Source: Candidatus Pelagibacter ubique HIMB058 (GTDB lineage: Bacteria; Pseudomonadota; Alphaproteobacteria; Pelagibacterales; Pelagibacteraceae). From it: a stretch of 64,000 nt of DNA. Each line of letters opens with the position of its first letter. Within the stretch, counting starts at the first letter, position 1. Of the stretch, positions 1-64,000 are shown piece after piece. Position numbers and translations under genes: made by a program. The notes beneath the pieces were generated by a model, which was given only the letters and a program-made list of their open reading frames with translations, ran no database searches and was not told where the DNA came from. Where the stretch lies: assembly GCA_000419545.1 (NCBI GenBank), contig ATTF01000001.1, positions 28,663-92,662 on the forward strand, given 5' to 3'.

Positions 1-1
1 A

Positions 2-1129
2 GATTTATTTGTAAACTACGATGTATCAGACGATGATGCTATATGGGATCCTTCAGCAAATAACGTTCCTAGTGCTAGAATTGCTATCACAACAAATTAT
101 ATCGAAGATGAAGATAGTTTTAGTTGGGATACCACTATGGCAACAAATTTAAGTTTAGCAGTTGAGTTCAATGAAGATGTTGGTGTTTTGGAAATAGATG
201 GGACAGCTACTGCACAGGAATATCAAGACTTTTTAAGAACTGTGCGTTATGTAAATTTAGTCGATGATCAAGATGACAGAACAACAGTCAGCGGTGATGA
301 TAGATCGATTCAACTCGCATTAGGAATGCCGGGGTTATGTGCTGATTTAATACCAAGAGAAGTCGGAGGTGTAAGACATTTTTATTGTTACACTCAAGAT
401 ACCACTAGCGGAAGAGGTGCACTTAATGGTGGAGGGACTGGCGCTACCCTACAAGGAAATTCTTTATGGTGGGGTCAAGCCGAACTAAGAGCAGAAGCTT
501 CTCGGTATTATAATTTGATGGGCTACCTAGCAACGATTACTAGTGAAGCTGAAAATGATTATATCTTAGACAAAATTAGAGATGGAGATGGAAATCCTAT
601 CGCAGCCTGGTTTGGTGGTTCTGATATGAGAGATACTACTGATAGCGATGGAAACATGTTTACAGGAACTGAAGGTGTTTGGCGATGGGTTGGAGGACCT
701 GAAGAAGGAAACATATTTTTTACTACGGCAACAGATGATGGCATAACAGACGGTTGGACGAGCTGGAGAACTGGAGAGCCAAATGATTGTTGCAATGATA
801 TTCACGGAGTAACATATAACAACACAAACCTAGAAACAAACGAACACTATCCTGCTGAGTCAGGAGAACATTATGCTCAGTTTAGCAATAATCAAAATGG
901 AGGTTGGTGGAATGATTTATTTTTACCTGGTGTAACCTACTCTCCTTTTACCACATTAGGTTATGCACTTGAGTTTAGCAGTAATTTTGCTGAACAACAG
1001 CTCTGTAGTAATGCTACAACAGCAAATCAAAGAGCATGTGTTAATTACTGGGCTGAATTTGGTGTTGTAATAGATGATACTACCTATCAAGATCCAAACA
1101 TGTTAGATATATGCCTACCAGACGTATGA
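2..1129 (+). CDS. C-type lectin-like domain protein, C-terminal part (5' end outside window), preceded by a cadherin/hemagglutinin-type repeat fragment
   Basis: Frame is open from base 2, upstream of the listed ATG at 137. CTLD-like motifs: ATITSEAENDYI, AWFGGSD, GVWRWVGGPEEG, WTSWRTGEPND, GGWWNDL. N-terminal FNEDVGVLEIDGTATAQEYQDFLRTVRYVN resembles repeat modules of large adhesins. Confidence 0.75.
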   Translation, partial: DLFVNYDVSDDDAIWDPSANNVPSARIAITTNYIEDEDSFSWDTTMATNLSLAVEFNEDVGVLEIDGTATAQEYQDFLRTVRYVNLVDDQDDRTTVSGDDRSIQLALGMPGLCADLIPREVGGVRHFYCYTQDTTSGRGALNGGGTGATLQGNSLWWGQAELRAEASRYYNLMGYLATITSEAENDYILDKIRDGDGNPIAAWFGGSDMRDTTDSDGNMFTGTEGVWRWVGGPEEGNIFFTTATDDGITDGWTSWRTGEPNDCCNDIHGVTYNNTNLETNEHYPAESGEHYAQFSNNQNGGWWNDLFLPGVTYSPFTTLGYALEFSSNFAEQQLCSNATTANQRACVNYWAEFGVVIDDTTYQDPNMLDICLPDV

Positions 1130-1770
1130 TGAAATTAAAAAAAGAAAAAGGATTTGTTCTTGCTTTAACAATATTAATATTGTTAGCGCTAAGTACCTTT
1201 AGTGTAGCAATGATGGGAATATTAAAAACTAATGCCGATAACAGAGGAACAGCGCATAAAGCCAATTTGGTAAAACAAGCTGCTGAATACGGTTTAGAAA
1301 GAGGAAGACTTTGGCTTGTAGATAACATGTCTGCGCAAGGTACAAATGCAATTGTAATAACTAACTCTGAAAATACAGCTATCACTGGAGATTGTTTAGG
1401 ACTTCACGGTTACACGAATACATCAAATTTTATTCATTACGCTTATAGACAAGTTGGCGCTGCCTTCGCTGACTCAGGTGTAGATAGTAGATTAAGTGAG
1501 TACACATATGATGTTTACGTTCAAAGGATTGGTAACCATACAACAACTAATGGTTATAATTATATTCCAACTCCTACTGAAGGAGCCGACAACTTAACTG
1601 CAAATCAATTTACAAGTAGAAGATTATTTTATAGAGCAATTGCTTGTGGCTATGGCCCTTCTGGCTCAAATCAAATTGTACCTCTTCAAGTTTATCTTTC
1701 TGTTGGAGGTGACGGTGCTACAGGAAACGTAGCGAGAAGCGTAAATATTGAAGGTTACTTCACACCATAA
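1126..1770 (+). CDS. PilX-like type IV minor pilin (prepilin-type N-terminus)
   Basis: MMKLKKEKGFVLALTILILLALSTFSVAMMG: basic leader, G^F prepilin cleavage site and hydrophobic helix as in PilX. ATGA overlap with upstream CDS; the listed ATG at 1111 is an alternative start. Confidence 0.7.
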   Translation: MMKLKKEKGFVLALTILILLALSTFSVAMMGILKTNADNRGTAHKANLVKQAAEYGLERGRLWLVDNMSAQGTNAIVITNSENTAITGDCLGLHGYTNTSNFIHYAYRQVGAAFADSGVDSRLSEYTYDVYVQRIGNHTTTNGYNYIPTPTEGADNLTANQFTSRRLFYRAIACGYGPSGSNQIVPLQVYLSVGGDGATGNVARSVNIEGYFTP

Positions 1771-1781
1771 AGGAAATAAAA

Positions 1782-2774
1782 TTGTCTCTACAAGATAAAA
1801 TATCAACCTATACCGGCCAACACGATTTATCAGACTTTCATATAAGATCTAATCAACCTATGGCAATGAGAATTCATGGTGACGTTCATGTTTTCGAAGA
1901 TGATTTAATTTCAAGAAAAGATATTGAACTTTTTTGGAAATCAACTCTTAATAATGAACAATTAAAAGAGGTAGTTAGGACAAGAGATTTAGATTACGCC
2001 GTACAAATTGGAGATTATCGGTTCAGGGTAAATGCTTATTACTCTAGTTACGGTCCATCAATGGTGCTTAGAAAAATTGTTAGTGAAGTTCCTCAAATGG
2101 AAAAGCTTGGTTTACCACAAGCTGTTCATGAAGCGATTAAGTTTAAAACCGGTTTAGTATTAGTAACAGGACAAACAGGATCAGGAAAATCTACATCTCT
2201 TGCGGCAATGATTGATCAAATTAATTCTAATAGATCAGAAAATATTATTACGATTGAAGATCCTATCGAATTTATTCATACAGGTAAAAAAAGTATTCTT
2301 TCACAGCGAGAAGTTGGTAAAGATACGAAATCATTTGCTCGTGCTTTAAAATCAGCACTAAGACAAGACCCAGATGTAATTCTTGTGGGTGAGATGCGTG
2401 ATCTTGAAACTGTTTCTTTAGCACTAACTGCAGCAGAAACAGGGCACTTAGTATTTGGAACGCTGCACGCTAGCGGCGCAGCGTCTACCGTAACCAGAAT
2501 ATTGGACGTCTTTCCATCTGAACAAAAGCCATTAGCTCAAGCGATGTTAGCTGGTTCTATTCGAATGGTTTTATCACAACAATTATTAAAGAAAAAAGGT
2601 GGTGGTAGAATTGGTTGTTTTGAAGTTATGACAGGTTCAAGTGCGATTAGAAGTTTAATTCGTGAAGGAAAAATGGCTTCAATAACATCTACACTTCAAA
2701 CTTCTGGTAAGGAAGGCATGATTACCATGGAAAAATACCATGAAGGGCTTAAAGAAAAAGGATTAATCGATTAG
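1782..2774 (+). CDS. pilT: type IV pilus retraction ATPase PilT/PilU family (TTG start)
   Basis: Walker A GQTGSGKST, DPDVILVGEMRDLET, TAAETGHLVFGTLHASGAASTVTRILDVFP; typical PilT/PilU motifs. Confidence 0.92.
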   Translation: MSLQDKISTYTGQHDLSDFHIRSNQPMAMRIHGDVHVFEDDLISRKDIELFWKSTLNNEQLKEVVRTRDLDYAVQIGDYRFRVNAYYSSYGPSMVLRKIVSEVPQMEKLGLPQAVHEAIKFKTGLVLVTGQTGSGKSTSLAAMIDQINSNRSENIITIEDPIEFIHTGKKSILSQREVGKDTKSFARALKSALRQDPDVILVGEMRDLETVSLALTAAETGHLVFGTLHASGAASTVTRILDVFPSEQKPLAQAMLAGSIRMVLSQQLLKKKGGGRIGCFEVMTGSSAIRSLIREGKMASITSTLQTSGKEGMITMEKYHEGLKEKGLID

Positions 2775-5700
2775 TTCTTTGGTTTTTTAATTTTCTTAAT
2801 TAATTTTAAAATTTGTTTTTCACCTATTTCATAAATATCAAAAATTTTATGAGGTAATGTCTTTTCTGATTTAATAAATGTTTTAAATTTTTCATTTAAG
2901 AAAAATATTTTTGATAAAATTTTATTTACTTCATCTATAAATTTACTTGATTTTAATTCAGGTGAATTATTATTTTTAATATATATTTTAATTTTTTGCT
3001 GAATAATGAAAAACCTAGCCAAAATTTTGTTTATAAATTCTTTAAAGTTAAATTCTTTTTTCTCTTCATTTATTTTTTTATTCCATGATAGGTTAATTTT
3101 TCTATTCCATTCGATGTTTTTAATTGATCTTAAGAAATTTAAAAATCCAATTGAAGTTGATTTTTGAATTGGTTGTTGTGGTAATCTGCTGTTAATTTCA
3201 AATCCTCTAACTATTCCTTTTCTAATGAATTCATAAACTAATATCATTCCTGCAAGTAGTGTGATGAATGGTAAATAAACAAGTAACCATAAATATCCTT
3301 TGATAAACGTATCGAAGAAAGTAGTTTCGGACTTTTGAATATCTAAAAGTCTGTTAGAAACTAACTGTATCTGATCTGAAGATAAATCTTTACATTTAGT
3401 TAATAATTCCATTAGTTGTGGTCTTGTAAAATTAGCTAATCCAACTGACCAAGCATCTCTATAATACTGATCGCAATCTACTCTATTATCATTATAAGAT
3501 TTTGGAGTAGCTTTTTTAACTAAAGCTTTTGGAGATTTTTTTTCCATTTGTTTCTTTTCCTCTACTAAAGTATCAATTTTAGGAAACACTGACTCAAAAT
3601 CTTTTTTCTTCTCAGGTTTTTTAGCGATAACTGGTGGGATTTTAGTTTTAGCAAAATCACCAAAGAATTTTCTAAATGTCAAAGAAAATACATTTGAGTC
3701 TTGATCGTTTTCAGTATTTTCCGAGATGAAGTAACTTGCTATTAAATTAGTTTTATTTGATGGGTTGTAATAATTGTATCCAAAACCTGCTGATAAAAAA
3801 GTTTCTTCGTCTCTAGGTAATTCGTTTGTAAAAGGATCAGAATTTGCATATTTAGCTTCAGCTGTAGTTCCATCAATATAATGTTCTCTGCTTCCTATTA
3901 AAGAAAAGTTTAATTGATTTATAGCTTCATTTGACTGGGTAAAGTTTCTATCAAAAGAAATTCCAACTTCAGGTTTTAAAGCTATTAAATCATTACTATC
4001 AACTGTTAGAGCTAAGCCTCCCCCGCTTTCTTTAAAATCATCTTTAATATCATATGATCCTTTTAAACCTACTGAAGGAGATATGCCCCATCCATTGAAA
4101 TTAAATGTTTTAGATATTTGTGATGAAGCAAAAATACCAAAATCTGTAGTATTTGATTTATAAGTATCACTTACTGAAGATCCTGACACAATTACATTTC
4201 TCTTAGAGTCGGTTTCTGTAACATGTCCACCAATTACAATGTTGTAATCAAATTCATCTGTTGATGCTTGTTTAAATGTACTGAAATGTGCTGCTAAACT
4301 TCTAGAGTCACCGTGGTTTTCATTATAATCCGCTTCGGACCTAGTAAATCCGTACGAAAAACCTGAGTAATTTTTATCGTCGTGTCTGTATTGCTGTCCG
4401 TATAAAATTCCAAATGTATCATTTGAAAATCCTGTATGAGTATCAGTAATATTATCTGAGTTATAATTTGATCCAAAAGTTCTAACAAAAACTGCCTTAT
4501 CTTTATTTTCTTTATCTGGAATTAAATTTTTAAATATTGTTCTATTTTTATTATTCTTTAAAAATCCTAGTACTGATTGATCTGAATAATCATAATATTC
4601 AGCAAATTTATTTCTATCACCGTATAGACCACTTTCTTGAAGATCAGCTAAGGTTAAATTTTGTGAAAAATTTCTTGTTAAATTTCCAACTCTTGAAGTT
4701 GCTCCCATTGTTGTAACATTAGTTAATGCTTGTTGGAAACTAGCATGAACATTTTTTGAAACTGGAATAGTTGATGATAAAACTGTTCCTTTCGTTTTTC
4801 TTAAATCTTTATTAACTTCTGCAGTTGTTTTTGTTATTAATGCATCTGCAACACTTTTCAATGAACCAGAAGTAGCTGCATCTAAGATTTTTGCGTGAGA
4901 TTTAAATTTATTTTGATTTGTTTTTGTTTCTACAGTATCTGTTTGTTCAGTAAGTTTTAACGACGCAATATGATTAACATTATCATAAACAATAGAAGCA
5001 GAGAAACCACTTATAAATGTACTATTGGAAACTGAAACAGTAGAAAAGGTTCCAGTCATGGCTCCACCAGTTATTATTTGTCTTGTGAAAGCTGAATATG
5101 TACCACTAACTGGTTCTAAGACTATTGTACCGTCTATGTTTGCTGTGCCTGTTACAAGTATTTGATCGTTTGCTGTTGGGCTAAATTCAATTGTAGTAGT
5201 AGAGTTAGAAGCTAAAATCATATCACCACCAACGTTTAACGTTCCAATACTGTTTCCAGGCTTTAATGCACCTCCGTTAGTTACATCAAGTAAAGAAGAA
5301 ATAGTTCCTGCACCTACTAGAGTACCACCGCTATTAACAGTAACTTGACCAGTAATATCTAGACCACCTGGATTTGTAATAGATCCAGTTAATTGCAAAT
5401 CTCCAACTGCTGCTAATTCATTACCACCCGCATCTATACCGCTATTAAACGCAATTGTTTTTCCACTTCCTGTCGTAAAAGTTCGATCTCCTCCACTTAG
5501 AGTAACAGCTCCAGTATAAGTTTGATGACTTGTAGTAGTTACGTCAGCGCCAATATTTGCTGTTCTCCCAATATTAAATTCTTTAGCATTAGTTACTGCT
5601 CCATCTAAATCAACATCACCTGCTAATAATAAATCTTGGCCGTTGGCATCTACAGTTGAACCAAAAGTAAATGAATTTGAAGAACCAACTTGAAACAGAC

Positions 5701-7966
5701 CAGTTGAGCTTCCGCTATAAGTAAAGGCTCCAGTATAAGTTTGATCGCCTGTAGTTGTAATTGCTGTTGCGGTATCAGTTGTTCCTGAAACACTTAAAGA
5801 ATTAAGTCCAGTCATTGCTGCGTTAGAGTCTAAATTACCTGTTATAGTTAAAGCATTTGAACCACCGGTTACTGTGTTATTAAAAGTTACAGTTGAGCCA
5901 GTTAAAGTTCTATCTCCACCGCTTAAAGTAGTTGCTCCAACAAAAAGCTGTGTTGAATTAGAAGTTATATCTCCCCCTAAATTAGATGTGCCTGATACCC
6001 TAACCCCACCTAGCGATGATGCGTCACCATCTAAATCTAAATTTCCTGTTATAGTCATAGCATTAGATCCACCGCTGATAGCATTAAGATTTATTGTAGA
6101 ACCTTGTAAAACAACAGCGGTGCTAAGCGTTGTAGTATCTGAAAAAGTTTGATTTCCTGTTGTTGTAACATTTCCTCCAAGATCTGAAGTTCCAGATACA
6201 TCTACCGAAGATGCGCCAATAATTGCTGCATTTAGGTCTAGATTTCCAGTGATATTTATTGATCCTAATGCGTTAGTGGCACCCACAGCATTACCAAACT
6301 GTACATCGCCAGTTCCAGAGTTAATTGTCAGGTCTCTGGTAGTGCTATCTGAATTCACAGTACCACTAAAAACCACATTAGAATTTGTTGTTGTTAGAGT
6401 GTTAGAGGCACTTAAGATAGTATTTCCAGTATAAGTTTGCGTGTTTGTTGTTGTTACATTAGCTCCAATATTTGAAGCTTGTGAAATACTTAAAGATGAT
6501 GCATCAGCTATATTAGCATCTAGATCTAATGCACCTGATACAGATATATCACCCACACCGTTAGTACCACCAACTATTCCGGAAAATAAAACCTCATCAC
6601 CAGCGTTATTAATTGTTATATCTCTTCTAGTAGAGTCGTTTGAATTAACAGTGCTTCCAAAAGTTATCTTAGCACTATCTGTAGTAAAAATAGTATTACC
6701 TGATAATGAAGTTGCTCCACTATATGTTTGAGTGCCGTCAGTATTAATTGTTCCTACTAATGTACTAGTTCCTGTAACGTTTAAAACAGCGTTAGTACTA
6801 TCAGCTGCGTTGTTTACAATACGATTACCAGTTCCTGCGCCTGTAATATTTAAACTTGCAATAGTTAAAGTTTTTTGTAAGTCCAACGTACCAGTGGCAG
6901 CAATAGTTAAACCACCTGTACCTAAATCTCCAAGTCCACCTACAATTATATTTCCAGCATTAATTGTTGTTCCACCATCATAACTACTGTCTGAGAGAAT
7001 ATTTAATGTACCGCTTCCTGCCTTCGTTAAAGAATAAGAATTAGATCCGTCAGTTAAAGCATTTGATTGGATACCAACGTTACTACTTGTGGTTATAGTT
7101 GTGTTTCCATTTAATGTAACTCCACCAGTTAAAATCATATTACCAGAATTTGTTGAGTCTCCTAACTCAACAGAACCAGATAAGAATAATGATTGAGATA
7201 AAGTTCTATCATCTGTGTTTCTACTTGATAGCTGTCCACCTGTCATAGTAATGGCAGCAGACCCTACAGCATTATTGTGACCTAGCTCTAACGTACCACC
7301 GGAAATAGTCGCCCCTCCATCTATAGAATTACTTGTTTGAATTTCTAAAGTTCCTGCTTGAACTTGAATTGGATTAGGGATGTTGCTTAAAGATCCTGAA
7401 AAAATTTGTTCTCCTGCCCCTTTTTTTATTAAAGTTGCGTCAGTGTCTCCGGATCCTTGACCTGTTATACTTGCTGCAGTGCTATAAGTGGATCCGCTAG
7501 CTACGTTTAATGTTAATTTGTTGTTATCAAAATTTACCTCCGGTGTTGAACTCAAATATTCTTTATCGTTAATCCCACCAATACTTTCATCACCATTAAA
7601 TAATTGAATATAAATTTGTCCTCCGTCATATAAATTTATTACTGTTCCACCAGGTAAACTACCACCTGAACCAACTGTTAAAGTTCCTTTAGAAAACTCG
7701 GTAGCACCGTTGTAACTGTTTGTGCCTTTTAGTGTTAGAGTTCCACTAGAGTTCCAACGAAAACCACCGGATCCTGATAGAACACCACTGATAGTAACAT
7801 TAGAACTTCCGGTAATAGTTAAAAGACCGCCAAGAGTATGATTACCACTACCTAAAGATGAAGAGTCTATAGACTCTGTTCCAAAACTATCTGCAAATAA
7901 TTTTGACTGGAAGAATAAAATTACAAAAAAAAATGCAATAATTGTTTTTTTAATTCTTAAAGGCAT
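2771..7966 (-). CDS. Autotransporter with beta-strand-rich repetitive passenger, autotransporter beta-domain and an additional C-terminal extension with a predicted transmembrane helix
   Basis: Signal-peptide-like N-terminus, many G/T/N/S-rich repeats (autotransporter-associated beta-strand type), C-terminal barrel ending ...NVFSLTFRKFFGDF, then ~295 further residues including FIKGYLWLLVYLPFITLLAGMILVYEFI and a Lys-rich tail. Confidence 0.85.
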   Translation of the reverse strand: MPLRIKKTIIAFFFVILFFQSKLFADSFGTESIDSSSLGSGNHTLGGLLTITGSSNVTISGVLSGSGGFRWNSSGTLTLKGTNSYNGATEFSKGTLTVGSGGSLPGGTVINLYDGGQIYIQLFNGDESIGGINDKEYLSSTPEVNFDNNKLTLNVASGSTYSTAASITGQGSGDTDATLIKKGAGEQIFSGSLSNIPNPIQVQAGTLEIQTSNSIDGGATISGGTLELGHNNAVGSAAITMTGGQLSSRNTDDRTLSQSLFLSGSVELGDSTNSGNMILTGGVTLNGNTTITTSSNVGIQSNALTDGSNSYSLTKAGSGTLNILSDSSYDGGTTINAGNIIVGGLGDLGTGGLTIAATGTLDLQKTLTIASLNITGAGTGNRIVNNAADSTNAVLNVTGTSTLVGTINTDGTQTYSGATSLSGNTIFTTDSAKITFGSTVNSNDSTRRDITINNAGDEVLFSGIVGGTNGVGDISVSGALDLDANIADASSLSISQASNIGANVTTTNTQTYTGNTILSASNTLTTTNSNVVFSGTVNSDSTTRDLTINSGTGDVQFGNAVGATNALGSINITGNLDLNAAIIGASSVDVSGTSDLGGNVTTTGNQTFSDTTTLSTAVVLQGSTINLNAISGGSNAMTITGNLDLDGDASSLGGVRVSGTSNLGGDITSNSTQLFVGATTLSGGDRTLTGSTVTFNNTVTGGSNALTITGNLDSNAAMTGLNSLSVSGTTDTATAITTTGDQTYTGAFTYSGSSTGLFQVGSSNSFTFGSTVDANGQDLLLAGDVDLDGAVTNAKEFNIGRTANIGADVTTTSHQTYTGAVTLSGGDRTFTTGSGKTIAFNSGIDAGGNELAAVGDLQLTGSITNPGGLDITGQVTVNSGGTLVGAGTISSLLDVTNGGALKPGNSIGTLNVGGDMILASNSTTTIEFSPTANDQILVTGTANIDGTIVLEPVSGTYSAFTRQIITGGAMTGTFSTVSVSNSTFISGFSASIVYDNVNHIASLKLTEQTDTVETKTNQNKFKSHAKILDAATSGSLKSVADALITKTTAEVNKDLRKTKGTVLSSTIPVSKNVHASFQQALTNVTTMGATSRVGNLTRNFSQNLTLADLQESGLYGDRNKFAEYYDYSDQSVLGFLKNNKNRTIFKNLIPDKENKDKAVFVRTFGSNYNSDNITDTHTGFSNDTFGILYGQQYRHDDKNYSGFSYGFTRSEADYNENHGDSRSLAAHFSTFKQASTDEFDYNIVIGGHVTETDSKRNVIVSGSSVSDTYKSNTTDFGIFASSQISKTFNFNGWGISPSVGLKGSYDIKDDFKESGGGLALTVDSNDLIALKPEVGISFDRNFTQSNEAINQLNFSLIGSREHYIDGTTAEAKYANSDPFTNELPRDEETFLSAGFGYNYYNPSNKTNLIASYFISENTENDQDSNVFSLTFRKFFGDFAKTKIPPVIAKKPEKKKDFESVFPKIDTLVEEKKQMEKKSPKALVKKATPKSYNDNRVDCDQYYRDAWSVGLANFTRPQLMELLTKCKDLSSDQIQLVSNRLLDIQKSETTFFDTFIKGYLWLLVYLPFITLLAGMILVYEFIRKGIVRGFEINSRLPQQPIQKSTSIGFLNFLRSIKNIEWNRKINLSWNKKINEEKKEFNFKEFINKILARFFIIQQKIKIYIKNNNSPELKSSKFIDEVNKILSKIFFLNEKFKTFIKSEKTLPHKIFDIYEIGEKQILKLIKKIKKPKN
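5340..6790 (-). repeat. About six imperfect 67-100-residue modules in the autotransporter passenger
   Basis: Repeated pattern (V/I)SGTxxLGxxxTTTxxQTYTGxxTLSGxxxxxTxxxxxTFxxTVxxGxxxLxITGxLDLxAxxxxxxSLxVS. Confidence 0.7.
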
Positions 7967-8030
7967 AATTTAATTGAAAACCTAAATACAACCTATACTA
8001 TAATTGTAATTGATTCGAATTCAATAAATT

Positions 8031-8621
8031 ATGTACGCAAAATTCAAAATTTTATTAACTTTCACTTTTTTCGCAGTACTCATGAGTCCAAAGTTTGGAT
8101 TTTCAGATGAAAAATTAGTAAAGGTTGAAAAATTTAAAGATTGGGGTTTGCAGTGCCCTACAAAAAATAATTGTGAAGTTATTCAATCATTAAAAGTAAA
8201 TGAAACAGATTTAAAATTTAATTTCATTTTTGGTAATTTTTTAAATAAAGACAAAAAGAAAAAAGAGATTTTTTCAATCGTTACTCCACTTGGAGTAAAT
8301 GTTCAAAAAAATCTTATGTTAAAATTTATTAAAATTGAAAAAAAATTAGTAGGAAAAGAGAGTAAAGAAAATATAAAAGTTTTAGCAGTCTACAGAATTC
8401 CTTTTTTAAAATGTGAGGTAATAGGTTGTATTGTTTCTGTCAACAATGACACAAATAATAAAAAGCAAAACGAATTGTTTGCCTTGATAAAGAAAGGGAT
8501 GACAGAACAAAATAATTTTCAAATTATTATTCAAGGTTTTGGAAGACCGTTCATTGTTAATTCCTCTTTAGCTGGTTTTGGTGCTGCAGTTAAAGAAATG
8601 GAAAAAAGAAACAAATCTTAA
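8031..8621 (+). CDS. Invasion-associated locus B (IalB) family periplasmic protein
   Basis: Signal peptide; KVEKFKDWGLQCPTKNNCEVIQSL...SIVTPLGVNVQKNLMLKF resembles IalB family. Confidence 0.7.
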   Translation: MYAKFKILLTFTFFAVLMSPKFGFSDEKLVKVEKFKDWGLQCPTKNNCEVIQSLKVNETDLKFNFIFGNFLNKDKKKKEIFSIVTPLGVNVQKNLMLKFIKIEKKLVGKESKENIKVLAVYRIPFLKCEVIGCIVSVNNDTNNKKQNELFALIKKGMTEQNNFQIIIQGFGRPFIVNSSLAGFGAAVKEMEKRNKS

Positions 8622-8703
8622 TTCTACTTTTAATTGAAAAATTATTAACATCGTTATTTTTGTAATTCAGTAAAAAGAAAAGATAAGTTGTATTATTCGA
8701 ATC

Positions 8704-9690
8704 ATGGCTGATTCTGATAATTTCAAAGACATATTTGCTGCGATTGATGAAATCAATTTACCTAAGGAAAAGAAAAAAAAGAAGTTAGAAGAAAGTAAAA
8801 GTATAGACCAAGAAAAAGTTTCAAAGCCAAAATCTCCAAATAAAAATGAAACTGTACCATTAAGCACTGAACAATTAATCCAGCAAGCAGAGAAACAATT
8901 AAATCCAGGTTTAAAAGTTAAAAATGTTTCTTCCGAGAAGCCGAAGAGAAAAACTAAAGAAGCTCAAAAAGAGATAATGCAAATCCTTGGGGATCTTGTA
9001 GATGAGAAAACAAAAAATTTAATTGAAGAAGAACTTGAATACAGTTCTTTTGAAAAACAGTTTAATTACATTAATTTTATGGAACTGAAGAATAAAATTA
9101 AGAAAGTAAGATCAATTGGATATTTGCTACAAGCTAAAAACTCTAAGCTTGAAGCAAAAATGAAAGATCTAGCTCTTACACTTGTAAATTACAAAGATAA
9201 CAAAAACCAAGCTTTTAAAATTATTGGTAACCAAGTGAACCAGCATAAAGATAGTTTTTTAAAATTAAAAGATTACTCTATAAAATTAAGATCTCTTGGA
9301 AGAAAATTAGATGCAAAAAATAAGTTTTTAGAAAAAGAATTATCAGATTTGAAATTTCAATTTGCTGTTGCCAGTAATGAAAATCAAAAACAATTGAAAG
9401 ATGTAAATATAAAAGTTGAGGTTCTTTCAGAAGAAAGAGAGAAACTAAGAGGTACTGCTGAATTTTATAAAGAGGCTCAAGAAAAACTTGTTATTGAAAA
9501 TAATGGAAACAAGAGAAGAATTGACAATCTTTGGACTAAAATAAATTCTTATGAAGCCGAGAGAAATGAGCTCATTGATGCTACAGGTAAATTACAAGGT
9601 GTTTTGAATAAATTTACTAATATTCATAAGCTTACATCTTTAGAAAAGCAATCTACTGCGTTAAAAAAAGAGCCTGACGAAATCAAATAA
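8704..9690 (+). CDS. Hypothetical coiled-coil protein
   Basis: Long Lys/Glu-rich predicted coiled coil; no recognisable catalytic motif; immediately upstream of moxR. Confidence 0.6.
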   Translation: MADSDNFKDIFAAIDEINLPKEKKKKKLEESKSIDQEKVSKPKSPNKNETVPLSTEQLIQQAEKQLNPGLKVKNVSSEKPKRKTKEAQKEIMQILGDLVDEKTKNLIEEELEYSSFEKQFNYINFMELKNKIKKVRSIGYLLQAKNSKLEAKMKDLALTLVNYKDNKNQAFKIIGNQVNQHKDSFLKLKDYSIKLRSLGRKLDAKNKFLEKELSDLKFQFAVASNENQKQLKDVNIKVEVLSEEREKLRGTAEFYKEAQEKLVIENNGNKRRIDNLWTKINSYEAERNELIDATGKLQGVLNKFTNIHKLTSLEKQSTALKKEPDEIK

Positions 9691-9709
9691 ATAAATTATA
9701 GAGTGTTAT

Positions 9710-10588
9710 ATGATTGATAACTTAATCAATAGCATCTCAAAAGTAGTTATAGGAAATAAAGACAAGATCAAACTTGTTTTAGCTTCAATTATTTCTGAAG
9801 GGAGCATCCTTATAGAAGATTATCCAGGCACAGGTAAAACGACTTTAGCAAAAGCAATAACTGAAAGTTTAAAATTAGATTTTAGAAGAGTTCAATTCAC
9901 TTCTGATTTATTACCAAGTGATATTTTAGGTTTTAATATGTACAAAGGGACAAAGCCATTTTTTCAAAAAGGTCCTATCTTTACTAATATTGTACTAGCG
10001 GATGAGCTAAATAGAGGAAGTCCAAAATCACAAAGTGCATTTATGGAAGCTATGGAAGAAAAGAGTGTCACAATTGATGGAAAAACATATGACCTCCCTA
10101 CTCCATTTTTTGTCATCGCAACTCAAAATCCGATGGACACTGCGGGAACTAGTTTATTACCAGACTCTCAATTAGATCGGTTCATGGTCTCTTTTTCTTT
10201 AAGTGATTTAGATGATGATAACAAAATTAAAATGTTAAAAAATAAAGAGAAAATTTCAAAATCTACTCAAAAACTAAGCCTTAAAAAATTAAAAGAAACT
10301 AAAGAAAAAGTTCATGTTGCGGATACGATATATAATTATCTAATTGAAATTGAAAAAAAGACAAAAGAACTTAATCAAAATATTCACCTTTCTGCTAGAT
10401 GTTTAAAACAAATAATCGATTTATCTAAAGGTTGGGCTGTAATTAATGAAAAAGACTATGTAACTCACCAAGATGTAAAAGATTTACTTCCATATGTTTT
10501 ACGACACAGAATTAATTTTTTAAAACCTGAAGAGAAAATTGAGTTCATTAATTCCGAAATTTTAAGCAAAATAGAAATTGAAAAATGA
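9710..10588 (+). CDS. MoxR family AAA ATPase
   Basis: EDYPGTGKTTLAKAI, ADELNRGSPKSQSAFMEAMEEKSVTIDGKTYDLPTPFFVIATQNPMD, LDRFM. Confidence 0.93.
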   Translation: MIDNLINSISKVVIGNKDKIKLVLASIISEGSILIEDYPGTGKTTLAKAITESLKLDFRRVQFTSDLLPSDILGFNMYKGTKPFFQKGPIFTNIVLADELNRGSPKSQSAFMEAMEEKSVTIDGKTYDLPTPFFVIATQNPMDTAGTSLLPDSQLDRFMVSFSLSDLDDDNKIKMLKNKEKISKSTQKLSLKKLKETKEKVHVADTIYNYLIEIEKKTKELNQNIHLSARCLKQIIDLSKGWAVINEKDYVTHQDVKDLLPYVLRHRINFLKPEEKIEFINSEILSKIEIEK

Positions 10589-11469
10589 GTTTTGCTTTAA
10601 ACTCTTTATTTAAAAACGAAAAAATCTATATTTATCCAAATCTTAAAGGCGTTTACTTAGGTTTATTTGTTAGCTTTTGTTTTCTAGCAGCTGTGTTTTA
10701 TCAAACTAACTTCGCATTAGTTTTGTCTATAGTTATTTTTTTTGTTTTCTTTATTTCAATTTTAATTTCCCATCAAAATATTAGAAACATTGAGAACGTA
10801 GAAATAGAAGAATACATTGAAGAGGGAAAATCTTCTTATATTTCAATTAATTTTAAAAATATTAAAAATGAGAAAAAAATAAACCTAGATATAGAATTAG
10901 ATAGTCAAGAGATCGGAAACTTTAATTTTTTAAAAACATTGAATGAAATAAAAGTTAAGAAAGTTTTTAATGATAGAGGTATAAAACAAATATCTAATCT
11001 TGTTATTAAATCTGATTTTCCATTTGGGGTAATAAAAACTAAAAGATCAATTGAAATTAAAAACAAAATATTTGTCTATCCTAAGCCTATTCGACCATCT
11101 GAAAACTTATTCATTAATCAAAATATACTTGATCGATTAAATAAAGATAATGAGTTTGATAATATTGATGAATTTAGACCAGGAGATAACTTATCTAAAG
11201 TAGCCTGGAAAAAAACTATTGCGCAAAATAAATTTTACGTAAAAAAGTTTAAAACTTACAAAAAAGAAGAGAAAATCATTATAGATCTAAATCAAAATTA
11301 TCACTATGACTTTGAAAAAATTCTAAACTTCTCCTCTTATTTAGTTTTGAATGCCAAACAAAATAATGTTGGTTTAATTTTAAAACATAAAAATAAAGAA
11401 TTTGTTTTAACTAATACAAAAACATCATTAAATGAAATTTTAAAATACCTTAGCTATGCTTCTCAATAA
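10585..11469 (+). CDS. DUF58 domain protein
   Basis: FDNIDEFRPGDNLSKVAWKKTIAQNKFYVKKF matches the DUF58 core (REYxPGDxxRxIxWxxxAR-like); overlaps moxR by 4 nt. Confidence 0.85.
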   Translation: MSFALNSLFKNEKIYIYPNLKGVYLGLFVSFCFLAAVFYQTNFALVLSIVIFFVFFISILISHQNIRNIENVEIEEYIEEGKSSYISINFKNIKNEKKINLDIELDSQEIGNFNFLKTLNEIKVKKVFNDRGIKQISNLVIKSDFPFGVIKTKRSIEIKNKIFVYPKPIRPSENLFINQNILDRLNKDNEFDNIDEFRPGDNLSKVAWKKTIAQNKFYVKKFKTYKKEEKIIIDLNQNYHYDFEKILNFSSYLVLNAKQNNVGLILKHKNKEFVLTNTKTSLNEILKYLSYASQ

Positions 11470-13306
11470 TAAAAAGTTTTTTGATTTAACCCATATTATT
11501 TTTACCTTAAGCCTTTTTTTGGTTTCAAGAAACTTACCTGATTTAAATATATTTTTTTGGATTATTCTCTACGTATTTGCATTAGTTCTTTATGTAAAAG
11601 ACTTAAAGGTAAATTTTATTATTTTATTTTTATTGCTTTGTGCATCTCTTTTTATTCAATTGTATTTTTTTGAGTTTGTCCTAGCTAAAGAGTTTTTTGT
11701 AAAAGTTATAGGAATTTTATTAATTTTTAGGTTTTTAAATATTAAAACAAAAAGTCATCTTTTTAGTTTTAATGTAATTTGTCTTTTTATTTGTGTTCTA
11801 AATTTAACTGAAAGCCAGGATTTAATTAACTCTTTGCTATCAACAGTTTTATTAATTTTAACCATTTCTAATTTTTATCTATCAAATCAAACTACATTAA
11901 TTGAAATGGATTTAAAAAATATGATTAAATATCTTGGTTTTGGATTAGGATTAATTCCGGTAATAGCTATTTTTTATTTAATTATCCCAAGAACGGACAT
12001 AACCCTTAATCTATTTAATACGTCTAAAAATAATTTAGGTATTCCAGATAGTATTAACCTTGGAAGCTTTGAGCAGATATCTGAGTCTGATGAAAAACTA
12101 TTTGTTTTGATTAATGATAATTTCAAAAAGAATGAGCTTTATTTTAGAGTAAAAGTTTTTGATCAAATTGATAACAAAAAATCTTGGAGACCTTCTTCTG
12201 GTTATTATTTAATAAGAAAGTTTCCAAATTCTATCCAAACATTAAATTTCACGCCTCAAAATAGGATGTATAACTTAATAATTGAAAATTATAAGAATAG
12301 TTGGCTTCCCGTTCTAAAAAACACAACAATAGTCAGTGACCCACAGGATTATTCTTTTAGTATATTTAATCAAACTTACAGATCTAAAAAAGAAATTGAG
12401 AGCAAAAAGTTAATTCAGCTTAGAAAATATACAATTAACATGGAGTTAAACGATGGGCTTCGTCAATATTATTTGGATCTACCTAATTCTATTTCTTCTG
12501 AATTGAGGAAATGGGCAGATACTAATAAAAAAGGTAAAACAGATACTCAATATTTAAAACATATCTTAAATACATTTAATAAAGATGATTACTATTATTC
12601 TTTAAAGCCACCGATTAGTGAAAATATTAATGATTATTCTGACTTCTTTTTTAAAATAAAAGAGGGTTACTGTGAACATTACGCTGGAACATTTGTAATT
12701 TTAGCAAGATTAGCTGGCATTCCAGCAAGAATAGTCACAGGTTATCTTGGGGGTGAGTTAAATAGCGTTGGTGATTTCTATGAATTTAAACAGCAAGATG
12801 CTCATGCTTGGGTTGAGGTTTGGGATGGAGGTAAATGGATTGAGTATGATCCTACTTTAGCTATTCCACCAAACAAAGTAAAAACTACTCTTAATCAAAT
12901 CTTAAAAGAAAATTCGGAAGATAATTTCAGAATAGGTACAAGCTTATTTAAAGATTTTTCTAATTATATCAGCTATCTTGATTTTGTTTGGACAAAAAGT
13001 TTAATCAGTTACGATAAAAATAAACAAAAACAATTTATTCAAGATTTAAAATCATTAAAGATAAGTAAAAATATAATATTAATTTTTATACCTATTAGTT
13101 TATTTTTAATTATATTTTTTATATCAAAACTAACACCTAAAAATATTTATAAAATTAGATTTTACTTTGTTTTATTATTTTCAAAGAAAAAAGATAAAAT
13201 ACTTAACTCTGATACTTTAGATGAGGCTTTTAAAAAGCTTAAACCTGAGTCTCAACTTAAATATTTAGAATTTTTCAAAAAATACGAAAAAGTTCTATAT
13301 TCTTAA
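11456..13306 (+). CDS. TgpA-like membrane transglutaminase (DUF3488 + transglutaminase core)
   Basis: N-terminal multi-TM region; core EGYCEHYAGTFVILARLAGIPARIVTGYLGGE...DAHAWVEVWDGGKWIEYDPT with Cys-His-Asp triad; C-terminal TM. Confidence 0.9.
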   Translation: MLLNNKKFFDLTHIIFTLSLFLVSRNLPDLNIFFWIILYVFALVLYVKDLKVNFIILFLLLCASLFIQLYFFEFVLAKEFFVKVIGILLIFRFLNIKTKSHLFSFNVICLFICVLNLTESQDLINSLLSTVLLILTISNFYLSNQTTLIEMDLKNMIKYLGFGLGLIPVIAIFYLIIPRTDITLNLFNTSKNNLGIPDSINLGSFEQISESDEKLFVLINDNFKKNELYFRVKVFDQIDNKKSWRPSSGYYLIRKFPNSIQTLNFTPQNRMYNLIIENYKNSWLPVLKNTTIVSDPQDYSFSIFNQTYRSKKEIESKKLIQLRKYTINMELNDGLRQYYLDLPNSISSELRKWADTNKKGKTDTQYLKHILNTFNKDDYYYSLKPPISENINDYSDFFFKIKEGYCEHYAGTFVILARLAGIPARIVTGYLGGELNSVGDFYEFKQQDAHAWVEVWDGGKWIEYDPTLAIPPNKVKTTLNQILKENSEDNFRIGTSLFKDFSNYISYLDFVWTKSLISYDKNKQKQFIQDLKSLKISKNIILIFIPISLFLIIFFISKLTPKNIYKIRFYFVLLFSKKKDKILNSDTLDEAFKKLKPESQLKYLEFFKKYEKVLYS

Positions 13307-13780
13307 TTACTTATATTTAGCAGAAGTTATAAACTCATTAAAACTTTCACACCAAACTATCAATGAATTATAATTTTCTAACGGTAGGTTAACTTTTGAA
13401 GATACAGTAAAATTAGTAAACGTTTTTACATCTCCGACATATAACGAGTCCATTTTAATTTTTAAAAACTCTTCTTCATTCTGAGCAAATGATTTTGTTA
13501 AATATAACCTGTAATCTGGTCCTGGGGCTAGTTTGCCTACAAAAGAAATTTTATCTTTTTCTAAAAACACTTCACCATCTCCATAATGAAGTAAATCAGA
13601 GCCATCTAAATCTCTAATAAATTCTGTTTTGTAAACAGCTTTATTGCTTTCGTTGATTATAAAATTTTTATCTGGAGCTTTTGGAGCAGTTAAAATGGGT
13701 AAAAGATAAATTCCTAATGCAAAACCAAATACTAATAAAAATGAATGAGAGACTATTAAAATAGCAACTCTTTTTTTCAT
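13307..13780 (-). CDS. DM13-domain membrane-anchored protein
   Basis: N-terminal TM; GEVFLEKDKISFVGKLAPGPDYRLYLTKS...VGDVKTFTNFTVSSKVNLPLENYNSLIVWCESFNEFITSAKY matches the DM13 pattern. Confidence 0.75.
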   Translation of the reverse strand: MKKRVAILIVSHSFLLVFGFALGIYLLPILTAPKAPDKNFIINESNKAVYKTEFIRDLDGSDLLHYGDGEVFLEKDKISFVGKLAPGPDYRLYLTKSFAQNEEEFLKIKMDSLYVGDVKTFTNFTVSSKVNLPLENYNSLIVWCESFNEFITSAKYK

Positions 13781-13787
13781 TAAAGAT

Positions 13788-14426
13788 TTATGCTTGTAAA
13801 GCTTCTAAGCCTTCTTGAATTTCGTGAACACCTTCGAATGCAAAATAAATTGCAACAGCAAACAACATTAAACTAGAAACTCTGAAGAAAGTTCCAATTG
13901 GAATAATTTTTGTAATTCTTCCCATTCCAAAATAGATAATGATTAGTGCTAAAAGTCCACCTACCCCACCAATGATTGCTGGCACTGTATTGTAAACTCC
14001 TGTGCTGAATAATGCTGCGTAAAATAAAACTATTTCAAATCCTTCTCTTACAATTGCTAAAAACACTGTGAAAGATAATGCAAAAGTTTTTCCTGATGTA
14101 ATAGCTTCATCAACTTTATTTTCTAACTCTTTTTTCGCTGTATGACAGAAGAAAGCTACATAAGTTAACATTCCAGCTGCGATAAGCATCACACCACCTT
14201 CAAATAATTCTTCATGCGCCCCTGTTAAACCTACGATCTGTTTAAATCCTACTGCGATCAATAAAGAGACTAATACACCCGCTCCCATTCCCCAGAATAC
14301 TGCTGGTCTTTTGTGTCTTGCTTTAACCTTGTCTAAATACATAAAGACAAGCATAGCAATTAACATTGCTTCAAAACCTTCTCTTAAAAGAATGACGAAT
14401 GAGCTTATTAAAGGTGTTAATTCCAT
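13788..14426 (-). CDS. FTR1 family iron permease
   Basis: Two REGFE motifs (LLREGFEAMLIAML and AIVREGFEIVLFYA) in a polytopic membrane protein. Confidence 0.92.
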   Translation of the reverse strand: MELTPLISSFVILLREGFEAMLIAMLVFMYLDKVKARHKRPAVFWGMGAGVLVSLLIAVGFKQIVGLTGAHEELFEGGVMLIAAGMLTYVAFFCHTAKKELENKVDEAITSGKTFALSFTVFLAIVREGFEIVLFYAALFSTGVYNTVPAIIGGVGGLLALIIIYFGMGRITKIIPIGTFFRVSSLMLFAVAIYFAFEGVHEIQEGLEALQA

Positions 14427-14444
14427 AATTTAAGGCTCTTTTAA

Positions 14445-14459
14445 TGATAATTATTCTCA
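14445..14459. promoter_or_regulatory. Fur-box-like site (imperfect 7-1-7)
   Basis: TGATAAT T ATTCTCA, one mismatch from TGATAATNATTATCA, just upstream of the FTR1 start. Confidence 0.6.
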
Positions 14460-14472
14460 TTGTCAATGAAAT

Positions 14473-14487
14473 TGATAATTATTATCA
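14473..14487. promoter_or_regulatory. Fur-box-like site (perfect 7-1-7 palindrome)
   Basis: TGATAAT T ATTATCA is identical to the 7-1-7 Fur consensus TGATAATNATTATCA. Confidence 0.75.
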
Positions 14488-14565
14488 TTTTCAATAATGA
14501 CGCAGATATTGGCTTATTTTGCGACTAATAGTTGATTAAATACCTTAAAGTGAGTTATATGGCTC

Positions 14566-14781
14566 ATGCTTCAGATTAATCCAAAAAAGTTTAACGCTAT
14601 TAAAAACAAATCAATACCGAATCCTCTTCGACCAAAATTCAGAAACAAAGATCAAGCTAACATCTACTTTCTTTCAAAAAGAAAAGTTCAAGGTGAAAGA
14701 AAAGATCAATTTAAACAAAAATTTAGAATGATAGCGATCGCATCTATTATTCTTATTGGTGGATATTTTTTATCTAACTAA
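14566..14781 (+). CDS. Small single-pass membrane protein, hypothetical
   Basis: 71-aa ORF, basic N-terminus, C-terminal TM (MIAIASIILIGGYFL); divergent from FTR1. Confidence 0.5.
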   Translation: MLQINPKKFNAIKNKSIPNPLRPKFRNKDQANIYFLSKRKVQGERKDQFKQKFRMIAIASIILIGGYFLSN

Positions 14782-15551
14782 ATAATTTTAGCAGCTACAG
14801 AACCGAGCTTATCAATCTTAGCTTTATAAATTCCTTTACCTAAAATTGGCACAACGCCAACAGATGAACCAGTAAATACATAGAAGTTATCGCTATGTTT
14901 GACTTTATCTTTTTGAATTTTACTTAAAACAAATCTTAAAGAGTTCATAGGGTTTATATAAACTGTGTTTGTATTTCCTTTAACATGTTGATTGATTTTA
15001 GAGTTTGAAATACTAGTTTTTAAGTTTTTAACATTATTGTTTTTAAATTTTTTTTTGGCTCCCAATATAAATTTAACGTTACAACCAAAATCAGAGCATA
15101 AATCTCCAAATCCTTTCAAACCTTTTTTTCTTTGTCTGTATCCAACAACTTCAATACAGGGAGCAATATGAGATATAAACTTTTTAAAATTATTTTTATT
15201 TACTCTTTTTTTAAAATCAAAAAAACTTTTTTTTATTAGGTAACAAACTTCTACTTCTATACCTAAAACATACTTATTGACTTTTACACTCTTATTATTT
15301 TTTAATACGTTATGTTTGTATACAGGCGCATAAAAAGGTTCTTTCTCTTTTAATTTTTTTAATAATGGTATTCCAGTGCCTGCTGCTTTAAATCCTTGAA
15401 TAGGCTTTTTTACTTTGCTTTCACATAATTTCCTAAATTTTGTAGCTGAAATTAAATTTTTTGTACAATGTCTTGGTAGCGGTGCAATGACTTTATTTTG
15501 TAAAAAAGCTTTTGCTAATTTAGTTGCTAATTTATCTAATTCTTTGTTCAT
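14778..15551 (-). CDS. 2-keto-4-pentenoate hydratase/fumarylacetoacetate hydrolase-like protein
   Basis: GFKAAGTGIPLLKKL..PFYAPVYKHNVL...LGIEVEVCYLI...NPMNSLRFVLSKI...FYVFTGSSVGVVPI resembles the MhpD-like hydratase family. Confidence 0.65.
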   Translation of the reverse strand: MNKELDKLATKLAKAFLQNKVIAPLPRHCTKNLISATKFRKLCESKVKKPIQGFKAAGTGIPLLKKLKEKEPFYAPVYKHNVLKNNKSVKVNKYVLGIEVEVCYLIKKSFFDFKKRVNKNNFKKFISHIAPCIEVVGYRQRKKGLKGFGDLCSDFGCNVKFILGAKKKFKNNNVKNLKTSISNSKINQHVKGNTNTVYINPMNSLRFVLSKIQKDKVKHSDNFYVFTGSSVGVVPILGKGIYKAKIDKLGSVAAKII

Positions 15552-16639
15552 TATACTTCATCTCCTAAATAAATACCTAATGATAAAGCTGTTTCAACAA
15601 GAGAGTCTTTTCTTTCAACATTCTTATAAGTGCTTATCCCCTCATCTATAGGAACGTCTACTACTCTTCTATCTCTCCACGCTACCATACGATCAAATTT
15701 TTCCTGATTTAATAAATCTACTGCATAAACACCAAACGCACTAGCTAAAATTCTATCACTTGCTGTTGGCGGTGCTCCTCTTTGAACATGACCTAAGGCT
15801 GTTACTCTACATTCGGTTTCAGTTTTTTTCATAAGTTCTGATGCAATGTAATCTCCTATTCCACCTAATCTTTTTTCACCGTCCATGTATTTATGCATTA
15901 CTCTTGAGCCGTCTTCTTTTTTTACAGCTTCTGCTACTACAATAAGTGAATGTTGAACGTCATGTTTTTTCATTTCATTTAATTTTTTTATAATTCCATC
16001 AATTGAATATTTTATTTCCGGAATTAAAATAACATCTGCACCTCCAGCTATTCCTGCGTTTAATGCAATATGACCTGCGTCTCTTCCCATTACTTCTAAA
16101 ATCATTGCTCTTCTGTGACTTGCTGCTGTTGATTGAAGGTTATCTAAAGCTTGCGTTGCTACATCTACAGCGGTATGAAATCCAATAGAACTTTCTGTAG
16201 CTCCTACATCATTATCGATTGTCTTTGGTATTGCTACAATTTTCATATCACCTTCTTTTGCGAGTTTTTTTAAGATTTGCATGCTTCCATCTCCGCCTAT
16301 AATGATAAGACCATCAAGCTTCATCTGGTGGTAACCTTCGATTATTTCTTTTGATGTGTCGATGAATTTTCCGTCTTTAGTCGGGAATTTAAATGGGTTT
16401 CCTTTATTAGTAGATCCTAAAAAAGTACCGCCTTGTCTTAATAAATAGCCTTCGAAGGTTTTGTGAGTTAATTGAACTGCTGCTACAGGCCTTTGCATTA
16501 AACCAGCTGTTCCGTCCTTAATTCCGAAAACATCCATATTATATTTGTTTTTTGCTCTATAAAAAATAGATCTGATTGCAGCGTTCAATCCACCACAATC
16601 ACCGCCGCTGGTTAGTATTCCAATTTTTTTATTACTCAT
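15551..16639 (-). CDS. pfk: 6-phosphofructokinase
   Basis: ILTSGGDCGGLNAAIR, IIGGDGS, IPKTIDNDV, GRDAGHIALNAGIAGGAD, LGHVQRGAPPTASDRILAS. Confidence 0.93.
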   Translation of the reverse strand: MSNKKIGILTSGGDCGGLNAAIRSIFYRAKNKYNMDVFGIKDGTAGLMQRPVAAVQLTHKTFEGYLLRQGGTFLGSTNKGNPFKFPTKDGKFIDTSKEIIEGYHQMKLDGLIIIGGDGSMQILKKLAKEGDMKIVAIPKTIDNDVGATESSIGFHTAVDVATQALDNLQSTAASHRRAMILEVMGRDAGHIALNAGIAGGADVILIPEIKYSIDGIIKKLNEMKKHDVQHSLIVVAEAVKKEDGSRVMHKYMDGEKRLGGIGDYIASELMKKTETECRVTALGHVQRGAPPTASDRILASAFGVYAVDLLNQEKFDRMVAWRDRRVVDVPIDEGISTYKNVERKDSLVETALSLGIYLGDEV

Positions 16640-16701
16640 AATAAATTAGTGTTAAATATTCTTTTTTGAGGCAAGTAATGTTATAACACAATAATTTCAT
16701 A

Positions 16702-18114
16702 ATGGAAAAAAAAGCCAAAATTATAGCAACATTAGGACCAGCAATTTATAATGAAACTAAGCTAAAACAACTCGTCAAACTAGGAGTTGATGCTTTTAGA
16801 ATAAACTTTAGCCACGATACAAAAAATATTTCTTCTATTGTTAAAAGAATAAGGAAAGTTGAAAGAAGCACTGATAAAAAAATTGCCCTTATAGCTGATT
16901 TACAAGGTGTAAAACTAAGAGTTGGTAAAATCAAAGATAATGTTCAAAAAATTAAATTTAATCAAAAATTTATTTTTGATGCTAAAAAAGAATTAGGTGA
17001 CAAAAACAGAATAAGCTTCCCCTACCCTAAAATTCTAAAGAAATTAAAAAAAGGTAATAAAATTTTAATTGATGACGGTAAATATACTTTTGTCGTAACT
17101 GGAAAAATAGGAACTTCAGTTAAAACATTATGTAAAAGTCAAAATTGTTTAATGAGGAACAATAAGAGTGTTCACATTCCAAATTTCGACATAGCGTTTA
17201 ATAAATTAACGATAAAAGACAAAAAAGATATTAAAACTGCAGTTAAACTTGGATGTAATTGGATTGCTTTATCCTATTTACAAAATGAGAAATTAATACT
17301 TGAAGCTAGAAAACTGATTAAAAAAGACATGGGAATTATTTCTAAAATTGAAAATAAACATGCTCTAAGCAATATTAATAAAATTATAAAAGCAACAGAC
17401 TCGATTATGATAGCTAGAGGGGATCTTGCTATAGATATTGGTCATAGTGAAGTTCCAAAAGTTCAATTAAGTTTGATTAAAAAATGCTCTCAATTTTCTA
17501 AATCTGTAATTGTAGCAACTCAAATGCTTGAAAGTATGATTGAAAATAATACTGCAACTCGAGCTGAGATTAATGATATAGCTACAGCTATCTTCCAAGG
17601 TGCAGATACAGTTATGTTATCTGCAGAAGCTGCAATTGGAAAATTTCCAACTCAAGCTGTATCAACAATGACTGAAACTATTCTCTCAACTGAAAAATAT
17701 AAAAGAGAACATATTGAAGATTTCAAAAATTCTATCTTTTCTGATAATGATCCCGTTAAATCAATACTAAGATCAGTAAAAAACATTGCTTATAATCAAA
17801 ATGTAAAAGCGATAATTGTTTTTTCTAATTCAGGAAAATCTGCGAAACTAGTTTCTGCAATGAGACCTGCAGCAAAAATAGTAACAATCTCACCAAATAT
17901 AAATGTTTGTAGACAAGTATCATTATTATGGGGAGTTCAATCTAAAAATAGTAGAGATGCTAATGGCTGGAAAGATATGATGTCTATTTCTAGAGAAATT
18001 ATTAGAAAGTTAAAATTTATAAAAAAGAATGATTTCGTTATAATTACAGCTGGCTTACCATTTGGTAAAGCTGGGATGACGAATATGATTAGACTTTATA
18101 AAGTAGGAACTTAA
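16702..18114 (+). CDS. pyk: Pyruvate kinase
   Basis: KAKIIATLGPA, DAFRINFSHD, ALIADLQGVKLRVG, IMIARGDLAIDIG, IVATQMLESMIENNTATRAEINDIATAIFQGADTVMLSAEAAIGKFP. Confidence 0.95.
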   Translation: MEKKAKIIATLGPAIYNETKLKQLVKLGVDAFRINFSHDTKNISSIVKRIRKVERSTDKKIALIADLQGVKLRVGKIKDNVQKIKFNQKFIFDAKKELGDKNRISFPYPKILKKLKKGNKILIDDGKYTFVVTGKIGTSVKTLCKSQNCLMRNNKSVHIPNFDIAFNKLTIKDKKDIKTAVKLGCNWIALSYLQNEKLILEARKLIKKDMGIISKIENKHALSNINKIIKATDSIMIARGDLAIDIGHSEVPKVQLSLIKKCSQFSKSVIVATQMLESMIENNTATRAEINDIATAIFQGADTVMLSAEAAIGKFPTQAVSTMTETILSTEKYKREHIEDFKNSIFSDNDPVKSILRSVKNIAYNQNVKAIIVFSNSGKSAKLVSAMRPAAKIVTISPNINVCRQVSLLWGVQSKNSRDANGWKDMMSISREIIRKLKFIKKNDFVIITAGLPFGKAGMTNMIRLYKVGT

Positions 18115-19119
18115 TTAAATTAATCCAGCAATTTGAATTGCTGTATCACACATTCTATTAGAAAAACCCCACTCATTATCATACCAAGAAAGAACTCTAC
18201 TGAATTTTCCTTTAATGACTTGAGTTTGAGTTAAATCAAAAATTGAGCTGTGAGGATTGTGATTAAAGTCTTTTGAAACTAATGGAGCTGAATTTGTTGC
18301 TAAAATACCTTTAAGAGGGCCGCTTGCAGCTTTGCTCATTGCATCATTGATGCTTTCAGCTGTTACTTCTTTATTTGGTACAAAAGTAAGATCAATTAAA
18401 GATACGTTTGGAGTTGGAACTCTTATAGCTGTACCATCTAATTTTCCTTTTAAACTTGGTAAAACTAAGCTCATTGCTTTTGCTGCACCAGTTGAAGTTG
18501 GTATCATTGCATCACCTGAAGCTCTTGCTCTTCTAAGATCTTTGTGAAGTGTATCTAATAATTTTTGATCACCAGTGTAACTATGAATAGTAGTCATATA
18601 TCCATATTCAATTCCAAAACTATTTTCTAAAACCATAGCTACTGGAGCTAAACAGTTCGTTGTGCATGATCCATTAGAAATTATATTATGTTCTTTTTTA
18701 AGCTCTTTACTGTTAACCCCTTGAACAACTGTAAAATCTACTTCTTTAGCAGGAGCAGAGATAATTACTTTTTTAGCACCAGCTTCAATATGTTTACCTG
18801 CCGAAGCTTTATCTAAAAAGAACCCTGTGCACTCTAAAACAACATCTGCACCAATTTTACCCCATGGGAGCTTAGCAGGATCTCTTTCTGCAAAAACTTT
18901 TATATTTTGATCACCAATTTGAAAACCTTCACTTGTTGTTTTCACATCGTGATTAAGAGTACCATGTGTACTATCAAATTTTATTAAATGAGCGTTGGCT
19001 TCGATTGAACCAAGATCGTTGATACCTACAACTTGAATTTTTCCTTTGTAGTTTTCTAATAATGCTCTTAGGATTAATCTTCCTATTCTTCCAAAACCGT
19101 TTATACCAACTTTAACCAT
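18115..19119 (-). CDS. gap: Glyceraldehyde-3-phosphate dehydrogenase
   Basis: MVKVGINGFGRIGRLILRA, SNGSCTTNCLAPVA, SWYDNEWGFSNRM. Confidence 0.97.
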   Translation of the reverse strand: MVKVGINGFGRIGRLILRALLENYKGKIQVVGINDLGSIEANAHLIKFDSTHGTLNHDVKTTSEGFQIGDQNIKVFAERDPAKLPWGKIGADVVLECTGFFLDKASAGKHIEAGAKKVIISAPAKEVDFTVVQGVNSKELKKEHNIISNGSCTTNCLAPVAMVLENSFGIEYGYMTTIHSYTGDQKLLDTLHKDLRRARASGDAMIPTSTGAAKAMSLVLPSLKGKLDGTAIRVPTPNVSLIDLTFVPNKEVTAESINDAMSKAASGPLKGILATNSAPLVSKDFNHNPHSSIFDLTQTQVIKGKFSRVLSWYDNEWGFSNRMCDTAIQIAGLI

Positions 19120-19124
19120 AATTT

Positions 19125-19481
19125 TTATACGTATTTAAACACTAGTACGAAATAAGCAACACAAATAATTGTTGCTATCCACAAAACACTTCCAACTAAA
19201 GCTAACCAAAATAAGTGAATAAATGCACTACCTAGTAAAGAAATAAAAAGTCTATCCCCTCTTGTGGTATCTAATCCTAAAATTCCTCTTCTTGGATCTC
19301 CCCCTGGAGATTTTTTTTCCCAAATTACCATCACAGTTAAACATAAAGCTATAAAGATAAAGAATGCTGCTGTTTGCCAAGTCCATGCCATCCAGGTGAT
19401 GAATTCAAAGTCAAAGAAACTTTTTTCTTTTTCCTTACCCATGTCACCCCAAGTAGCTGCTTGTAAAACAGAAAATATCAT
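19125..19481 (-). CDS. DUF2160 family small membrane protein associated with glycerol ABC transporter
   Basis: ITWMAWTWQTAAFFIFIALCLTVMVIWEKKSPGGDPRRGILGLDTTRGDRLFISLLGSAFIHL; position at the end of the glp ABC operon. Confidence 0.8.
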   Translation of the reverse strand: MIFSVLQAATWGDMGKEKEKSFFDFEFITWMAWTWQTAAFFIFIALCLTVMVIWEKKSPGGDPRRGILGLDTTRGDRLFISLLGSAFIHLFWLALVGSVLWIATIICVAYFVLVFKYV

Positions 19482-20278
19482 ACTCTACCTAATGCAAATC
19501 CTTTCGCGATGTAGTTTCTTACAAAGTAAATCACTATTGCGCCTGGAACTATTGTTAAACTTCCAGCTGCTGCAAGTAATCCGAGTTCATATCCTGATGT
19601 ACTGGCGGTTCTAGTCATAGTAGCTGCGATCGGTTTAGCTGCTACAGCGGTTAAAGTTTTAGCTAAAAGAAGCTCTACCCATGAGAACATGAAGCAGAAG
19701 AACATTGTAATACCTATTCCTGCAGTAATTGTTGGAATAAATATTTTAAAGAAAAATCTCCAAAATGAGTAACCATCCACATAAGCTGTTTCATCTAATT
19801 CTTTTGGCACAGACGACATAAATCCTTCTAAAATCCAAACTGCTAATGGAATATTAAATAAACAATGTGATAAAGCTACAGCCACATGAGTATCAAATAA
19901 GTTTACTGAAGAATAAAACTGAAAGAATGGTAAGGCAAATACTGCAGGTGGAGCCATTCTATTAGTTAATAACCAGAAGAATAAATGTTTATCACCAACA
20001 AACTTATATCTTGAAAATGCATAAGCTGCAGGTAAAGCAGCTGCAACTGAAATTACTGTATTCATTACAACGTAGTAAATTGAATTTAAATAACCATTGT
20101 ACCAAGTGCTATCAGTAAAAATTTTCTTATAATTTTCTAAAGTGAATTCCTGCGGCCAAAGAGTGTAAGTATTTATAATCTCCGTTGTTGTTTTAAATGA
20201 CATATTCAACAACCAGTAAATCGGTAACATTAAGAAAATGATATAAATTGTAGGAACTAACCACTTAGCTTTCTTCAT
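19478..20278 (-). CDS. glpQ: Glycerol ABC transporter permease (GlpQ-like)
   Basis: MalG/UgpE-type permease, PKELDETAYVDGYSFWRFFFKIFIPTI EAA-type loop; operon context. Confidence 0.8.
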   Translation of the reverse strand: MKKAKWLVPTIYIIFLMLPIYWLLNMSFKTTTEIINTYTLWPQEFTLENYKKIFTDSTWYNGYLNSIYYVVMNTVISVAAALPAAYAFSRYKFVGDKHLFFWLLTNRMAPPAVFALPFFQFYSSVNLFDTHVAVALSHCLFNIPLAVWILEGFMSSVPKELDETAYVDGYSFWRFFFKIFIPTITAGIGITMFFCFMFSWVELLLAKTLTAVAAKPIAATMTRTASTSGYELGLLAAAGSLTIVPGAIVIYFVRNYIAKGFALGRV

Positions 20279-21141
20279 GATTTCTCCTCATTTCTCATCA
20301 TTAATGTGTAAAACACCCAACAAACTAAAAGCACTATAAAGAAATAAATTAATGACATTGCTGCAGCTGGTCCTAAATCAAATTGACCTAAAGCCATTTT
20401 TACTAGATCAATTGATAAGAAAGCTGTTGCGTTTCCTGGTCCACCACCTGTTAATACAAAAGGTTCTGTGTAAATCATAAAGCTGTCCATGAACCTTAAA
20501 AGTATTGCTATCGTTAATACTTTTTTCATTTTGGGTAATTCAATTTTAGTAAAGACTGCCCAACGGCTTGCACCATCAATTTCTGCCGCTTGATAATAAG
20601 CAGGCTGAATTGATCTTAATCCTGCATAAGATAATAAAACTACTAAAGACGTCCAGTGCCACACGTCCATTAATATAGTTGTAAACCATGCATCACCTAT
20701 TTGTTGAGTAAAATTATAATCAAAACCTAAAGCATTTAATGAATGCCCTAAGAAACCAATGTCAGGTAAAGCAAATATATTCCACATAGCTCCAACAACG
20801 TTCCATGGAATTAAAAGTGGCATTGACATTAATACTAAACAAACTGGAACACCTAATCCTTCTTTTGGCATCGTTAGTGCTATGGCTATGCCTAAAGGAA
20901 TTTGAATAAATAAAATTATAAACGTAAATAAGAATTGTCTTCCGAGAGATGCGTGAAATCTTTCAGATAACATGATTTGTTTAAACCATCTTGTGCCTTC
21001 CCACATAAAAACGTTATTTCCAAAAGTTTCTTGGAAGGCATAGTTTACTACTGTCATCAGTGGAATAATTGCATTGAAAGCCACCAGTACGAAAACTGGT
21101 ATTACAAAGAACCATGCTTTTTGATTTACTGTTTTATTCAT
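20275..21141 (-). CDS. glpP: Glycerol ABC transporter permease (GlpP-like)
   Basis: Polytopic; QAAEIDGASRWAVFTKIELPKMKKVL EAA-type loop; operon context. Confidence 0.8.
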   Translation of the reverse strand: MNKTVNQKAWFFVIPVFVLVAFNAIIPLMTVVNYAFQETFGNNVFMWEGTRWFKQIMLSERFHASLGRQFLFTFIILFIQIPLGIAIALTMPKEGLGVPVCLVLMSMPLLIPWNVVGAMWNIFALPDIGFLGHSLNALGFDYNFTQQIGDAWFTTILMDVWHWTSLVVLLSYAGLRSIQPAYYQAAEIDGASRWAVFTKIELPKMKKVLTIAILLRFMDSFMIYTEPFVLTGGGPGNATAFLSIDLVKMALGQFDLGPAAAMSLIYFFIVLLVCWVFYTLMMRNEEKS

Positions 21142-22202
21142 TCAATTATCCAACTATCTCCGTAAGTATAAGTGTATTCTTTTTTAAATTTTAAAAATGC
21201 AGAACCTGATGGAATATTCTCATTAGATTTAGCAATCATTTTTATCTTTCCACTTTCACTTTCAGTATCTACAATTTTATGTCGACCAGTATTACTTACT
21301 GATAAAACTTTAACTGGTATTCCGTCGTTGCTAAAAGATATAAATTCAGGTCTCACACCAACTTCTGTTTTACTAAAATTATTTTTTTTAACTTGTTGAT
21401 GAGTTTCTATTTTTTTTCCATTTACGATCACATCACTTCCATTAATTTGACAAGGAAGAACATTCATGCCTGGTGAACCAATAAAATATCCAACAAATGT
21501 ATGTTTTGGTTTTTCAAATAGATCAACGGGAGTTCCTGTTTGAACAATTTGACCTTCATGCATTACAACAACTTGATCAGCGAATGTTAAAGCTTCGGTT
21601 TGATCGTGTGTAACATAAATCATTGTTCTATTAATTTTTTGGTGAAGTTCTTTTAGTTTTGATCTTAAAATCCATTTTAAATGAGGGTCGATTACTGTTA
21701 ATGGTTCATCAAACATAATAGCATTCACATCTGATCTCACTAAACCACGACCAAGAGAAATTTTTTGTTTTCCATCTGCAGTTAAACCTGAAGCTCTATT
21801 ATTTAAAGTTGAAGATAGTTCAAGCATTTCAGCTATTTCATGAACTTTAGCTTTTATTTCTTCCTCTGGAATTTTTCTATTTCTTAAAGGAAATGCCAAG
21901 TTATCATAAACTGTCATAGTGTCGTAAATAACTGGGAATTGAAAAATCTGAGCTATATTTCTCTCAACTGGATTTAAACCAGAGACAACTTTATCATCAA
22001 ATAAAATATCACCTTTAGTTGGTGTAATTAATCCAGAAATTATATTTAACAATGTTGTCTTCCCACATCCTGATGGACCAAGTAATGCATAAGCTCCTCC
22101 ATCATTCCAATCAATATTCACTCCTCTAATTGCCCAATCAGCATCAGAAGACTGTGTTTTTAAGTAACTATGACTTAGATCTTTTAAAGTAACTTTAGCC
22201 AT
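21138..22202 (-). CDS. glpT: Glycerol ABC transporter ATPase (GlpT-like)
   Basis: LLGPSGCGKTTLLNIISG, MFDEPLTVIDPHLKW, IYVTHDQTEAL; signature motif degenerate (TADGKQKISLGRGLV). Confidence 0.82.
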   Translation of the reverse strand: MAKVTLKDLSHSYLKTQSSDADWAIRGVNIDWNDGGAYALLGPSGCGKTTLLNIISGLITPTKGDILFDDKVVSGLNPVERNIAQIFQFPVIYDTMTVYDNLAFPLRNRKIPEEEIKAKVHEIAEMLELSSTLNNRASGLTADGKQKISLGRGLVRSDVNAIMFDEPLTVIDPHLKWILRSKLKELHQKINRTMIYVTHDQTEALTFADQVVVMHEGQIVQTGTPVDLFEKPKHTFVGYFIGSPGMNVLPCQINGSDVIVNGKKIETHQQVKKNNFSKTEVGVRPEFISFSNDGIPVKVLSVSNTGRHKIVDTESESGKIKMIAKSNENIPSGSAFLKFKKEYTYTYGDSWIIE

Positions 22203-23259
22203 TAGAAATTAACCTTTCGTTTTGATCAAAGTAAACGAACTCATCTGTGTTCATGTATAAATTCATTTCATCACCTACATTCTTTTGAAAAACTCCATTT
22301 GATAGTGAAACCCAACTTAAATCTCCATTTGTAAAGTGAATTAAACTTTCGGAGCCGCTAATTTCTGAAATTAAAACCTTACCTTTGATCTCGAGTGTAT
22401 TGCTGCCTTCTTTGTAAGTTGTAATGTTATGAGGTCTAATTCCAACTTTGTATTCACCGTCTTTAATATTAAGTTTTGTCTTCCATTGAATTTTATTTTG
22501 TAAAAATGAACATTGATCACCAGATTTTTTAATTTTTGCAATATTCATCGGCGGGTCACTAAATACCTGTGCTGATACTAAAGTATTTGGTTTATTGTAA
22601 GTGTCTAAAGTTTTCCCGTATTGAATAACCTTTCCTTCTAATAAAGTCGCGGTATTTCCTCCTAAGAGTAGAGCTTCTGATGGCTCTGTTGTAGCGTAAA
22701 CAACAATACAATCTCTGTTTTCAAATAGCTTTGGTAATTCTTCCCTTAATTCTTCTCTAAGTTTGAAATCTAAGTTAGCCAGAGGTTCATCTAATAATAT
22801 TAAATCTGAGTCTTTGACTAAAGCTCTTGCTAATGCTGTTCTTTGTTGTTGTCCTCCAGAAAGTTCATTGGGTTTCTTGTTTAACATCCCTGATAATTTT
22901 AATAATTCAGCAACTTTTCCAACTCTTTGTTTGATCTCATCAGACTTTACTCCAGTGATTTTCAGAGGCGATGCAATATTGTCGTAAACTGTAAAATTCG
23001 GATAATTAATAAACTGCTGGTAAACCATTGAAACGTTTCTTTTTTGAACTTTCATCCCTGTTACGTTTTCATTATTAAACCAAATCTCACCTGATGTTGG
23101 TTTATCTAGACCAGCCATAATCTGCATTAATGTAGTCTTCCCAGCTAGTGTGGATCCTAAAAGAATATTGATTGTATTTTTTTCTAATTTTAAATTTGTT
23201 GGGTAAATATGAGTATCTAACCCTACTTTTTTTTCTACGTTCTTTAATTCTAAGCTCAT
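22195..23259 (-). CDS. glpS: Glycerol ABC transporter ATPase (GlpS-like)
   Basis: LLGSTLAGKTTLMQIMAG, ELSGGQQQRTALARALVKDSDLILLDEPLANLD. Confidence 0.82.
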   Translation of the reverse strand: MSLELKNVEKKVGLDTHIYPTNLKLEKNTINILLGSTLAGKTTLMQIMAGLDKPTSGEIWFNNENVTGMKVQKRNVSMVYQQFINYPNFTVYDNIASPLKITGVKSDEIKQRVGKVAELLKLSGMLNKKPNELSGGQQQRTALARALVKDSDLILLDEPLANLDFKLREELREELPKLFENRDCIVVYATTEPSEALLLGGNTATLLEGKVIQYGKTLDTYNKPNTLVSAQVFSDPPMNIAKIKKSGDQCSFLQNKIQWKTKLNIKDGEYKVGIRPHNITTYKEGSNTLEIKGKVLISEISGSESLIHFTNGDLSWVSLSNGVFQKNVGDEMNLYMNTDEFVYFDQNERLISNG

Positions 23260-23279
23260 ATTTTTTTGAAATCTGTTTT

Positions 23280-23307
23280 AAAAAAAGGGGGCCGTTAAGC
23301 CCCCTTT
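23280..23307 (-). terminator. Rho-independent-type hairpin between the glycerol-binding protein gene and its ABC ATPase gene
   Basis: On the minus strand AAAGGGGGC-TTAACG-GCCCCCTTT followed by T's (9-bp stem, 6-nt loop, U-tract). Confidence 0.85.
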
Positions 23308-23327
23308 AAATTTAGATTTAACCTAAA

Positions 23328-25061
23328 TTAGTTCCAAGCTTTTTCGAAAGGAACTGTTTTACCTTTAGGCTTCTCATTACGCTTAGCTTTTGGTGATCCT
23401 GGTTGTTTCAACCAATAATCAGCGCCTTTCGGCTTAGCTAATCTTGGACCACATCCACCGTATGTATTGTTTGCTTTATCAGCAGCTTCCATACGTGACA
23501 TAACTAAGTTCATCTCTTCTGCAAGACGATCCATAGCTTGTTGTGGAGTAAACGCACCTGAGTTTACGTCTCCAATTTGTTGCCACCAGATTTGTGCAAG
23601 TTTCGGATAGTCCGGAACGTTTACACCTGTTGGTGACCACAATACTCTGTTTTTAGATCTGTAGAATTCTACAAGTCCACCAAGTTTTGGAGCTCTCTTA
23701 GTAAAGTGTTTGTGGTTAATTGTACTATCTCTAATGATAGTTAAACCAACATCACTTTTCTTAAGATCAACAGTTTTAGATACTACGAACTGAGCGTATA
23801 ACCACGCAGCTTTTCTTCTGTCAACTGGAGTAGACTTGAATAAAGTCCATGATCCAGCATCTTGATAACCAAGCTTCATACCTTCATCCCAGTAAGGACC
23901 TTTTGGTGATGGTCCCATTCTCCATAAAGGATTACCACTATCATCAACTGTTTTGTTTCCAGAACTCTTTGGAGCAACCATTGATGCCGTAAACGCTGTA
24001 TACCAGAAAATTTGCTGAGCAACGTTTCCTGATGATAAAGCTGGCAGAGACTGATAGAAGTCCATCGCCGCAGCACCTGGAGGTGCGTAAGCTCTTAACC
24101 ACTCGTCCCATTTTCTGATTGCATATACGGCAGCAGGACCATTAGCAGCCCCACCTCTTGCTACGTCAGCACCAACTGGGTTACAAGAACCTTTTTCCAT
24201 TCTTATTCCCCACTCGTCTACTGGTACACCATTCGGTTTACCAACTGAACCTGCACCAGCCATTGATAACCACGCGTCAGTCATTCTCCATCCTAAGTCT
24301 GGAGCTCTCTTACCGTAGTCCATGTGACCGTATACTCTAACACCGTCTATATTCTTCACATCATTTGTAAAGTATGCAGCGATATCTTCGTAAGCAGACC
24401 AGTTAACTGGTACACCTAGATCGTATCCGTATTTAGCTTTGAAACCTTTTTTGATTTCAGGTCTGTCGAACCAATCTTTTCTAAACCAGTAAAGGTTAGC
24501 AAATTGTTGGTCAGGTAATTGATATAAATCACCATCTGGACCTGTCGTGAATGAAATTCCGATGAAATCTTTAAGATCTAAAGTCGGTAAAGTTACATCT
24601 TTACCCTCACCGGCCATCCAGTCAGTTAAGTTTACTGCTAACTGAAGTCTTGAGTGTGTACCGATCAAATCAGAGTCATTGATGTACGCATCATACAAGT
24701 TTCTTCCAGTTTGCATTTGAGTTTGTACAGCTTGTACTACTTCCCCTTCTCCAAGTAACTGGTGATTTACTTTAATACCAGTTATTTCCTCAAAAGCTTT
24801 TGTTAAAACTTTTGATTCATATTCGTGAGTTGGAATAGTTTCTGATAATACGTTTATTTCCATTCCTTTGAATGGTTTAGCAGCATCATGAAACCACTGT
24901 AGTTCTTTCTCTCTCTCTTTTGCAGAGATTGTAGAAAGACTAAACTCACCGTTTGACCATTTCTTAATTGCAGCATCGTGTCCGCCTGCAATCGCATTAG
25001 AAATAGTAATTAGAGAAAATGAAACAGCAACAGCTAGAAAAGTTTTAAATGTTTTTAACAT
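23328..25061 (-). CDS. glpV: Glycerol ABC transporter substrate-binding protein (GlpV-like)
   Basis: Signal peptide MLKTFKTFLAVAVSFSLITISNAIAGGHD; large extracellular solute-binding protein; GGGGG Shine-Dalgarno before MLKTF, so start placed downstream of the listed 25076. Confidence 0.85.
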   Translation of the reverse strand: MLKTFKTFLAVAVSFSLITISNAIAGGHDAAIKKWSNGEFSLSTISAKEREKELQWFHDAAKPFKGMEINVLSETIPTHEYESKVLTKAFEEITGIKVNHQLLGEGEVVQAVQTQMQTGRNLYDAYINDSDLIGTHSRLQLAVNLTDWMAGEGKDVTLPTLDLKDFIGISFTTGPDGDLYQLPDQQFANLYWFRKDWFDRPEIKKGFKAKYGYDLGVPVNWSAYEDIAAYFTNDVKNIDGVRVYGHMDYGKRAPDLGWRMTDAWLSMAGAGSVGKPNGVPVDEWGIRMEKGSCNPVGADVARGGAANGPAAVYAIRKWDEWLRAYAPPGAAAMDFYQSLPALSSGNVAQQIFWYTAFTASMVAPKSSGNKTVDDSGNPLWRMGPSPKGPYWDEGMKLGYQDAGSWTLFKSTPVDRRKAAWLYAQFVVSKTVDLKKSDVGLTIIRDSTINHKHFTKRAPKLGGLVEFYRSKNRVLWSPTGVNVPDYPKLAQIWWQQIGDVNSGAFTPQQAMDRLAEEMNLVMSRMEAADKANNTYGGCGPRLAKPKGADYWLKQPGSPKAKRNEKPKGKTVPFEKAWN

Positions 25062-25162
25062 CTTTATTTCCCCCATTGTTGTTTAAATGATGGACTATTG
25101 AACCAAAAATAGCCCAAAGTGTACAGGATATAATTGTCTTTTTAATTCAACTTAAGGGTGTG

Positions 25163-26644
25163 TTAATTGCTTAAAGTTTTCTTAATAGCTGAGGCCCAGC
25201 CTTTTAAAAGATTATTTCTATTTTGATTTTTCATTTTTGGTGAGAAATTTTTGTCTAAATGCCAATTTTTAGAAATATCTTTTAATGATTTGTAAACTCC
25301 AATTTGTAAACCTGCCATAAATGCTGCACCTAGCGCTGTGGTTTCTTGAACTTTAGGTCTTAAAACTTTTACATTAACAATGTCTGATAAGAATTGTGAA
25401 AACCAATTATTCATTACCATTCCACCATCAACTTTTACAATTTTAGGTCTTAATCCATCATGTTTCATTGCTTCAAATAAATCATAAGTTTGATAAGCAA
25501 CAGCTTCTATTGTTGCTCTAACAATTTCTTTAGGACTTGTGTCTCTAGTAATTCCACTTAAAACACCTCTTGCGTTTGCATCCCAATAAGGAGCACCAAG
25601 ACCTGTAAAAGCTGGCACTAAATAAATATTATTATTATCTTTTAACGATTTAACAATTTTTTCTGTTTCAGGTGCTGATTTAAAAAACTTCATTCTATCT
25701 CTTAACCATTGAACTCCTGCTCCAGCAATAAAAATTGAACCTTCCATCGCATAAGTTGTTTTACCATTAATTCTATATGCAATCGTAGTTAGCAATCTAT
25801 TTTTAGAATAAATCTTTTTAGATCCAGTATTTAATAAAACAAAAGCACCAGTTCCATATGTGCTTTTAAGAGACCCAGGTTCAAAGCAACATTGACCTAT
25901 TGTAGCTGATTGCTGATCACCTACTACACCATTAATTGGAATTGATTTTCCTGTAATTGATGAATGTGTTTGACCATAGTCATCTGCACAGTCTTTTACT
26001 TCCGGTAAAATATGTTTTTGTATTTTTAGTAATTTTAAAATTGCATCATCCCATTTATTTGATGAAATATTATAAATCATTGTTCTGCTTGCATTTGTTG
26101 CATCAGTTGCATGAACTTTTCCTCTTGTAAGTCTCCAGATTAAAAAGCTATCAATAGTTCCAAATAATAATTGTTTTTTATTCATTAGCTGTTTAGCTTT
26201 TGAAACATTATCTAAAATCCATTTAATTTTTGTACCTGAAAAATAAGAGTCGATTAAAAGACCGGTTTTATTAAAAACCATTGTATCTTTGTTTTGTTTT
26301 CTAAGTTTTTTACAAAACTCTTCTTGTCTACGATCTTGCCAAACGATAGCGTTATAAACTGGTTTACCTGTTTTCTTATCCCATAAAACAGTTGTTTCTC
26401 TTTGATTAGTAATACCGATGCTGAGAATTTCGCCTCTAAGTCTTTTTGCTTTTTGAATTACATCTTTTAAAGTTTTTAAAGTCGTTCTCCAAATTTCTTC
26501 AGGATTATGTTCAACCCATCCACTTTTTGGAAAATATTGAGTAAATTCTTTTTGAGAAGAAAAAACCGGTTTACCTTTTAAATCAAATAATATTGATCTA
26601 TTTGAAGTTGTCCCCGCATCAATAGAAATTATAAATTTTTTCAT
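25163..26644 (-). CDS. glpK: Glycerol kinase
   Basis: ISIDAGTTSNRSILFD, AIVWQDRR, TYGTGAFVLLNTG, VDGGMVMNNWFSQFLSDI. Confidence 0.95.
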   Translation of the reverse strand: MKKFIISIDAGTTSNRSILFDLKGKPVFSSQKEFTQYFPKSGWVEHNPEEIWRTTLKTLKDVIQKAKRLRGEILSIGITNQRETTVLWDKKTGKPVYNAIVWQDRRQEEFCKKLRKQNKDTMVFNKTGLLIDSYFSGTKIKWILDNVSKAKQLMNKKQLLFGTIDSFLIWRLTRGKVHATDATNASRTMIYNISSNKWDDAILKLLKIQKHILPEVKDCADDYGQTHSSITGKSIPINGVVGDQQSATIGQCCFEPGSLKSTYGTGAFVLLNTGSKKIYSKNRLLTTIAYRINGKTTYAMEGSIFIAGAGVQWLRDRMKFFKSAPETEKIVKSLKDNNNIYLVPAFTGLGAPYWDANARGVLSGITRDTSPKEIVRATIEAVAYQTYDLFEAMKHDGLRPKIVKVDGGMVMNNWFSQFLSDIVNVKVLRPKVQETTALGAAFMAGLQIGVYKSLKDISKNWHLDKNFSPKMKNQNRNNLLKGWASAIKKTLSN

Positions 26645-27687
26645 CTAAATGCTTCCCAGTCTAATTCAAGTTTTTTATCATCTACAATAGCATTAATCAT
26701 CCCAAGCATTAAAGGCATTTTTTTTTGGTCAAAATCTTCATTAACTTTCTTAGCAATTTCTTTTGCAAGATCAGCTCCTTCTACAGTCACTTTTTCCATT
26801 TTAGTTTTTTTTGCTTCTGAAAAAGTTAAACCTTCACCAATATAAGATCCCATTTTTGCATTACGTCCACCACCAGAACTGACATATAAATCTCCTAAAC
26901 CTGCTAAGCCTTTTACGGTTTCCTTTTTTCCTTTTAAATGTTCGACAAAAATTTCCATTTCATGGATAGACTGCTTGATTAAAGCAGAAGCAGTATTAAG
27001 ATAATTTTTTTCTCTAACTTCAGGTGATATATTTTGACTACATAAACCTTTCGCAGCACCAACAGCCATTGAAAAAATATTCTTAATCGCAGCTGATACT
27101 TCAACACCGTTTAAGTCATCAGAGTATGAAGTGTGATAATAATTTGTATTAAGCATATCAGCAATTTTTTTTGCAGTATTAATATCTTTGTTTGCAATAA
27201 CAACGCTGCTATGAACTCTATTAGCTAGACCTGCTGCTAAACAAGGTCCGCCAACTGCAGAAATGTCTATCTTATTAATTCCCTTGGACTTCAAAAGTCT
27301 TTCTAGTTTATCAACTAATAATTCGTAATTATTATTATGAATACTCAATCCTTTTGTAAGCATTAATAATTTAGGTACTTTTTTATCTTTATATAACCTA
27401 CAAATTTGATCTGAAACCCACTCAATCCCCTTTGAACTGATGCCTAACACAATTAAATCGACATTAGATTTGAGAAGTTCATCAAATTTATCAAATTTAA
27501 ATATATTAATTTCTTTTGGAATTTTTGTTTTTAAACCTGGGTGTAAATTGTCGTTTTTTTTAAATTCATCTATAAAATCATTTTCTAAGTGAGTACCTAC
27601 GATATTAATATCATGATTATTATCTAAACAAGGTAAAGCAAATGCTGATCCCATTGCACCTGCTCCTATGATTACTATTTTTGACAT
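26641..27687 (-). CDS. gpsA: NAD(P)-dependent glycerol-3-phosphate dehydrogenase
   Basis: VIIGAGAMGSAFA, LMLTKGL, VGGPCLAAGLA, LNGVEVSAAIKNIFSMAVGAAKGL, GLGDLYVSSGGGRNAKMG. Confidence 0.9.
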   Translation of the reverse strand: MSKIVIIGAGAMGSAFALPCLDNNHDINIVGTHLENDFIDEFKKNDNLHPGLKTKIPKEINIFKFDKFDELLKSNVDLIVLGISSKGIEWVSDQICRLYKDKKVPKLLMLTKGLSIHNNNYELLVDKLERLLKSKGINKIDISAVGGPCLAAGLANRVHSSVVIANKDINTAKKIADMLNTNYYHTSYSDDLNGVEVSAAIKNIFSMAVGAAKGLCSQNISPEVREKNYLNTASALIKQSIHEMEIFVEHLKGKKETVKGLAGLGDLYVSSGGGRNAKMGSYIGEGLTFSEAKKTKMEKVTVEGADLAKEIAKKVNEDFDQKKMPLMLGMINAIVDDKKLELDWEAFR

Positions 27688-29099
27688 TAGTCTTTAAATA
27701 TTAGTTTTTTGAAAATTAAAAAAATAGATATTAGCTCAATTTTTCCGACTATCATAAAAAATATTAAACTCATCTTTGAAGATGTTAATAAATTACTAAA
27801 GTTAATGTTTTCCATATTATACATTGTAGAATTTAAAGTGTTAGTTAACGTAAGAATGGATAATTTAAATGATTTTTCAAAACCAATATTATCAACAACA
27901 AGAAAACTAGATAAAATAAAAAGACTTACAAAAAAAGAGATGAATATTAAAAAAGATATTCTAATGCTTTCATCTGATATCTTTCTATTTGAGCTAAAAA
28001 TTGTTTTGTTAATTATACTATTAGGACTGATTAATTTTAATATTTCTGATGATGTAATTTTAAGAAGAATATAAAATCTAATCAATTTTATGCCAGAGGT
28101 ATTAGATATTAAAGAGCCACCAACTAATGTAATAAGTAAAAAATATAGACTAAGATTATTACCTTGATCTAAAAATGTCAGACCTGAGCTGGCTAAACTA
28201 CTTAGTATACTTAAAATTAAATCAAATGCCGAGTAATCATTAAAGGATATAAGGCCAAAAAGAAGTATTAAAAAAATTACTAAATACAAGTCTTCCCTAT
28301 GACCATCTAACAAATTTTTTTTGTTAAATAAATTAAATAATAGAAAAAGATTGAGCATCGAGATAATTAAAGAAAAAAAGAAAATTATTTTCTGAAAGTT
28401 AGTTGATATAATTTTATAAATATTATCAGTTGGAAGAAATCCACCACCTGATATTAATGTCATTGATATATTTAGAGAATTAAAGAGCCTCAATCCAGAA
28501 ATGTTCAGTAAAGTAAAAATTATTAAACTTAGAACAGAGTAAACAATTATTATTTTAGTGATATTTTCTTTTATATTTTCCTCTGATTTATAACTGCTAT
28601 CACCAGAATAAACGAGATCGGTCATTTTATAGTTAAAAGTTTTATTAGAAAAAATAATCATTAGAAAAATAAGAAAATATAATCCTCCAATCCATTGTGA
28701 AGAAGATCTCCATAAAATTAAGGTTGGGTCTAAATATTTTATATTTTTAAAAACTGAAAACCCTGTGCCAGTTAAACCGGATACTGCTTCAAATATAGAG
28801 TTCAAAAATGTAACTTGGTAATTACTTAAGTAAAAAGGAATAGCAATTAACATTGAAATTAACAAATAAGTAGAAATAATTAAAATTAATTGATCAATGT
28901 AATAAATTTTTTTTACTGAATTTTTTCCAAAATATAAAAGTCCGGAACCTATTATTAATGAAGAAACTAGTGTTATAAAATATGTCTCTATACTTAAAAA
29001 ATAGTCAAAATAAGTTGCGTATAAAATATTTATTAAAGCCAGAAAACTTATAGGGAAACAAAATAAGCTTAGATAAAAACTTATACCTTTAAAATTCAT
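27687..29099 (-). CDS. trkH: Trk-type potassium uptake membrane protein TrkH
   Basis: Polytopic; FEAVSGLTGTGFSVFK, WRSSSQWIGGLYFLIFLMII, adjacent to trkA. Confidence 0.88.
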   Translation of the reverse strand: MNFKGISFYLSLFCFPISFLALINILYATYFDYFLSIETYFITLVSSLIIGSGLLYFGKNSVKKIYYIDQLILIISTYLLISMLIAIPFYLSNYQVTFLNSIFEAVSGLTGTGFSVFKNIKYLDPTLILWRSSSQWIGGLYFLIFLMIIFSNKTFNYKMTDLVYSGDSSYKSEENIKENITKIIIVYSVLSLIIFTLLNISGLRLFNSLNISMTLISGGGFLPTDNIYKIISTNFQKIIFFFSLIISMLNLFLLFNLFNKKNLLDGHREDLYLVIFLILLFGLISFNDYSAFDLILSILSSLASSGLTFLDQGNNLSLYFLLITLVGGSLISNTSGIKLIRFYILLKITSSEILKLISPNSIINKTIFSSNRKISDESIRISFLIFISFFVSLFILSSFLVVDNIGFEKSFKLSILTLTNTLNSTMYNMENINFSNLLTSSKMSLIFFMIVGKIELISIFLIFKKLIFKD

Positions 29100-29104
29100 G
29101 AAAA

Positions 29105-30478
29105 TTAAATTGCGCCAACACTAAAGATGCTTTCAACTGCTTTTAATTCCTCCCTTTTTGCAAGAAATACAACTAGATCATCTTTTTCAAAAATAAAACT
29201 AGATCTTGGGATAATTACTTGATCTTTTCTTATTACTGCACCAATTCTAATATCCTCTGGTAAGTTTGAGTCACGGATTTTTTTATTAATAAGTTCTGAC
29301 TTATCAGAAATTTTCGCTTCTATAAATTCATATTCTCCGTCTAATAAAGAGTAAACTGTACCAATAGTACCCCTGTGAACATGTTCCATAATTCTAGAAA
29401 CTGTTGTCATTCTTGGATCAACTAAATCATCAATGTTAAGTGAGTCCTGTAAAAGATTGTAATTCGTTTTATTTACTATTGCGATAGTTCTTTTTTTAAG
29501 TCCTGTTTTTTCTGCAAGAACACATGCCATCATATTGTTCTCGTCGTCATTAGTTAAAGCTAAAACTGTTTCTGATCCTTCAAGATTAGCTTCCTTGAGA
29601 ATTTCTTCATCTAAAGCATCACCATTTATTACTATTGAAGAAGACAGCTCATTAGCTATTTCTTCAGCTCTTTGTTTATTTTTTTCAATTATTTTAATTC
29701 TTAAATCTTCAAAATTTTCCTCAAGCATTTTTGCTAAATGAAGACCGATATTTCCTCCACCAATAATAAGTACGTTTTTTGAAACTTTTTCCTCATGTCC
29801 AAATGCTTTTAAAATAGGAGTTAATTGATCACTACTTACAACCACATATACGTTATCATCCTCTAACATCTGATCATTTTTTTTTAAGTATACAAATTTT
29901 CCTTTTCTCATAGCTCCAAGGATATTTGCTTTAAAATCAGGAAATTTTTCTGTTAATTTTTTAAGTGGTATGTTTTTAATTGGACAATTTTTTTCGATAG
30001 AAATTTCTAGCATCTTTACTTTGTTTTTACCAAAAGGCACGTTGTCTAAAGCACCAGGAGCTTCTAGTCTTCTATAAAGTGATTTTGCTACCTCTAATTC
30101 AGGAGAAATAATAACATCTATTGGTATATTAGACTTATTATAAAGCTTTCCCCATTTACCTTCTAAAAAATCTTTAGTTCTTATACGAGCTATTTTTTTA
30201 GAAACGTTAAATAGAGAACTAGCCAACTGACAAACAATCATATTAGTTTCGTCATTTCTTGTAACAGCTATAACCATATCTGCTTTTTCTGCTCCCGCAT
30301 TTTCTAACACACTCGGAAGGGTTGCTCTTCCAACAATCCCTTTTACATCTTGGGTATCATTTATTTTCTTAATATCCTCTGACGATTGATCAATTACAGT
30401 AACTGAGTGACCTTGAGCAGATAATTGTTTACTAATTGAAAAGCCAACTTTACCGGCTCCACATATAATTATGTTCAT
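29105..30478 (-). CDS. trkA: Trk potassium uptake regulatory protein TrkA
   Basis: Duplicated NAD-binding/TrkA-C architecture: MNIIICGAGKVGFSISKQL and VLIIGGGNIGLHLAKML. Confidence 0.95.
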   Translation of the reverse strand: MNIIICGAGKVGFSISKQLSAQGHSVTVIDQSSEDIKKINDTQDVKGIVGRATLPSVLENAGAEKADMVIAVTRNDETNMIVCQLASSLFNVSKKIARIRTKDFLEGKWGKLYNKSNIPIDVIISPELEVAKSLYRRLEAPGALDNVPFGKNKVKMLEISIEKNCPIKNIPLKKLTEKFPDFKANILGAMRKGKFVYLKKNDQMLEDDNVYVVVSSDQLTPILKAFGHEEKVSKNVLIIGGGNIGLHLAKMLEENFEDLRIKIIEKNKQRAEEIANELSSSIVINGDALDEEILKEANLEGSETVLALTNDDENNMMACVLAEKTGLKKRTIAIVNKTNYNLLQDSLNIDDLVDPRMTTVSRIMEHVHRGTIGTVYSLLDGEYEFIEAKISDKSELINKKIRDSNLPEDIRIGAVIRKDQVIIPRSSFIFEKDDLVVFLAKREELKAVESIFSVGAI

Positions 30479-30481
30479 ATT

Positions 30482-31849
30482 TTAATTGATTCCTTTAATG
30501 CCTAAAGATTTAAGTTTTCTATGAAGTGCTGATCTCTCCATACCAATGAAGTCAGCAGTTTTCGAAATGTTTCCGTGATGTTTTTTGAGTTGTATTGTTA
30601 AGTATTCTTTTTCAAAATGTTCTCTAGCTTCTTTTAATGGAGATTGAAAAGATTGAGTTAAAATATTGTTCTCTTCTGTAATTTTTGAAGAAGGATTTAA
30701 TATATCATTAATTAATTGGTTTATTTTTTCTTTGCTATCGTTTGATGATAAAATTGTTATTCTTTCAACTAGATTTCTAAGCTCTCTGACATTACCAGGC
30801 CAACTATAGGTGTATAAGCTGTCATTCTTTATATCTATGTTTGGCTCTTGAACACCATTTATTTCTGCAAGTTTAGCTTTAAAATAATTAATTAATAAAG
30901 GAATATCTTCAGTCCTTGAAGATAATGAATTTAATTCTATAGGCATTACGTTTAATCTATGAAAGAGATCTTCTCTAAATTTATTTTCTTTAACTAATTG
31001 CTTAAGATCTTTAGATGTAGATGAAATAAGTCTTATGTTTACATTTATATCTTTAGAACCATTAATCCGTTTAAATTTTTGGTCTATTAAAACTCTTAAA
31101 ACATTTGCCTGTGTTTCGTAAGGAATTTCTGATACTTCATCGATAAGTAAAGTTCCTTTGTTTGCTCTTTCTAATGCTCCAAATGAAATATTTCCATCAT
31201 CAAATTCTTCACCAAATAATTCTTTTTCATATGTTCTTTCCTTCAATAAAGCCGCATTAATTATAACGAATGGCTCTTTTACTCTTCCTGAATTTTTATG
31301 GATTTTTCTAGCGACAAGTTCTTTTCCAGACCCTGTAGGTCCAGAAATTAAAATCCTACTTTCTGAAGTTGATAATTTTTCGATAGTTTTTCTAACTTTG
31401 ACCATATCTGGGCTATCTCCAACAAGATCAAATGAGTGGAATAATTTATTTTCGATAATATCCTTTTCTTTTTTGAGTAATGACGACTCCAAGCCTCTAT
31501 TTACATAATTTAATATTTTTTCTTTTGAAAATGGTTTTTCAATAAATTCGTAAGCACCTAGCCTTATTGCTTCAACAGCGACTTTTACAGTCGCATGTCC
31601 TGAGATCATTATAACTGGGAGATTTTTATTTTTTTTTATTATTAGTTTTAATAAATCTATACCGTCTTTATCAGGCTTATCTAATTTGATATCTAAAATC
31701 GCTAGATCAGGAAGGCGTTTATTTATTTCTAAAACTGCTTGATCATAGTTTGCAGCAGTTCTAATTTTATAATTTTGTTCTTCCAGAATATTGCTAACTA
31801 AAAATCTAATATCTGGATTATCGTCTATAACTAAAATTTCTTTAAGCAT
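30482..31849 (-). CDS. ntrX: NtrX-like response regulator (receiver + AAA+ + Fis-type HTH)
   Basis: Receiver MLKEILVIDDNPDIR; AAA+ ISGPTGSGKELVARKIH, GTLLIDEVSEIP; YSWPGNVRELRNLVERI; C-terminal HTH NISKTADFIGMERSALHRKLKSLGI. Confidence 0.92.
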   Translation of the reverse strand: MLKEILVIDDNPDIRFLVSNILEEQNYKIRTAANYDQAVLEINKRLPDLAILDIKLDKPDKDGIDLLKLIIKKNKNLPVIMISGHATVKVAVEAIRLGAYEFIEKPFSKEKILNYVNRGLESSLLKKEKDIIENKLFHSFDLVGDSPDMVKVRKTIEKLSTSESRILISGPTGSGKELVARKIHKNSGRVKEPFVIINAALLKERTYEKELFGEEFDDGNISFGALERANKGTLLIDEVSEIPYETQANVLRVLIDQKFKRINGSKDINVNIRLISSTSKDLKQLVKENKFREDLFHRLNVMPIELNSLSSRTEDIPLLINYFKAKLAEINGVQEPNIDIKNDSLYTYSWPGNVRELRNLVERITILSSNDSKEKINQLINDILNPSSKITEENNILTQSFQSPLKEAREHFEKEYLTIQLKKHHGNISKTADFIGMERSALHRKLKSLGIKGIN

Positions 31850-33620
31850 ATTTAGGTAATGATATTGTAACTATAGTGCCTTTATTGTCTTTGCTTTTTT
31901 TAATTGAAAAACTTCCATTATGTTCATTTATAATTTTAGTTACTATTGGAAGGCCTAAACCCGTTCCAGTTTTTTTAGTTGTAAAATATGGAGTCATTGC
32001 TTTTTTAGCGTCTGTAATACCTGGGCCATTATCATGAATTCTTAGTGTTATATAGTCATTATTGCTAACTATTTCTATGTCTATATTTCCTTTAAAATTA
32101 GGGTCTTTCTGCTTAATATCTTCCAGTGCCTCTTCTGAATTCTTTATAAGATTAATCATAACTCGATTCAATTGATCCTCGTCACCCTCAATAAATTTAT
32201 CTTGCGTATTTTTAATTACATTAATTGAATTTTTTGAAGTCATTTTGATAAAGTCTGAAGATTTTATAATTAGTTGAGTCAGATCAATTTTTTTAAATAT
32301 AGGTCTTGGCATTCTAGCAAAATTTGAAAATTCATTAACAAGTTTTTCAATGTCTCTAATTTGTCTATTAATGGTTTCTAAATATTTTTCAAAATTTTTA
32401 CTATCTTGGTTTAATTTATCTTTATATTTTTCTCTTAAGCTATCAATCGAAAGCTGAATTGGAGTTAATGGATTTTTTATTTCATGAGCTAACTTTCTTG
32501 CAACACTTTCCCAAGCTTCGTATCTTTCAGTGATTAAAAGTTTATCTTGTTGTTCTTTCAATCTTTCAATCATTTGATTGAAGTTTTTATTTAATTGTTG
32601 AAATTCTTCATCTGTTTCTAATTCTGGAACTTTTACATCAAGTGCTCCTTTGCTTATTGAATCTGATGCTCCAATTAGGTTTACAATAGGCTTTGTTAAC
32701 CTGGATGCAAAAGTAATAGCTATTGAAGTTGATAAAAATAATAATAACGTAACTACGATTACATATATAACTGCAAAAGTAACTTTTATTCCTGTTTGAC
32801 TATTCTCCACAGAATAATAAAAACTTACTGCTTGCTCAGTCTCATTCAGGTATCTTAAGATTTCAGGATCAATATTTCTTGAAATATACAAATACGTGTC
32901 AACTAAAGCAGTTAATTTGGTCATCACAGTTGTTTTATTTTCTAGATTGTCAGAAATAAAAACTGGTTTTCCCTCTAAGGCTTCGTCGTAATCTTCGTCT
33001 GCAGGAATTACAAATTCTTCGGTTATATCCCTAACATCTGATAGAAGTATATTACCAAGACTGTCGATCAAATAAACATCATCGACTCTTCTTAATATTT
33101 TTTCTGATCTAACAATATTTTGGAAACGATTTGGGTTAGAATAGTATAATCCAGATGCCCGGTTTAATCCTACACTCATTAATATTACGTCTGATAAAAC
33201 GTTTTCTTTACTTTCTTCTAAATAGTTTTTGGCAACATCAAATGAGTTGTTTACGGCTTTTGTAATTTGTTTATCAAAATAGTTTTGAATTCCGAAATTA
33301 AAAATAAATAATGAAAATATCGCAACTATTAAGGATGGGATCACAGTGAATAATGAAAATACAGAAATATATTTTAAATTAGTTTGTGAACCTTTTTTAT
33401 TTTTTTTACCTGTATAGTAAAATCTGTAAAAGTTTCTAAAAATTAAAGTAAAAAAAATTAGTAATAAAAAAATATCAACGATTAATAAATTTTGTAAATT
33501 TTTATCTGTAAGTGGAATAAAACCTTCATTAATAAATGTTAAAAAAGTAACAATTCCCATGAAAATACAAAGAAATGAAGATAAAATAATCCAATTGAAG
33601 TTTTTAATTATCTTAAACAT
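31842..33620 (-). CDS. ntrY: NtrY-like sensor histidine kinase
   Basis: TM region, HAMP, H-box KLAHEIKNPLTPIQLS, ATPase NDNGPGI-like and GTGLGLPIVTKIINEHNG. Confidence 0.92.
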   Translation of the reverse strand: MFKIIKNFNWIILSSFLCIFMGIVTFLTFINEGFIPLTDKNLQNLLIVDIFLLLIFFTLIFRNFYRFYYTGKKNKKGSQTNLKYISVFSLFTVIPSLIVAIFSLFIFNFGIQNYFDKQITKAVNNSFDVAKNYLEESKENVLSDVILMSVGLNRASGLYYSNPNRFQNIVRSEKILRRVDDVYLIDSLGNILLSDVRDITEEFVIPADEDYDEALEGKPVFISDNLENKTTVMTKLTALVDTYLYISRNIDPEILRYLNETEQAVSFYYSVENSQTGIKVTFAVIYVIVVTLLLFLSTSIAITFASRLTKPIVNLIGASDSISKGALDVKVPELETDEEFQQLNKNFNQMIERLKEQQDKLLITERYEAWESVARKLAHEIKNPLTPIQLSIDSLREKYKDKLNQDSKNFEKYLETINRQIRDIEKLVNEFSNFARMPRPIFKKIDLTQLIIKSSDFIKMTSKNSINVIKNTQDKFIEGDEDQLNRVMINLIKNSEEALEDIKQKDPNFKGNIDIEIVSNNDYITLRIHDNGPGITDAKKAMTPYFTTKKTGTGLGLPIVTKIINEHNGSFSIKKSKDNKGTIVTISLPKYA

Positions 33621-33668
33621 CTTAATTAACCATTAAATATCTATATAAATATTATATAAGTAAAAACC

Positions 33669-34823
33669 ATGAGTTTTTGTTTAATAATTCTTGCAGGAGG
33701 TAATAGCCATAGATTTGGTTCTAATATAGGCAAACCATACCAAAAATTAGGGGGCAAATCATTAATAGAAATAAATGTTAATAAAGCTCTTCAATTTAAA
33801 GCAATTAAACAAATTATTCTTGTTTATAACAAAAAAGACTTAAAAAAAGTAAAATCACTCAAAATAAAAAATGTAAAATTAATTTCTGGTGGTAAAAGCA
33901 GAAGAGAGTCAACTTTTAATGCCCTTAAATATTTAAATAAACAAAAAGATATAAATAAAGTTTTAATTCATGATGTTGCAAGACCTAATTTTTCATTAAA
34001 ATTATTTAATTCAATTTTAAAGAATATGAAATCAGCTAGGGCCGTGATTCCAAGAATTAAAGTGCAAGATGCTATCAAACAAATAATAGATTCAAGTAAA
34101 GAAGAGTACATTATTGGTAAAAAAAGAGATAATTTATTTTTAACGCAAACACCTCAAGCATTTGATTTAAAAGAAATTTTTCATTTGCATAAAACTAATT
34201 CCGGGAAATATAAAGACGATGACATTTCTCTATATATGGATTTAAATAAAGTTAAATTTATCGAAGGAGAAAAAAATAATTTTAAAATTACAGACAGAGA
34301 AGACTTTGAAACTTTAAAAAATATTTATAAATCTAGGCAAAGTGTAGGAATTGGTTTTGATGTTCATAGACTTGTTCCTAAAAGAAAACTTTTTTTGGCT
34401 GGCTTAAAAATCAAGTCAAAACTTGGAACATTAGGTCATTCAGATGGAGATCCTGTTCTTCATTCGATAACTGATGCAATCTTAGGAGCATGTCAAATGG
34501 GAGACATTGGTCAAATGTTTTCAGATAAAAGTAAAAAATTTAAGAATATAAGGTCAACAATTTTGCTTCGCAAAGTTATAGAGCAGATAAAATCAAAAGG
34601 TTACTATATTAACAATATCGATATAAATATTATCACTCAAACACCTAAAATAAAAAATTACAAAAAAAGGATGATAGATAATATCGCAAAACTTTGTGAA
34701 ATCTCGACTAATCAAATAAATATTAAAGGTAAAACGACTGAAAAGTTAGGTGTTGTTGGAAAAGAAAAAGCAATAGCCTGCGAAGTAATAACCTCGGTAA
34801 TAAAATATGATCAAAATATTTAA
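33669..34823 (+). CDS. ispDF: Bifunctional 2-C-methyl-D-erythritol 4-phosphate cytidylyltransferase / 2,4-cyclodiphosphate synthase
   Basis: IspD part LAGGNSHRFG..KPYQKLGGKSL, HDVARPN; IspF part GIGFDVHRLVPKRKLFLAG, LGHSDGDPVLHSITDAILGA, TTEKLGVVGK. Confidence 0.95.
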   Translation: MSFCLIILAGGNSHRFGSNIGKPYQKLGGKSLIEINVNKALQFKAIKQIILVYNKKDLKKVKSLKIKNVKLISGGKSRRESTFNALKYLNKQKDINKVLIHDVARPNFSLKLFNSILKNMKSARAVIPRIKVQDAIKQIIDSSKEEYIIGKKRDNLFLTQTPQAFDLKEIFHLHKTNSGKYKDDDISLYMDLNKVKFIEGEKNNFKITDREDFETLKNIYKSRQSVGIGFDVHRLVPKRKLFLAGLKIKSKLGTLGHSDGDPVLHSITDAILGACQMGDIGQMFSDKSKKFKNIRSTILLRKVIEQIKSKGYYINNIDINIITQTPKIKNYKKRMIDNIAKLCEISTNQINIKGKTTEKLGVVGKEKAIACEVITSVIKYDQNI

Positions 34824-35310
34824 TTATTTATTTGTTACATGTTTTGGAATTGGATCTTTTAGATATGCTCCTGGCACTATCACATCTTTGATAACTACAG
34901 TTTTTTTGTTTAGTTTGTTTCACATCATAAATTTATCTTCTAATATTATACTTATAATTTTGTTGTTAATTTTTATTTATTCTTTTTACGCAGTCTCCAA
35001 TTATATAAAAGGTAATGATAATAAAGACCCAAAAGAGGTTGTTATTGATGAATTTATTGGTCAATCCATTCCAATTTATCTTTATGAAATTTCTCATGGC
35101 ACTATTAAAGATCCTCAAGAAGCCATTTTATTCTATTTATATATTTTTATCTTATTTAGATATTTTGATATTAAAAAACCTTTCCCAGTAAACTTCTTTG
35201 ATAAAAAATTTAAAAATAGTTTTGGTGTAATATTTGATGATGTTATAGCAGGCTTATATGTTGTTCTAACGCTTATAATCTTTATGATAGTTAAATCTAA
35301 GTTTTTCTAA
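34807..35310 (+). CDS. pgpA: Phosphatidylglycerophosphatase A
   Basis: GIGSFRYAPGTITSL, EVVIDEFIGQSIP, FRYFDIKKPFPV, GVIFDDVIAGLYV. Confidence 0.9.
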   Translation: MIKIFNYLFVTCFGIGSFRYAPGTITSLITTVFLFSLFHIINLSSNIILIILLLIFIYSFYAVSNYIKGNDNKDPKEVVIDEFIGQSIPIYLYEISHGTIKDPQEAILFYLYIFILFRYFDIKKPFPVNFFDKKFKNSFGVIFDDVIAGLYVVLTLIIFMIVKSKFF

Positions 35311-35780
35311 TGAATTTAAATCAAAAAATAGTTGAATTGTTAAAAAGAAAGAAATTAAAACTCGCTGTTGCAGAGTCATGTACTGGCGGAATGTTATCTA
35401 GTGCTATTACATCTGTAAGCGGATCATCGAAAGTATTTAGTATGGGATTAGTTACTTACTCAAATCAAGCTAAAACAAGCATACTAAAAATACCAAAACA
35501 AATTATTAGTAAAAATGGAGCTGTCAGCATTCAATGTTGTCTAGCAATGGTTAATAATTTAAGCAAAATTAGTAAAGCAAAAGCATGTATTTCGATAACA
35601 GGAATAGCTGGTCCTAAAGGCGGATCTAAACAAAAGCCAATTGGTTTAGTTTATATTGGATTAAAAAATGGAAAAAAAGTTATTGTAAATAAATGCAATT
35701 TTAAAAATAATGGTAGAACTTTTATTCAAAAACAAACTGTAAAAAAGGCATTAAGCTTATTAGCTGCTTTTATCAGATAG
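35310..35780 (+). CDS. pncC: CinA C-terminal domain / nicotinamide-nucleotide amidase
   Basis: LAVAESCTGGMLSSAITSVSGSSKVF, ISITGIAGPKGGSKQKPIGLVYIGL. Confidence 0.9.
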   Translation: MNLNQKIVELLKRKKLKLAVAESCTGGMLSSAITSVSGSSKVFSMGLVTYSNQAKTSILKIPKQIISKNGAVSIQCCLAMVNNLSKISKAKACISITGIAGPKGGSKQKPIGLVYIGLKNGKKVIVNKCNFKNNGRTFIQKQTVKKALSLLAAFIR

Positions 35781-36085
35781 GGTAACTAAACTTCGGATTG
35801 ACTATAAAATCTAAAAGATGAGATGTAAAACTATTAAGTAACAAGAATATTCCAAACGCAATTAAATACAAAATAAAAACTAAAAAATTTCTTGCTCTTT
35901 TTTTCACTAGTAAATCTTTGCTTTCAGGAACCCAATCTTTATTTGGAGATTTAAAATCATAAGAAAACATCCAATAAGTTATATCGCTCTCATTAGGATC
36001 ACCTGTTCTAATTTTTTTAATATAAGAAGCTAAACTTTTAAATGTGAAAAAAAAAAACTACCAATAAAACAGAAACTATTAACAT
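35773..36085 (-). pseudogene. Small two-TM membrane protein gene interrupted by a +1 shift in a poly-T tract (pseudogene, sequencing error or slippage-controlled gene)
   Basis: ATG at 36085-36083 overlaps the upstream gene stop (TAATG). Frame [13 protein letters not shown] then hits stop after T11; with T10 or T13 it joins FTFKSLASYIKKIRTGDPNESDITYWMFSYDFKSPNKDWVPESKDLLVKKRARNFLVFILYLIAFGIFLLLNSFTSHLLDFIVNPKFSYPI. Confidence 0.65.
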
Positions 36086-36528
36086 TATTTATATAATCGT
36101 ATTGCTCTTTCCTCGAATGATTTAGCGATTTTGTTTAAACCAAGTTCAAAGGATTTTTTCATTATAGAATTTAAAATTGGATTCTTTAGTTCAAAATCAA
36201 TAAAAAATTCTAATTGGGTGTTGTTATTTATTTCTTTAAAAAACCATTCATTTTTAAGATGTTTTAAAGGGCCATCTAAATTTGTAACAATTATTTTATC
36301 TGATGCTTTGTGATAAGTAACATGACTTGAAAAGGTTTCATTTAAAATACTTTTTCCAACTTTTAAATCCCCGTTAAAAGTAATTAAGTCTGTACTTTCA
36401 TTTTTATCAAAAATTTTTCCTTCCATGCACCAAGGAACGAACTCTGGATACTTTTCAATATCAAGAACCATTTCTATAAGTTGATCTTTTTTACAAGGGA
36501 TGATCTTTTTTAATGTTGCGGATGACAT
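36085..36528 (-). CDS. COQ10/RatA-like START-domain (SRPBCC) ubiquinone-binding protein
   Basis: [14 protein letters not shown], LSARVxVGF-like pattern, [35 protein letters not shown]; located after lipA as in other alphaproteobacteria. Confidence 0.85.
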
Positions 36529-37454
36529 TCGAGTTTTTTATTTCTTGCATCTTGTAATTTTCTAAAATCTTCATCCGCATGATACGAAGATCTTGTTAAT
36601 GGTGATGAAGAAACTAATAAAAACCCTTTAGTTTTTGCAATATTTTCAAATTCTTTAAATTCATCCGGATGATAATATCTATCTAATGGGTGATGTTTAG
36701 CAGATGGCTGTAAATATTGACCGATAGTAATAAAATCAACCTCTGCTGATCTTAAATCGTCCATAACTTGGATTACTTCATCTTTAGTTTCACCTAAGCC
36801 CACCATAATTCCGGATTTCGTAAATACTTTTTTATTAAATTTTTTTGCATTTTTTAAAAGTTCTAAAGATGCAAAATACCGTGCCCCAGGTCTGACTTTT
36901 GTATAAAGTCTTGGAACAGTTTCAATATTGTGATTAAAAACATCTAAATCTGCCTCTAAAACTTTTTTATAAGCTTCCCCTTTCCTTAAAAAGTCTGGGG
37001 TTAGAACCTCAATCGAGGTATTAGGGTTTTTTTCTCTAGTAGCTTTTACAACTCTATAAAAATGCTCTGAGCCACCATCATCTAAATCATCTCTATCTAC
37101 AGAAGTAATAACAACATGCTTCAAATTTAAATTTTTTACAGCATTTGAAATTTTAGCAGGCTCGAAAATATCTAGATCTGTTGGTTTGCCAGTTTTAACG
37201 TCACAAAATGCGCAAGCTCTTGTGCAAGTATCTCCCATAATCATAAAAGTTGCATGCTTTTTGCTCCAACATTCGGTTATATTTGGACAATTAGCTTCCT
37301 GACAAACGGTAACTAAATTATTTTGATTAACTACTTGTTTTGTTTGAAAAAAAACTTGTGAGTCTACAATCTTTGACCTTATCCACCCTGGTTTTTTTTT
37401 AATTGGATTTAAAGGTTTATTTACTTTTTCGGGATGTCTAACTTTTTCGCTCAT
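36510..37454 (-). CDS. lipA: Lipoyl synthase
   Basis: [13 protein letters not shown] and [19 protein letters not shown] double Fe-S motifs; [10 protein letters not shown]. Confidence 0.97.
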
Positions 37455-37744
37455 TTAAGTTTTATTATTATTTCGTCTTGTTTTACGTAATTAAATTTTT
37501 CCCTATAAAGAATTTCTAAATAATCCTGATCATTATTATTTATTAGAGAAATTTTATGATCTAAATCTTTTAATTTTGCAGTCAATTTTTTATCTTTTTC
37601 CATTAATTCCTCATAAGTATTTTTTTTATCAAAGTAAGAGATTAATCCCCTCTCACCTCCAATAAGATTTATCGCGATATAAAGAGTAAAAAAAATATTA
37701 AATAATAAAAATTTTTTATTTTTCAAACTTTCAAATAGCTTCAT
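37451..37744 (-). CDS. FtsB/DivIC-type septum formation initiator
   Basis: Single TM and coiled coil [40 protein letters not shown]; downstream of eno. Confidence 0.8.
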
Positions 37745-37747
37745 TAA

Positions 37748-39004
37748 TTAGATTCTAGCCATTTTAGCTTGGTTGCCAAGTTCCTCTTCGACACGCAATA
37801 ATCTGTTATATTTCGCCACTCTTTCAGACCTTGCTAAAGATCCAGTCTTTATTTGAGAAGACATTGTAGCTACTGCCAAATCAGCTATGAAAGTATCTTC
37901 TGAATCACCTGATCTATGAGAAATAATTGTATTAAAATTTGCTTTTTTTGCCATTGAAATAACTTCAAGCGTCTCTGTTAAAGTCCCAATCTGATTAGGT
38001 TTAACTAGTATACTGTTAGCTGATTTTTCTTTAATACCTTTTTCCAAACGTTTTGTATTTGTAACAAATAGATCATCTCCAACAAGTTGTACATTTTTAC
38101 CAATAGCGTTTGTAATTTTATTCCAAGAATTCCAGTCTTCTTCTGCAAAAGGATCCTCTATAGACTTAATAGGATAGTTTGACGTAAGTTTTTCATAATA
38201 TTTAATAACATTGTCTACTGATGTAAAATTTTTTGACTCTATTGAGTATTCTCCTTTTTCATTCATCAACTCATTTGCAGCAACATCTAAACATATCACA
38301 ACATCTTGCCCTGCTTTTAATTTAGATTTTTCAATAGCTTGAACAATAAGCTCTAATGCCTCTTCATTTGTATTGATAGATGGAGCAAACCCTCCTTCAT
38401 CACCAACATTGGTAAGCATTTTTTTCGACTGTAATAATTTTTTTAAATTTTGAATTACTAAAAAACATTTTTCTATAGCATCCATAAAATTTTTAGCTGA
38501 GTCAGGTCTGATCATGAATTCTTGAATATTTAAATCATTGTCTGCGTGTGCTCCGCCATTAATAATGTTCATCAAAGGAATAGGTAAAGAGAAAGATTTT
38601 CCTAAATTCTTAAACAAAGATTTATTGTTTGTAACTGCTGAACATTTTGCATTAGCTAAAGACACTGCAAGAGTAGCGTTGGCACCTAAATTAGTTTTAT
38701 TCTCACTTCCATCAAGATCTAATAAGGTTTTATCGATAATTTCTTGTTTATCTGTATCTAGTCCAACAAGTTTTGAAGAAATTTTACTATTTATATTTTC
38801 TACTGCTGTATTAACGCTTTTTCCTAAAAATTTATTTTTGTCTTTGTCTCTTAATTCATGAGCTTCAAAAGCGCCTGTGGACGCACCTGAAGGAGAAATT
38901 GCTGTAGCGGAAATGTTATTATCTAAAAAAACTTCTGCTTCAACAGTCGGGTTTCCTCTGCTATCAAAAACTTGACGGCCTTTGACGTTTTTAATTTTTG
39001 CCAT
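37748..39004 (-). CDS. eno: Enolase
   Basis: KGRQVFDSRGNPTVEAEV, GANATLAVSLANAK, VGDDLFVTNTKRL, ISHRSGDSEDTFIADLAVA. Confidence 0.97.
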   Translation of the reverse strand: MAKIKNVKGRQVFDSRGNPTVEAEVFLDNNISATAISPSGASTGAFEAHELRDKDKNKFLGKSVNTAVENINSKISSKLVGLDTDKQEIIDKTLLDLDGSENKTNLGANATLAVSLANAKCSAVTNNKSLFKNLGKSFSLPIPLMNIINGGAHADNDLNIQEFMIRPDSAKNFMDAIEKCFLVIQNLKKLLQSKKMLTNVGDEGGFAPSINTNEEALELIVQAIEKSKLKAGQDVVICLDVAANELMNEKGEYSIESKNFTSVDNVIKYYEKLTSNYPIKSIEDPFAEEDWNSWNKITNAIGKNVQLVGDDLFVTNTKRLEKGIKEKSANSILVKPNQIGTLTETLEVISMAKKANFNTIISHRSGDSEDTFIADLAVATMSSQIKTGSLARSERVAKYNRLLRVEEELGNQAKMARI

Positions 39005-39007
39005 TTT

Positions 39008-41457
<2,450 letters not shown>

Positions 41458-41492
41458 TTATACTTTATATTATCTTAAATACAAAGTCTTAA

Positions 41493-41792
41493 TTACTTCG
41501 ATTGAGGTATCTGTGGAAGGTTTGAATTTTCTTCTTCTTCTTTTTCGAGAACTGATTGTGTTTCACGAAATTCATCTCGTGAAATAGCAACTATTGCAAT
41601 ACTACATATTATAAATAATGCAGCAACTATTGATGTAAATTTTGTTAAAAAAGTTCCTACTGATCTTGCTGACGTGAAATTATCCTGTGAAACACCTAAA
41701 CCTAAAGCTCCACCTTCAGATCTTTGAAGAAGAATAATTATAACTAATATTATTGCCAGAATAATGTTAACAAAGATTAATAGGCTTTCCAT
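41493..41792 (-). CDS. secG: Preprotein translocase subunit SecG
   Basis: IILLQRSEGGALGLGVSQDNFTSARSVGTFLTKFTSI. Confidence 0.92.
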   Translation of the reverse strand: MESLLIFVNIILAIILVIIILLQRSEGGALGLGVSQDNFTSARSVGTFLTKFTSIVAALFIICSIAIVAISRDEFRETQSVLEKEEEENSNLPQIPQSK

Positions 41793-41797
41793 GGTGC

Positions 41798-42541
41798 TTA
41801 TCTATAGTAATTCTTTATTATATCAATAAATTTTTTAGAAGTTTTTGAAGCCCCGCCTACTAAAAAACCATCTATTTCTTTAATTTCTTTAAACATCTCT
41901 ACATTGCTGCCATCTACGGAGCCACCATAAAGCACTGCTGGACTATTTTTTTTAAATATTCCCTTTAAAACTTTTTTAATATGAATTGTAGTTTTTTTTA
42001 ATTCATCTGCAGTTGGAATTTTTCCAGTGCCAATTGACCAAATAGGCTCATAAGCAACTATTATATTATTCTTATTAAATTTTTTTTCTAAAACTTTTGT
42101 CAATTGCCTTTTTAAAACACTTAGTGTTTTTTTATTTTTTTTCTCTGTTTTGTTTTCACCAATGCAAAAAACTACTTTCAAATTATTTTTCAAAGCATAC
42201 CTAACTTTATCTTTGAGCATTGTGTCAGTATCTCCCTCGCCTCTATTGTCTGAATGTCCTACTAAAGTATATTTAGCACCAACACTTTTAAGCATGTAAG
42301 GGCTTACGGCTGCAGTATTTGAGGAGAATTGTTCTTTCTGATAACAGTTTTGGGCACCTATCGAAATTTTCTTGTTTTTGAAATATTTAGAATAGCTTTC
42401 AATTAGAGTATATGGAGGGGTAATTATAACTCTGTATTTGTTTCTATTTTTGTCTTTTGAATAATATGAATTAATTTTGTTAAGAATACTGATAGATTTT
42501 GGTACCCCGAACATTTTCCAATTTCCGATAAAATATCTCAT
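41798..42541 (-). CDS. tpiA: Triosephosphate isomerase
   Basis: RYFIGNWKMFG, YTLVGHSDNRGE, VAYEPIWSIGTGKIPT, VLYGGSVDGSN. Confidence 0.96.
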   Translation of the reverse strand: MRYFIGNWKMFGVPKSISILNKINSYYSKDKNRNKYRVIITPPYTLIESYSKYFKNKKISIGAQNCYQKEQFSSNTAAVSPYMLKSVGAKYTLVGHSDNRGEGDTDTMLKDKVRYALKNNLKVVFCIGENKTEKKNKKTLSVLKRQLTKVLEKKFNKNNIIVAYEPIWSIGTGKIPTADELKKTTIHIKKVLKGIFKKNSPAVLYGGSVDGSNVEMFKEIKEIDGFLVGGASKTSKKFIDIIKNYYR

Positions 42542-42604
42542 AATTTGCCTTAGTTTAAATTTTAATCTATAGGTGTATAATTTTGAACTTAATAAATTAA
42601 TATA

Positions 42605-44059
42605 ATGGCAACATCAATAGGTAAATTATCAAAATCATTTTTTGTTAAACTTTTAGTTGGAATTATTATTTTGCCATTTGTCTTCTGGGGGATGGGAGAT
42701 GTGTTTAGAGGCGGAAATCAAAACGTAGTTGCAACTGTGGACTCTAATAAAATTAGTACGCAGGAATTTGTCAATTATATTAACCGGCTTAATTTAAATG
42801 AAGAACAGGTAAAAAATTTATCAAAAACAGATCTCGTTGAACAAATTTTGTCTGATTATATTGGAAAAAAAGTGATGTCGTTAGAAATAGAAAAACTTGG
42901 TGTTGTAGTTAGCGATAACGCTCTAAGAGATATTATTAAAAATGACAAATCTTTTTTTAAAGATGATAAATTTTCAAGAACTGAGTATGAAAAATTTTTA
43001 ATTAAAAGTGGAATTACTGCACCTCAATTTGAAGCTAACATTGTTGAACAAGAAAAAAGAAGACAGTTTTTAAGTTCATTAGCAGGAGGAATAGTTATCC
43101 CTGATATTTTAGTTGAAAAGGAATTTAGAAAAGAAAATCAAACAAAAACTATTCAATATATAGATTTAGAAAAATACCACTCAAAGAAAAAACCATCGTT
43201 AGAAAGCATTAAAGAACTCTACGAAAGAAATAAAAATGTATTTTTTACAGAGCTTAAATCAATTAGATACGCAGAAATTAAGCCAGAATTAATTAGTGGT
43301 AGCCAAGATTATAATGAGAATTTTTTCAAGCAATTAGATATTATTGAAAACAATGTTTTAGATGGACAATCATTTGAGGAAACGGCAAAAGCTAATAACT
43401 TAAAGATTATAGAATTTAATAAAATAAACGCAAAAAAAGAAGATGAAGAAAAAAAGAAAATAGAAAATTTACCAGATAATCTTTTTAATAAGATTTATAA
43501 TATTAAAACACCTCAATCACCTGAAGTAATTAATTTAGAAAGTAAATATTACTTAGCAGAAATTAAAGATGAAGAGAAAAAAAATAGACCAATGAACGAT
43601 CCTGAGGTTTTAGAAGCGCTTAATGCTCAATTAAGCTTTAAAGAAAAAATAGATAGCAATACATCATTGGCTAAAGATATAAGCTTAGGTGCTTTTGATG
43701 GTGAGAATTTTAAAAAATTTGCTGACAATAATAGTTTGGTAGTTAAAGATTATAAAATTTCTAATATAAAACAAAACGATGTTTTTGATGAAGGTATAGT
43801 AAAAAGAATTTTTTTAACTAAAGATGGAGATATTAATCTAATTACCAATAGCACACTCACAAAAAGTTTTTTAATATCAACAAAAAATACTGAATATAAA
43901 AAACTAGATAAAAAAGGTAATGAATTTGAGCAATACGAAGCTAAGGCACGATTAAACTTGATTAACAAAATCTATCAATCATATGATGAAAATGCTAATC
44001 AGAAGTATAAAGTTGAGGTTAATCAAAGAACTATAGATCGTGTTAAAAATTCATTTTAA
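42605..44059 (+). CDS. PpiD/SurA-like peptidyl-prolyl isomerase, membrane anchored
   Basis: N-terminal TM VKLLVGIIILPFVFWGMGDVFRGGNQNVVATVDSNKISTQEFVNYINRLN; PpiD-like architecture. Confidence 0.85.
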   Translation: MATSIGKLSKSFFVKLLVGIIILPFVFWGMGDVFRGGNQNVVATVDSNKISTQEFVNYINRLNLNEEQVKNLSKTDLVEQILSDYIGKKVMSLEIEKLGVVVSDNALRDIIKNDKSFFKDDKFSRTEYEKFLIKSGITAPQFEANIVEQEKRRQFLSSLAGGIVIPDILVEKEFRKENQTKTIQYIDLEKYHSKKKPSLESIKELYERNKNVFFTELKSIRYAEIKPELISGSQDYNENFFKQLDIIENNVLDGQSFEETAKANNLKIIEFNKINAKKEDEEKKKIENLPDNLFNKIYNIKTPQSPEVINLESKYYLAEIKDEEKKNRPMNDPEVLEALNAQLSFKEKIDSNTSLAKDISLGAFDGENFKKFADNNSLVVKDYKISNIKQNDVFDEGIVKRIFLTKDGDINLITNSTLTKSFLISTKNTEYKKLDKKGNEFEQYEAKARLNLINKIYQSYDENANQKYKVEVNQRTIDRVKNSF

Positions 44060-45516
44060 TGAAGTTAAATTTAAGTTTTAGAGAATTTAAAAATAATCAC
44101 TCTAAAAAAAAACATCAAATTTTATTTAGAGCAAGATCTTGTAATCAATATTACAAGGTCGAAAACTTGTTTAGATTTCTTTTAGCTGAAAAAAATAGCT
44201 TTATCTTTGAATCAGTCGAAAAAGGTACAATCAAAGGTCGTTATACTATAATTGGTCTTAATCCTGATAAAATATGGGATATAAATAAAAATATAATTAC
44301 ACTTAATAGCTCAGGTAAAAAAACTAAAATTAAATCTGATCCATTAAAATATATTAATAAACTTATTAAGGAATTTAAGATTAAAATTCCAAATCAATTA
44401 CCTTCGATGTCTTCGATGCTTGTAGGTTATTTTTCTTATGATGTTATTCGATATATAGAAAAAATTCCTAATAATTGTAAAGATGATCTTAAAATTCCTG
44501 ATGTTAGATTATCAAGACCTAAAAATTTGATAATTTACGATAACGTAAAAAAAAAGATTTTTTACGTGGAAAACGTTTATGCAGATACAAAAATTAAAAA
44601 TTATGAAGAAGAATACCATACAATAAACAAGAGGTTTGATTTGTATGAAGATTTTGAAAATATCAAGCTTCCAGAACAATTTTCATTTAAACCTAATAAA
44701 AATTTAATTAAATCAAATACTTCTAAAGAAAAATTTAAATCACTTGTTAAAAAAGCAAAAACATACATTGAAAAAGGAGATATTTTTCAAGTTGTTTTGA
44801 GTCAAAGATTTGAAAGAAAAATAAATAAAACACCAATAGAAATTTATAATCATTTAAGAAAATCTAACCCCTCACCTTTTATGTTTTATTTTAACTATAA
44901 AGATTTTAACATATTGGGTAGTAGTCCAGAAATATTAGTCAGGCTTAGAGGCGGTGAAGTAACGATAAGGCCTATCGCCGGTACTAGACCAAGAGGAAAA
45001 AATATAAAAGAAGATAAAAAATATGAATTTGACCTTCTAAAAGATAAAAAAGAATTAGCTGAACATTTAATGTTGTTGGATCTTGGAAGAAATGACGTTG
45101 GAAAAGTATCTAAAGTAAATACAGTTAAAGTAACTGAAAAGTTTAAAGTCGAGAGATATTCTCATGTAATGCATATTGTCTCTAATGTTATAGGTAAATT
45201 TAATAGCAACTTCTCATTATTTGAAACTTTATTATCAGGATTTCCAGCTGGAACGGTCAGCGGTGCACCAAAAATAAGAGCTATGGAAATCATCGATGAA
45301 TTAGAGAAAACTAAAAGAAAACTATATGCAGGAGGAATTGGTTATTTCACTCCTAATGGTGAATTTGATACCTGTATAGCGTTAAGAACAGCTTTAATAA
45401 AAAATAAAAAATTTTATGTACAAGCTGGTGCAGGTGTAGTCGCGGATAGCAAACCTGAAAAAGAGTATGCTGAAACAGTAAATAAAGCTAAAGCATTAAT
45501 GAGAGCAGTAGATTAA
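44059..45516 (+). CDS. trpE: Anthranilate synthase component I
   Basis: GDIFQVVLSQRF, PIAGTRPRGKN, HLMLLDLGRNDVGKV, FPAGTVSGAPKIRAMEIIDELE. Confidence 0.96.
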   Translation: MKLNLSFREFKNNHSKKKHQILFRARSCNQYYKVENLFRFLLAEKNSFIFESVEKGTIKGRYTIIGLNPDKIWDINKNIITLNSSGKKTKIKSDPLKYINKLIKEFKIKIPNQLPSMSSMLVGYFSYDVIRYIEKIPNNCKDDLKIPDVRLSRPKNLIIYDNVKKKIFYVENVYADTKIKNYEEEYHTINKRFDLYEDFENIKLPEQFSFKPNKNLIKSNTSKEKFKSLVKKAKTYIEKGDIFQVVLSQRFERKINKTPIEIYNHLRKSNPSPFMFYFNYKDFNILGSSPEILVRLRGGEVTIRPIAGTRPRGKNIKEDKKYEFDLLKDKKELAEHLMLLDLGRNDVGKVSKVNTVKVTEKFKVERYSHVMHIVSNVIGKFNSNFSLFETLLSGFPAGTVSGAPKIRAMEIIDELEKTKRKLYAGGIGYFTPNGEFDTCIALRTALIKNKKFYVQAGAGVVADSKPEKEYAETVNKAKALMRAVD

Positions 45517-46083
45517 ATGAAAATACTATTAATAGATAACTACGATAGTTTTACTTACAATTTATTTCACTACATCTCTAATTTTAAAAAGAATGTTGAA
45601 GTATTTAGAAATGATAAGATTGATGGAAAAACAATATTGAAAAAAAAATATGATAAAATTGTTATTTCACCCGGTCCTGGTAATCCTAATCAAGCTGGAA
45701 ATTGTCTAAAGATAGTTAAAGAAGTTCATAAAAAAATACCCATTCTCGGAGTTTGTTTGGGTCATCAGATTATTGGCCAGGTTTTTGGTGGAAAAATAAT
45801 AAGAGCTAAAAATTTAATGCACGGAAAAACAAGTAAAATTAAACATCAAAAAATGGGTTTATTTAAAAATATTCAAAATAATTTTGAAGCTACGAGATAT
45901 CACAGTTTGGTCGTTGACCGTAAAAAGTTTCCAAAAGACCTGATAATAACAGCTGAAACAAAGAATAAAACGGTTATGGGGTTAATGCATAAAAACTATA
46001 ATATTCACGGGTTTCAGTTTCATCCTGAAAGCATAAGTACTAAAATGGGCATGAAATTGATTAAAAATTTTATTAATAATTAA
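45517..46083 (+). CDS. trpG: Anthranilate synthase component II (glutamine amidotransferase)
   Basis: LLIDNYDSFTYNL, ISPGPGNP, ILGVCLGHQIIGQVFGG, GFQFHPESI. Confidence 0.96.
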   Translation: MKILLIDNYDSFTYNLFHYISNFKKNVEVFRNDKIDGKTILKKKYDKIVISPGPGNPNQAGNCLKIVKEVHKKIPILGVCLGHQIIGQVFGGKIIRAKNLMHGKTSKIKHQKMGLFKNIQNNFEATRYHSLVVDRKKFPKDLIITAETKNKTVMGLMHKNYNIHGFQFHPESISTKMGMKLIKNFINN

Positions 46084-46085
46084 AT

Positions 46086-47081
46086 ATGTCTGATGCAATT
46101 AATAAATTAAAGCAAGGTCAAAACCTTTCGTTTGAAGAAAGTAAATCTCTTTTTTCAGATCTTATGGAAGGCAAACATGAAGAAGGTCAAATTATTGAGA
46201 TTCTAGAAGCTTTAATAAAAAAAGGTGAAACAAAAGATGAATTAGCTGGTGGCATATTTGTTCTAAGAGAGAAGGCAACAAAAGTTTCAGCAGATCTAAA
46301 TACTATTGATACTTGTGGAACTGGAGGCGATGGTCAGAACTCATTAAATGTTTCAACTGCGGCTGCAATAGTTTTAGCGAGCATGGGTGTTAAAGTTGCT
46401 AAACACGGAAATAAAGCCGTTTCATCTAATTGTGGTTCAGCTGATGTATTAGAAGCATTAAAAATTAATATTAATTTTAATTCAAATGAAGCAGAAGAAA
46501 GTATTAAGAATTTTAATTTTGCTTTTATGTTTGCACCAAATTACCACTCAGCAATGAAACATGTGGGCCCTGCTAGAAAAAAAATGGGTAAGAAAACTAT
46601 TTTCAATTTAATTGGTCCTTTAAGCAGTCCGGCTCAAGTTAAAAGACAAGTAATTGGTGTTTTTGATAAAAAATGGATGAAGCCTTTTGCTGAAGCTTTA
46701 AAAGAAAACAATGTTGTTCATGCTTATATTGTTCATAGCGATGATGGCATGGATGAAATTTCGCCTTTTGCAAAAACAAATGTTGTAGAATTAAAAGATG
46801 GTAAGATAAATGAATTTACAATTGATCCTAAAGAACTTGGTTTAAATTCAGGAAATAAAGAAAATTTAAAAGGAAAAAATGCAGAGTACAATTCTGAAAA
46901 AATTATAGAAATATACAAAGGAACCTCTAACGAATTTTCACAGTCTGTTGCTTTAAATGCTGCTGCTGGATTAATTGTTGCAGGGAAAGAAAGTGATTTT
47001 AAAAGTGCTTTTAAGAAAGCTTCTGAGCATCTAAGTTCTGGTAAAGTATTTGAGCATTTGACAAAATTACAATCAAAATAA
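46086..47081 (+). CDS. trpD: Anthranilate phosphoribosyltransferase
   Basis: DTCGTGGDGQNSLNVSTAAAIVLASMGVKVAKHGNKAVSSNCGSADVLEAL, GPLSSPA. Confidence 0.97.
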   Translation: MSDAINKLKQGQNLSFEESKSLFSDLMEGKHEEGQIIEILEALIKKGETKDELAGGIFVLREKATKVSADLNTIDTCGTGGDGQNSLNVSTAAAIVLASMGVKVAKHGNKAVSSNCGSADVLEALKININFNSNEAEESIKNFNFAFMFAPNYHSAMKHVGPARKKMGKKTIFNLIGPLSSPAQVKRQVIGVFDKKWMKPFAEALKENNVVHAYIVHSDDGMDEISPFAKTNVVELKDGKINEFTIDPKELGLNSGNKENLKGKNAEYNSEKIIEIYKGTSNEFSQSVALNAAAGLIVAGKESDFKSAFKKASEHLSSGKVFEHLTKLQSK

Positions 47082-47875
47082 TGGCTAATGTTTTAGATAA
47101 GATTATCGAAGACAAAAAAGAGTCTTTGAAAAATATTAAAAAGAATAATTCTTTAGACAACCTTGAAAATACAATTAAATCTTTAAATAATTTTTTAAAT
47201 TTTAAAGATGCCATATCAAATAATAAAGGTGTTTCACTTATTACAGAGATAAAAAAAGCGAGTCCATCAGCTGGAGAATTAGTTAAAGATTTTAATCATT
47301 TAAATATTGCAAAAATGTATTTAGATAACGGCGCTACTTGCCTTTCAGTTTTAACTGAGGAAAAATATTTCTTAGGAAAACTTGATTATATAAAAGATAT
47401 TAAAAATAAGTTTAAAATACCCGTTCTGGCAAAAGATTTCTTTATAGATCCTTACCAAATCGCATTATCTAAAAGTTATGGCAGTGATTGTATTTTAATT
47501 ATTGTTGCTGCACTAGATGAAAAGTTAGCAGATGAAATTTATGCTGAAGCAATAAGACATAAGCTTTCAGTAATAGTAGAAGTTCATGATAACAAGGAAG
47601 CTGAGACCGCTTTAAAATATGAAGATGCTTTAATTGGAATTAATAATAGAAACCTAAAAACATTAGACATATCTATAAACAATACGATTTCTATTTTTGA
47701 AACTTTAAAAGAACATAAAGCCCCTATCATCTCAGAAAGTGGGATTAAGAATGAAGCTGATGCTAAATATATTTATGAAAAGACAGGAATTAAAAATTTT
47801 CTTATCGGTGAATCACTTTTAAAATCTGACAATCCAGCAGATTTAATAAAAAAATTTAAGCAAATAACTCAATAA
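47081..47875 (+). CDS. trpC: Indole-3-glycerol phosphate synthase
   Basis: LITEIKKASPSAGEL, PVLAKDFFIDPYQI, IGINNRNLKTLDI, ISESGIK. Confidence 0.97.
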   Translation: MANVLDKIIEDKKESLKNIKKNNSLDNLENTIKSLNNFLNFKDAISNNKGVSLITEIKKASPSAGELVKDFNHLNIAKMYLDNGATCLSVLTEEKYFLGKLDYIKDIKNKFKIPVLAKDFFIDPYQIALSKSYGSDCILIIVAALDEKLADEIYAEAIRHKLSVIVEVHDNKEAETALKYEDALIGINNRNLKTLDISINNTISIFETLKEHKAPIISESGIKNEADAKYIYEKTGIKNFLIGESLLKSDNPADLIKKFKQITQ

Positions 47876-47908
47876 AATAAGGGTTTATTTCAAGTTGTAA
47901 TTTAAATA

Positions 47909-47923
47909 GAACTTTTATAGAAC
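47909..47923 (-). promoter_or_regulatory. LexA/SOS box, GTTC-N7-GTTC type
   Basis: GAAC ttttata GAAC on + strand = GTTC-N7-GTTC on - strand, 22 nt upstream of lexA ATG. Confidence 0.75.
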
Positions 47924-47929
47924 ATAGAT

Positions 47930-47944
47930 GTACGAGGTTTGTTC
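47930..47944 (+). promoter_or_regulatory. Second LexA-box-like site (GTAC-N7-GTTC)
   Basis: GTAC gaggttt GTTC, one mismatch from GTTC-N7-GTTC, abutting the lexA start. Confidence 0.5.
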
Positions 47945-47945
47945 T

Positions 47946-48620
47946 ATGCTTACAAAAAAACAAAAAAACTTACTTATATTCATTAATAAGAAGATTAGAT
48001 CTTCTGGAATTTCCCCTTCTTATGAGGAAATGAAAAATTCACTCAACCTTAAGTCGAAATCAGGAATTCATAGATTAATCTCTGCTTTAGAAGAGCGTGG
48101 ATTTGTTAAAAGATTAGCTCATAAAGCTAGAGCATTAGAGGTAGTAAAATTACCTGAGAATGCTAGCGCGAACGATATCTTCAATACTTTTACACCAAGT
48201 GTAATTAAAGGTGGTCTAGATAAAGAAGGAGCAAAATCAACTGATGTTTCTGTTTTAGGTAGCATTGCAGCTGGAACACCTATCGAAGCTATTCAACAAG
48301 AAGTTGATAGAGTAGCTTTACCTGAAGATTTGCAAAATAATGGTGAACATTATGGTTTAAAAGTTAAAGGTGACTCTATGATTGAAGCAGGTATCAATGA
48401 TGGTGATACTGTAATTGTAAAGAAAACTTCAAACGTAGACAGCGGTCAAATTGCAGTTGTTTTAATCGATGATCAAGAAGCAACTTTGAAAAGAGTAAGA
48501 AAAAAAGGAAATACTATTGCACTAGAAGCTGCTAACAGAAATTACGGTACAAAAATTTACGCTGCAAACAGAATAAAAATCCAAGGTAAATTAGTTTCTT
48601 TATATAGAAACTTTCACTAA
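47946..48620 (+). CDS. lexA: LexA repressor
   Basis: MLTKKQKNLLIFINKKIRSSGISPSYEEMKNSLNLKSKSGIHRLISALEERGFVKRL; VLGSIAAGTPIEA, LKVKGDSMIEAGINDGDTVIV. Start moved to 47946 from listed 47928. Confidence 0.96.
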   Translation: MLTKKQKNLLIFINKKIRSSGISPSYEEMKNSLNLKSKSGIHRLISALEERGFVKRLAHKARALEVVKLPENASANDIFNTFTPSVIKGGLDKEGAKSTDVSVLGSIAAGTPIEAIQQEVDRVALPEDLQNNGEHYGLKVKGDSMIEAGINDGDTVIVKKTSNVDSGQIAVVLIDDQEATLKRVRKKGNTIALEAANRNYGTKIYAANRIKIQGKLVSLYRNFH

Positions 48621-48639
48621 AATAGTCTAATTAATAGAA

Positions 48640-50019
48640 ATGTCTTTTAATTGTAGGTTTGCGCCCTCTCCTACTGGGCCTCTTCACATTGGTGGTGTTC
48701 GAACAGCTTTATTTAATTGGCTTTTAGCTAAGAAAAATAAAGGTAAATATTTTTTAAGGATTGAAGATACAGATAAAGAAAGATCTAAAGACGAATTTAA
48801 AAAGCAAATTATTTCATCATTATCATGGCTAGGTATTGAACATGATGGTGAAGAATACATTCAATCTAAAAATATTAATAAACACGTCGCAGTTGCTGAA
48901 GAATTAATAAAAAAAGGTTTTGCTTATCCCTGCTACTGTACAGAAAAAGAATTAGATGAACAAAAAGCTTTAGCAAAAAGAAAAAATCTTCCTTTTATCT
49001 ATAATAGGAAATGTAGGGACTTAAAAGAAAAAAAAGATGGTCCTGCAGTTATAAGATTTAAGAGTAAAATGTCGGGAACAACTTTAATTAAAGATTTGGT
49101 CCAAGGAGAAAGAAATATCTCAAATTCTACAATTGAAGATTTCGTAATTTTAAGAAAAGATAAATCACCAACATATCAATTATCAGCAACAGTTGATGAC
49201 CATGAGATGGAAATAACTCACGTAATTAGAGGTGATGATCATATGATTAATTCTTTTAAACAAAAGCAAATTTATGATGCCATGGGTTGGGAAGTTCCAA
49301 ATTTCGCACACATACCTTTAATTCATAGCGAACAAGGAAAAAAATTATCTAAAAGAGATAATGCCTCTACACTTGAAGATTATGTAAAAATTGGAATTAT
49401 TTCAGATGCTTTAAGAAATTATTTATTAAGATTAGGGTGGTCTTATAAAGATAAAGAGATTTTTACTAAACAAGAAAGCATTGATTTATTTGATTTAAGT
49501 GGTGTTGGTAAATCACCTTCAAAGCTAGATATGAATAGAATTTATTCAATAAATGAAACTTATATAAAAACAATAGATGAAAAAGATCTTTTCAATTTCT
49601 TCAAAGAATACGTCTCGAAATACAAAAAACCTATAGATCAATCAAAAGAGAATATACTTTTAAAATCAATGGGCTTCTTAAAAAATAAAGCAAAAACTTT
49701 AGAGGATATTTGGAATAACGCTCAATATATAATTAATGATAAAATTGAAATTGGTACAGATGATAAAAAATTAATTGATGATTTATCTAAAAAAGTAATT
49801 AGTGATTTTACCTCTGACTATGAAAAACTTCCCTCTTTATCGAGAGAAACATTAGAACCTGTAATTAAATCTCTAATTGATAAACACAAGACTAATTTTA
49901 AGGGAGTAGGACAACCTTTAAGAATAGCCCTAGTAGGTTCAAGATTTGGACCAGGTTTATATGATGTAATTTTATCATTAGACAAAACCGAAGTTATTAA
50001 AAGACTTAAACAAATTTAG
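48640..50019 (+). CDS. gltX: Glutamyl-tRNA synthetase
   Basis: RFAPSPTGPLHIGGVRTALFNWL (HIGH-type), KLSKRDNASTLEDY (KMSKS-type). Confidence 0.96.
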   Translation: MSFNCRFAPSPTGPLHIGGVRTALFNWLLAKKNKGKYFLRIEDTDKERSKDEFKKQIISSLSWLGIEHDGEEYIQSKNINKHVAVAEELIKKGFAYPCYCTEKELDEQKALAKRKNLPFIYNRKCRDLKEKKDGPAVIRFKSKMSGTTLIKDLVQGERNISNSTIEDFVILRKDKSPTYQLSATVDDHEMEITHVIRGDDHMINSFKQKQIYDAMGWEVPNFAHIPLIHSEQGKKLSKRDNASTLEDYVKIGIISDALRNYLLRLGWSYKDKEIFTKQESIDLFDLSGVGKSPSKLDMNRIYSINETYIKTIDEKDLFNFFKEYVSKYKKPIDQSKENILLKSMGFLKNKAKTLEDIWNNAQYIINDKIEIGTDDKKLIDDLSKKVISDFTSDYEKLPSLSRETLEPVIKSLIDKHKTNFKGVGQPLRIALVGSRFGPGLYDVILSLDKTEVIKRLKQI

Positions 50020-50787
50020 ATGAAAGACGCTGTATCTTTCAGAACACGAAAAACATCTATTTACGATAAAAAATCAAACACACCTTTTAAAATAAGTAGA
50101 TCCAAATTTTTCAATTTTCTAAGTTGCAAAAGATGCTTCTATTTGGATCGAGTCAAAGGACTAAAAGAGCCATCAATGCCTGGTTGGGCTCTAAACGTTG
50201 CCGTAGATGAACTTTTAAAAAAGGAATTTGATCTTTATAGAAAAGAACAAAAACCTCATCCAATTATGGTTAAGCATAATTTAAATTTTGTTCCTTATCA
50301 GCACAAAGATTTGGATACCTGGAGAAATTCTTTAAAAGGTGGAATTTCATATTTAGATGAAAAAACTAATCTTATAATTCACGGAGGTATTGATGATCTC
50401 TGGTTTGATTTAAATGAGAAAAAAATAGTTGTAGTAGATTATAAAGCTCAATCATCAACTTATCCTGTAACAGTATCATCCTATCTCGATGCTGAATGGC
50501 ATCTTAGCTATAAATTACAAATGGATATTTACGTACATATTTTAAGAAAAATGAATTTTGATGTCTCTGACCGAACATTTTTTTATGTTTGTAATGGAGA
50601 AAAAACAAATGATAAATTTGATAACAAAATAGACTTCAAAACTACATTAATACCTTACAGAGTGGACACGTCTTGGATTGAAGAAAAATTAATTGAAATG
50701 AAAGATGTTTTAAATCTTGATCAGCCACCTGAAATTGAAAAAACTTGTGAGAAGTGTGCTTACTTAGAAGGTGGAAAAAAATTTTAA
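50020..50787 (+). CDS. PD-(D/E)XK (Cas4/RecB-like) nuclease family protein
   Basis: SKFFNFLSCKRCFYLDRVKG; GGIDDLWFDLNEKKIVVVDYKAQSS (D...DxK); YKLQMDIYVHIL (QxxxY); C-terminal CEKCAYLEGGK. Confidence 0.75.
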   Translation: MKDAVSFRTRKTSIYDKKSNTPFKISRSKFFNFLSCKRCFYLDRVKGLKEPSMPGWALNVAVDELLKKEFDLYRKEQKPHPIMVKHNLNFVPYQHKDLDTWRNSLKGGISYLDEKTNLIIHGGIDDLWFDLNEKKIVVVDYKAQSSTYPVTVSSYLDAEWHLSYKLQMDIYVHILRKMNFDVSDRTFFYVCNGEKTNDKFDNKIDFKTTLIPYRVDTSWIEEKLIEMKDVLNLDQPPEIEKTCEKCAYLEGGKKF

Positions 50788-50788
50788 A

Positions 50789-51493
50789 CTATCTGTTATT
50801 ATTCTCATCATCATTATTAGATGATTGATCGTTATTGTCTGATTGAGGTTGTTCCTCAGTAGTTTCGGTTTGTGTTTCTTCTTGAACTGGTTGTTCTGGT
50901 TCAGATGGTGCTTCTTCCTGTACAGGTTCTTCCTGAGGTTCAGGTGTTGGTTCTTGAGATTGAGCTCTACCTATATCAGCTGCGCTTTGAGGCGTAGGTT
51001 CTCTTCTCATAAAGAAATATATTCCAGCAGCAATAACAGCAATTGCTCCTAATATATAAAGAATGATATTTAATGCGCTAATTCCTTTTTCTTCAGTTGC
51101 CTCTTCAGTTTCTTCTACAACTGGCTGAGCTTCTTCTTCTTCTGGTTTTGCGTCTTGTTCTTGAACTGGTTCAGCATTAACCTCTTCTTCAGGTTTTGCA
51201 TCTTGCTCTTGAGCTGGTTGAGCATTTACTTCTTCTTCTTCTTTAGGTTCTTCCTGTTGAGGTTCTGGTTCTTTTGCTGGCTCTGGCTCCGGCTCTGGCT
51301 CAGGTTCTTTTGCTGGTTCAGGCGTAGGTTCTGGCTCAGGTTCTGGTTCTGGTTCCGGTTTACTTTCTTGAACAACCGGAGTTGTTACTTGAGGTTCAGG
51401 AGCTTTAGCTACATCTTCTTCTTTAGGTTTTGGGTTAATTATACCTGTGGCTACAACAACTGCACCTATAAATAAAACCGTTATTAGATCCAT
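50789..51493 (-). CDS. Pro/Glu-rich low-complexity membrane protein with two predicted TM segments
   Basis: N-terminal VLFIGAVVVATGII, (PEPEP)n / (AKEPEPEP)n, internal TM ALNIILYILGAIAVIAAGIYFFMRR. Confidence 0.65.
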   Translation of the reverse strand: MDLITVLFIGAVVVATGIINPKPKEEDVAKAPEPQVTTPVVQESKPEPEPEPEPEPTPEPAKEPEPEPEPEPAKEPEPQQEEPKEEEEVNAQPAQEQDAKPEEEVNAEPVQEQDAKPEEEEAQPVVEETEEATEEKGISALNIILYILGAIAVIAAGIYFFMRREPTPQSAADIGRAQSQEPTPEPQEEPVQEEAPSEPEQPVQEETQTETTEEQPQSDNNDQSSNNDDENNNR

Positions 51494-51608
51494 ACAGAGA
51501 ATGTAATGTTTTGGAATTAAAATTCACTCTCAAATATGAACAATTTGAGCTTAGCATGTGTACAAAAAACGCTTAAATTAATCAGTTTTTAATGAGTTAG
51601 TTTATTTT

Positions 51609-52067
51609 TTACTCAGGTTTAAATATTAAGCAAAGACCATTATTACAGAATCTTTTACCTGATTCTCTAGGACCATCATTAAATACGTGACCATGATGTG
51701 CTCCGCATTTAGCACAATGATATTCTACTCTTTCCATACCAAATGAATAATCTATTTTTGTTTTAAAAGCTCCTGGTAAAGCTTCGGAAAATGAAGGCCA
51801 GCCTGTACCGCTGTCATATTTTGCAGTTGAAGCAAAGAGTTTGTTTCCACAATTAGCGCAGTGATAAAAACCTTTTCTTTTTTCTTTTAATAAATCACTT
51901 GTAAATGGTCTTTCTGTACCCTCATTAAACATGATATTTTTTTGTTCTTTAGATAAATTAGGATTAATGATTTTTTTAGTAGCTGCTAAAAGAGCTTTAA
52001 TTGGAAATAACATTATTAAAGCCGAAAAACCTAAAATTTTAACGAATTTTCTTTTCTTAAATTGCAT
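51609..52067 (-). CDS. msrB: Peptide-methionine (R)-S-oxide reductase with signal peptide/membrane anchor
   Basis: HCANCGNKLFASTAKYDSGTGWPSFSEA, EYHCAKCGAHHGHVFNDGP, GKRFCNNG; two CxxC zinc motifs. Confidence 0.93.
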   Translation of the reverse strand: MQFKKRKFVKILGFSALIMLFPIKALLAATKKIINPNLSKEQKNIMFNEGTERPFTSDLLKEKRKGFYHCANCGNKLFASTAKYDSGTGWPSFSEALPGAFKTKIDYSFGMERVEYHCAKCGAHHGHVFNDGPRESGKRFCNNGLCLIFKPE

Positions 52068-52092
52068 AAAACTAGTTTAATATATCAAGTAT

Positions 52093-52215
52093 ATGAAAAC
52101 AATTTTTTTGTTTTTTTTAACGATATATATTGCTTACTATCTTTTTAGACCTGTAACAAAAAAAGAAATAAAAAAGTTTAATGACCCTGATAATTGGTCA
52201 AATATGGGGTTTTAA
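52093..52215 (+). CDS. Putative 40-aa single-TM small protein
   Basis: Manual translation: MKTIFLFFLTIYIAYYLFRPVTKKEIKKFNDPDNWSNMGF*; occupies the otherwise empty msrB-HDAC gap. Confidence 0.4.
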   Translation: MKTIFLFFLTIYIAYYLFRPVTKKEIKKFNDPDNWSNMGF

Positions 52216-53127
52216 AGCATTAAGGTGTTCTACAATGCTTTCAGATAGGGCTTGTAGATCGTAACCACCCTCAAGAAAAGAAATTACTCTACCTTTAGAA
52301 TGAATATTCGCAATATCGACTATATTTTTTGTAATTTTAAAAAAATCTTCCGACTCTAGATTGATATTAGCTAAAGGATCTCTTATGTGAGCGTCAAAAC
52401 CTGCAGAAATTAAAATAACTTCAGGCTTAAATTTATCAATTGGCTTCAATACCTTTTGATCGAATATTCCAAAAAAATCTTTACTTAAAGTTCCAGCTTT
52501 TAAAGTTGCATTAAAAATATTTCCAACTCCAGTTTCATTTTCTGCTCCAGTTCCAGGAAATAAAGGAAATTCATGAGAAGAACCGTATGCAACAGTAGGA
52601 TCTTTATAAAAAATTTCTTGAGTTCCATTGCCGTGATGAACGTCAAAATCAATTATTGCAACTTTATTAACCTTATATTGTTGTTGTAAATATCTTGCTG
52701 CGACTGCAACATTATTAATAAAACAAAATCCGTTAGCTCTTACAGTTTCTGCGTGATGTCCTGGTGGTCTAACTGCACAAAATACTCTCTCATTTTTCTT
52801 CATAAGATCATTTGTTGCAGCAATACCAGCCCCACACGATCTTAAAATTGCATTTTTACTATTAGGACAAAGCATAGTATCAGCATAGGGTTCTTTTTCT
52901 ACGCCTACAATTCCTTCCTTGGGAATATTAGAGAAAATTTGTTCTATATGCTTTTTTGGATGCACCAGCGATACTGTTTCCAAATCAACTAAAGGTGCTT
53001 CTTTAAAATCTACTTTTAAATCAGATGATTTTATTGAGGCTATAATACTATCTAATCTTTCTTTTCTTTCTGGATGACCATTACCATTAAATTTTTTTAA
53101 ACAATCTTCATGAGTATAAACAATCAT
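52198..53127 (-). CDS. Histone deacetylase family / acetoin utilization-like deacetylase
   Basis: VRPPGHHAE, GFCFINNVAVAARYL, IIDFDVHHGNGTQEIF, SAGFDAHIRDPLA, LEGGYD. Confidence 0.94.
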   Translation of the reverse strand: MIVYTHEDCLKKFNGNGHPERKERLDSIIASIKSSDLKVDFKEAPLVDLETVSLVHPKKHIEQIFSNIPKEGIVGVEKEPYADTMLCPNSKNAILRSCGAGIAATNDLMKKNERVFCAVRPPGHHAETVRANGFCFINNVAVAARYLQQQYKVNKVAIIDFDVHHGNGTQEIFYKDPTVAYGSSHEFPLFPGTGAENETGVGNIFNATLKAGTLSKDFFGIFDQKVLKPIDKFKPEVILISAGFDAHIRDPLANINLESEDFFKITKNIVDIANIHSKGRVISFLEGGYDLQALSESIVEHLNALKPHI

Positions 53128-53130
53128 AGT

Positions 53131-53895
53131 TTATTGAGCAGACCAACCACCATCAATAATTAGATTTGAGCCTGTTATTTGAGCTGCTTCATCAGTAGTT
53201 AAATAATAAACCATTTTTGAAACATCGTTTTTATCTACAAATTTTTTGGAAGGATGTTTTTCACTAATTATATCTTTTTTTGCTTTATCAAATGAAACTT
53301 TTCTTTTTTTAGAAATTTTTTTAATTTGATCGTTAACAAGTTCTGTAAGAACAAATCCTGGTCCTATAGAGTTGCAGGTAATATTCTCCTCTGCAGTTTC
53401 AAGAGCTACTACTTTAGTTAAACCCACTAAACCATGTTTTGATGATACGTACCCACTTTTAAATTTTGATGCTACTTTGCCATGCACTGAAGAAATATTA
53501 ATTATTCTTCCCCATTTATTTTTTCTCATAATTGGCAGCACCTCTTTAATCATTCTAAAAGGAGCCGTTAAGTTAAGATTAATAATATATTCCCAAATTT
53601 TATCTGAAAAATTAGTTATAGGTGCTACGTGTTGACGGCCTGCACAGTTAACTAAAATGTCTATTTTTTTGAATTTTTTTTTAGTTTGAAAAACAAATTT
53701 TTTAATATTTTTTATTTTAGTTAAATCTAAAGGTAATATTAAAGATCTTGTAGTATTAAAACTTTTTTTTAAATTTTTGATAGTTTTGCTACTTCCAATT
53801 CCAGCAATAGCTATATTAAAATTTTTTTTATAAAAATAATTGGCAATATCTAATCCAATGCCGCTTGTGCCACCTGTGATTATGATTGTTTTCAT
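53131..53895 (-). CDS. Short-chain dehydrogenase, 3-hydroxybutyrate dehydrogenase-like
   Basis: TGGTSGIGLDIANYF, NCAGRQHVAPI, INISSVHGKVASKFKSGYVSSKHGLVGLTKVVALE, DGGWSAQ. Confidence 0.85.
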   Translation of the reverse strand: MKTIIITGGTSGIGLDIANYFYKKNFNIAIAGIGSSKTIKNLKKSFNTTRSLILPLDLTKIKNIKKFVFQTKKKFKKIDILVNCAGRQHVAPITNFSDKIWEYIINLNLTAPFRMIKEVLPIMRKNKWGRIINISSVHGKVASKFKSGYVSSKHGLVGLTKVVALETAEENITCNSIGPGFVLTELVNDQIKKISKKRKVSFDKAKKDIISEKHPSKKFVDKNDVSKMVYYLTTDEAAQITGSNLIIDGGWSAQ

Positions 53896-53925
53896 GATAT
53901 AAATTTATAAAAATAAATTTAAGTC

Positions 53926-55065
53926 TTGTACATGAAAAAAAAATTAAAACTTGGTATTATTGGAGGTGGACCTGGTTCTTGGATTGGAGAGGTTCACCGT
54001 ATAGCCTCAAGATTGGATAATAAATTTGAGGTATGTGCTGGTGTTTTTTCAAGAAATTTTAAAAAGAATCTCTCTTTTGCAAATAAAATAGGTGTAGAAA
54101 AAAATAGATGTTACAAAAATTACAAAGACTTATGCTTAGGTGAAAAAAATAGATCAGACGGCGCTGAAGTGATTTCTGTAATGACGCCTCCTGGAAATCA
54201 TCAAGAAATTGCTGAGTATTTTATAAAAAATAATTTTCATGTCATATCTGATAAACCTTTTGCATCTAATATTAAACAAGCCACTAGTCTTTATAAAGCT
54301 ATTAAAAAAAATAAAAAAGTTATCTACGGATTAACTCATAATTATTCAGCTTACGCTATGGTTAGAAATGCTAAAAAAATTATTCAGGATAATAAAATTG
54401 GAAAAATAGAATATGTTAATGTGGAATACATCCAAAATTGGGCTGGTAGTAAGATTGTAAATAAGAAGAATTCTAAAAAAATATTTTCATGGAAATTAGA
54501 TAAAAAATTAGTAGGTATATCTACTGTTCTTAATGAGCTAGGTTCACATGCTTATCATTTATGTAACTATCTTACTGGTCTTTCTAGAGGAAAATTAATT
54601 TCTGATATAAAAAAGTTTTCAAAAGATGTTAATTTGGACTCTAATTGCCAAGTTTTAATTAATTATGATAGTGGAGCTAAAGGACTCTTTTGGACATCAA
54701 CTGATGCAAAAGGTGGAGTTTATGGTCTTAAGATTAGAGTTTATGGCAGCAAAGGAAGTTTAGAATGGGTGCAAAATTATCCTAATAAACTCATCTTAAA
54801 TAGTATATCTGGAGCGACTAAAGTTTTAGAGAGAGGTTTTAACGAAAGCGGAATATCAAAAGATTTCGAAAGAATAAAATATGGACATCCCGAAGGCTAT
54901 TTAAGCGCTTTTTCAAATATTTATAGAGAAATTGCTTACAAAATTAAAAATAGAAAAAGTAAAAAGAAAAACTATTATCCAACTGCTCACGAAGGCTATT
55001 TGACTGCAAAATTTATTGATGCTTGTGTTTTATCCTCTCGTAAAAAAAAATGGGTAACTTTTTAA
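53926..55065 (+). CDS. Gfo/Idh/MocA family oxidoreductase
   Basis: LKLGIIGGGPGSWIGEVHRIA, VISVMTPPGNHQEIAEYFIKNNFHVISDKPFA, ELGSHAYHLCNYLTG. Confidence 0.9.
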   Translation: MYMKKKLKLGIIGGGPGSWIGEVHRIASRLDNKFEVCAGVFSRNFKKNLSFANKIGVEKNRCYKNYKDLCLGEKNRSDGAEVISVMTPPGNHQEIAEYFIKNNFHVISDKPFASNIKQATSLYKAIKKNKKVIYGLTHNYSAYAMVRNAKKIIQDNKIGKIEYVNVEYIQNWAGSKIVNKKNSKKIFSWKLDKKLVGISTVLNELGSHAYHLCNYLTGLSRGKLISDIKKFSKDVNLDSNCQVLINYDSGAKGLFWTSTDAKGGVYGLKIRVYGSKGSLEWVQNYPNKLILNSISGATKVLERGFNESGISKDFERIKYGHPEGYLSAFSNIYREIAYKIKNRKSKKKNYYPTAHEGYLTAKFIDACVLSSRKKKWVTF

Positions 55066-56195
55066 TTTAAAAATTTATTTATCGACTCTGCTGCTAACTG
55101 AGATGGAGAGTTGTTTGTTTTAAAATCATTTAATATTAATTGAGTATTCTTTATTTGCTCTTCAATTTTTTCAGGATTATCTAAGTAATTAGAGACATAC
55201 TCAAATATTTTCTTTGGATTACAATTAGATTGTAATAACTCAGGTATGATCTCTTTTTTTGCAGCTATATTTATTATATTTGCAAACTTAGTATTTACTA
55301 GCATTTTAACAATTAAAAAATTTACTAATCCCATTTTATATAAAATTATAGAAGGTATTTTTGCATTACATATTTCTAGTGATACAGTTCCAGATTTAGC
55401 TACTGCAAATACTGAATTTTGTAATATATAATTTTTAACTTTATCATCACTTATTACTTCACAATTTTTTAAATCACTATTATTTAAATATGATTGAATT
55501 AAATCTGAATATTCTTTTGTTGAATGAAAAACAAAAGTATAATCACTATACTTTTCATTCATTAGTTTGATAAAATTTAATAGTATAGGAGCTAAAACAG
55601 TAATTTCTGACTTACGACTTCCTGCAAAAATTGAGATTATAGATTTATTTTTTTCCAAAGTTTGATTGATGTCTATGGCATTTTCAATTTTTTTTTCTAA
55701 TAAGGGGTGACCAACAAATTGATTGCTCATATTCTCTCTATCGAAATAAGGTTTTTCAAAATTGAATAATAATAAGATGTGATCTATAAATTTTTTTATC
55801 TTTTTAGCTCTACCTTCTCTCCAAACCCAAACTTGGGGAGCTACGTAATGGATCGTTTTTATGTTTGGATTATTTTTTTTTATCTTTTCTGCTACCCTTA
55901 ATGTAAAATCAGGACTATCTACTGTAAATAATATGTCAGGTTGAAATTCATTTATAGCTTTTACAGTTTCATCAATTTTTTTTTTAATCTTAAAAATATT
56001 TAAAATTACTTTGGTAAAACCAAGGTAAGTTATTTCTTTAAGGTTGTATATTGATTTCACTCCTAATTTCTTAAGATTTTCTCCACCAACAGAAAGATAG
56101 TCAATTTCAGGATTAATTTTTTTAAGGTTTAAAATAACTTCTGAAGCTAATTTATCTCCTGAAGCTTCACCTGTTAAAATAAATATTTTTTTCAT
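55062..56195 (-). CDS. lpxB: Lipid-A-disaccharide synthase
   Basis: IFILTGEASGDKLASEVI, HYVAPQVWVWREGRAKKIKKFIDHILLLFNFE, FVGHPLLE, AKSGTVSLEICNAKIP. Confidence 0.94.
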   Translation of the reverse strand: MKKIFILTGEASGDKLASEVILNLKKINPEIDYLSVGGENLKKLGVKSIYNLKEITYLGFTKVILNIFKIKKKIDETVKAINEFQPDILFTVDSPDFTLRVAEKIKKNNPNIKTIHYVAPQVWVWREGRAKKIKKFIDHILLLFNFEKPYFDRENMSNQFVGHPLLEKKIENAIDINQTLEKNKSIISIFAGSRKSEITVLAPILLNFIKLMNEKYSDYTFVFHSTKEYSDLIQSYLNNSDLKNCEVISDDKVKNYILQNSVFAVAKSGTVSLEICNAKIPSIILYKMGLVNFLIVKMLVNTKFANIINIAAKKEIIPELLQSNCNPKKIFEYVSNYLDNPEKIEEQIKNTQLILNDFKTNNSPSQLAAESINKFLN

Positions 56196-57259
56196 TTTGA
56201 GAGCTTCCAGACAGAACCTTGATCAGTAATTAAAAATATTTCGCCAGTTTTTTTTTGAATTTCAATATCCCTTATTCTTCCAATTTTATCTTTAAAGATT
56301 ATTTGCTCATTTATATATTTATCATCATTAAATTTAATCTTTCTTAGAGATTGATCACGTAAAGAAGTAATTAAAGCATCTCCATTCCATTCTTTAAACT
56401 CTTCACCTTTATATATAACCATCGAACTAGCTGCTATTGAAGGGACCCAATATTTTATTGCTTTTGAAAAACCTGGTTTCCACTTAGGACCAATTTTAGT
56501 TCCTGTGTAATTTGTTCCTCCCCAACCAAGAATTTTCCAGCCATAATTTTCTCCATGCTTTGCTTCACCAAACCAATCCCCACCTCTTGCTCCATGATTT
56601 GTTAAATAGATTTTATTATTATAAGGAGACAAATCCATTCCTTGGGGGTTTCTTACTCCAATTTGATAAATTTCTGGCAACCAATTATTTTTACCTTTAA
56701 ATTTTGGATTGTCTTTTGGAATTTTACCATCCAAATGTATTCTAATAATACTACCAGGATGTTTTGCTGGATCTTGCGCAATCATGCCTTGTCCTCTTTC
56801 TCCTGCAGTAATAAATAGAAAATCATCTTTTATAACAAGTCTAGATCCAAAATGATAACCAGAGTTAATTGGAGGTTCAGCTCTAAAAATATTTTTAAAA
56901 TTTAAATTTTCATAATTAAAATTAGCAGATGCCACTGAAGTACTAGATTTACCATTTCCTCTATTTTCTGAATAGGAAACAAAAATTGTCTCATTGTAAT
57001 AAAGAATTTCAAGTAAACCTCCTTGTCCATCTTCTAATACATCTAAATTATGTTTTATTTTTTTTATTGTATTATTTTTGAGGTTTGCAAATAATATTTG
57101 GCCTGATTTTTCTGTTATTAGAATTTCATTCTCATTTTTAAAAGCTAAACTCCACGGACTGTTTAAACCTGAGATTAATTGATTTAATTGAAAATTTTCA
57201 GACCTTAGATTTGAAGTCTGAATAATAATAAAGATTAGAATTAAACTAATTTTTTTCAT
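56192..57259 (-). CDS. PQQ-dependent sugar (aldose/sorbosone-type) dehydrogenase, exported
   Basis: Signal peptide; LNSPWSLAFKNENEILITEKSGQI, GYHFGSRLVIKDDFLFITAGERG, YQIGVRNPQGMDL, ENYGWKILGWGGTNY, GDALITSLRDQSLRKI. Confidence 0.88.
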   Translation of the reverse strand: MKKISLILIFIIIQTSNLRSENFQLNQLISGLNSPWSLAFKNENEILITEKSGQILFANLKNNTIKKIKHNLDVLEDGQGGLLEILYYNETIFVSYSENRGNGKSSTSVASANFNYENLNFKNIFRAEPPINSGYHFGSRLVIKDDFLFITAGERGQGMIAQDPAKHPGSIIRIHLDGKIPKDNPKFKGKNNWLPEIYQIGVRNPQGMDLSPYNNKIYLTNHGARGGDWFGEAKHGENYGWKILGWGGTNYTGTKIGPKWKPGFSKAIKYWVPSIAASSMVIYKGEEFKEWNGDALITSLRDQSLRKIKFNDDKYINEQIIFKDKIGRIRDIEIQKKTGEIFLITDQGSVWKLSK

Positions 57260-58044
57260 TTTACTAAAATAAATAGCTTGTTTTTATTCGCAAATTTAAT
57301 TGCTTTTGATTTATCTAAAAAGATATTGCTTTTATGTTTTAAAACTATCCCTTTAAGACCAGCTAATTTACATTGCTTTAAAGTATTCAAACCAACCGTA
57401 GGTAAATCTATTCTGCTATCTTGTTTTTTTTTGGGAAACTTAATTAAAACACCATTAGTTTTATTTTTTTGTTTTTTTATATTTTTAAGCAAACTTTGTG
57501 TCCCTTTTCTTTTTTCTGGAATAACCAAATTATTTCTTCCTACAGCTCCCTGGATGTGGCTGTAAGGTTTTGTCTGGTTAAGAAATTTTATTGCATTTTT
57601 AATATCTCTCTTATCATCAGTATCAGGTTTATGCCGTGAGTAATTTCCTCTAGACAAATTAAGCTCTGGTGTAAAAAAAGTAGAGCTAATTGTTTTTATC
57701 CCCTCTTTTTCAAAGATTTCAATTATCTCTTTGAGTATTGCAGCGTCTCCAATTTTTGCTTTCTTAATAATCCTTGAAATATAGTAAATGCCCTTCAAAT
57801 CCAATTTTAGTTTTGAGAAATTTGGCTTATTTACTTTTCCAGCAAATAATAATTTTTTACAATTATTTTTTTTTAAAATTGATATTATTTTTCCAAATTG
57901 ACCTATTGAAACTTTGTGTGAATTCTTATCTTTTTTAAAAAAATTTTTTTTTGTTAGATCTATTATTGTGTAACTTTTTTTATTCTTTATTTTTTTGTAG
58001 ATATATTTTGGAAAATCGGTTTCTCCAAAAATTAAACCAATCAT
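57256..58044 (-). CDS. lpxI: LpxI-type UDP-2,3-diacylglucosamine pyrophosphatase
   Basis: IGLIFGETDFPKYI, ISSTFFTPEL, AVGRNNLVIPEKRKGTQSLLKNI, DLPTVGLNTLKQCKLAGLKGIVL. Confidence 0.85.
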   Translation of the reverse strand: MIGLIFGETDFPKYIYKKIKNKKSYTIIDLTKKNFFKKDKNSHKVSIGQFGKIISILKKNNCKKLLFAGKVNKPNFSKLKLDLKGIYYISRIIKKAKIGDAAILKEIIEIFEKEGIKTISSTFFTPELNLSRGNYSRHKPDTDDKRDIKNAIKFLNQTKPYSHIQGAVGRNNLVIPEKRKGTQSLLKNIKKQKNKTNGVLIKFPKKKQDSRIDLPTVGLNTLKQCKLAGLKGIVLKHKSNIFLDKSKAIKFANKNKLFILVK

Positions 58045-58048
58045 AATT

Positions 58049-58828
58049 TTATTTCTGAAAAGAGCAAATAGGTCGTTTTTTATCTTTTTCTATGAATTTA
58101 ATTACTTCTGTAACTAACTCGTTATCTTTATACTCTCCATTAATTCTATTTAAATTCTCGTGCAAATTTTCTGACGAAAAAATCTCTTTATATGCTTTGT
58201 CTAAAGCCATTATTTTTTTATTGTCATATTTTTTTCGTCTTAGGCCAATTAGATTTATTCCTTGTAGATAGTTCCTATTTCCAATTGATAGACCAAAAGG
58301 AGTTACATCTTTTAAAACTCCGGTCATCCCTCCTATCATTGCAAGTCTACCTATTCTTGTAAATTGTTGCACAGCTGAGTTGCCACCAATAACAACATTA
58401 TCTTCAATTGTAACATGGCCTCCTAAAGGTACATTGTTAGCAATAATTACACTGTCTCCAATTTTGCAATCATGTGCTACATGTGAAGAAATCATAAATA
58501 AACAATTATTACCTATAATTGTTTTAGATCCACCGCCTTCAGTGCCAGGATTTATAGTTACATATTCTCTTATAAGATTATTTTCACCTATAGATAAACT
58601 ATTTTTTTCGTTTTTAAATTTGAGATCTTGTGGCTGTGTTCCAATACTAGCAAATGGAAAAATTTTTGTTCCTTTACCGATTTTTGTGTAACCTTCTATA
58701 TGAACATTAGAAATAAGCTCTACATCATCTGCTAATTCAACATTGGGACCAACATAGCAAAAAGGACCAATTTTTACTTTTTTAGAAATTTTAGCTTGCT
58801 TATCTATTACACTAGAACTGTGAATCAT
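58049..58828 (-). CDS. lpxA: UDP-N-acetylglucosamine acyltransferase
   Basis: Hexapeptide repeats; IHSSSVIDKQAKISKKVKIGPFCYVGPNVEL, LIREYVTINPGTEGG, FMISSHVAHDCKIG. Confidence 0.96.
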   Translation of the reverse strand: MIHSSSVIDKQAKISKKVKIGPFCYVGPNVELADDVELISNVHIEGYTKIGKGTKIFPFASIGTQPQDLKFKNEKNSLSIGENNLIREYVTINPGTEGGGSKTIIGNNCLFMISSHVAHDCKIGDSVIIANNVPLGGHVTIEDNVVIGGNSAVQQFTRIGRLAMIGGMTGVLKDVTPFGLSIGNRNYLQGINLIGLRRKKYDNKKIMALDKAYKEIFSSENLHENLNRINGEYKDNELVTEVIKFIEKDKKRPICSFQK

Positions 58829-59280
58829 TCTTTTCTATCCACTATAGTGGCTGACCATTCGGCATCTGCCATTCTTTTTCCATCAACCTTGGCTGTGCCT
58901 TTATATTTCCAAACTCTGCCATGCGATCTTATTGCTTCGATTTCTAAGTGAAGTTCACAATCTGGAATTACAGGATTTCTAAATCTAGCTTTATCAACTC
59001 CCATCAAATAAACTAATTTATTATCATATTCCTTTGGATCTATACCACACGCCGTAAGTGCTGCCGCAGCTTGACCAAAAGCTTCTACTATAAGTACACC
59101 AGGCATAACTGGCTGACCCGGAAAATGACCTTGAACATAAAATCCATCTTTTTTAACATACATAATAGCTGTGGCTGATTTCAAATGAACAATTTTTGTT
59201 AATTTATCAATTAAAAGCATAGGTTCTCTATGCGGTAAAAGTTTTTCAATTGTTTTTCTATCTATTTCTTTAGGACTCAT
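58825..59280 (-). CDS. fabZ: 3-hydroxyacyl-ACP dehydratase
   Basis: LLPHREPMLLIDKL, VQGHFPGQPVMPGVLIVEAFGQAAA. Confidence 0.97.
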   Translation of the reverse strand: MSPKEIDRKTIEKLLPHREPMLLIDKLTKIVHLKSATAIMYVKKDGFYVQGHFPGQPVMPGVLIVEAFGQAAAALTACGIDPKEYDNKLVYLMGVDKARFRNPVIPDCELHLEIEAIRSHGRVWKYKGTAKVDGKRMADAEWSATIVDRKE

Positions 59281-60238
59281 TTTTTTTTTTTAAAAATTCT
59301 TTTAATGGAACTGCGGGATAACCCATTACTATTTGATTATCTTCTACATCCTTCACAATACCACTGCCTCCACCAATTTTTACATTATTTCCTATTTTTA
59401 AGTGTCCCGAAACACCAGCTTGACCGCCAATTTGTACATTGTTTCCGATTTTAGAACTACCAGCAAATCCTACTTGGCCTGCTATCATGCAGTTAGATCC
59501 TATTTTGACATTATGAGCTATATGGACCTGATTATCTAGATAAGTATTATTACCAATAATCGTATCATCAACGGAACCGCGATCTATAGTACAACCTGAA
59601 GCAATTTCAACATTATCTTTTATCACTACACTGCCTATATGAGGGAATTTAAAATTTTTTTCCTTTAAAGGAATAAAACCAAAACCTTTTTGTCCTATTT
59701 TGCAGTTATCTTGTATAATCACGTTATCTCCAATAATAGATTTTCTTAGAACCACTCCATATCCTATAACACAATTTTTCCCAATTTTAACATCGTGCTC
59801 AATAATTGAATTAGCTCCTATAGAGGAATTTTTACCAATTTTAACATTTTTACCAATTAAAACATTGTTACCAAAATTAACATTTTTAAAATGCTTTATC
59901 TTAGGAGGTTTTAAAGAAACATCGGAATAATCTATATCGGAGAATGGAAAAATAGTTTTAATTGCTTTAGCTAATTCAAATAAAACATTTTTTACAATTA
60001 TTTTTTCTGTTGTTTTTGGTAAAAACTTGGAAATTTTTTCAGTAGTTATACAAGCTGACGCTTTAGTAATGCCTGCAATTTCTTTGTATTTAACAGAGTC
60101 AAAAAATGAAATATAATCTTTACCAGCTTTATGGAGCGGTTTAATACCTAAAACAATAAAATTTTTTTTAGTTTTTAAATTTGGAAATAGTGATCTTAAT
60201 TTGATATTTTTTTTTTTAAAAAAAATATTTTTAGCCAT
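59270..60238 (-). CDS. lpxD: UDP-3-O-acylglucosamine N-acyltransferase
   Basis: Hexapeptide repeats, NCKIGQKGFGFIPL, CTIDRGSVDDTIIGNNTYLDNQVHIAHNVKIG. Confidence 0.95.
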   Translation of the reverse strand: MAKNIFFKKKNIKLRSLFPNLKTKKNFIVLGIKPLHKAGKDYISFFDSVKYKEIAGITKASACITTEKISKFLPKTTEKIIVKNVLFELAKAIKTIFPFSDIDYSDVSLKPPKIKHFKNVNFGNNVLIGKNVKIGKNSSIGANSIIEHDVKIGKNCVIGYGVVLRKSIIGDNVIIQDNCKIGQKGFGFIPLKEKNFKFPHIGSVVIKDNVEIASGCTIDRGSVDDTIIGNNTYLDNQVHIAHNVKIGSNCMIAGQVGFAGSSKIGNNVQIGGQAGVSGHLKIGNNVKIGGGSGIVKDVEDNQIVMGYPAVPLKEFLKKKNES

Positions 60239-60242
60239 TAAT

Positions 60243-60767
60243 TTAATTTAAATTAATTGATTTGAGTTTTTTATTCAAAATTTTAATTATTTCATCTGTT
60301 AAATCTAAATTTTCATCAGCAAGCAATATACTTTTTTTATCTACAATCATTCTAATATTTTTTTCTTTCATATACTCTTTTAAAATTGGGTTTAAATTTT
60401 TTAATAATTCTCCTCTAGCCTTTGATCTCTCTTTTGAAACATTTTCTAAAAGATTATTTCTTTCTTTTTGAAGAGATGAGACTTTATTTCTTAGCTCTGT
60501 AACTTTTTTTTTGTATTCCTCAGGTGATATAAGTTTTTTTTGTTGAATAATTTTTTTTTCTTCTTCTTGTAATTTACTTTCTTGGTCTTTTAGTTTTTTA
60601 ATTCCATTATTTAATTTTGATTTTAAATAATCCTGAGCTTTTTTTCCTGCATTACTCTCATTTAAAATATATTTAAAATCAACAAAGTACGGAATTTCTG
60701 CATTTAGTTTTTGCAAGTTAAATAAAAGAAAAAGAATAATAAATAATAGAGGTTTAAGAATTTTCAT
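60243..60767 (-). CDS. OmpH/Skp-like periplasmic chaperone
   Basis: Signal peptide, coiled-coil helices, MVDKKSILLADENLDLTDEIIKILNKK; between lpxD and bamA. Confidence 0.88.
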   Translation of the reverse strand: MKILKPLLFIILFLLFNLQKLNAEIPYFVDFKYILNESNAGKKAQDYLKSKLNNGIKKLKDQESKLQEEEKKIIQQKKLISPEEYKKKVTELRNKVSSLQKERNNLLENVSKERSKARGELLKNLNPILKEYMKEKNIRMIVDKKSILLADENLDLTDEIIKILNKKLKSINLN

Positions 60768-60769
60768 AA

Positions 60770-62998
60770 TTAAAAAGTTGTTCCTAAGTTAAAACTAAAG
60801 CTTTGAGTTTCATCTGTGCTAGCTTTAGATAAGTTTTGTGAAAGTACAAAGTTCATTGGTCCGATAGGCGACATCCAATTAGCAATGACCCCAGTGGACG
60901 ACCTTATTTTATTACTATCATCAATAGAACTATCATAATCCACACCCCAAACATTACCAAAATCCAAAAAAATACTAACATCGGCATTAGTGTCTTCTGG
61001 AAGAGCATTAGGTAGATTTGCCTCTAAATTTACTGCAGCTGCATAGTTTCCACCTATATGATCTTTTCCATCAACTGGACCAACTTTGCCCTTCTCAAAT
61101 CCTCTTAGTCTTTTAGTACTCATGCCTTTTCTTTTACTCAGTCTTACATCATCTGACCCTAATCCATTAATTGTTGTTAAAAAAAACTTTCCGACACTTA
61201 TTACATCTTCACCAATAGATTTATAATTGCTCATTGTTAGAGAGTTAGAAATAAAAGATTTATCTGCATAAATAGGTAAACTTTGGCCTAATCTAATCAC
61301 TGATCCACTTGTAGGCATAAAAGCTCTATCTCTAGTATCAAATGTAAAAGCATAATTTCCTGAAAACTCATTGTAAGTTCCTTCTTGTTTTTGCAATGCA
61401 GTAGATGCAGATCCATCAGTTCTTAAATCGTCATGACTAGCTGTTAGGCCTAGTGATACATCTACATTTCTATATTGCTCAAAAGAAGTGCCTACTCCAG
61501 CAGAAAATAGTGAGTTTTCATAGCCTTGGTCTGGTTTATCATTAGTTTCACTAGCAAGAAAATAATTAATTGAATTCCCTAAAAAATCATAATTAGGATC
61601 GTTATAATTTAACACACCGGACAAGGACTCGCTATCTACCTCAATATCAAAACTAATCGACTTACCAGAACCCAGCCAATTTTTTTCTTTAATTCCTATC
61701 GCAAATGTGCCTCCATCAGATCCAATTCCAGCTCCTGCAGTAATTTCACCTGTTGGTTGCTCCTCAACTTCAAAATTTATAATTTTTAAATTTCCTTCAC
61801 TGCCCTCTATAACTTCATACTTTGCATTTTTAAAAAGACCTCTTGATTTTATATTAGCTAAAGATTTTTCTAAATCTAATTTTGAAAACGGGTCTCCTTC
61901 ATCAACTATTAATTCTCCTCTAATGACATCTTCATTTGTTATGTTGTTACCTAGTACATTAATACGTTCTACTAAATTTTTTTCCCCTTCAAATACATTT
62001 ATTATTACATCAATATTATTACCTTCTATTTGTTCTTGAACGTTATGTTCAACAAATTGTAAATTATTTTTATCAATTAAATCATCTAATTCTTGTAAAA
62101 TCTTCTTTATTTTGAATGGTGAATAATATTCACCAATGTATTTTGAATAAATATCATTTAGTGGAAAAAATAATTTTTTATCAAAGATACTGTCTACGTT
62201 TGTAGATATCTTTCTAATCGAATACCTTGTTCCTTCGTCAATAGAAAATATTATTTTTGCCTTGTTATTTTTAATTTCAGCAAGTTTTGAACTAATCTTA
62301 ACATCATAAAAACCACTTGATTTATAATAATTTCGCAAAAGTCTAGAGTCTAAATCTAAAATATTTTTATTAAAATTTGTATTTTTTGTTAAAATTTTCC
62401 AAAACTTATCTTCTTCACTTGCTACAACATCTCTAAGTCTTCTACTGCTAACATTATTATTTCCTATAAATTCTATATTGGTAATTTTAGTTTTTTCACC
62501 TCGATTAATTTCTACTAAGACTTCAATCAAATTATTAGCAATGACTTTTGTTTTAATTTCTATATTTGAGTCATTATAACCAGCTGATGAATATAACGAC
62601 TTAATTATATCAATATCTTTTGCTATGTTTGATTTTATAAAAGGTTTTTTTTGTTTTGTGTTTATAATTTTTTCAATTTGCTTTTTATAATTGTTACTTT
62701 TCTCTCCAATAATTACTAATTGATTTACAATTGGATGTTCTTTTACAAAGACTTCTAATATATTATTATTAATGTTAACTTTAACATCCTCAAAAAAATC
62801 GGTTTCATATAAATTGTTTAAAATTCTATTCAAATCAATTTCGCTATAGTTTTTATCTAGCTGAATATTCCCGTAAATCTTTATAGTCTCATTAGAAACT
62901 TTATTATTACCTTCAATTTTAATACTATTTACCATCTCAGCATTTAAAATTGTAATTGAGCAAAAAGATAGTAGTATAATAGCTGCAAATCTAAGCAT
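60770..62998 (-). CDS. bamA: Outer membrane protein assembly factor BamA
   Basis: POTRA repeats (IKIEGNNKVSNETIK, EFIGNNNVSSRRLRDVV, VLGNNITNEDVIRGELIVDEGDPFS), RLRGFEKGKVGP, C-terminal barrel ending SFSFNLGTTF. Confidence 0.96.
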   Translation of the reverse strand: MLRFAAIILLSFCSITILNAEMVNSIKIEGNNKVSNETIKIYGNIQLDKNYSEIDLNRILNNLYETDFFEDVKVNINNNILEVFVKEHPIVNQLVIIGEKSNNYKKQIEKIINTKQKKPFIKSNIAKDIDIIKSLYSSAGYNDSNIEIKTKVIANNLIEVLVEINRGEKTKITNIEFIGNNNVSSRRLRDVVASEEDKFWKILTKNTNFNKNILDLDSRLLRNYYKSSGFYDVKISSKLAEIKNNKAKIIFSIDEGTRYSIRKISTNVDSIFDKKLFFPLNDIYSKYIGEYYSPFKIKKILQELDDLIDKNNLQFVEHNVQEQIEGNNIDVIINVFEGEKNLVERINVLGNNITNEDVIRGELIVDEGDPFSKLDLEKSLANIKSRGLFKNAKYEVIEGSEGNLKIINFEVEEQPTGEITAGAGIGSDGGTFAIGIKEKNWLGSGKSISFDIEVDSESLSGVLNYNDPNYDFLGNSINYFLASETNDKPDQGYENSLFSAGVGTSFEQYRNVDVSLGLTASHDDLRTDGSASTALQKQEGTYNEFSGNYAFTFDTRDRAFMPTSGSVIRLGQSLPIYADKSFISNSLTMSNYKSIGEDVISVGKFFLTTINGLGSDDVRLSKRKGMSTKRLRGFEKGKVGPVDGKDHIGGNYAAAVNLEANLPNALPEDTNADVSIFLDFGNVWGVDYDSSIDDSNKIRSSTGVIANWMSPIGPMNFVLSQNLSKASTDETQSFSFNLGTTF

Positions 62999-64000
62999 GT
63001 TTTAGTTTAAGTTTTTTCATTGTCAGTTTCCTAGCCCAAAAATCAATTAGATAAATTTGACTTATATTTTTTGGTTTTTTTACAGCATATTTTTTAAAAT
63101 TGCTATCTTTGAATATAGCCATGATGGTTTTATTCATATCTAAAAAGCCCACTTTTTTCTTCAAAAATAGATCAACTAAAACTTCATTAGCTGCATTTAT
63201 AATAATTGGAGATGAAGGGAATCGATTTATTCTTTCTTTCAATAATATTGCTGGAAATATTTTTTTATTTACTTTTTTAAAAAGTAAATTTTCAAATTCA
63301 GGCAAATCTTTAATTTTATAAAATTGATTTATATCAATTTTGCCATCAAATATAGCGTTAGCTAAAGGAATGATCATAGAGGTTTCATGATAAATAAACT
63401 TTTTGATTCCATTTTTTAAAACAATTATCGCATGAACAAGTGAATTAGGATGAATAACTATATCTAATTTATTATTTGATAAATTAAATATTTTTTGTGC
63501 TTCAACAATTTCAAAAATTTTATTCATCAATGTTGCTGAGTCAATTGAAATTTTTTTACCCATTTTCCACTTTGGATGTTTTAAAGCATCATTAACTTTT
63601 ACTTTTTTTAATTTTGAAGGTTTGTAATTAACAAAAGGACCACCGGATGCTGTAAGATAGATTTTTTTTATTTCGTCAAAATTTTGATTTTCAAGTAATT
63701 TTAAAACTGAATAATGCTCTGAGTCCACTGGAATTAATTTGGCTTTATATTTTTTAGATTCTCTTAAAATTAAATTCCAGCCACAAATTATAGCTTCTTT
63801 ATTAGCAAGTAAAATTTTACTGCTAAATTTGATAGATTGTAAAGTAGGTCTCAATCCTGCGATGCCTGGTATTGCAGAGACAGTTATGTTTTCTGTTTTT
63901 TTAATTTTAAGCTCGTCAAGACTCTTTAATATTTTTGTTTTATTTTTTTTAAAATGTTTTGAAACTTTAATAAAAGTATTTTTATCATTTACTATAAAAT
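62991..64000 (-). CDS. dxr: 1-deoxy-D-xylulose 5-phosphate reductoisomerase, N-terminus beyond window
   Basis: Frame remains open to the window edge (...VSAIPGIAGLRPTLQSIKFSSKILLANKEAIICGW); PVDSEHYSVLKLL, LTASGGPF, HPKWKMGKKISIDSATLMNKIFEIVEA. Confidence 0.95.
   Translation of the reverse strand, partial: FIVNDKNTFIKVSKHFKKNKTKILKSLDELKIKKTENITVSAIPGIAGLRPTLQSIKFSSKILLANKEAIICGWNLILRESKKYKAKLIPVDSEHYSVLKLLENQNFDEIKKIYLTASGGPFVNYKPSKLKKVKVNDALKHPKWKMGKKISIDSATLMNKIFEIVEAQKIFNLSNNKLDIVIHPNSLVHAIIVLKNGIKKFIYHETSMIIPLANAIFDGKIDINQFYKIKDLPEFENLLFKKVNKKIFPAILLKERINRFPSSPIIINAANEVLVDLFLKKKVGFLDMNKTIMAIFKDSNFKKYAVKKPKNISQIYLIDFWARKLTMKKLKLKHA

Follow-up and report, generated by a model that had tools for sequence, protein, structure and literature searches.

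Separate pathways sort barrels to the outer membrane and helices to the inner membrane. OmpA carries a periplasmic C-terminal extension after its outer-membrane barrel. The defining part of type Va autotransporters is a 12-stranded barrel at the C-terminus, which serves as the anchor (PMC6555100; PMC3419190), and Treponema FadL-like proteins have helical, presumably periplasmic C-terminal extensions after the barrel (PMC8407342). In Brucella, the gene for the trimeric autotransporter BatA has an ialB neighbor on the same strand (PMC7688925). The main text of a 2025 ISME J paper describes an "autotransporter adhesin" of ~5–9.5 kb that is nearly always found in coastal and missing from offshore genomes of Pelagibacteraceae; homologs were found in long reads, and its neighbors are always genes of type IV pili or of type II secretion (PMC12636525).

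The window analyzed here is a 64,000-nucleotide stretch of Candidatus Pelagibacter ubique HIMB058. It lies on a 92.7-kb contig of a 1.1-Mb genome that is 98% complete (G000). One of its genes encodes an autotransporter whose chain continues past the barrel into a tail with a hydrophobic helix. At a probability of about 0.58, the protein is best explained as an adhesin of autotransporter type Va whose C-terminal part anchors it in the inner membrane; it would form an uncleaved, one-chain trans-envelope tether and span both membranes.

Gene layout and end of the barrel

The ORF is one open frame of 1731 codons without breaks and encodes, in order, a putative signal peptide, a PATR beta-helix passenger, a type Va barrel, and the tail (Table 1). 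A search of the genome found no second PF03797 gene. By eye, the N-terminus has a K-rich start and a hydrophobic core in the window protein and most orthologs, and the first 60 residues of the window protein reach a maximum Kyte-Doolittle (KD) mean of 1.75 over 19 residues. The PF12951 match of the passenger is far stronger in the L096 ortholog (E 4.5e-77). The full PF03797 beta-domain spans residues 1159–1412 of the window protein and is also present in the barrels of all five intact orthologs.

Table 1. Features of the tailed gene and its neighbors. Coordinates are window positions unless a locus is named.
Feature	Coordinates	Strand	Evidence or remark
PilT-like ATPase, convergent, at the end of the type IV pilus cluster	1782–2774	+	4-nt overlap with tailed gene
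Tailed autotransporter ORF	2771–7966	-	1731 aa; stop 2771–2773; Pfam PF12951 and PF03797
Putative N-terminal signal peptide MPLRIKKTIIAFFFVILFFQSKLFA, residues 1–25	7892–7966	-	sequence inspection
Passenger with passenger-associated-transport repeats, residues 26–1155	4502–7891	-	PF12951, E 2.8e-8
12-stranded autotransporter beta-barrel, residues 1156–1435	3662–4501	-	PF03797, E 5.1e-26; 12 modeled strands
Conserved junction FGDFAKTKIPPVIAKK, residues 1435–1450, directly after last strand	3617–3664	-	7-genome alignment
Predicted periplasmic linker and small helical segment with Cys1498 and Cys1525, residues 1436–1555	3302–3661	-	model and orthologs
Predicted inner-membrane helix core LWLLVYLPFITLLAGMILV, residues 1559–1577	3236–3292	-	KD 2.40; pLDDT about 90
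Conserved basic segment after helix (YEFIRK...), residues 1578–1592	3191–3235	-	orthologs stop about here
Lineage-specific Lys/Asn/Ile-rich C-terminal extension, residues 1593–1731	2774–3190	-	absent from six orthologs
IalB-family protein, divergent neighbor	8031–8621	+	PF06776
AAA ATPase	L083 8089–8925; L084 8138–8974; L085 8386–9222; L096 11536–12372		

Four autotransporters of the same genus that lack the tail (G067, G029, G068, and G077) align with the window protein from about residue 950–1050 to exactly residue 1435, where they end in ...FTYNKKF. Chain end and barrel end coincide in 56 tail-less autotransporters of SAR11 and other Alphaproteobacteria, and 55 of these finish in F, Y, or W. 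The window protein lacks this type Va property of ending at the last barrel strand. An AlphaFold model of residues 1156–1731, built on a four-sequence alignment and of low confidence (mean pLDDT 42), has exactly 12 strands, the last at 1424–1433, followed by helices alone. Its barrel gave the autotransporters EstA, BrkA, EspP, and NalP as top PDB matches in Foldseek. The initial annotation had placed the barrel end near residue 1435 with ~295 residues to follow; the tail-less relatives, the 12-strand model, and Pfam bear this out, and the tail as a whole is residues 1436–1731 (window 2774–3661), 296 residues past the barrel. Apparent long extensions in loci L026, L029, and L134 were artefacts of locus truncation.

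Conservation of the tail

Genes encoding both barrel and tail occur in six further Pelagibacteraceae genomes, making seven in all across three genera or more. Four (G228, G230, G237, and G240) were found among 397 genomes of the order with the barrel end and tail as query; each is a single contig with 99–100% completeness. A GTDB scan with the barrel-and-tail alignment added single-cell genomes SCGC AAA797-I19 and AG-901-M14 and also returned G228, as MAG contig JALEGD010000001.1. G230, G237, G240, AAA797-I19, and AG-901-M14 have intact passenger-barrel-tail ORFs of 1784–2519 aa. In the G228 ortholog the barrel is interrupted by an in-frame stop codon (L082 12176–12935), which reflects either a pseudogene or a sequence error.

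A junction of the form FG[DEN]F[AG]K..(I/V)P stands right behind the last strand in all seven tails, with F, G, F, K, P, and V invariant. The order that follows is also common to all seven: a variable linker, a Cys pair, an L....L..IQ..E motif, the hydrophobic helix, YE[FI]IR, and a basic end. The Cys pair is spaced by 26–27 residues in six orthologs and by 11 in G228, and the distance from barrel to helix is 124–200 residues in six and 98 in G228. Tail pN/pS is 0.14–0.34, which indicates purifying selection; values are 0.14–0.20 among the three closest orthologs and 0.32 for G230/G240. The barrel is held more strictly, at 0.03–0.04 in the closest pairs and 0.17 for G230/G240. Because it is kept in six other genomes at low pN/pS, the tail is not a product of chance. 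The architecture and the conservation of the tail are almost certain, and the linker, two Cys residues, and strong hydrophobic helix that the initial annotation read after the barrel in one ORF are upheld by the uninterrupted frame and by fused orthologs in six other SAR11 genomes.

The Lys-rich C-terminal end is a different matter. Past the helix core, the orthologs continue for 13–18 residues and the window protein for 154, ~139 of them (1593–1731) unique. The conserved part of the tail ends near residue 1592. The remainder was seen in the window genome alone, has 17% GC and weaker coding statistics, and could for these reasons be a stop-loss product in the window lineage. The chance probability of 131 open codons at 17% GC composition is ~2e-7. 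The very Lys-rich C-terminus that had been described is therefore present in the ORF but private to the window lineage and absent from the six orthologs. Low-E matches to this end (E 0.003–0.02) were set aside as compositional.

These properties of residues 1593–1731 are what favors reading the whole fusion as an assembly error, a frameshift, or a recent stop-loss that joined an autotransporter to an unrelated gene. The same fusion, however, occurs in six independent genomes, three of them single-contig assemblies with intact ORFs; the tail is under purifying selection, and a stand-alone tail gene was not found. An artefact is very improbable for the fusion, and for residues 1436–1592 it is refuted by the orthologs in six other genomes and by purifying selection.

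The main rival to the tether is cleavage of the tail after assembly. The tail would then be a transient anchor that ties the giant chain to the inner membrane during folding of the barrel by BAM and is cut off near the FG.F.K..IP junction or in the flexible linker, leaving a normal outer-membrane autotransporter and a small inner-membrane protein. The strongly conserved junction beside a hypervariable, disordered linker would suit such a cut, as would the weaker constraint on the tail than on the barrel (pN/pS 0.14–0.20 versus 0.03–0.04 in the closest pairs). A pure leader, though, would not need the Cys-pair segment, the LI(A)xRLHxIQ motif, the helix, and YE.IRR, which are also conserved, and no protease partner was identified. 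We regard this reading as rather unlikely.

Distribution of the tail

The tail is present in 1 of 169 genomes of the genus of the window, in 5 of the 397 genomes sampled from the family (not counting a spurious match to adenylate kinase), and in 1 of 8 genomes of the genus of G228. Outside SAR11 it was not seen in a search of 142 genomes of the class Alphaproteobacteria. Tail-less PF03797 autotransporters are common: PF03797 is matched in 114 of 278 genomes of the family. No separate gene for the tail was found in the 169 genus or 397 family genomes. Although tail-less SAR11 autotransporters exist, the split-gene arrangement that would have refuted the initial annotation was not seen there. 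A weak match to the tail in G062 is adenylate kinase and not a separate tail gene.

The tail has no significant match in Pfam, NCBIfam, PHROGs, or PDB sequences and no OmpA-like or peptidoglycan-binding Pfam domain. The window tail alone, used as a pattern, gave no match in GTDB r220 or IMG/VR, because such scans seek exact short peptides only. The barrel-and-tail alignment then found loci L095–L097 in GTDB and nothing in IMG/VR.

Hydrophobic helix and predicted topology

Residues 1559–1577 have the highest KD mean in the protein, and the orthologs reach 1.80–2.42 at this position. Nothing in the passenger and barrel of the window protein exceeds 1.30, and no 19-residue window in the passengers or barrels of all tailed proteins exceeds 1.36. 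Among the tail-less controls, 1 of 56 barely exceeds 1.6 within its last 330 residues. AlphaFold modeled the tail alone (mean pLDDT 58) as ~61 unstructured residues, two short helices, and one long helix at model residues 96–159 (1530–1593), with a pLDDT of about 90 across its membrane part. The hydrophobic segment is thus predicted as a helix and not as a barrel strand. It likely lies in the inner membrane.

Within 20 residues of the helix, orthologs have 4–5 Lys/Arg on the C-terminal side versus 1–4 on the N-terminal side. The bias is moderate in the window protein, with 3 before the helix and 4 after. More Lys/Arg past the helix is in line with a cytoplasmic C-terminus. An even strand number and membership of the autotransporter family put the barrel C-terminus on the periplasmic side, so the intervening 124–200 residues (98 in G228) would be periplasmic. 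A stretch of 124–200 residues would be long enough to cross a periplasm of ordinary width. The trans-envelope topology proposed in the initial annotation is what we infer from the putative signal peptide, the periplasmic barrel end, the stop-transfer-like helix, and the Lys/Arg bias in most orthologs.

Alternatively, the helical tail may stay wholly in the periplasm, with its helix outside the inner membrane, and pack on the barrel mouth, oligomerize, or bind peptidoglycan. Periplasmic C-terminal extensions after outer-membrane barrels exist in OmpA and in Treponema FadL-like proteins (PMC8407342), and a Cys pair suits a periplasmic domain. Against this stand a KD of 1.8–2.4 over 19 residues in all seven tails followed by a basic cluster, as is typical of a membrane helix, and the lack of a peptidoglycan-binding Pfam domain in the tail. 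A wholly periplasmic tail is accordingly quite improbable.

Gene neighborhood

The pilus cluster of the window encodes a secretin, PilB- and PilC-like proteins, pilins, and a prepilin peptidase, together with STAS, anti-sigma-kinase-like, and SpoIIE proteins. Near the tailed gene, orthologous loci also carry genes for IalB, STAS, prepilin peptidase, and SpoIIE proteins, and a secretin gene lies within ~11–29 kb in 5 of 5 genomes tested. PilT adjoins the tailed gene in the window genome only. Its place is taken in the g12 and g13 loci by a small AAA ATPase gene, convergent with the tailed gene (Table 1). G000 has no close homolog of this ATPase, the best match being weak and to a different 640-aa ORF, so it is not a general partner.

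This context raises a more specific form of the tether, not exclusive of it: the tail could dock onto the pilus machine, at PilT or at another of its cytoplasmic or inner-membrane parts, placing the adhesin at the pilus apparatus or letting the apparatus move it. Pilus genes are adjacent in the window or within ~29 kb in 5 of 5 genomes tested, and the main text of PMC12636525 places its SAR11 adhesin gene beside pilus or type II secretion genes in every case. The adjacency of PilT in the window genome alone argues against docking, as does the AAA ATPase that replaces it in the g12 and g13 loci and is missing from G000. Docking is doubtful on this evidence.

An IalB-family gene is adjacent or 1–2 genes away in every locus read (the window and L082–L085, L096, and L097). 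Together with the ialB gene beside BatA in Brucella (PMC7688925), this suggests that IalB may have a periplasmic accessory role.

Other features were observed nearby. Upstream of the window on contig 1 of G000, L056 5067–7220 encodes an ammonium transporter fused to a SpoIIE-type phosphatase (PF00909 and PF07228); it lies near the STAS and anti-sigma-kinase-like genes and is a possible ammonium-sensing partner-switch input beside the pilus cluster. Window 2–1129, among the pilus genes, encodes a protein with a C-type-lectin-like stretch (GWTSWRTGEPNDCCN...), and the piece in the window has no Pfam match. Similar ORFs lie near other SAR11 pilus clusters (L057 15597–17723, L058 14415–16556, and L065 4576–5280). 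Judged by sequence, window 9710–13306 encodes a MoxR-like ATPase, a DUF58-like protein, and a transglutaminase-like membrane protein in series.

Proposed mechanism

In the tether reading, the signal peptide would start Sec export. The tail helix, translated last, would stop transfer and remain in the inner membrane, leaving the basic C-terminus in the cytoplasm. BAM would recognize the last strand (...SLTFRKFF) as an internal beta-signal and insert the barrel in the outer membrane, and the passenger would be displayed. The 61-residue flexible linker and the helical Cys-pair segment would cross the periplasm, and the neighboring periplasmic IalB is a possible assembly partner. The tether would most likely serve to hold a very large surface adhesin firmly in place, or to signal that it has engaged, in cells that produce type IV pili as well.

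Several points count against the tether. The variable linker could be cut, which would yield two distinct proteins. Mechanistically, it is unusual for a BAM substrate to carry a stop-transfer helix in its chain. Even within SAR11 the tail is rare, with a single carrier in its own genus, the G228 barrel has a stop, and the models are of low confidence.

Should each domain arrive in its own membrane, BAM would have to accept a substrate that is still anchored at the inner membrane, and a surface adhesin would gain direct mechanical or signaling access to the cytoplasm. The odds are about even that the tailed proteins are a new autotransporter subclass, in which one uncleaved chain would run from surface to cytoplasm and couple surface contact to the cytoplasm or the pilus machinery in SAR11. 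SAR11 bacteria are among the most abundant on Earth, and the tail may be an unreported feature of a gene by which coastal and offshore SAR11 appear to differ. Surveys that seek barrels only in the last ~300 residues (PMC3419190) could miss tailed proteins.

Comparison with known systems

According to the initial annotation, no standard autotransporter class is known to have this layout, and the literature searched holds no report of an autotransporter with an inner-membrane C-terminal helix. More broadly, the papers and searches here gave no single chain with both a barrel and an inner-membrane helix. Like the type Va proteins EspP, BrkA, EstA, pertactin, and AIDA-I, the tailed proteins have a beta-helix passenger with PATR repeats and a 12-stranded PF03797 barrel, preceded by a putative signal peptide. 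Unlike them, they continue past the barrel for ~150–240 conserved residues (130 in G228) that include an inner-membrane-type helix. They resemble OmpA and Treponema FadL-like proteins (PMC8407342) in that a periplasmic part follows the barrel in the chain, which makes the beta-signal internal. Those extensions, in contrast, have no described inner-membrane helix, and the SAR11 tail has no OmpA-like domain.

Brucella BatA (PMC7688925) is likewise encoded beside ialB as an autotransporter adhesin of an alphaproteobacterium. It differs from the SAR11 protein in being trimeric and in having ialB on the same strand, and the portion of that paper on BatA describes no inner-membrane tail. The main text of PMC12636525 mentions no tail beyond the barrel of the coastal adhesin, and the words "barrel" and "transmembrane" are absent from it. 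The tailed gene nevertheless shares with that adhesin, as described there, the family Pelagibacteraceae, the pilus context, and the size (orthologs are about 5.2–7.6 kb), and by this match of size and context it probably belongs to the same group.
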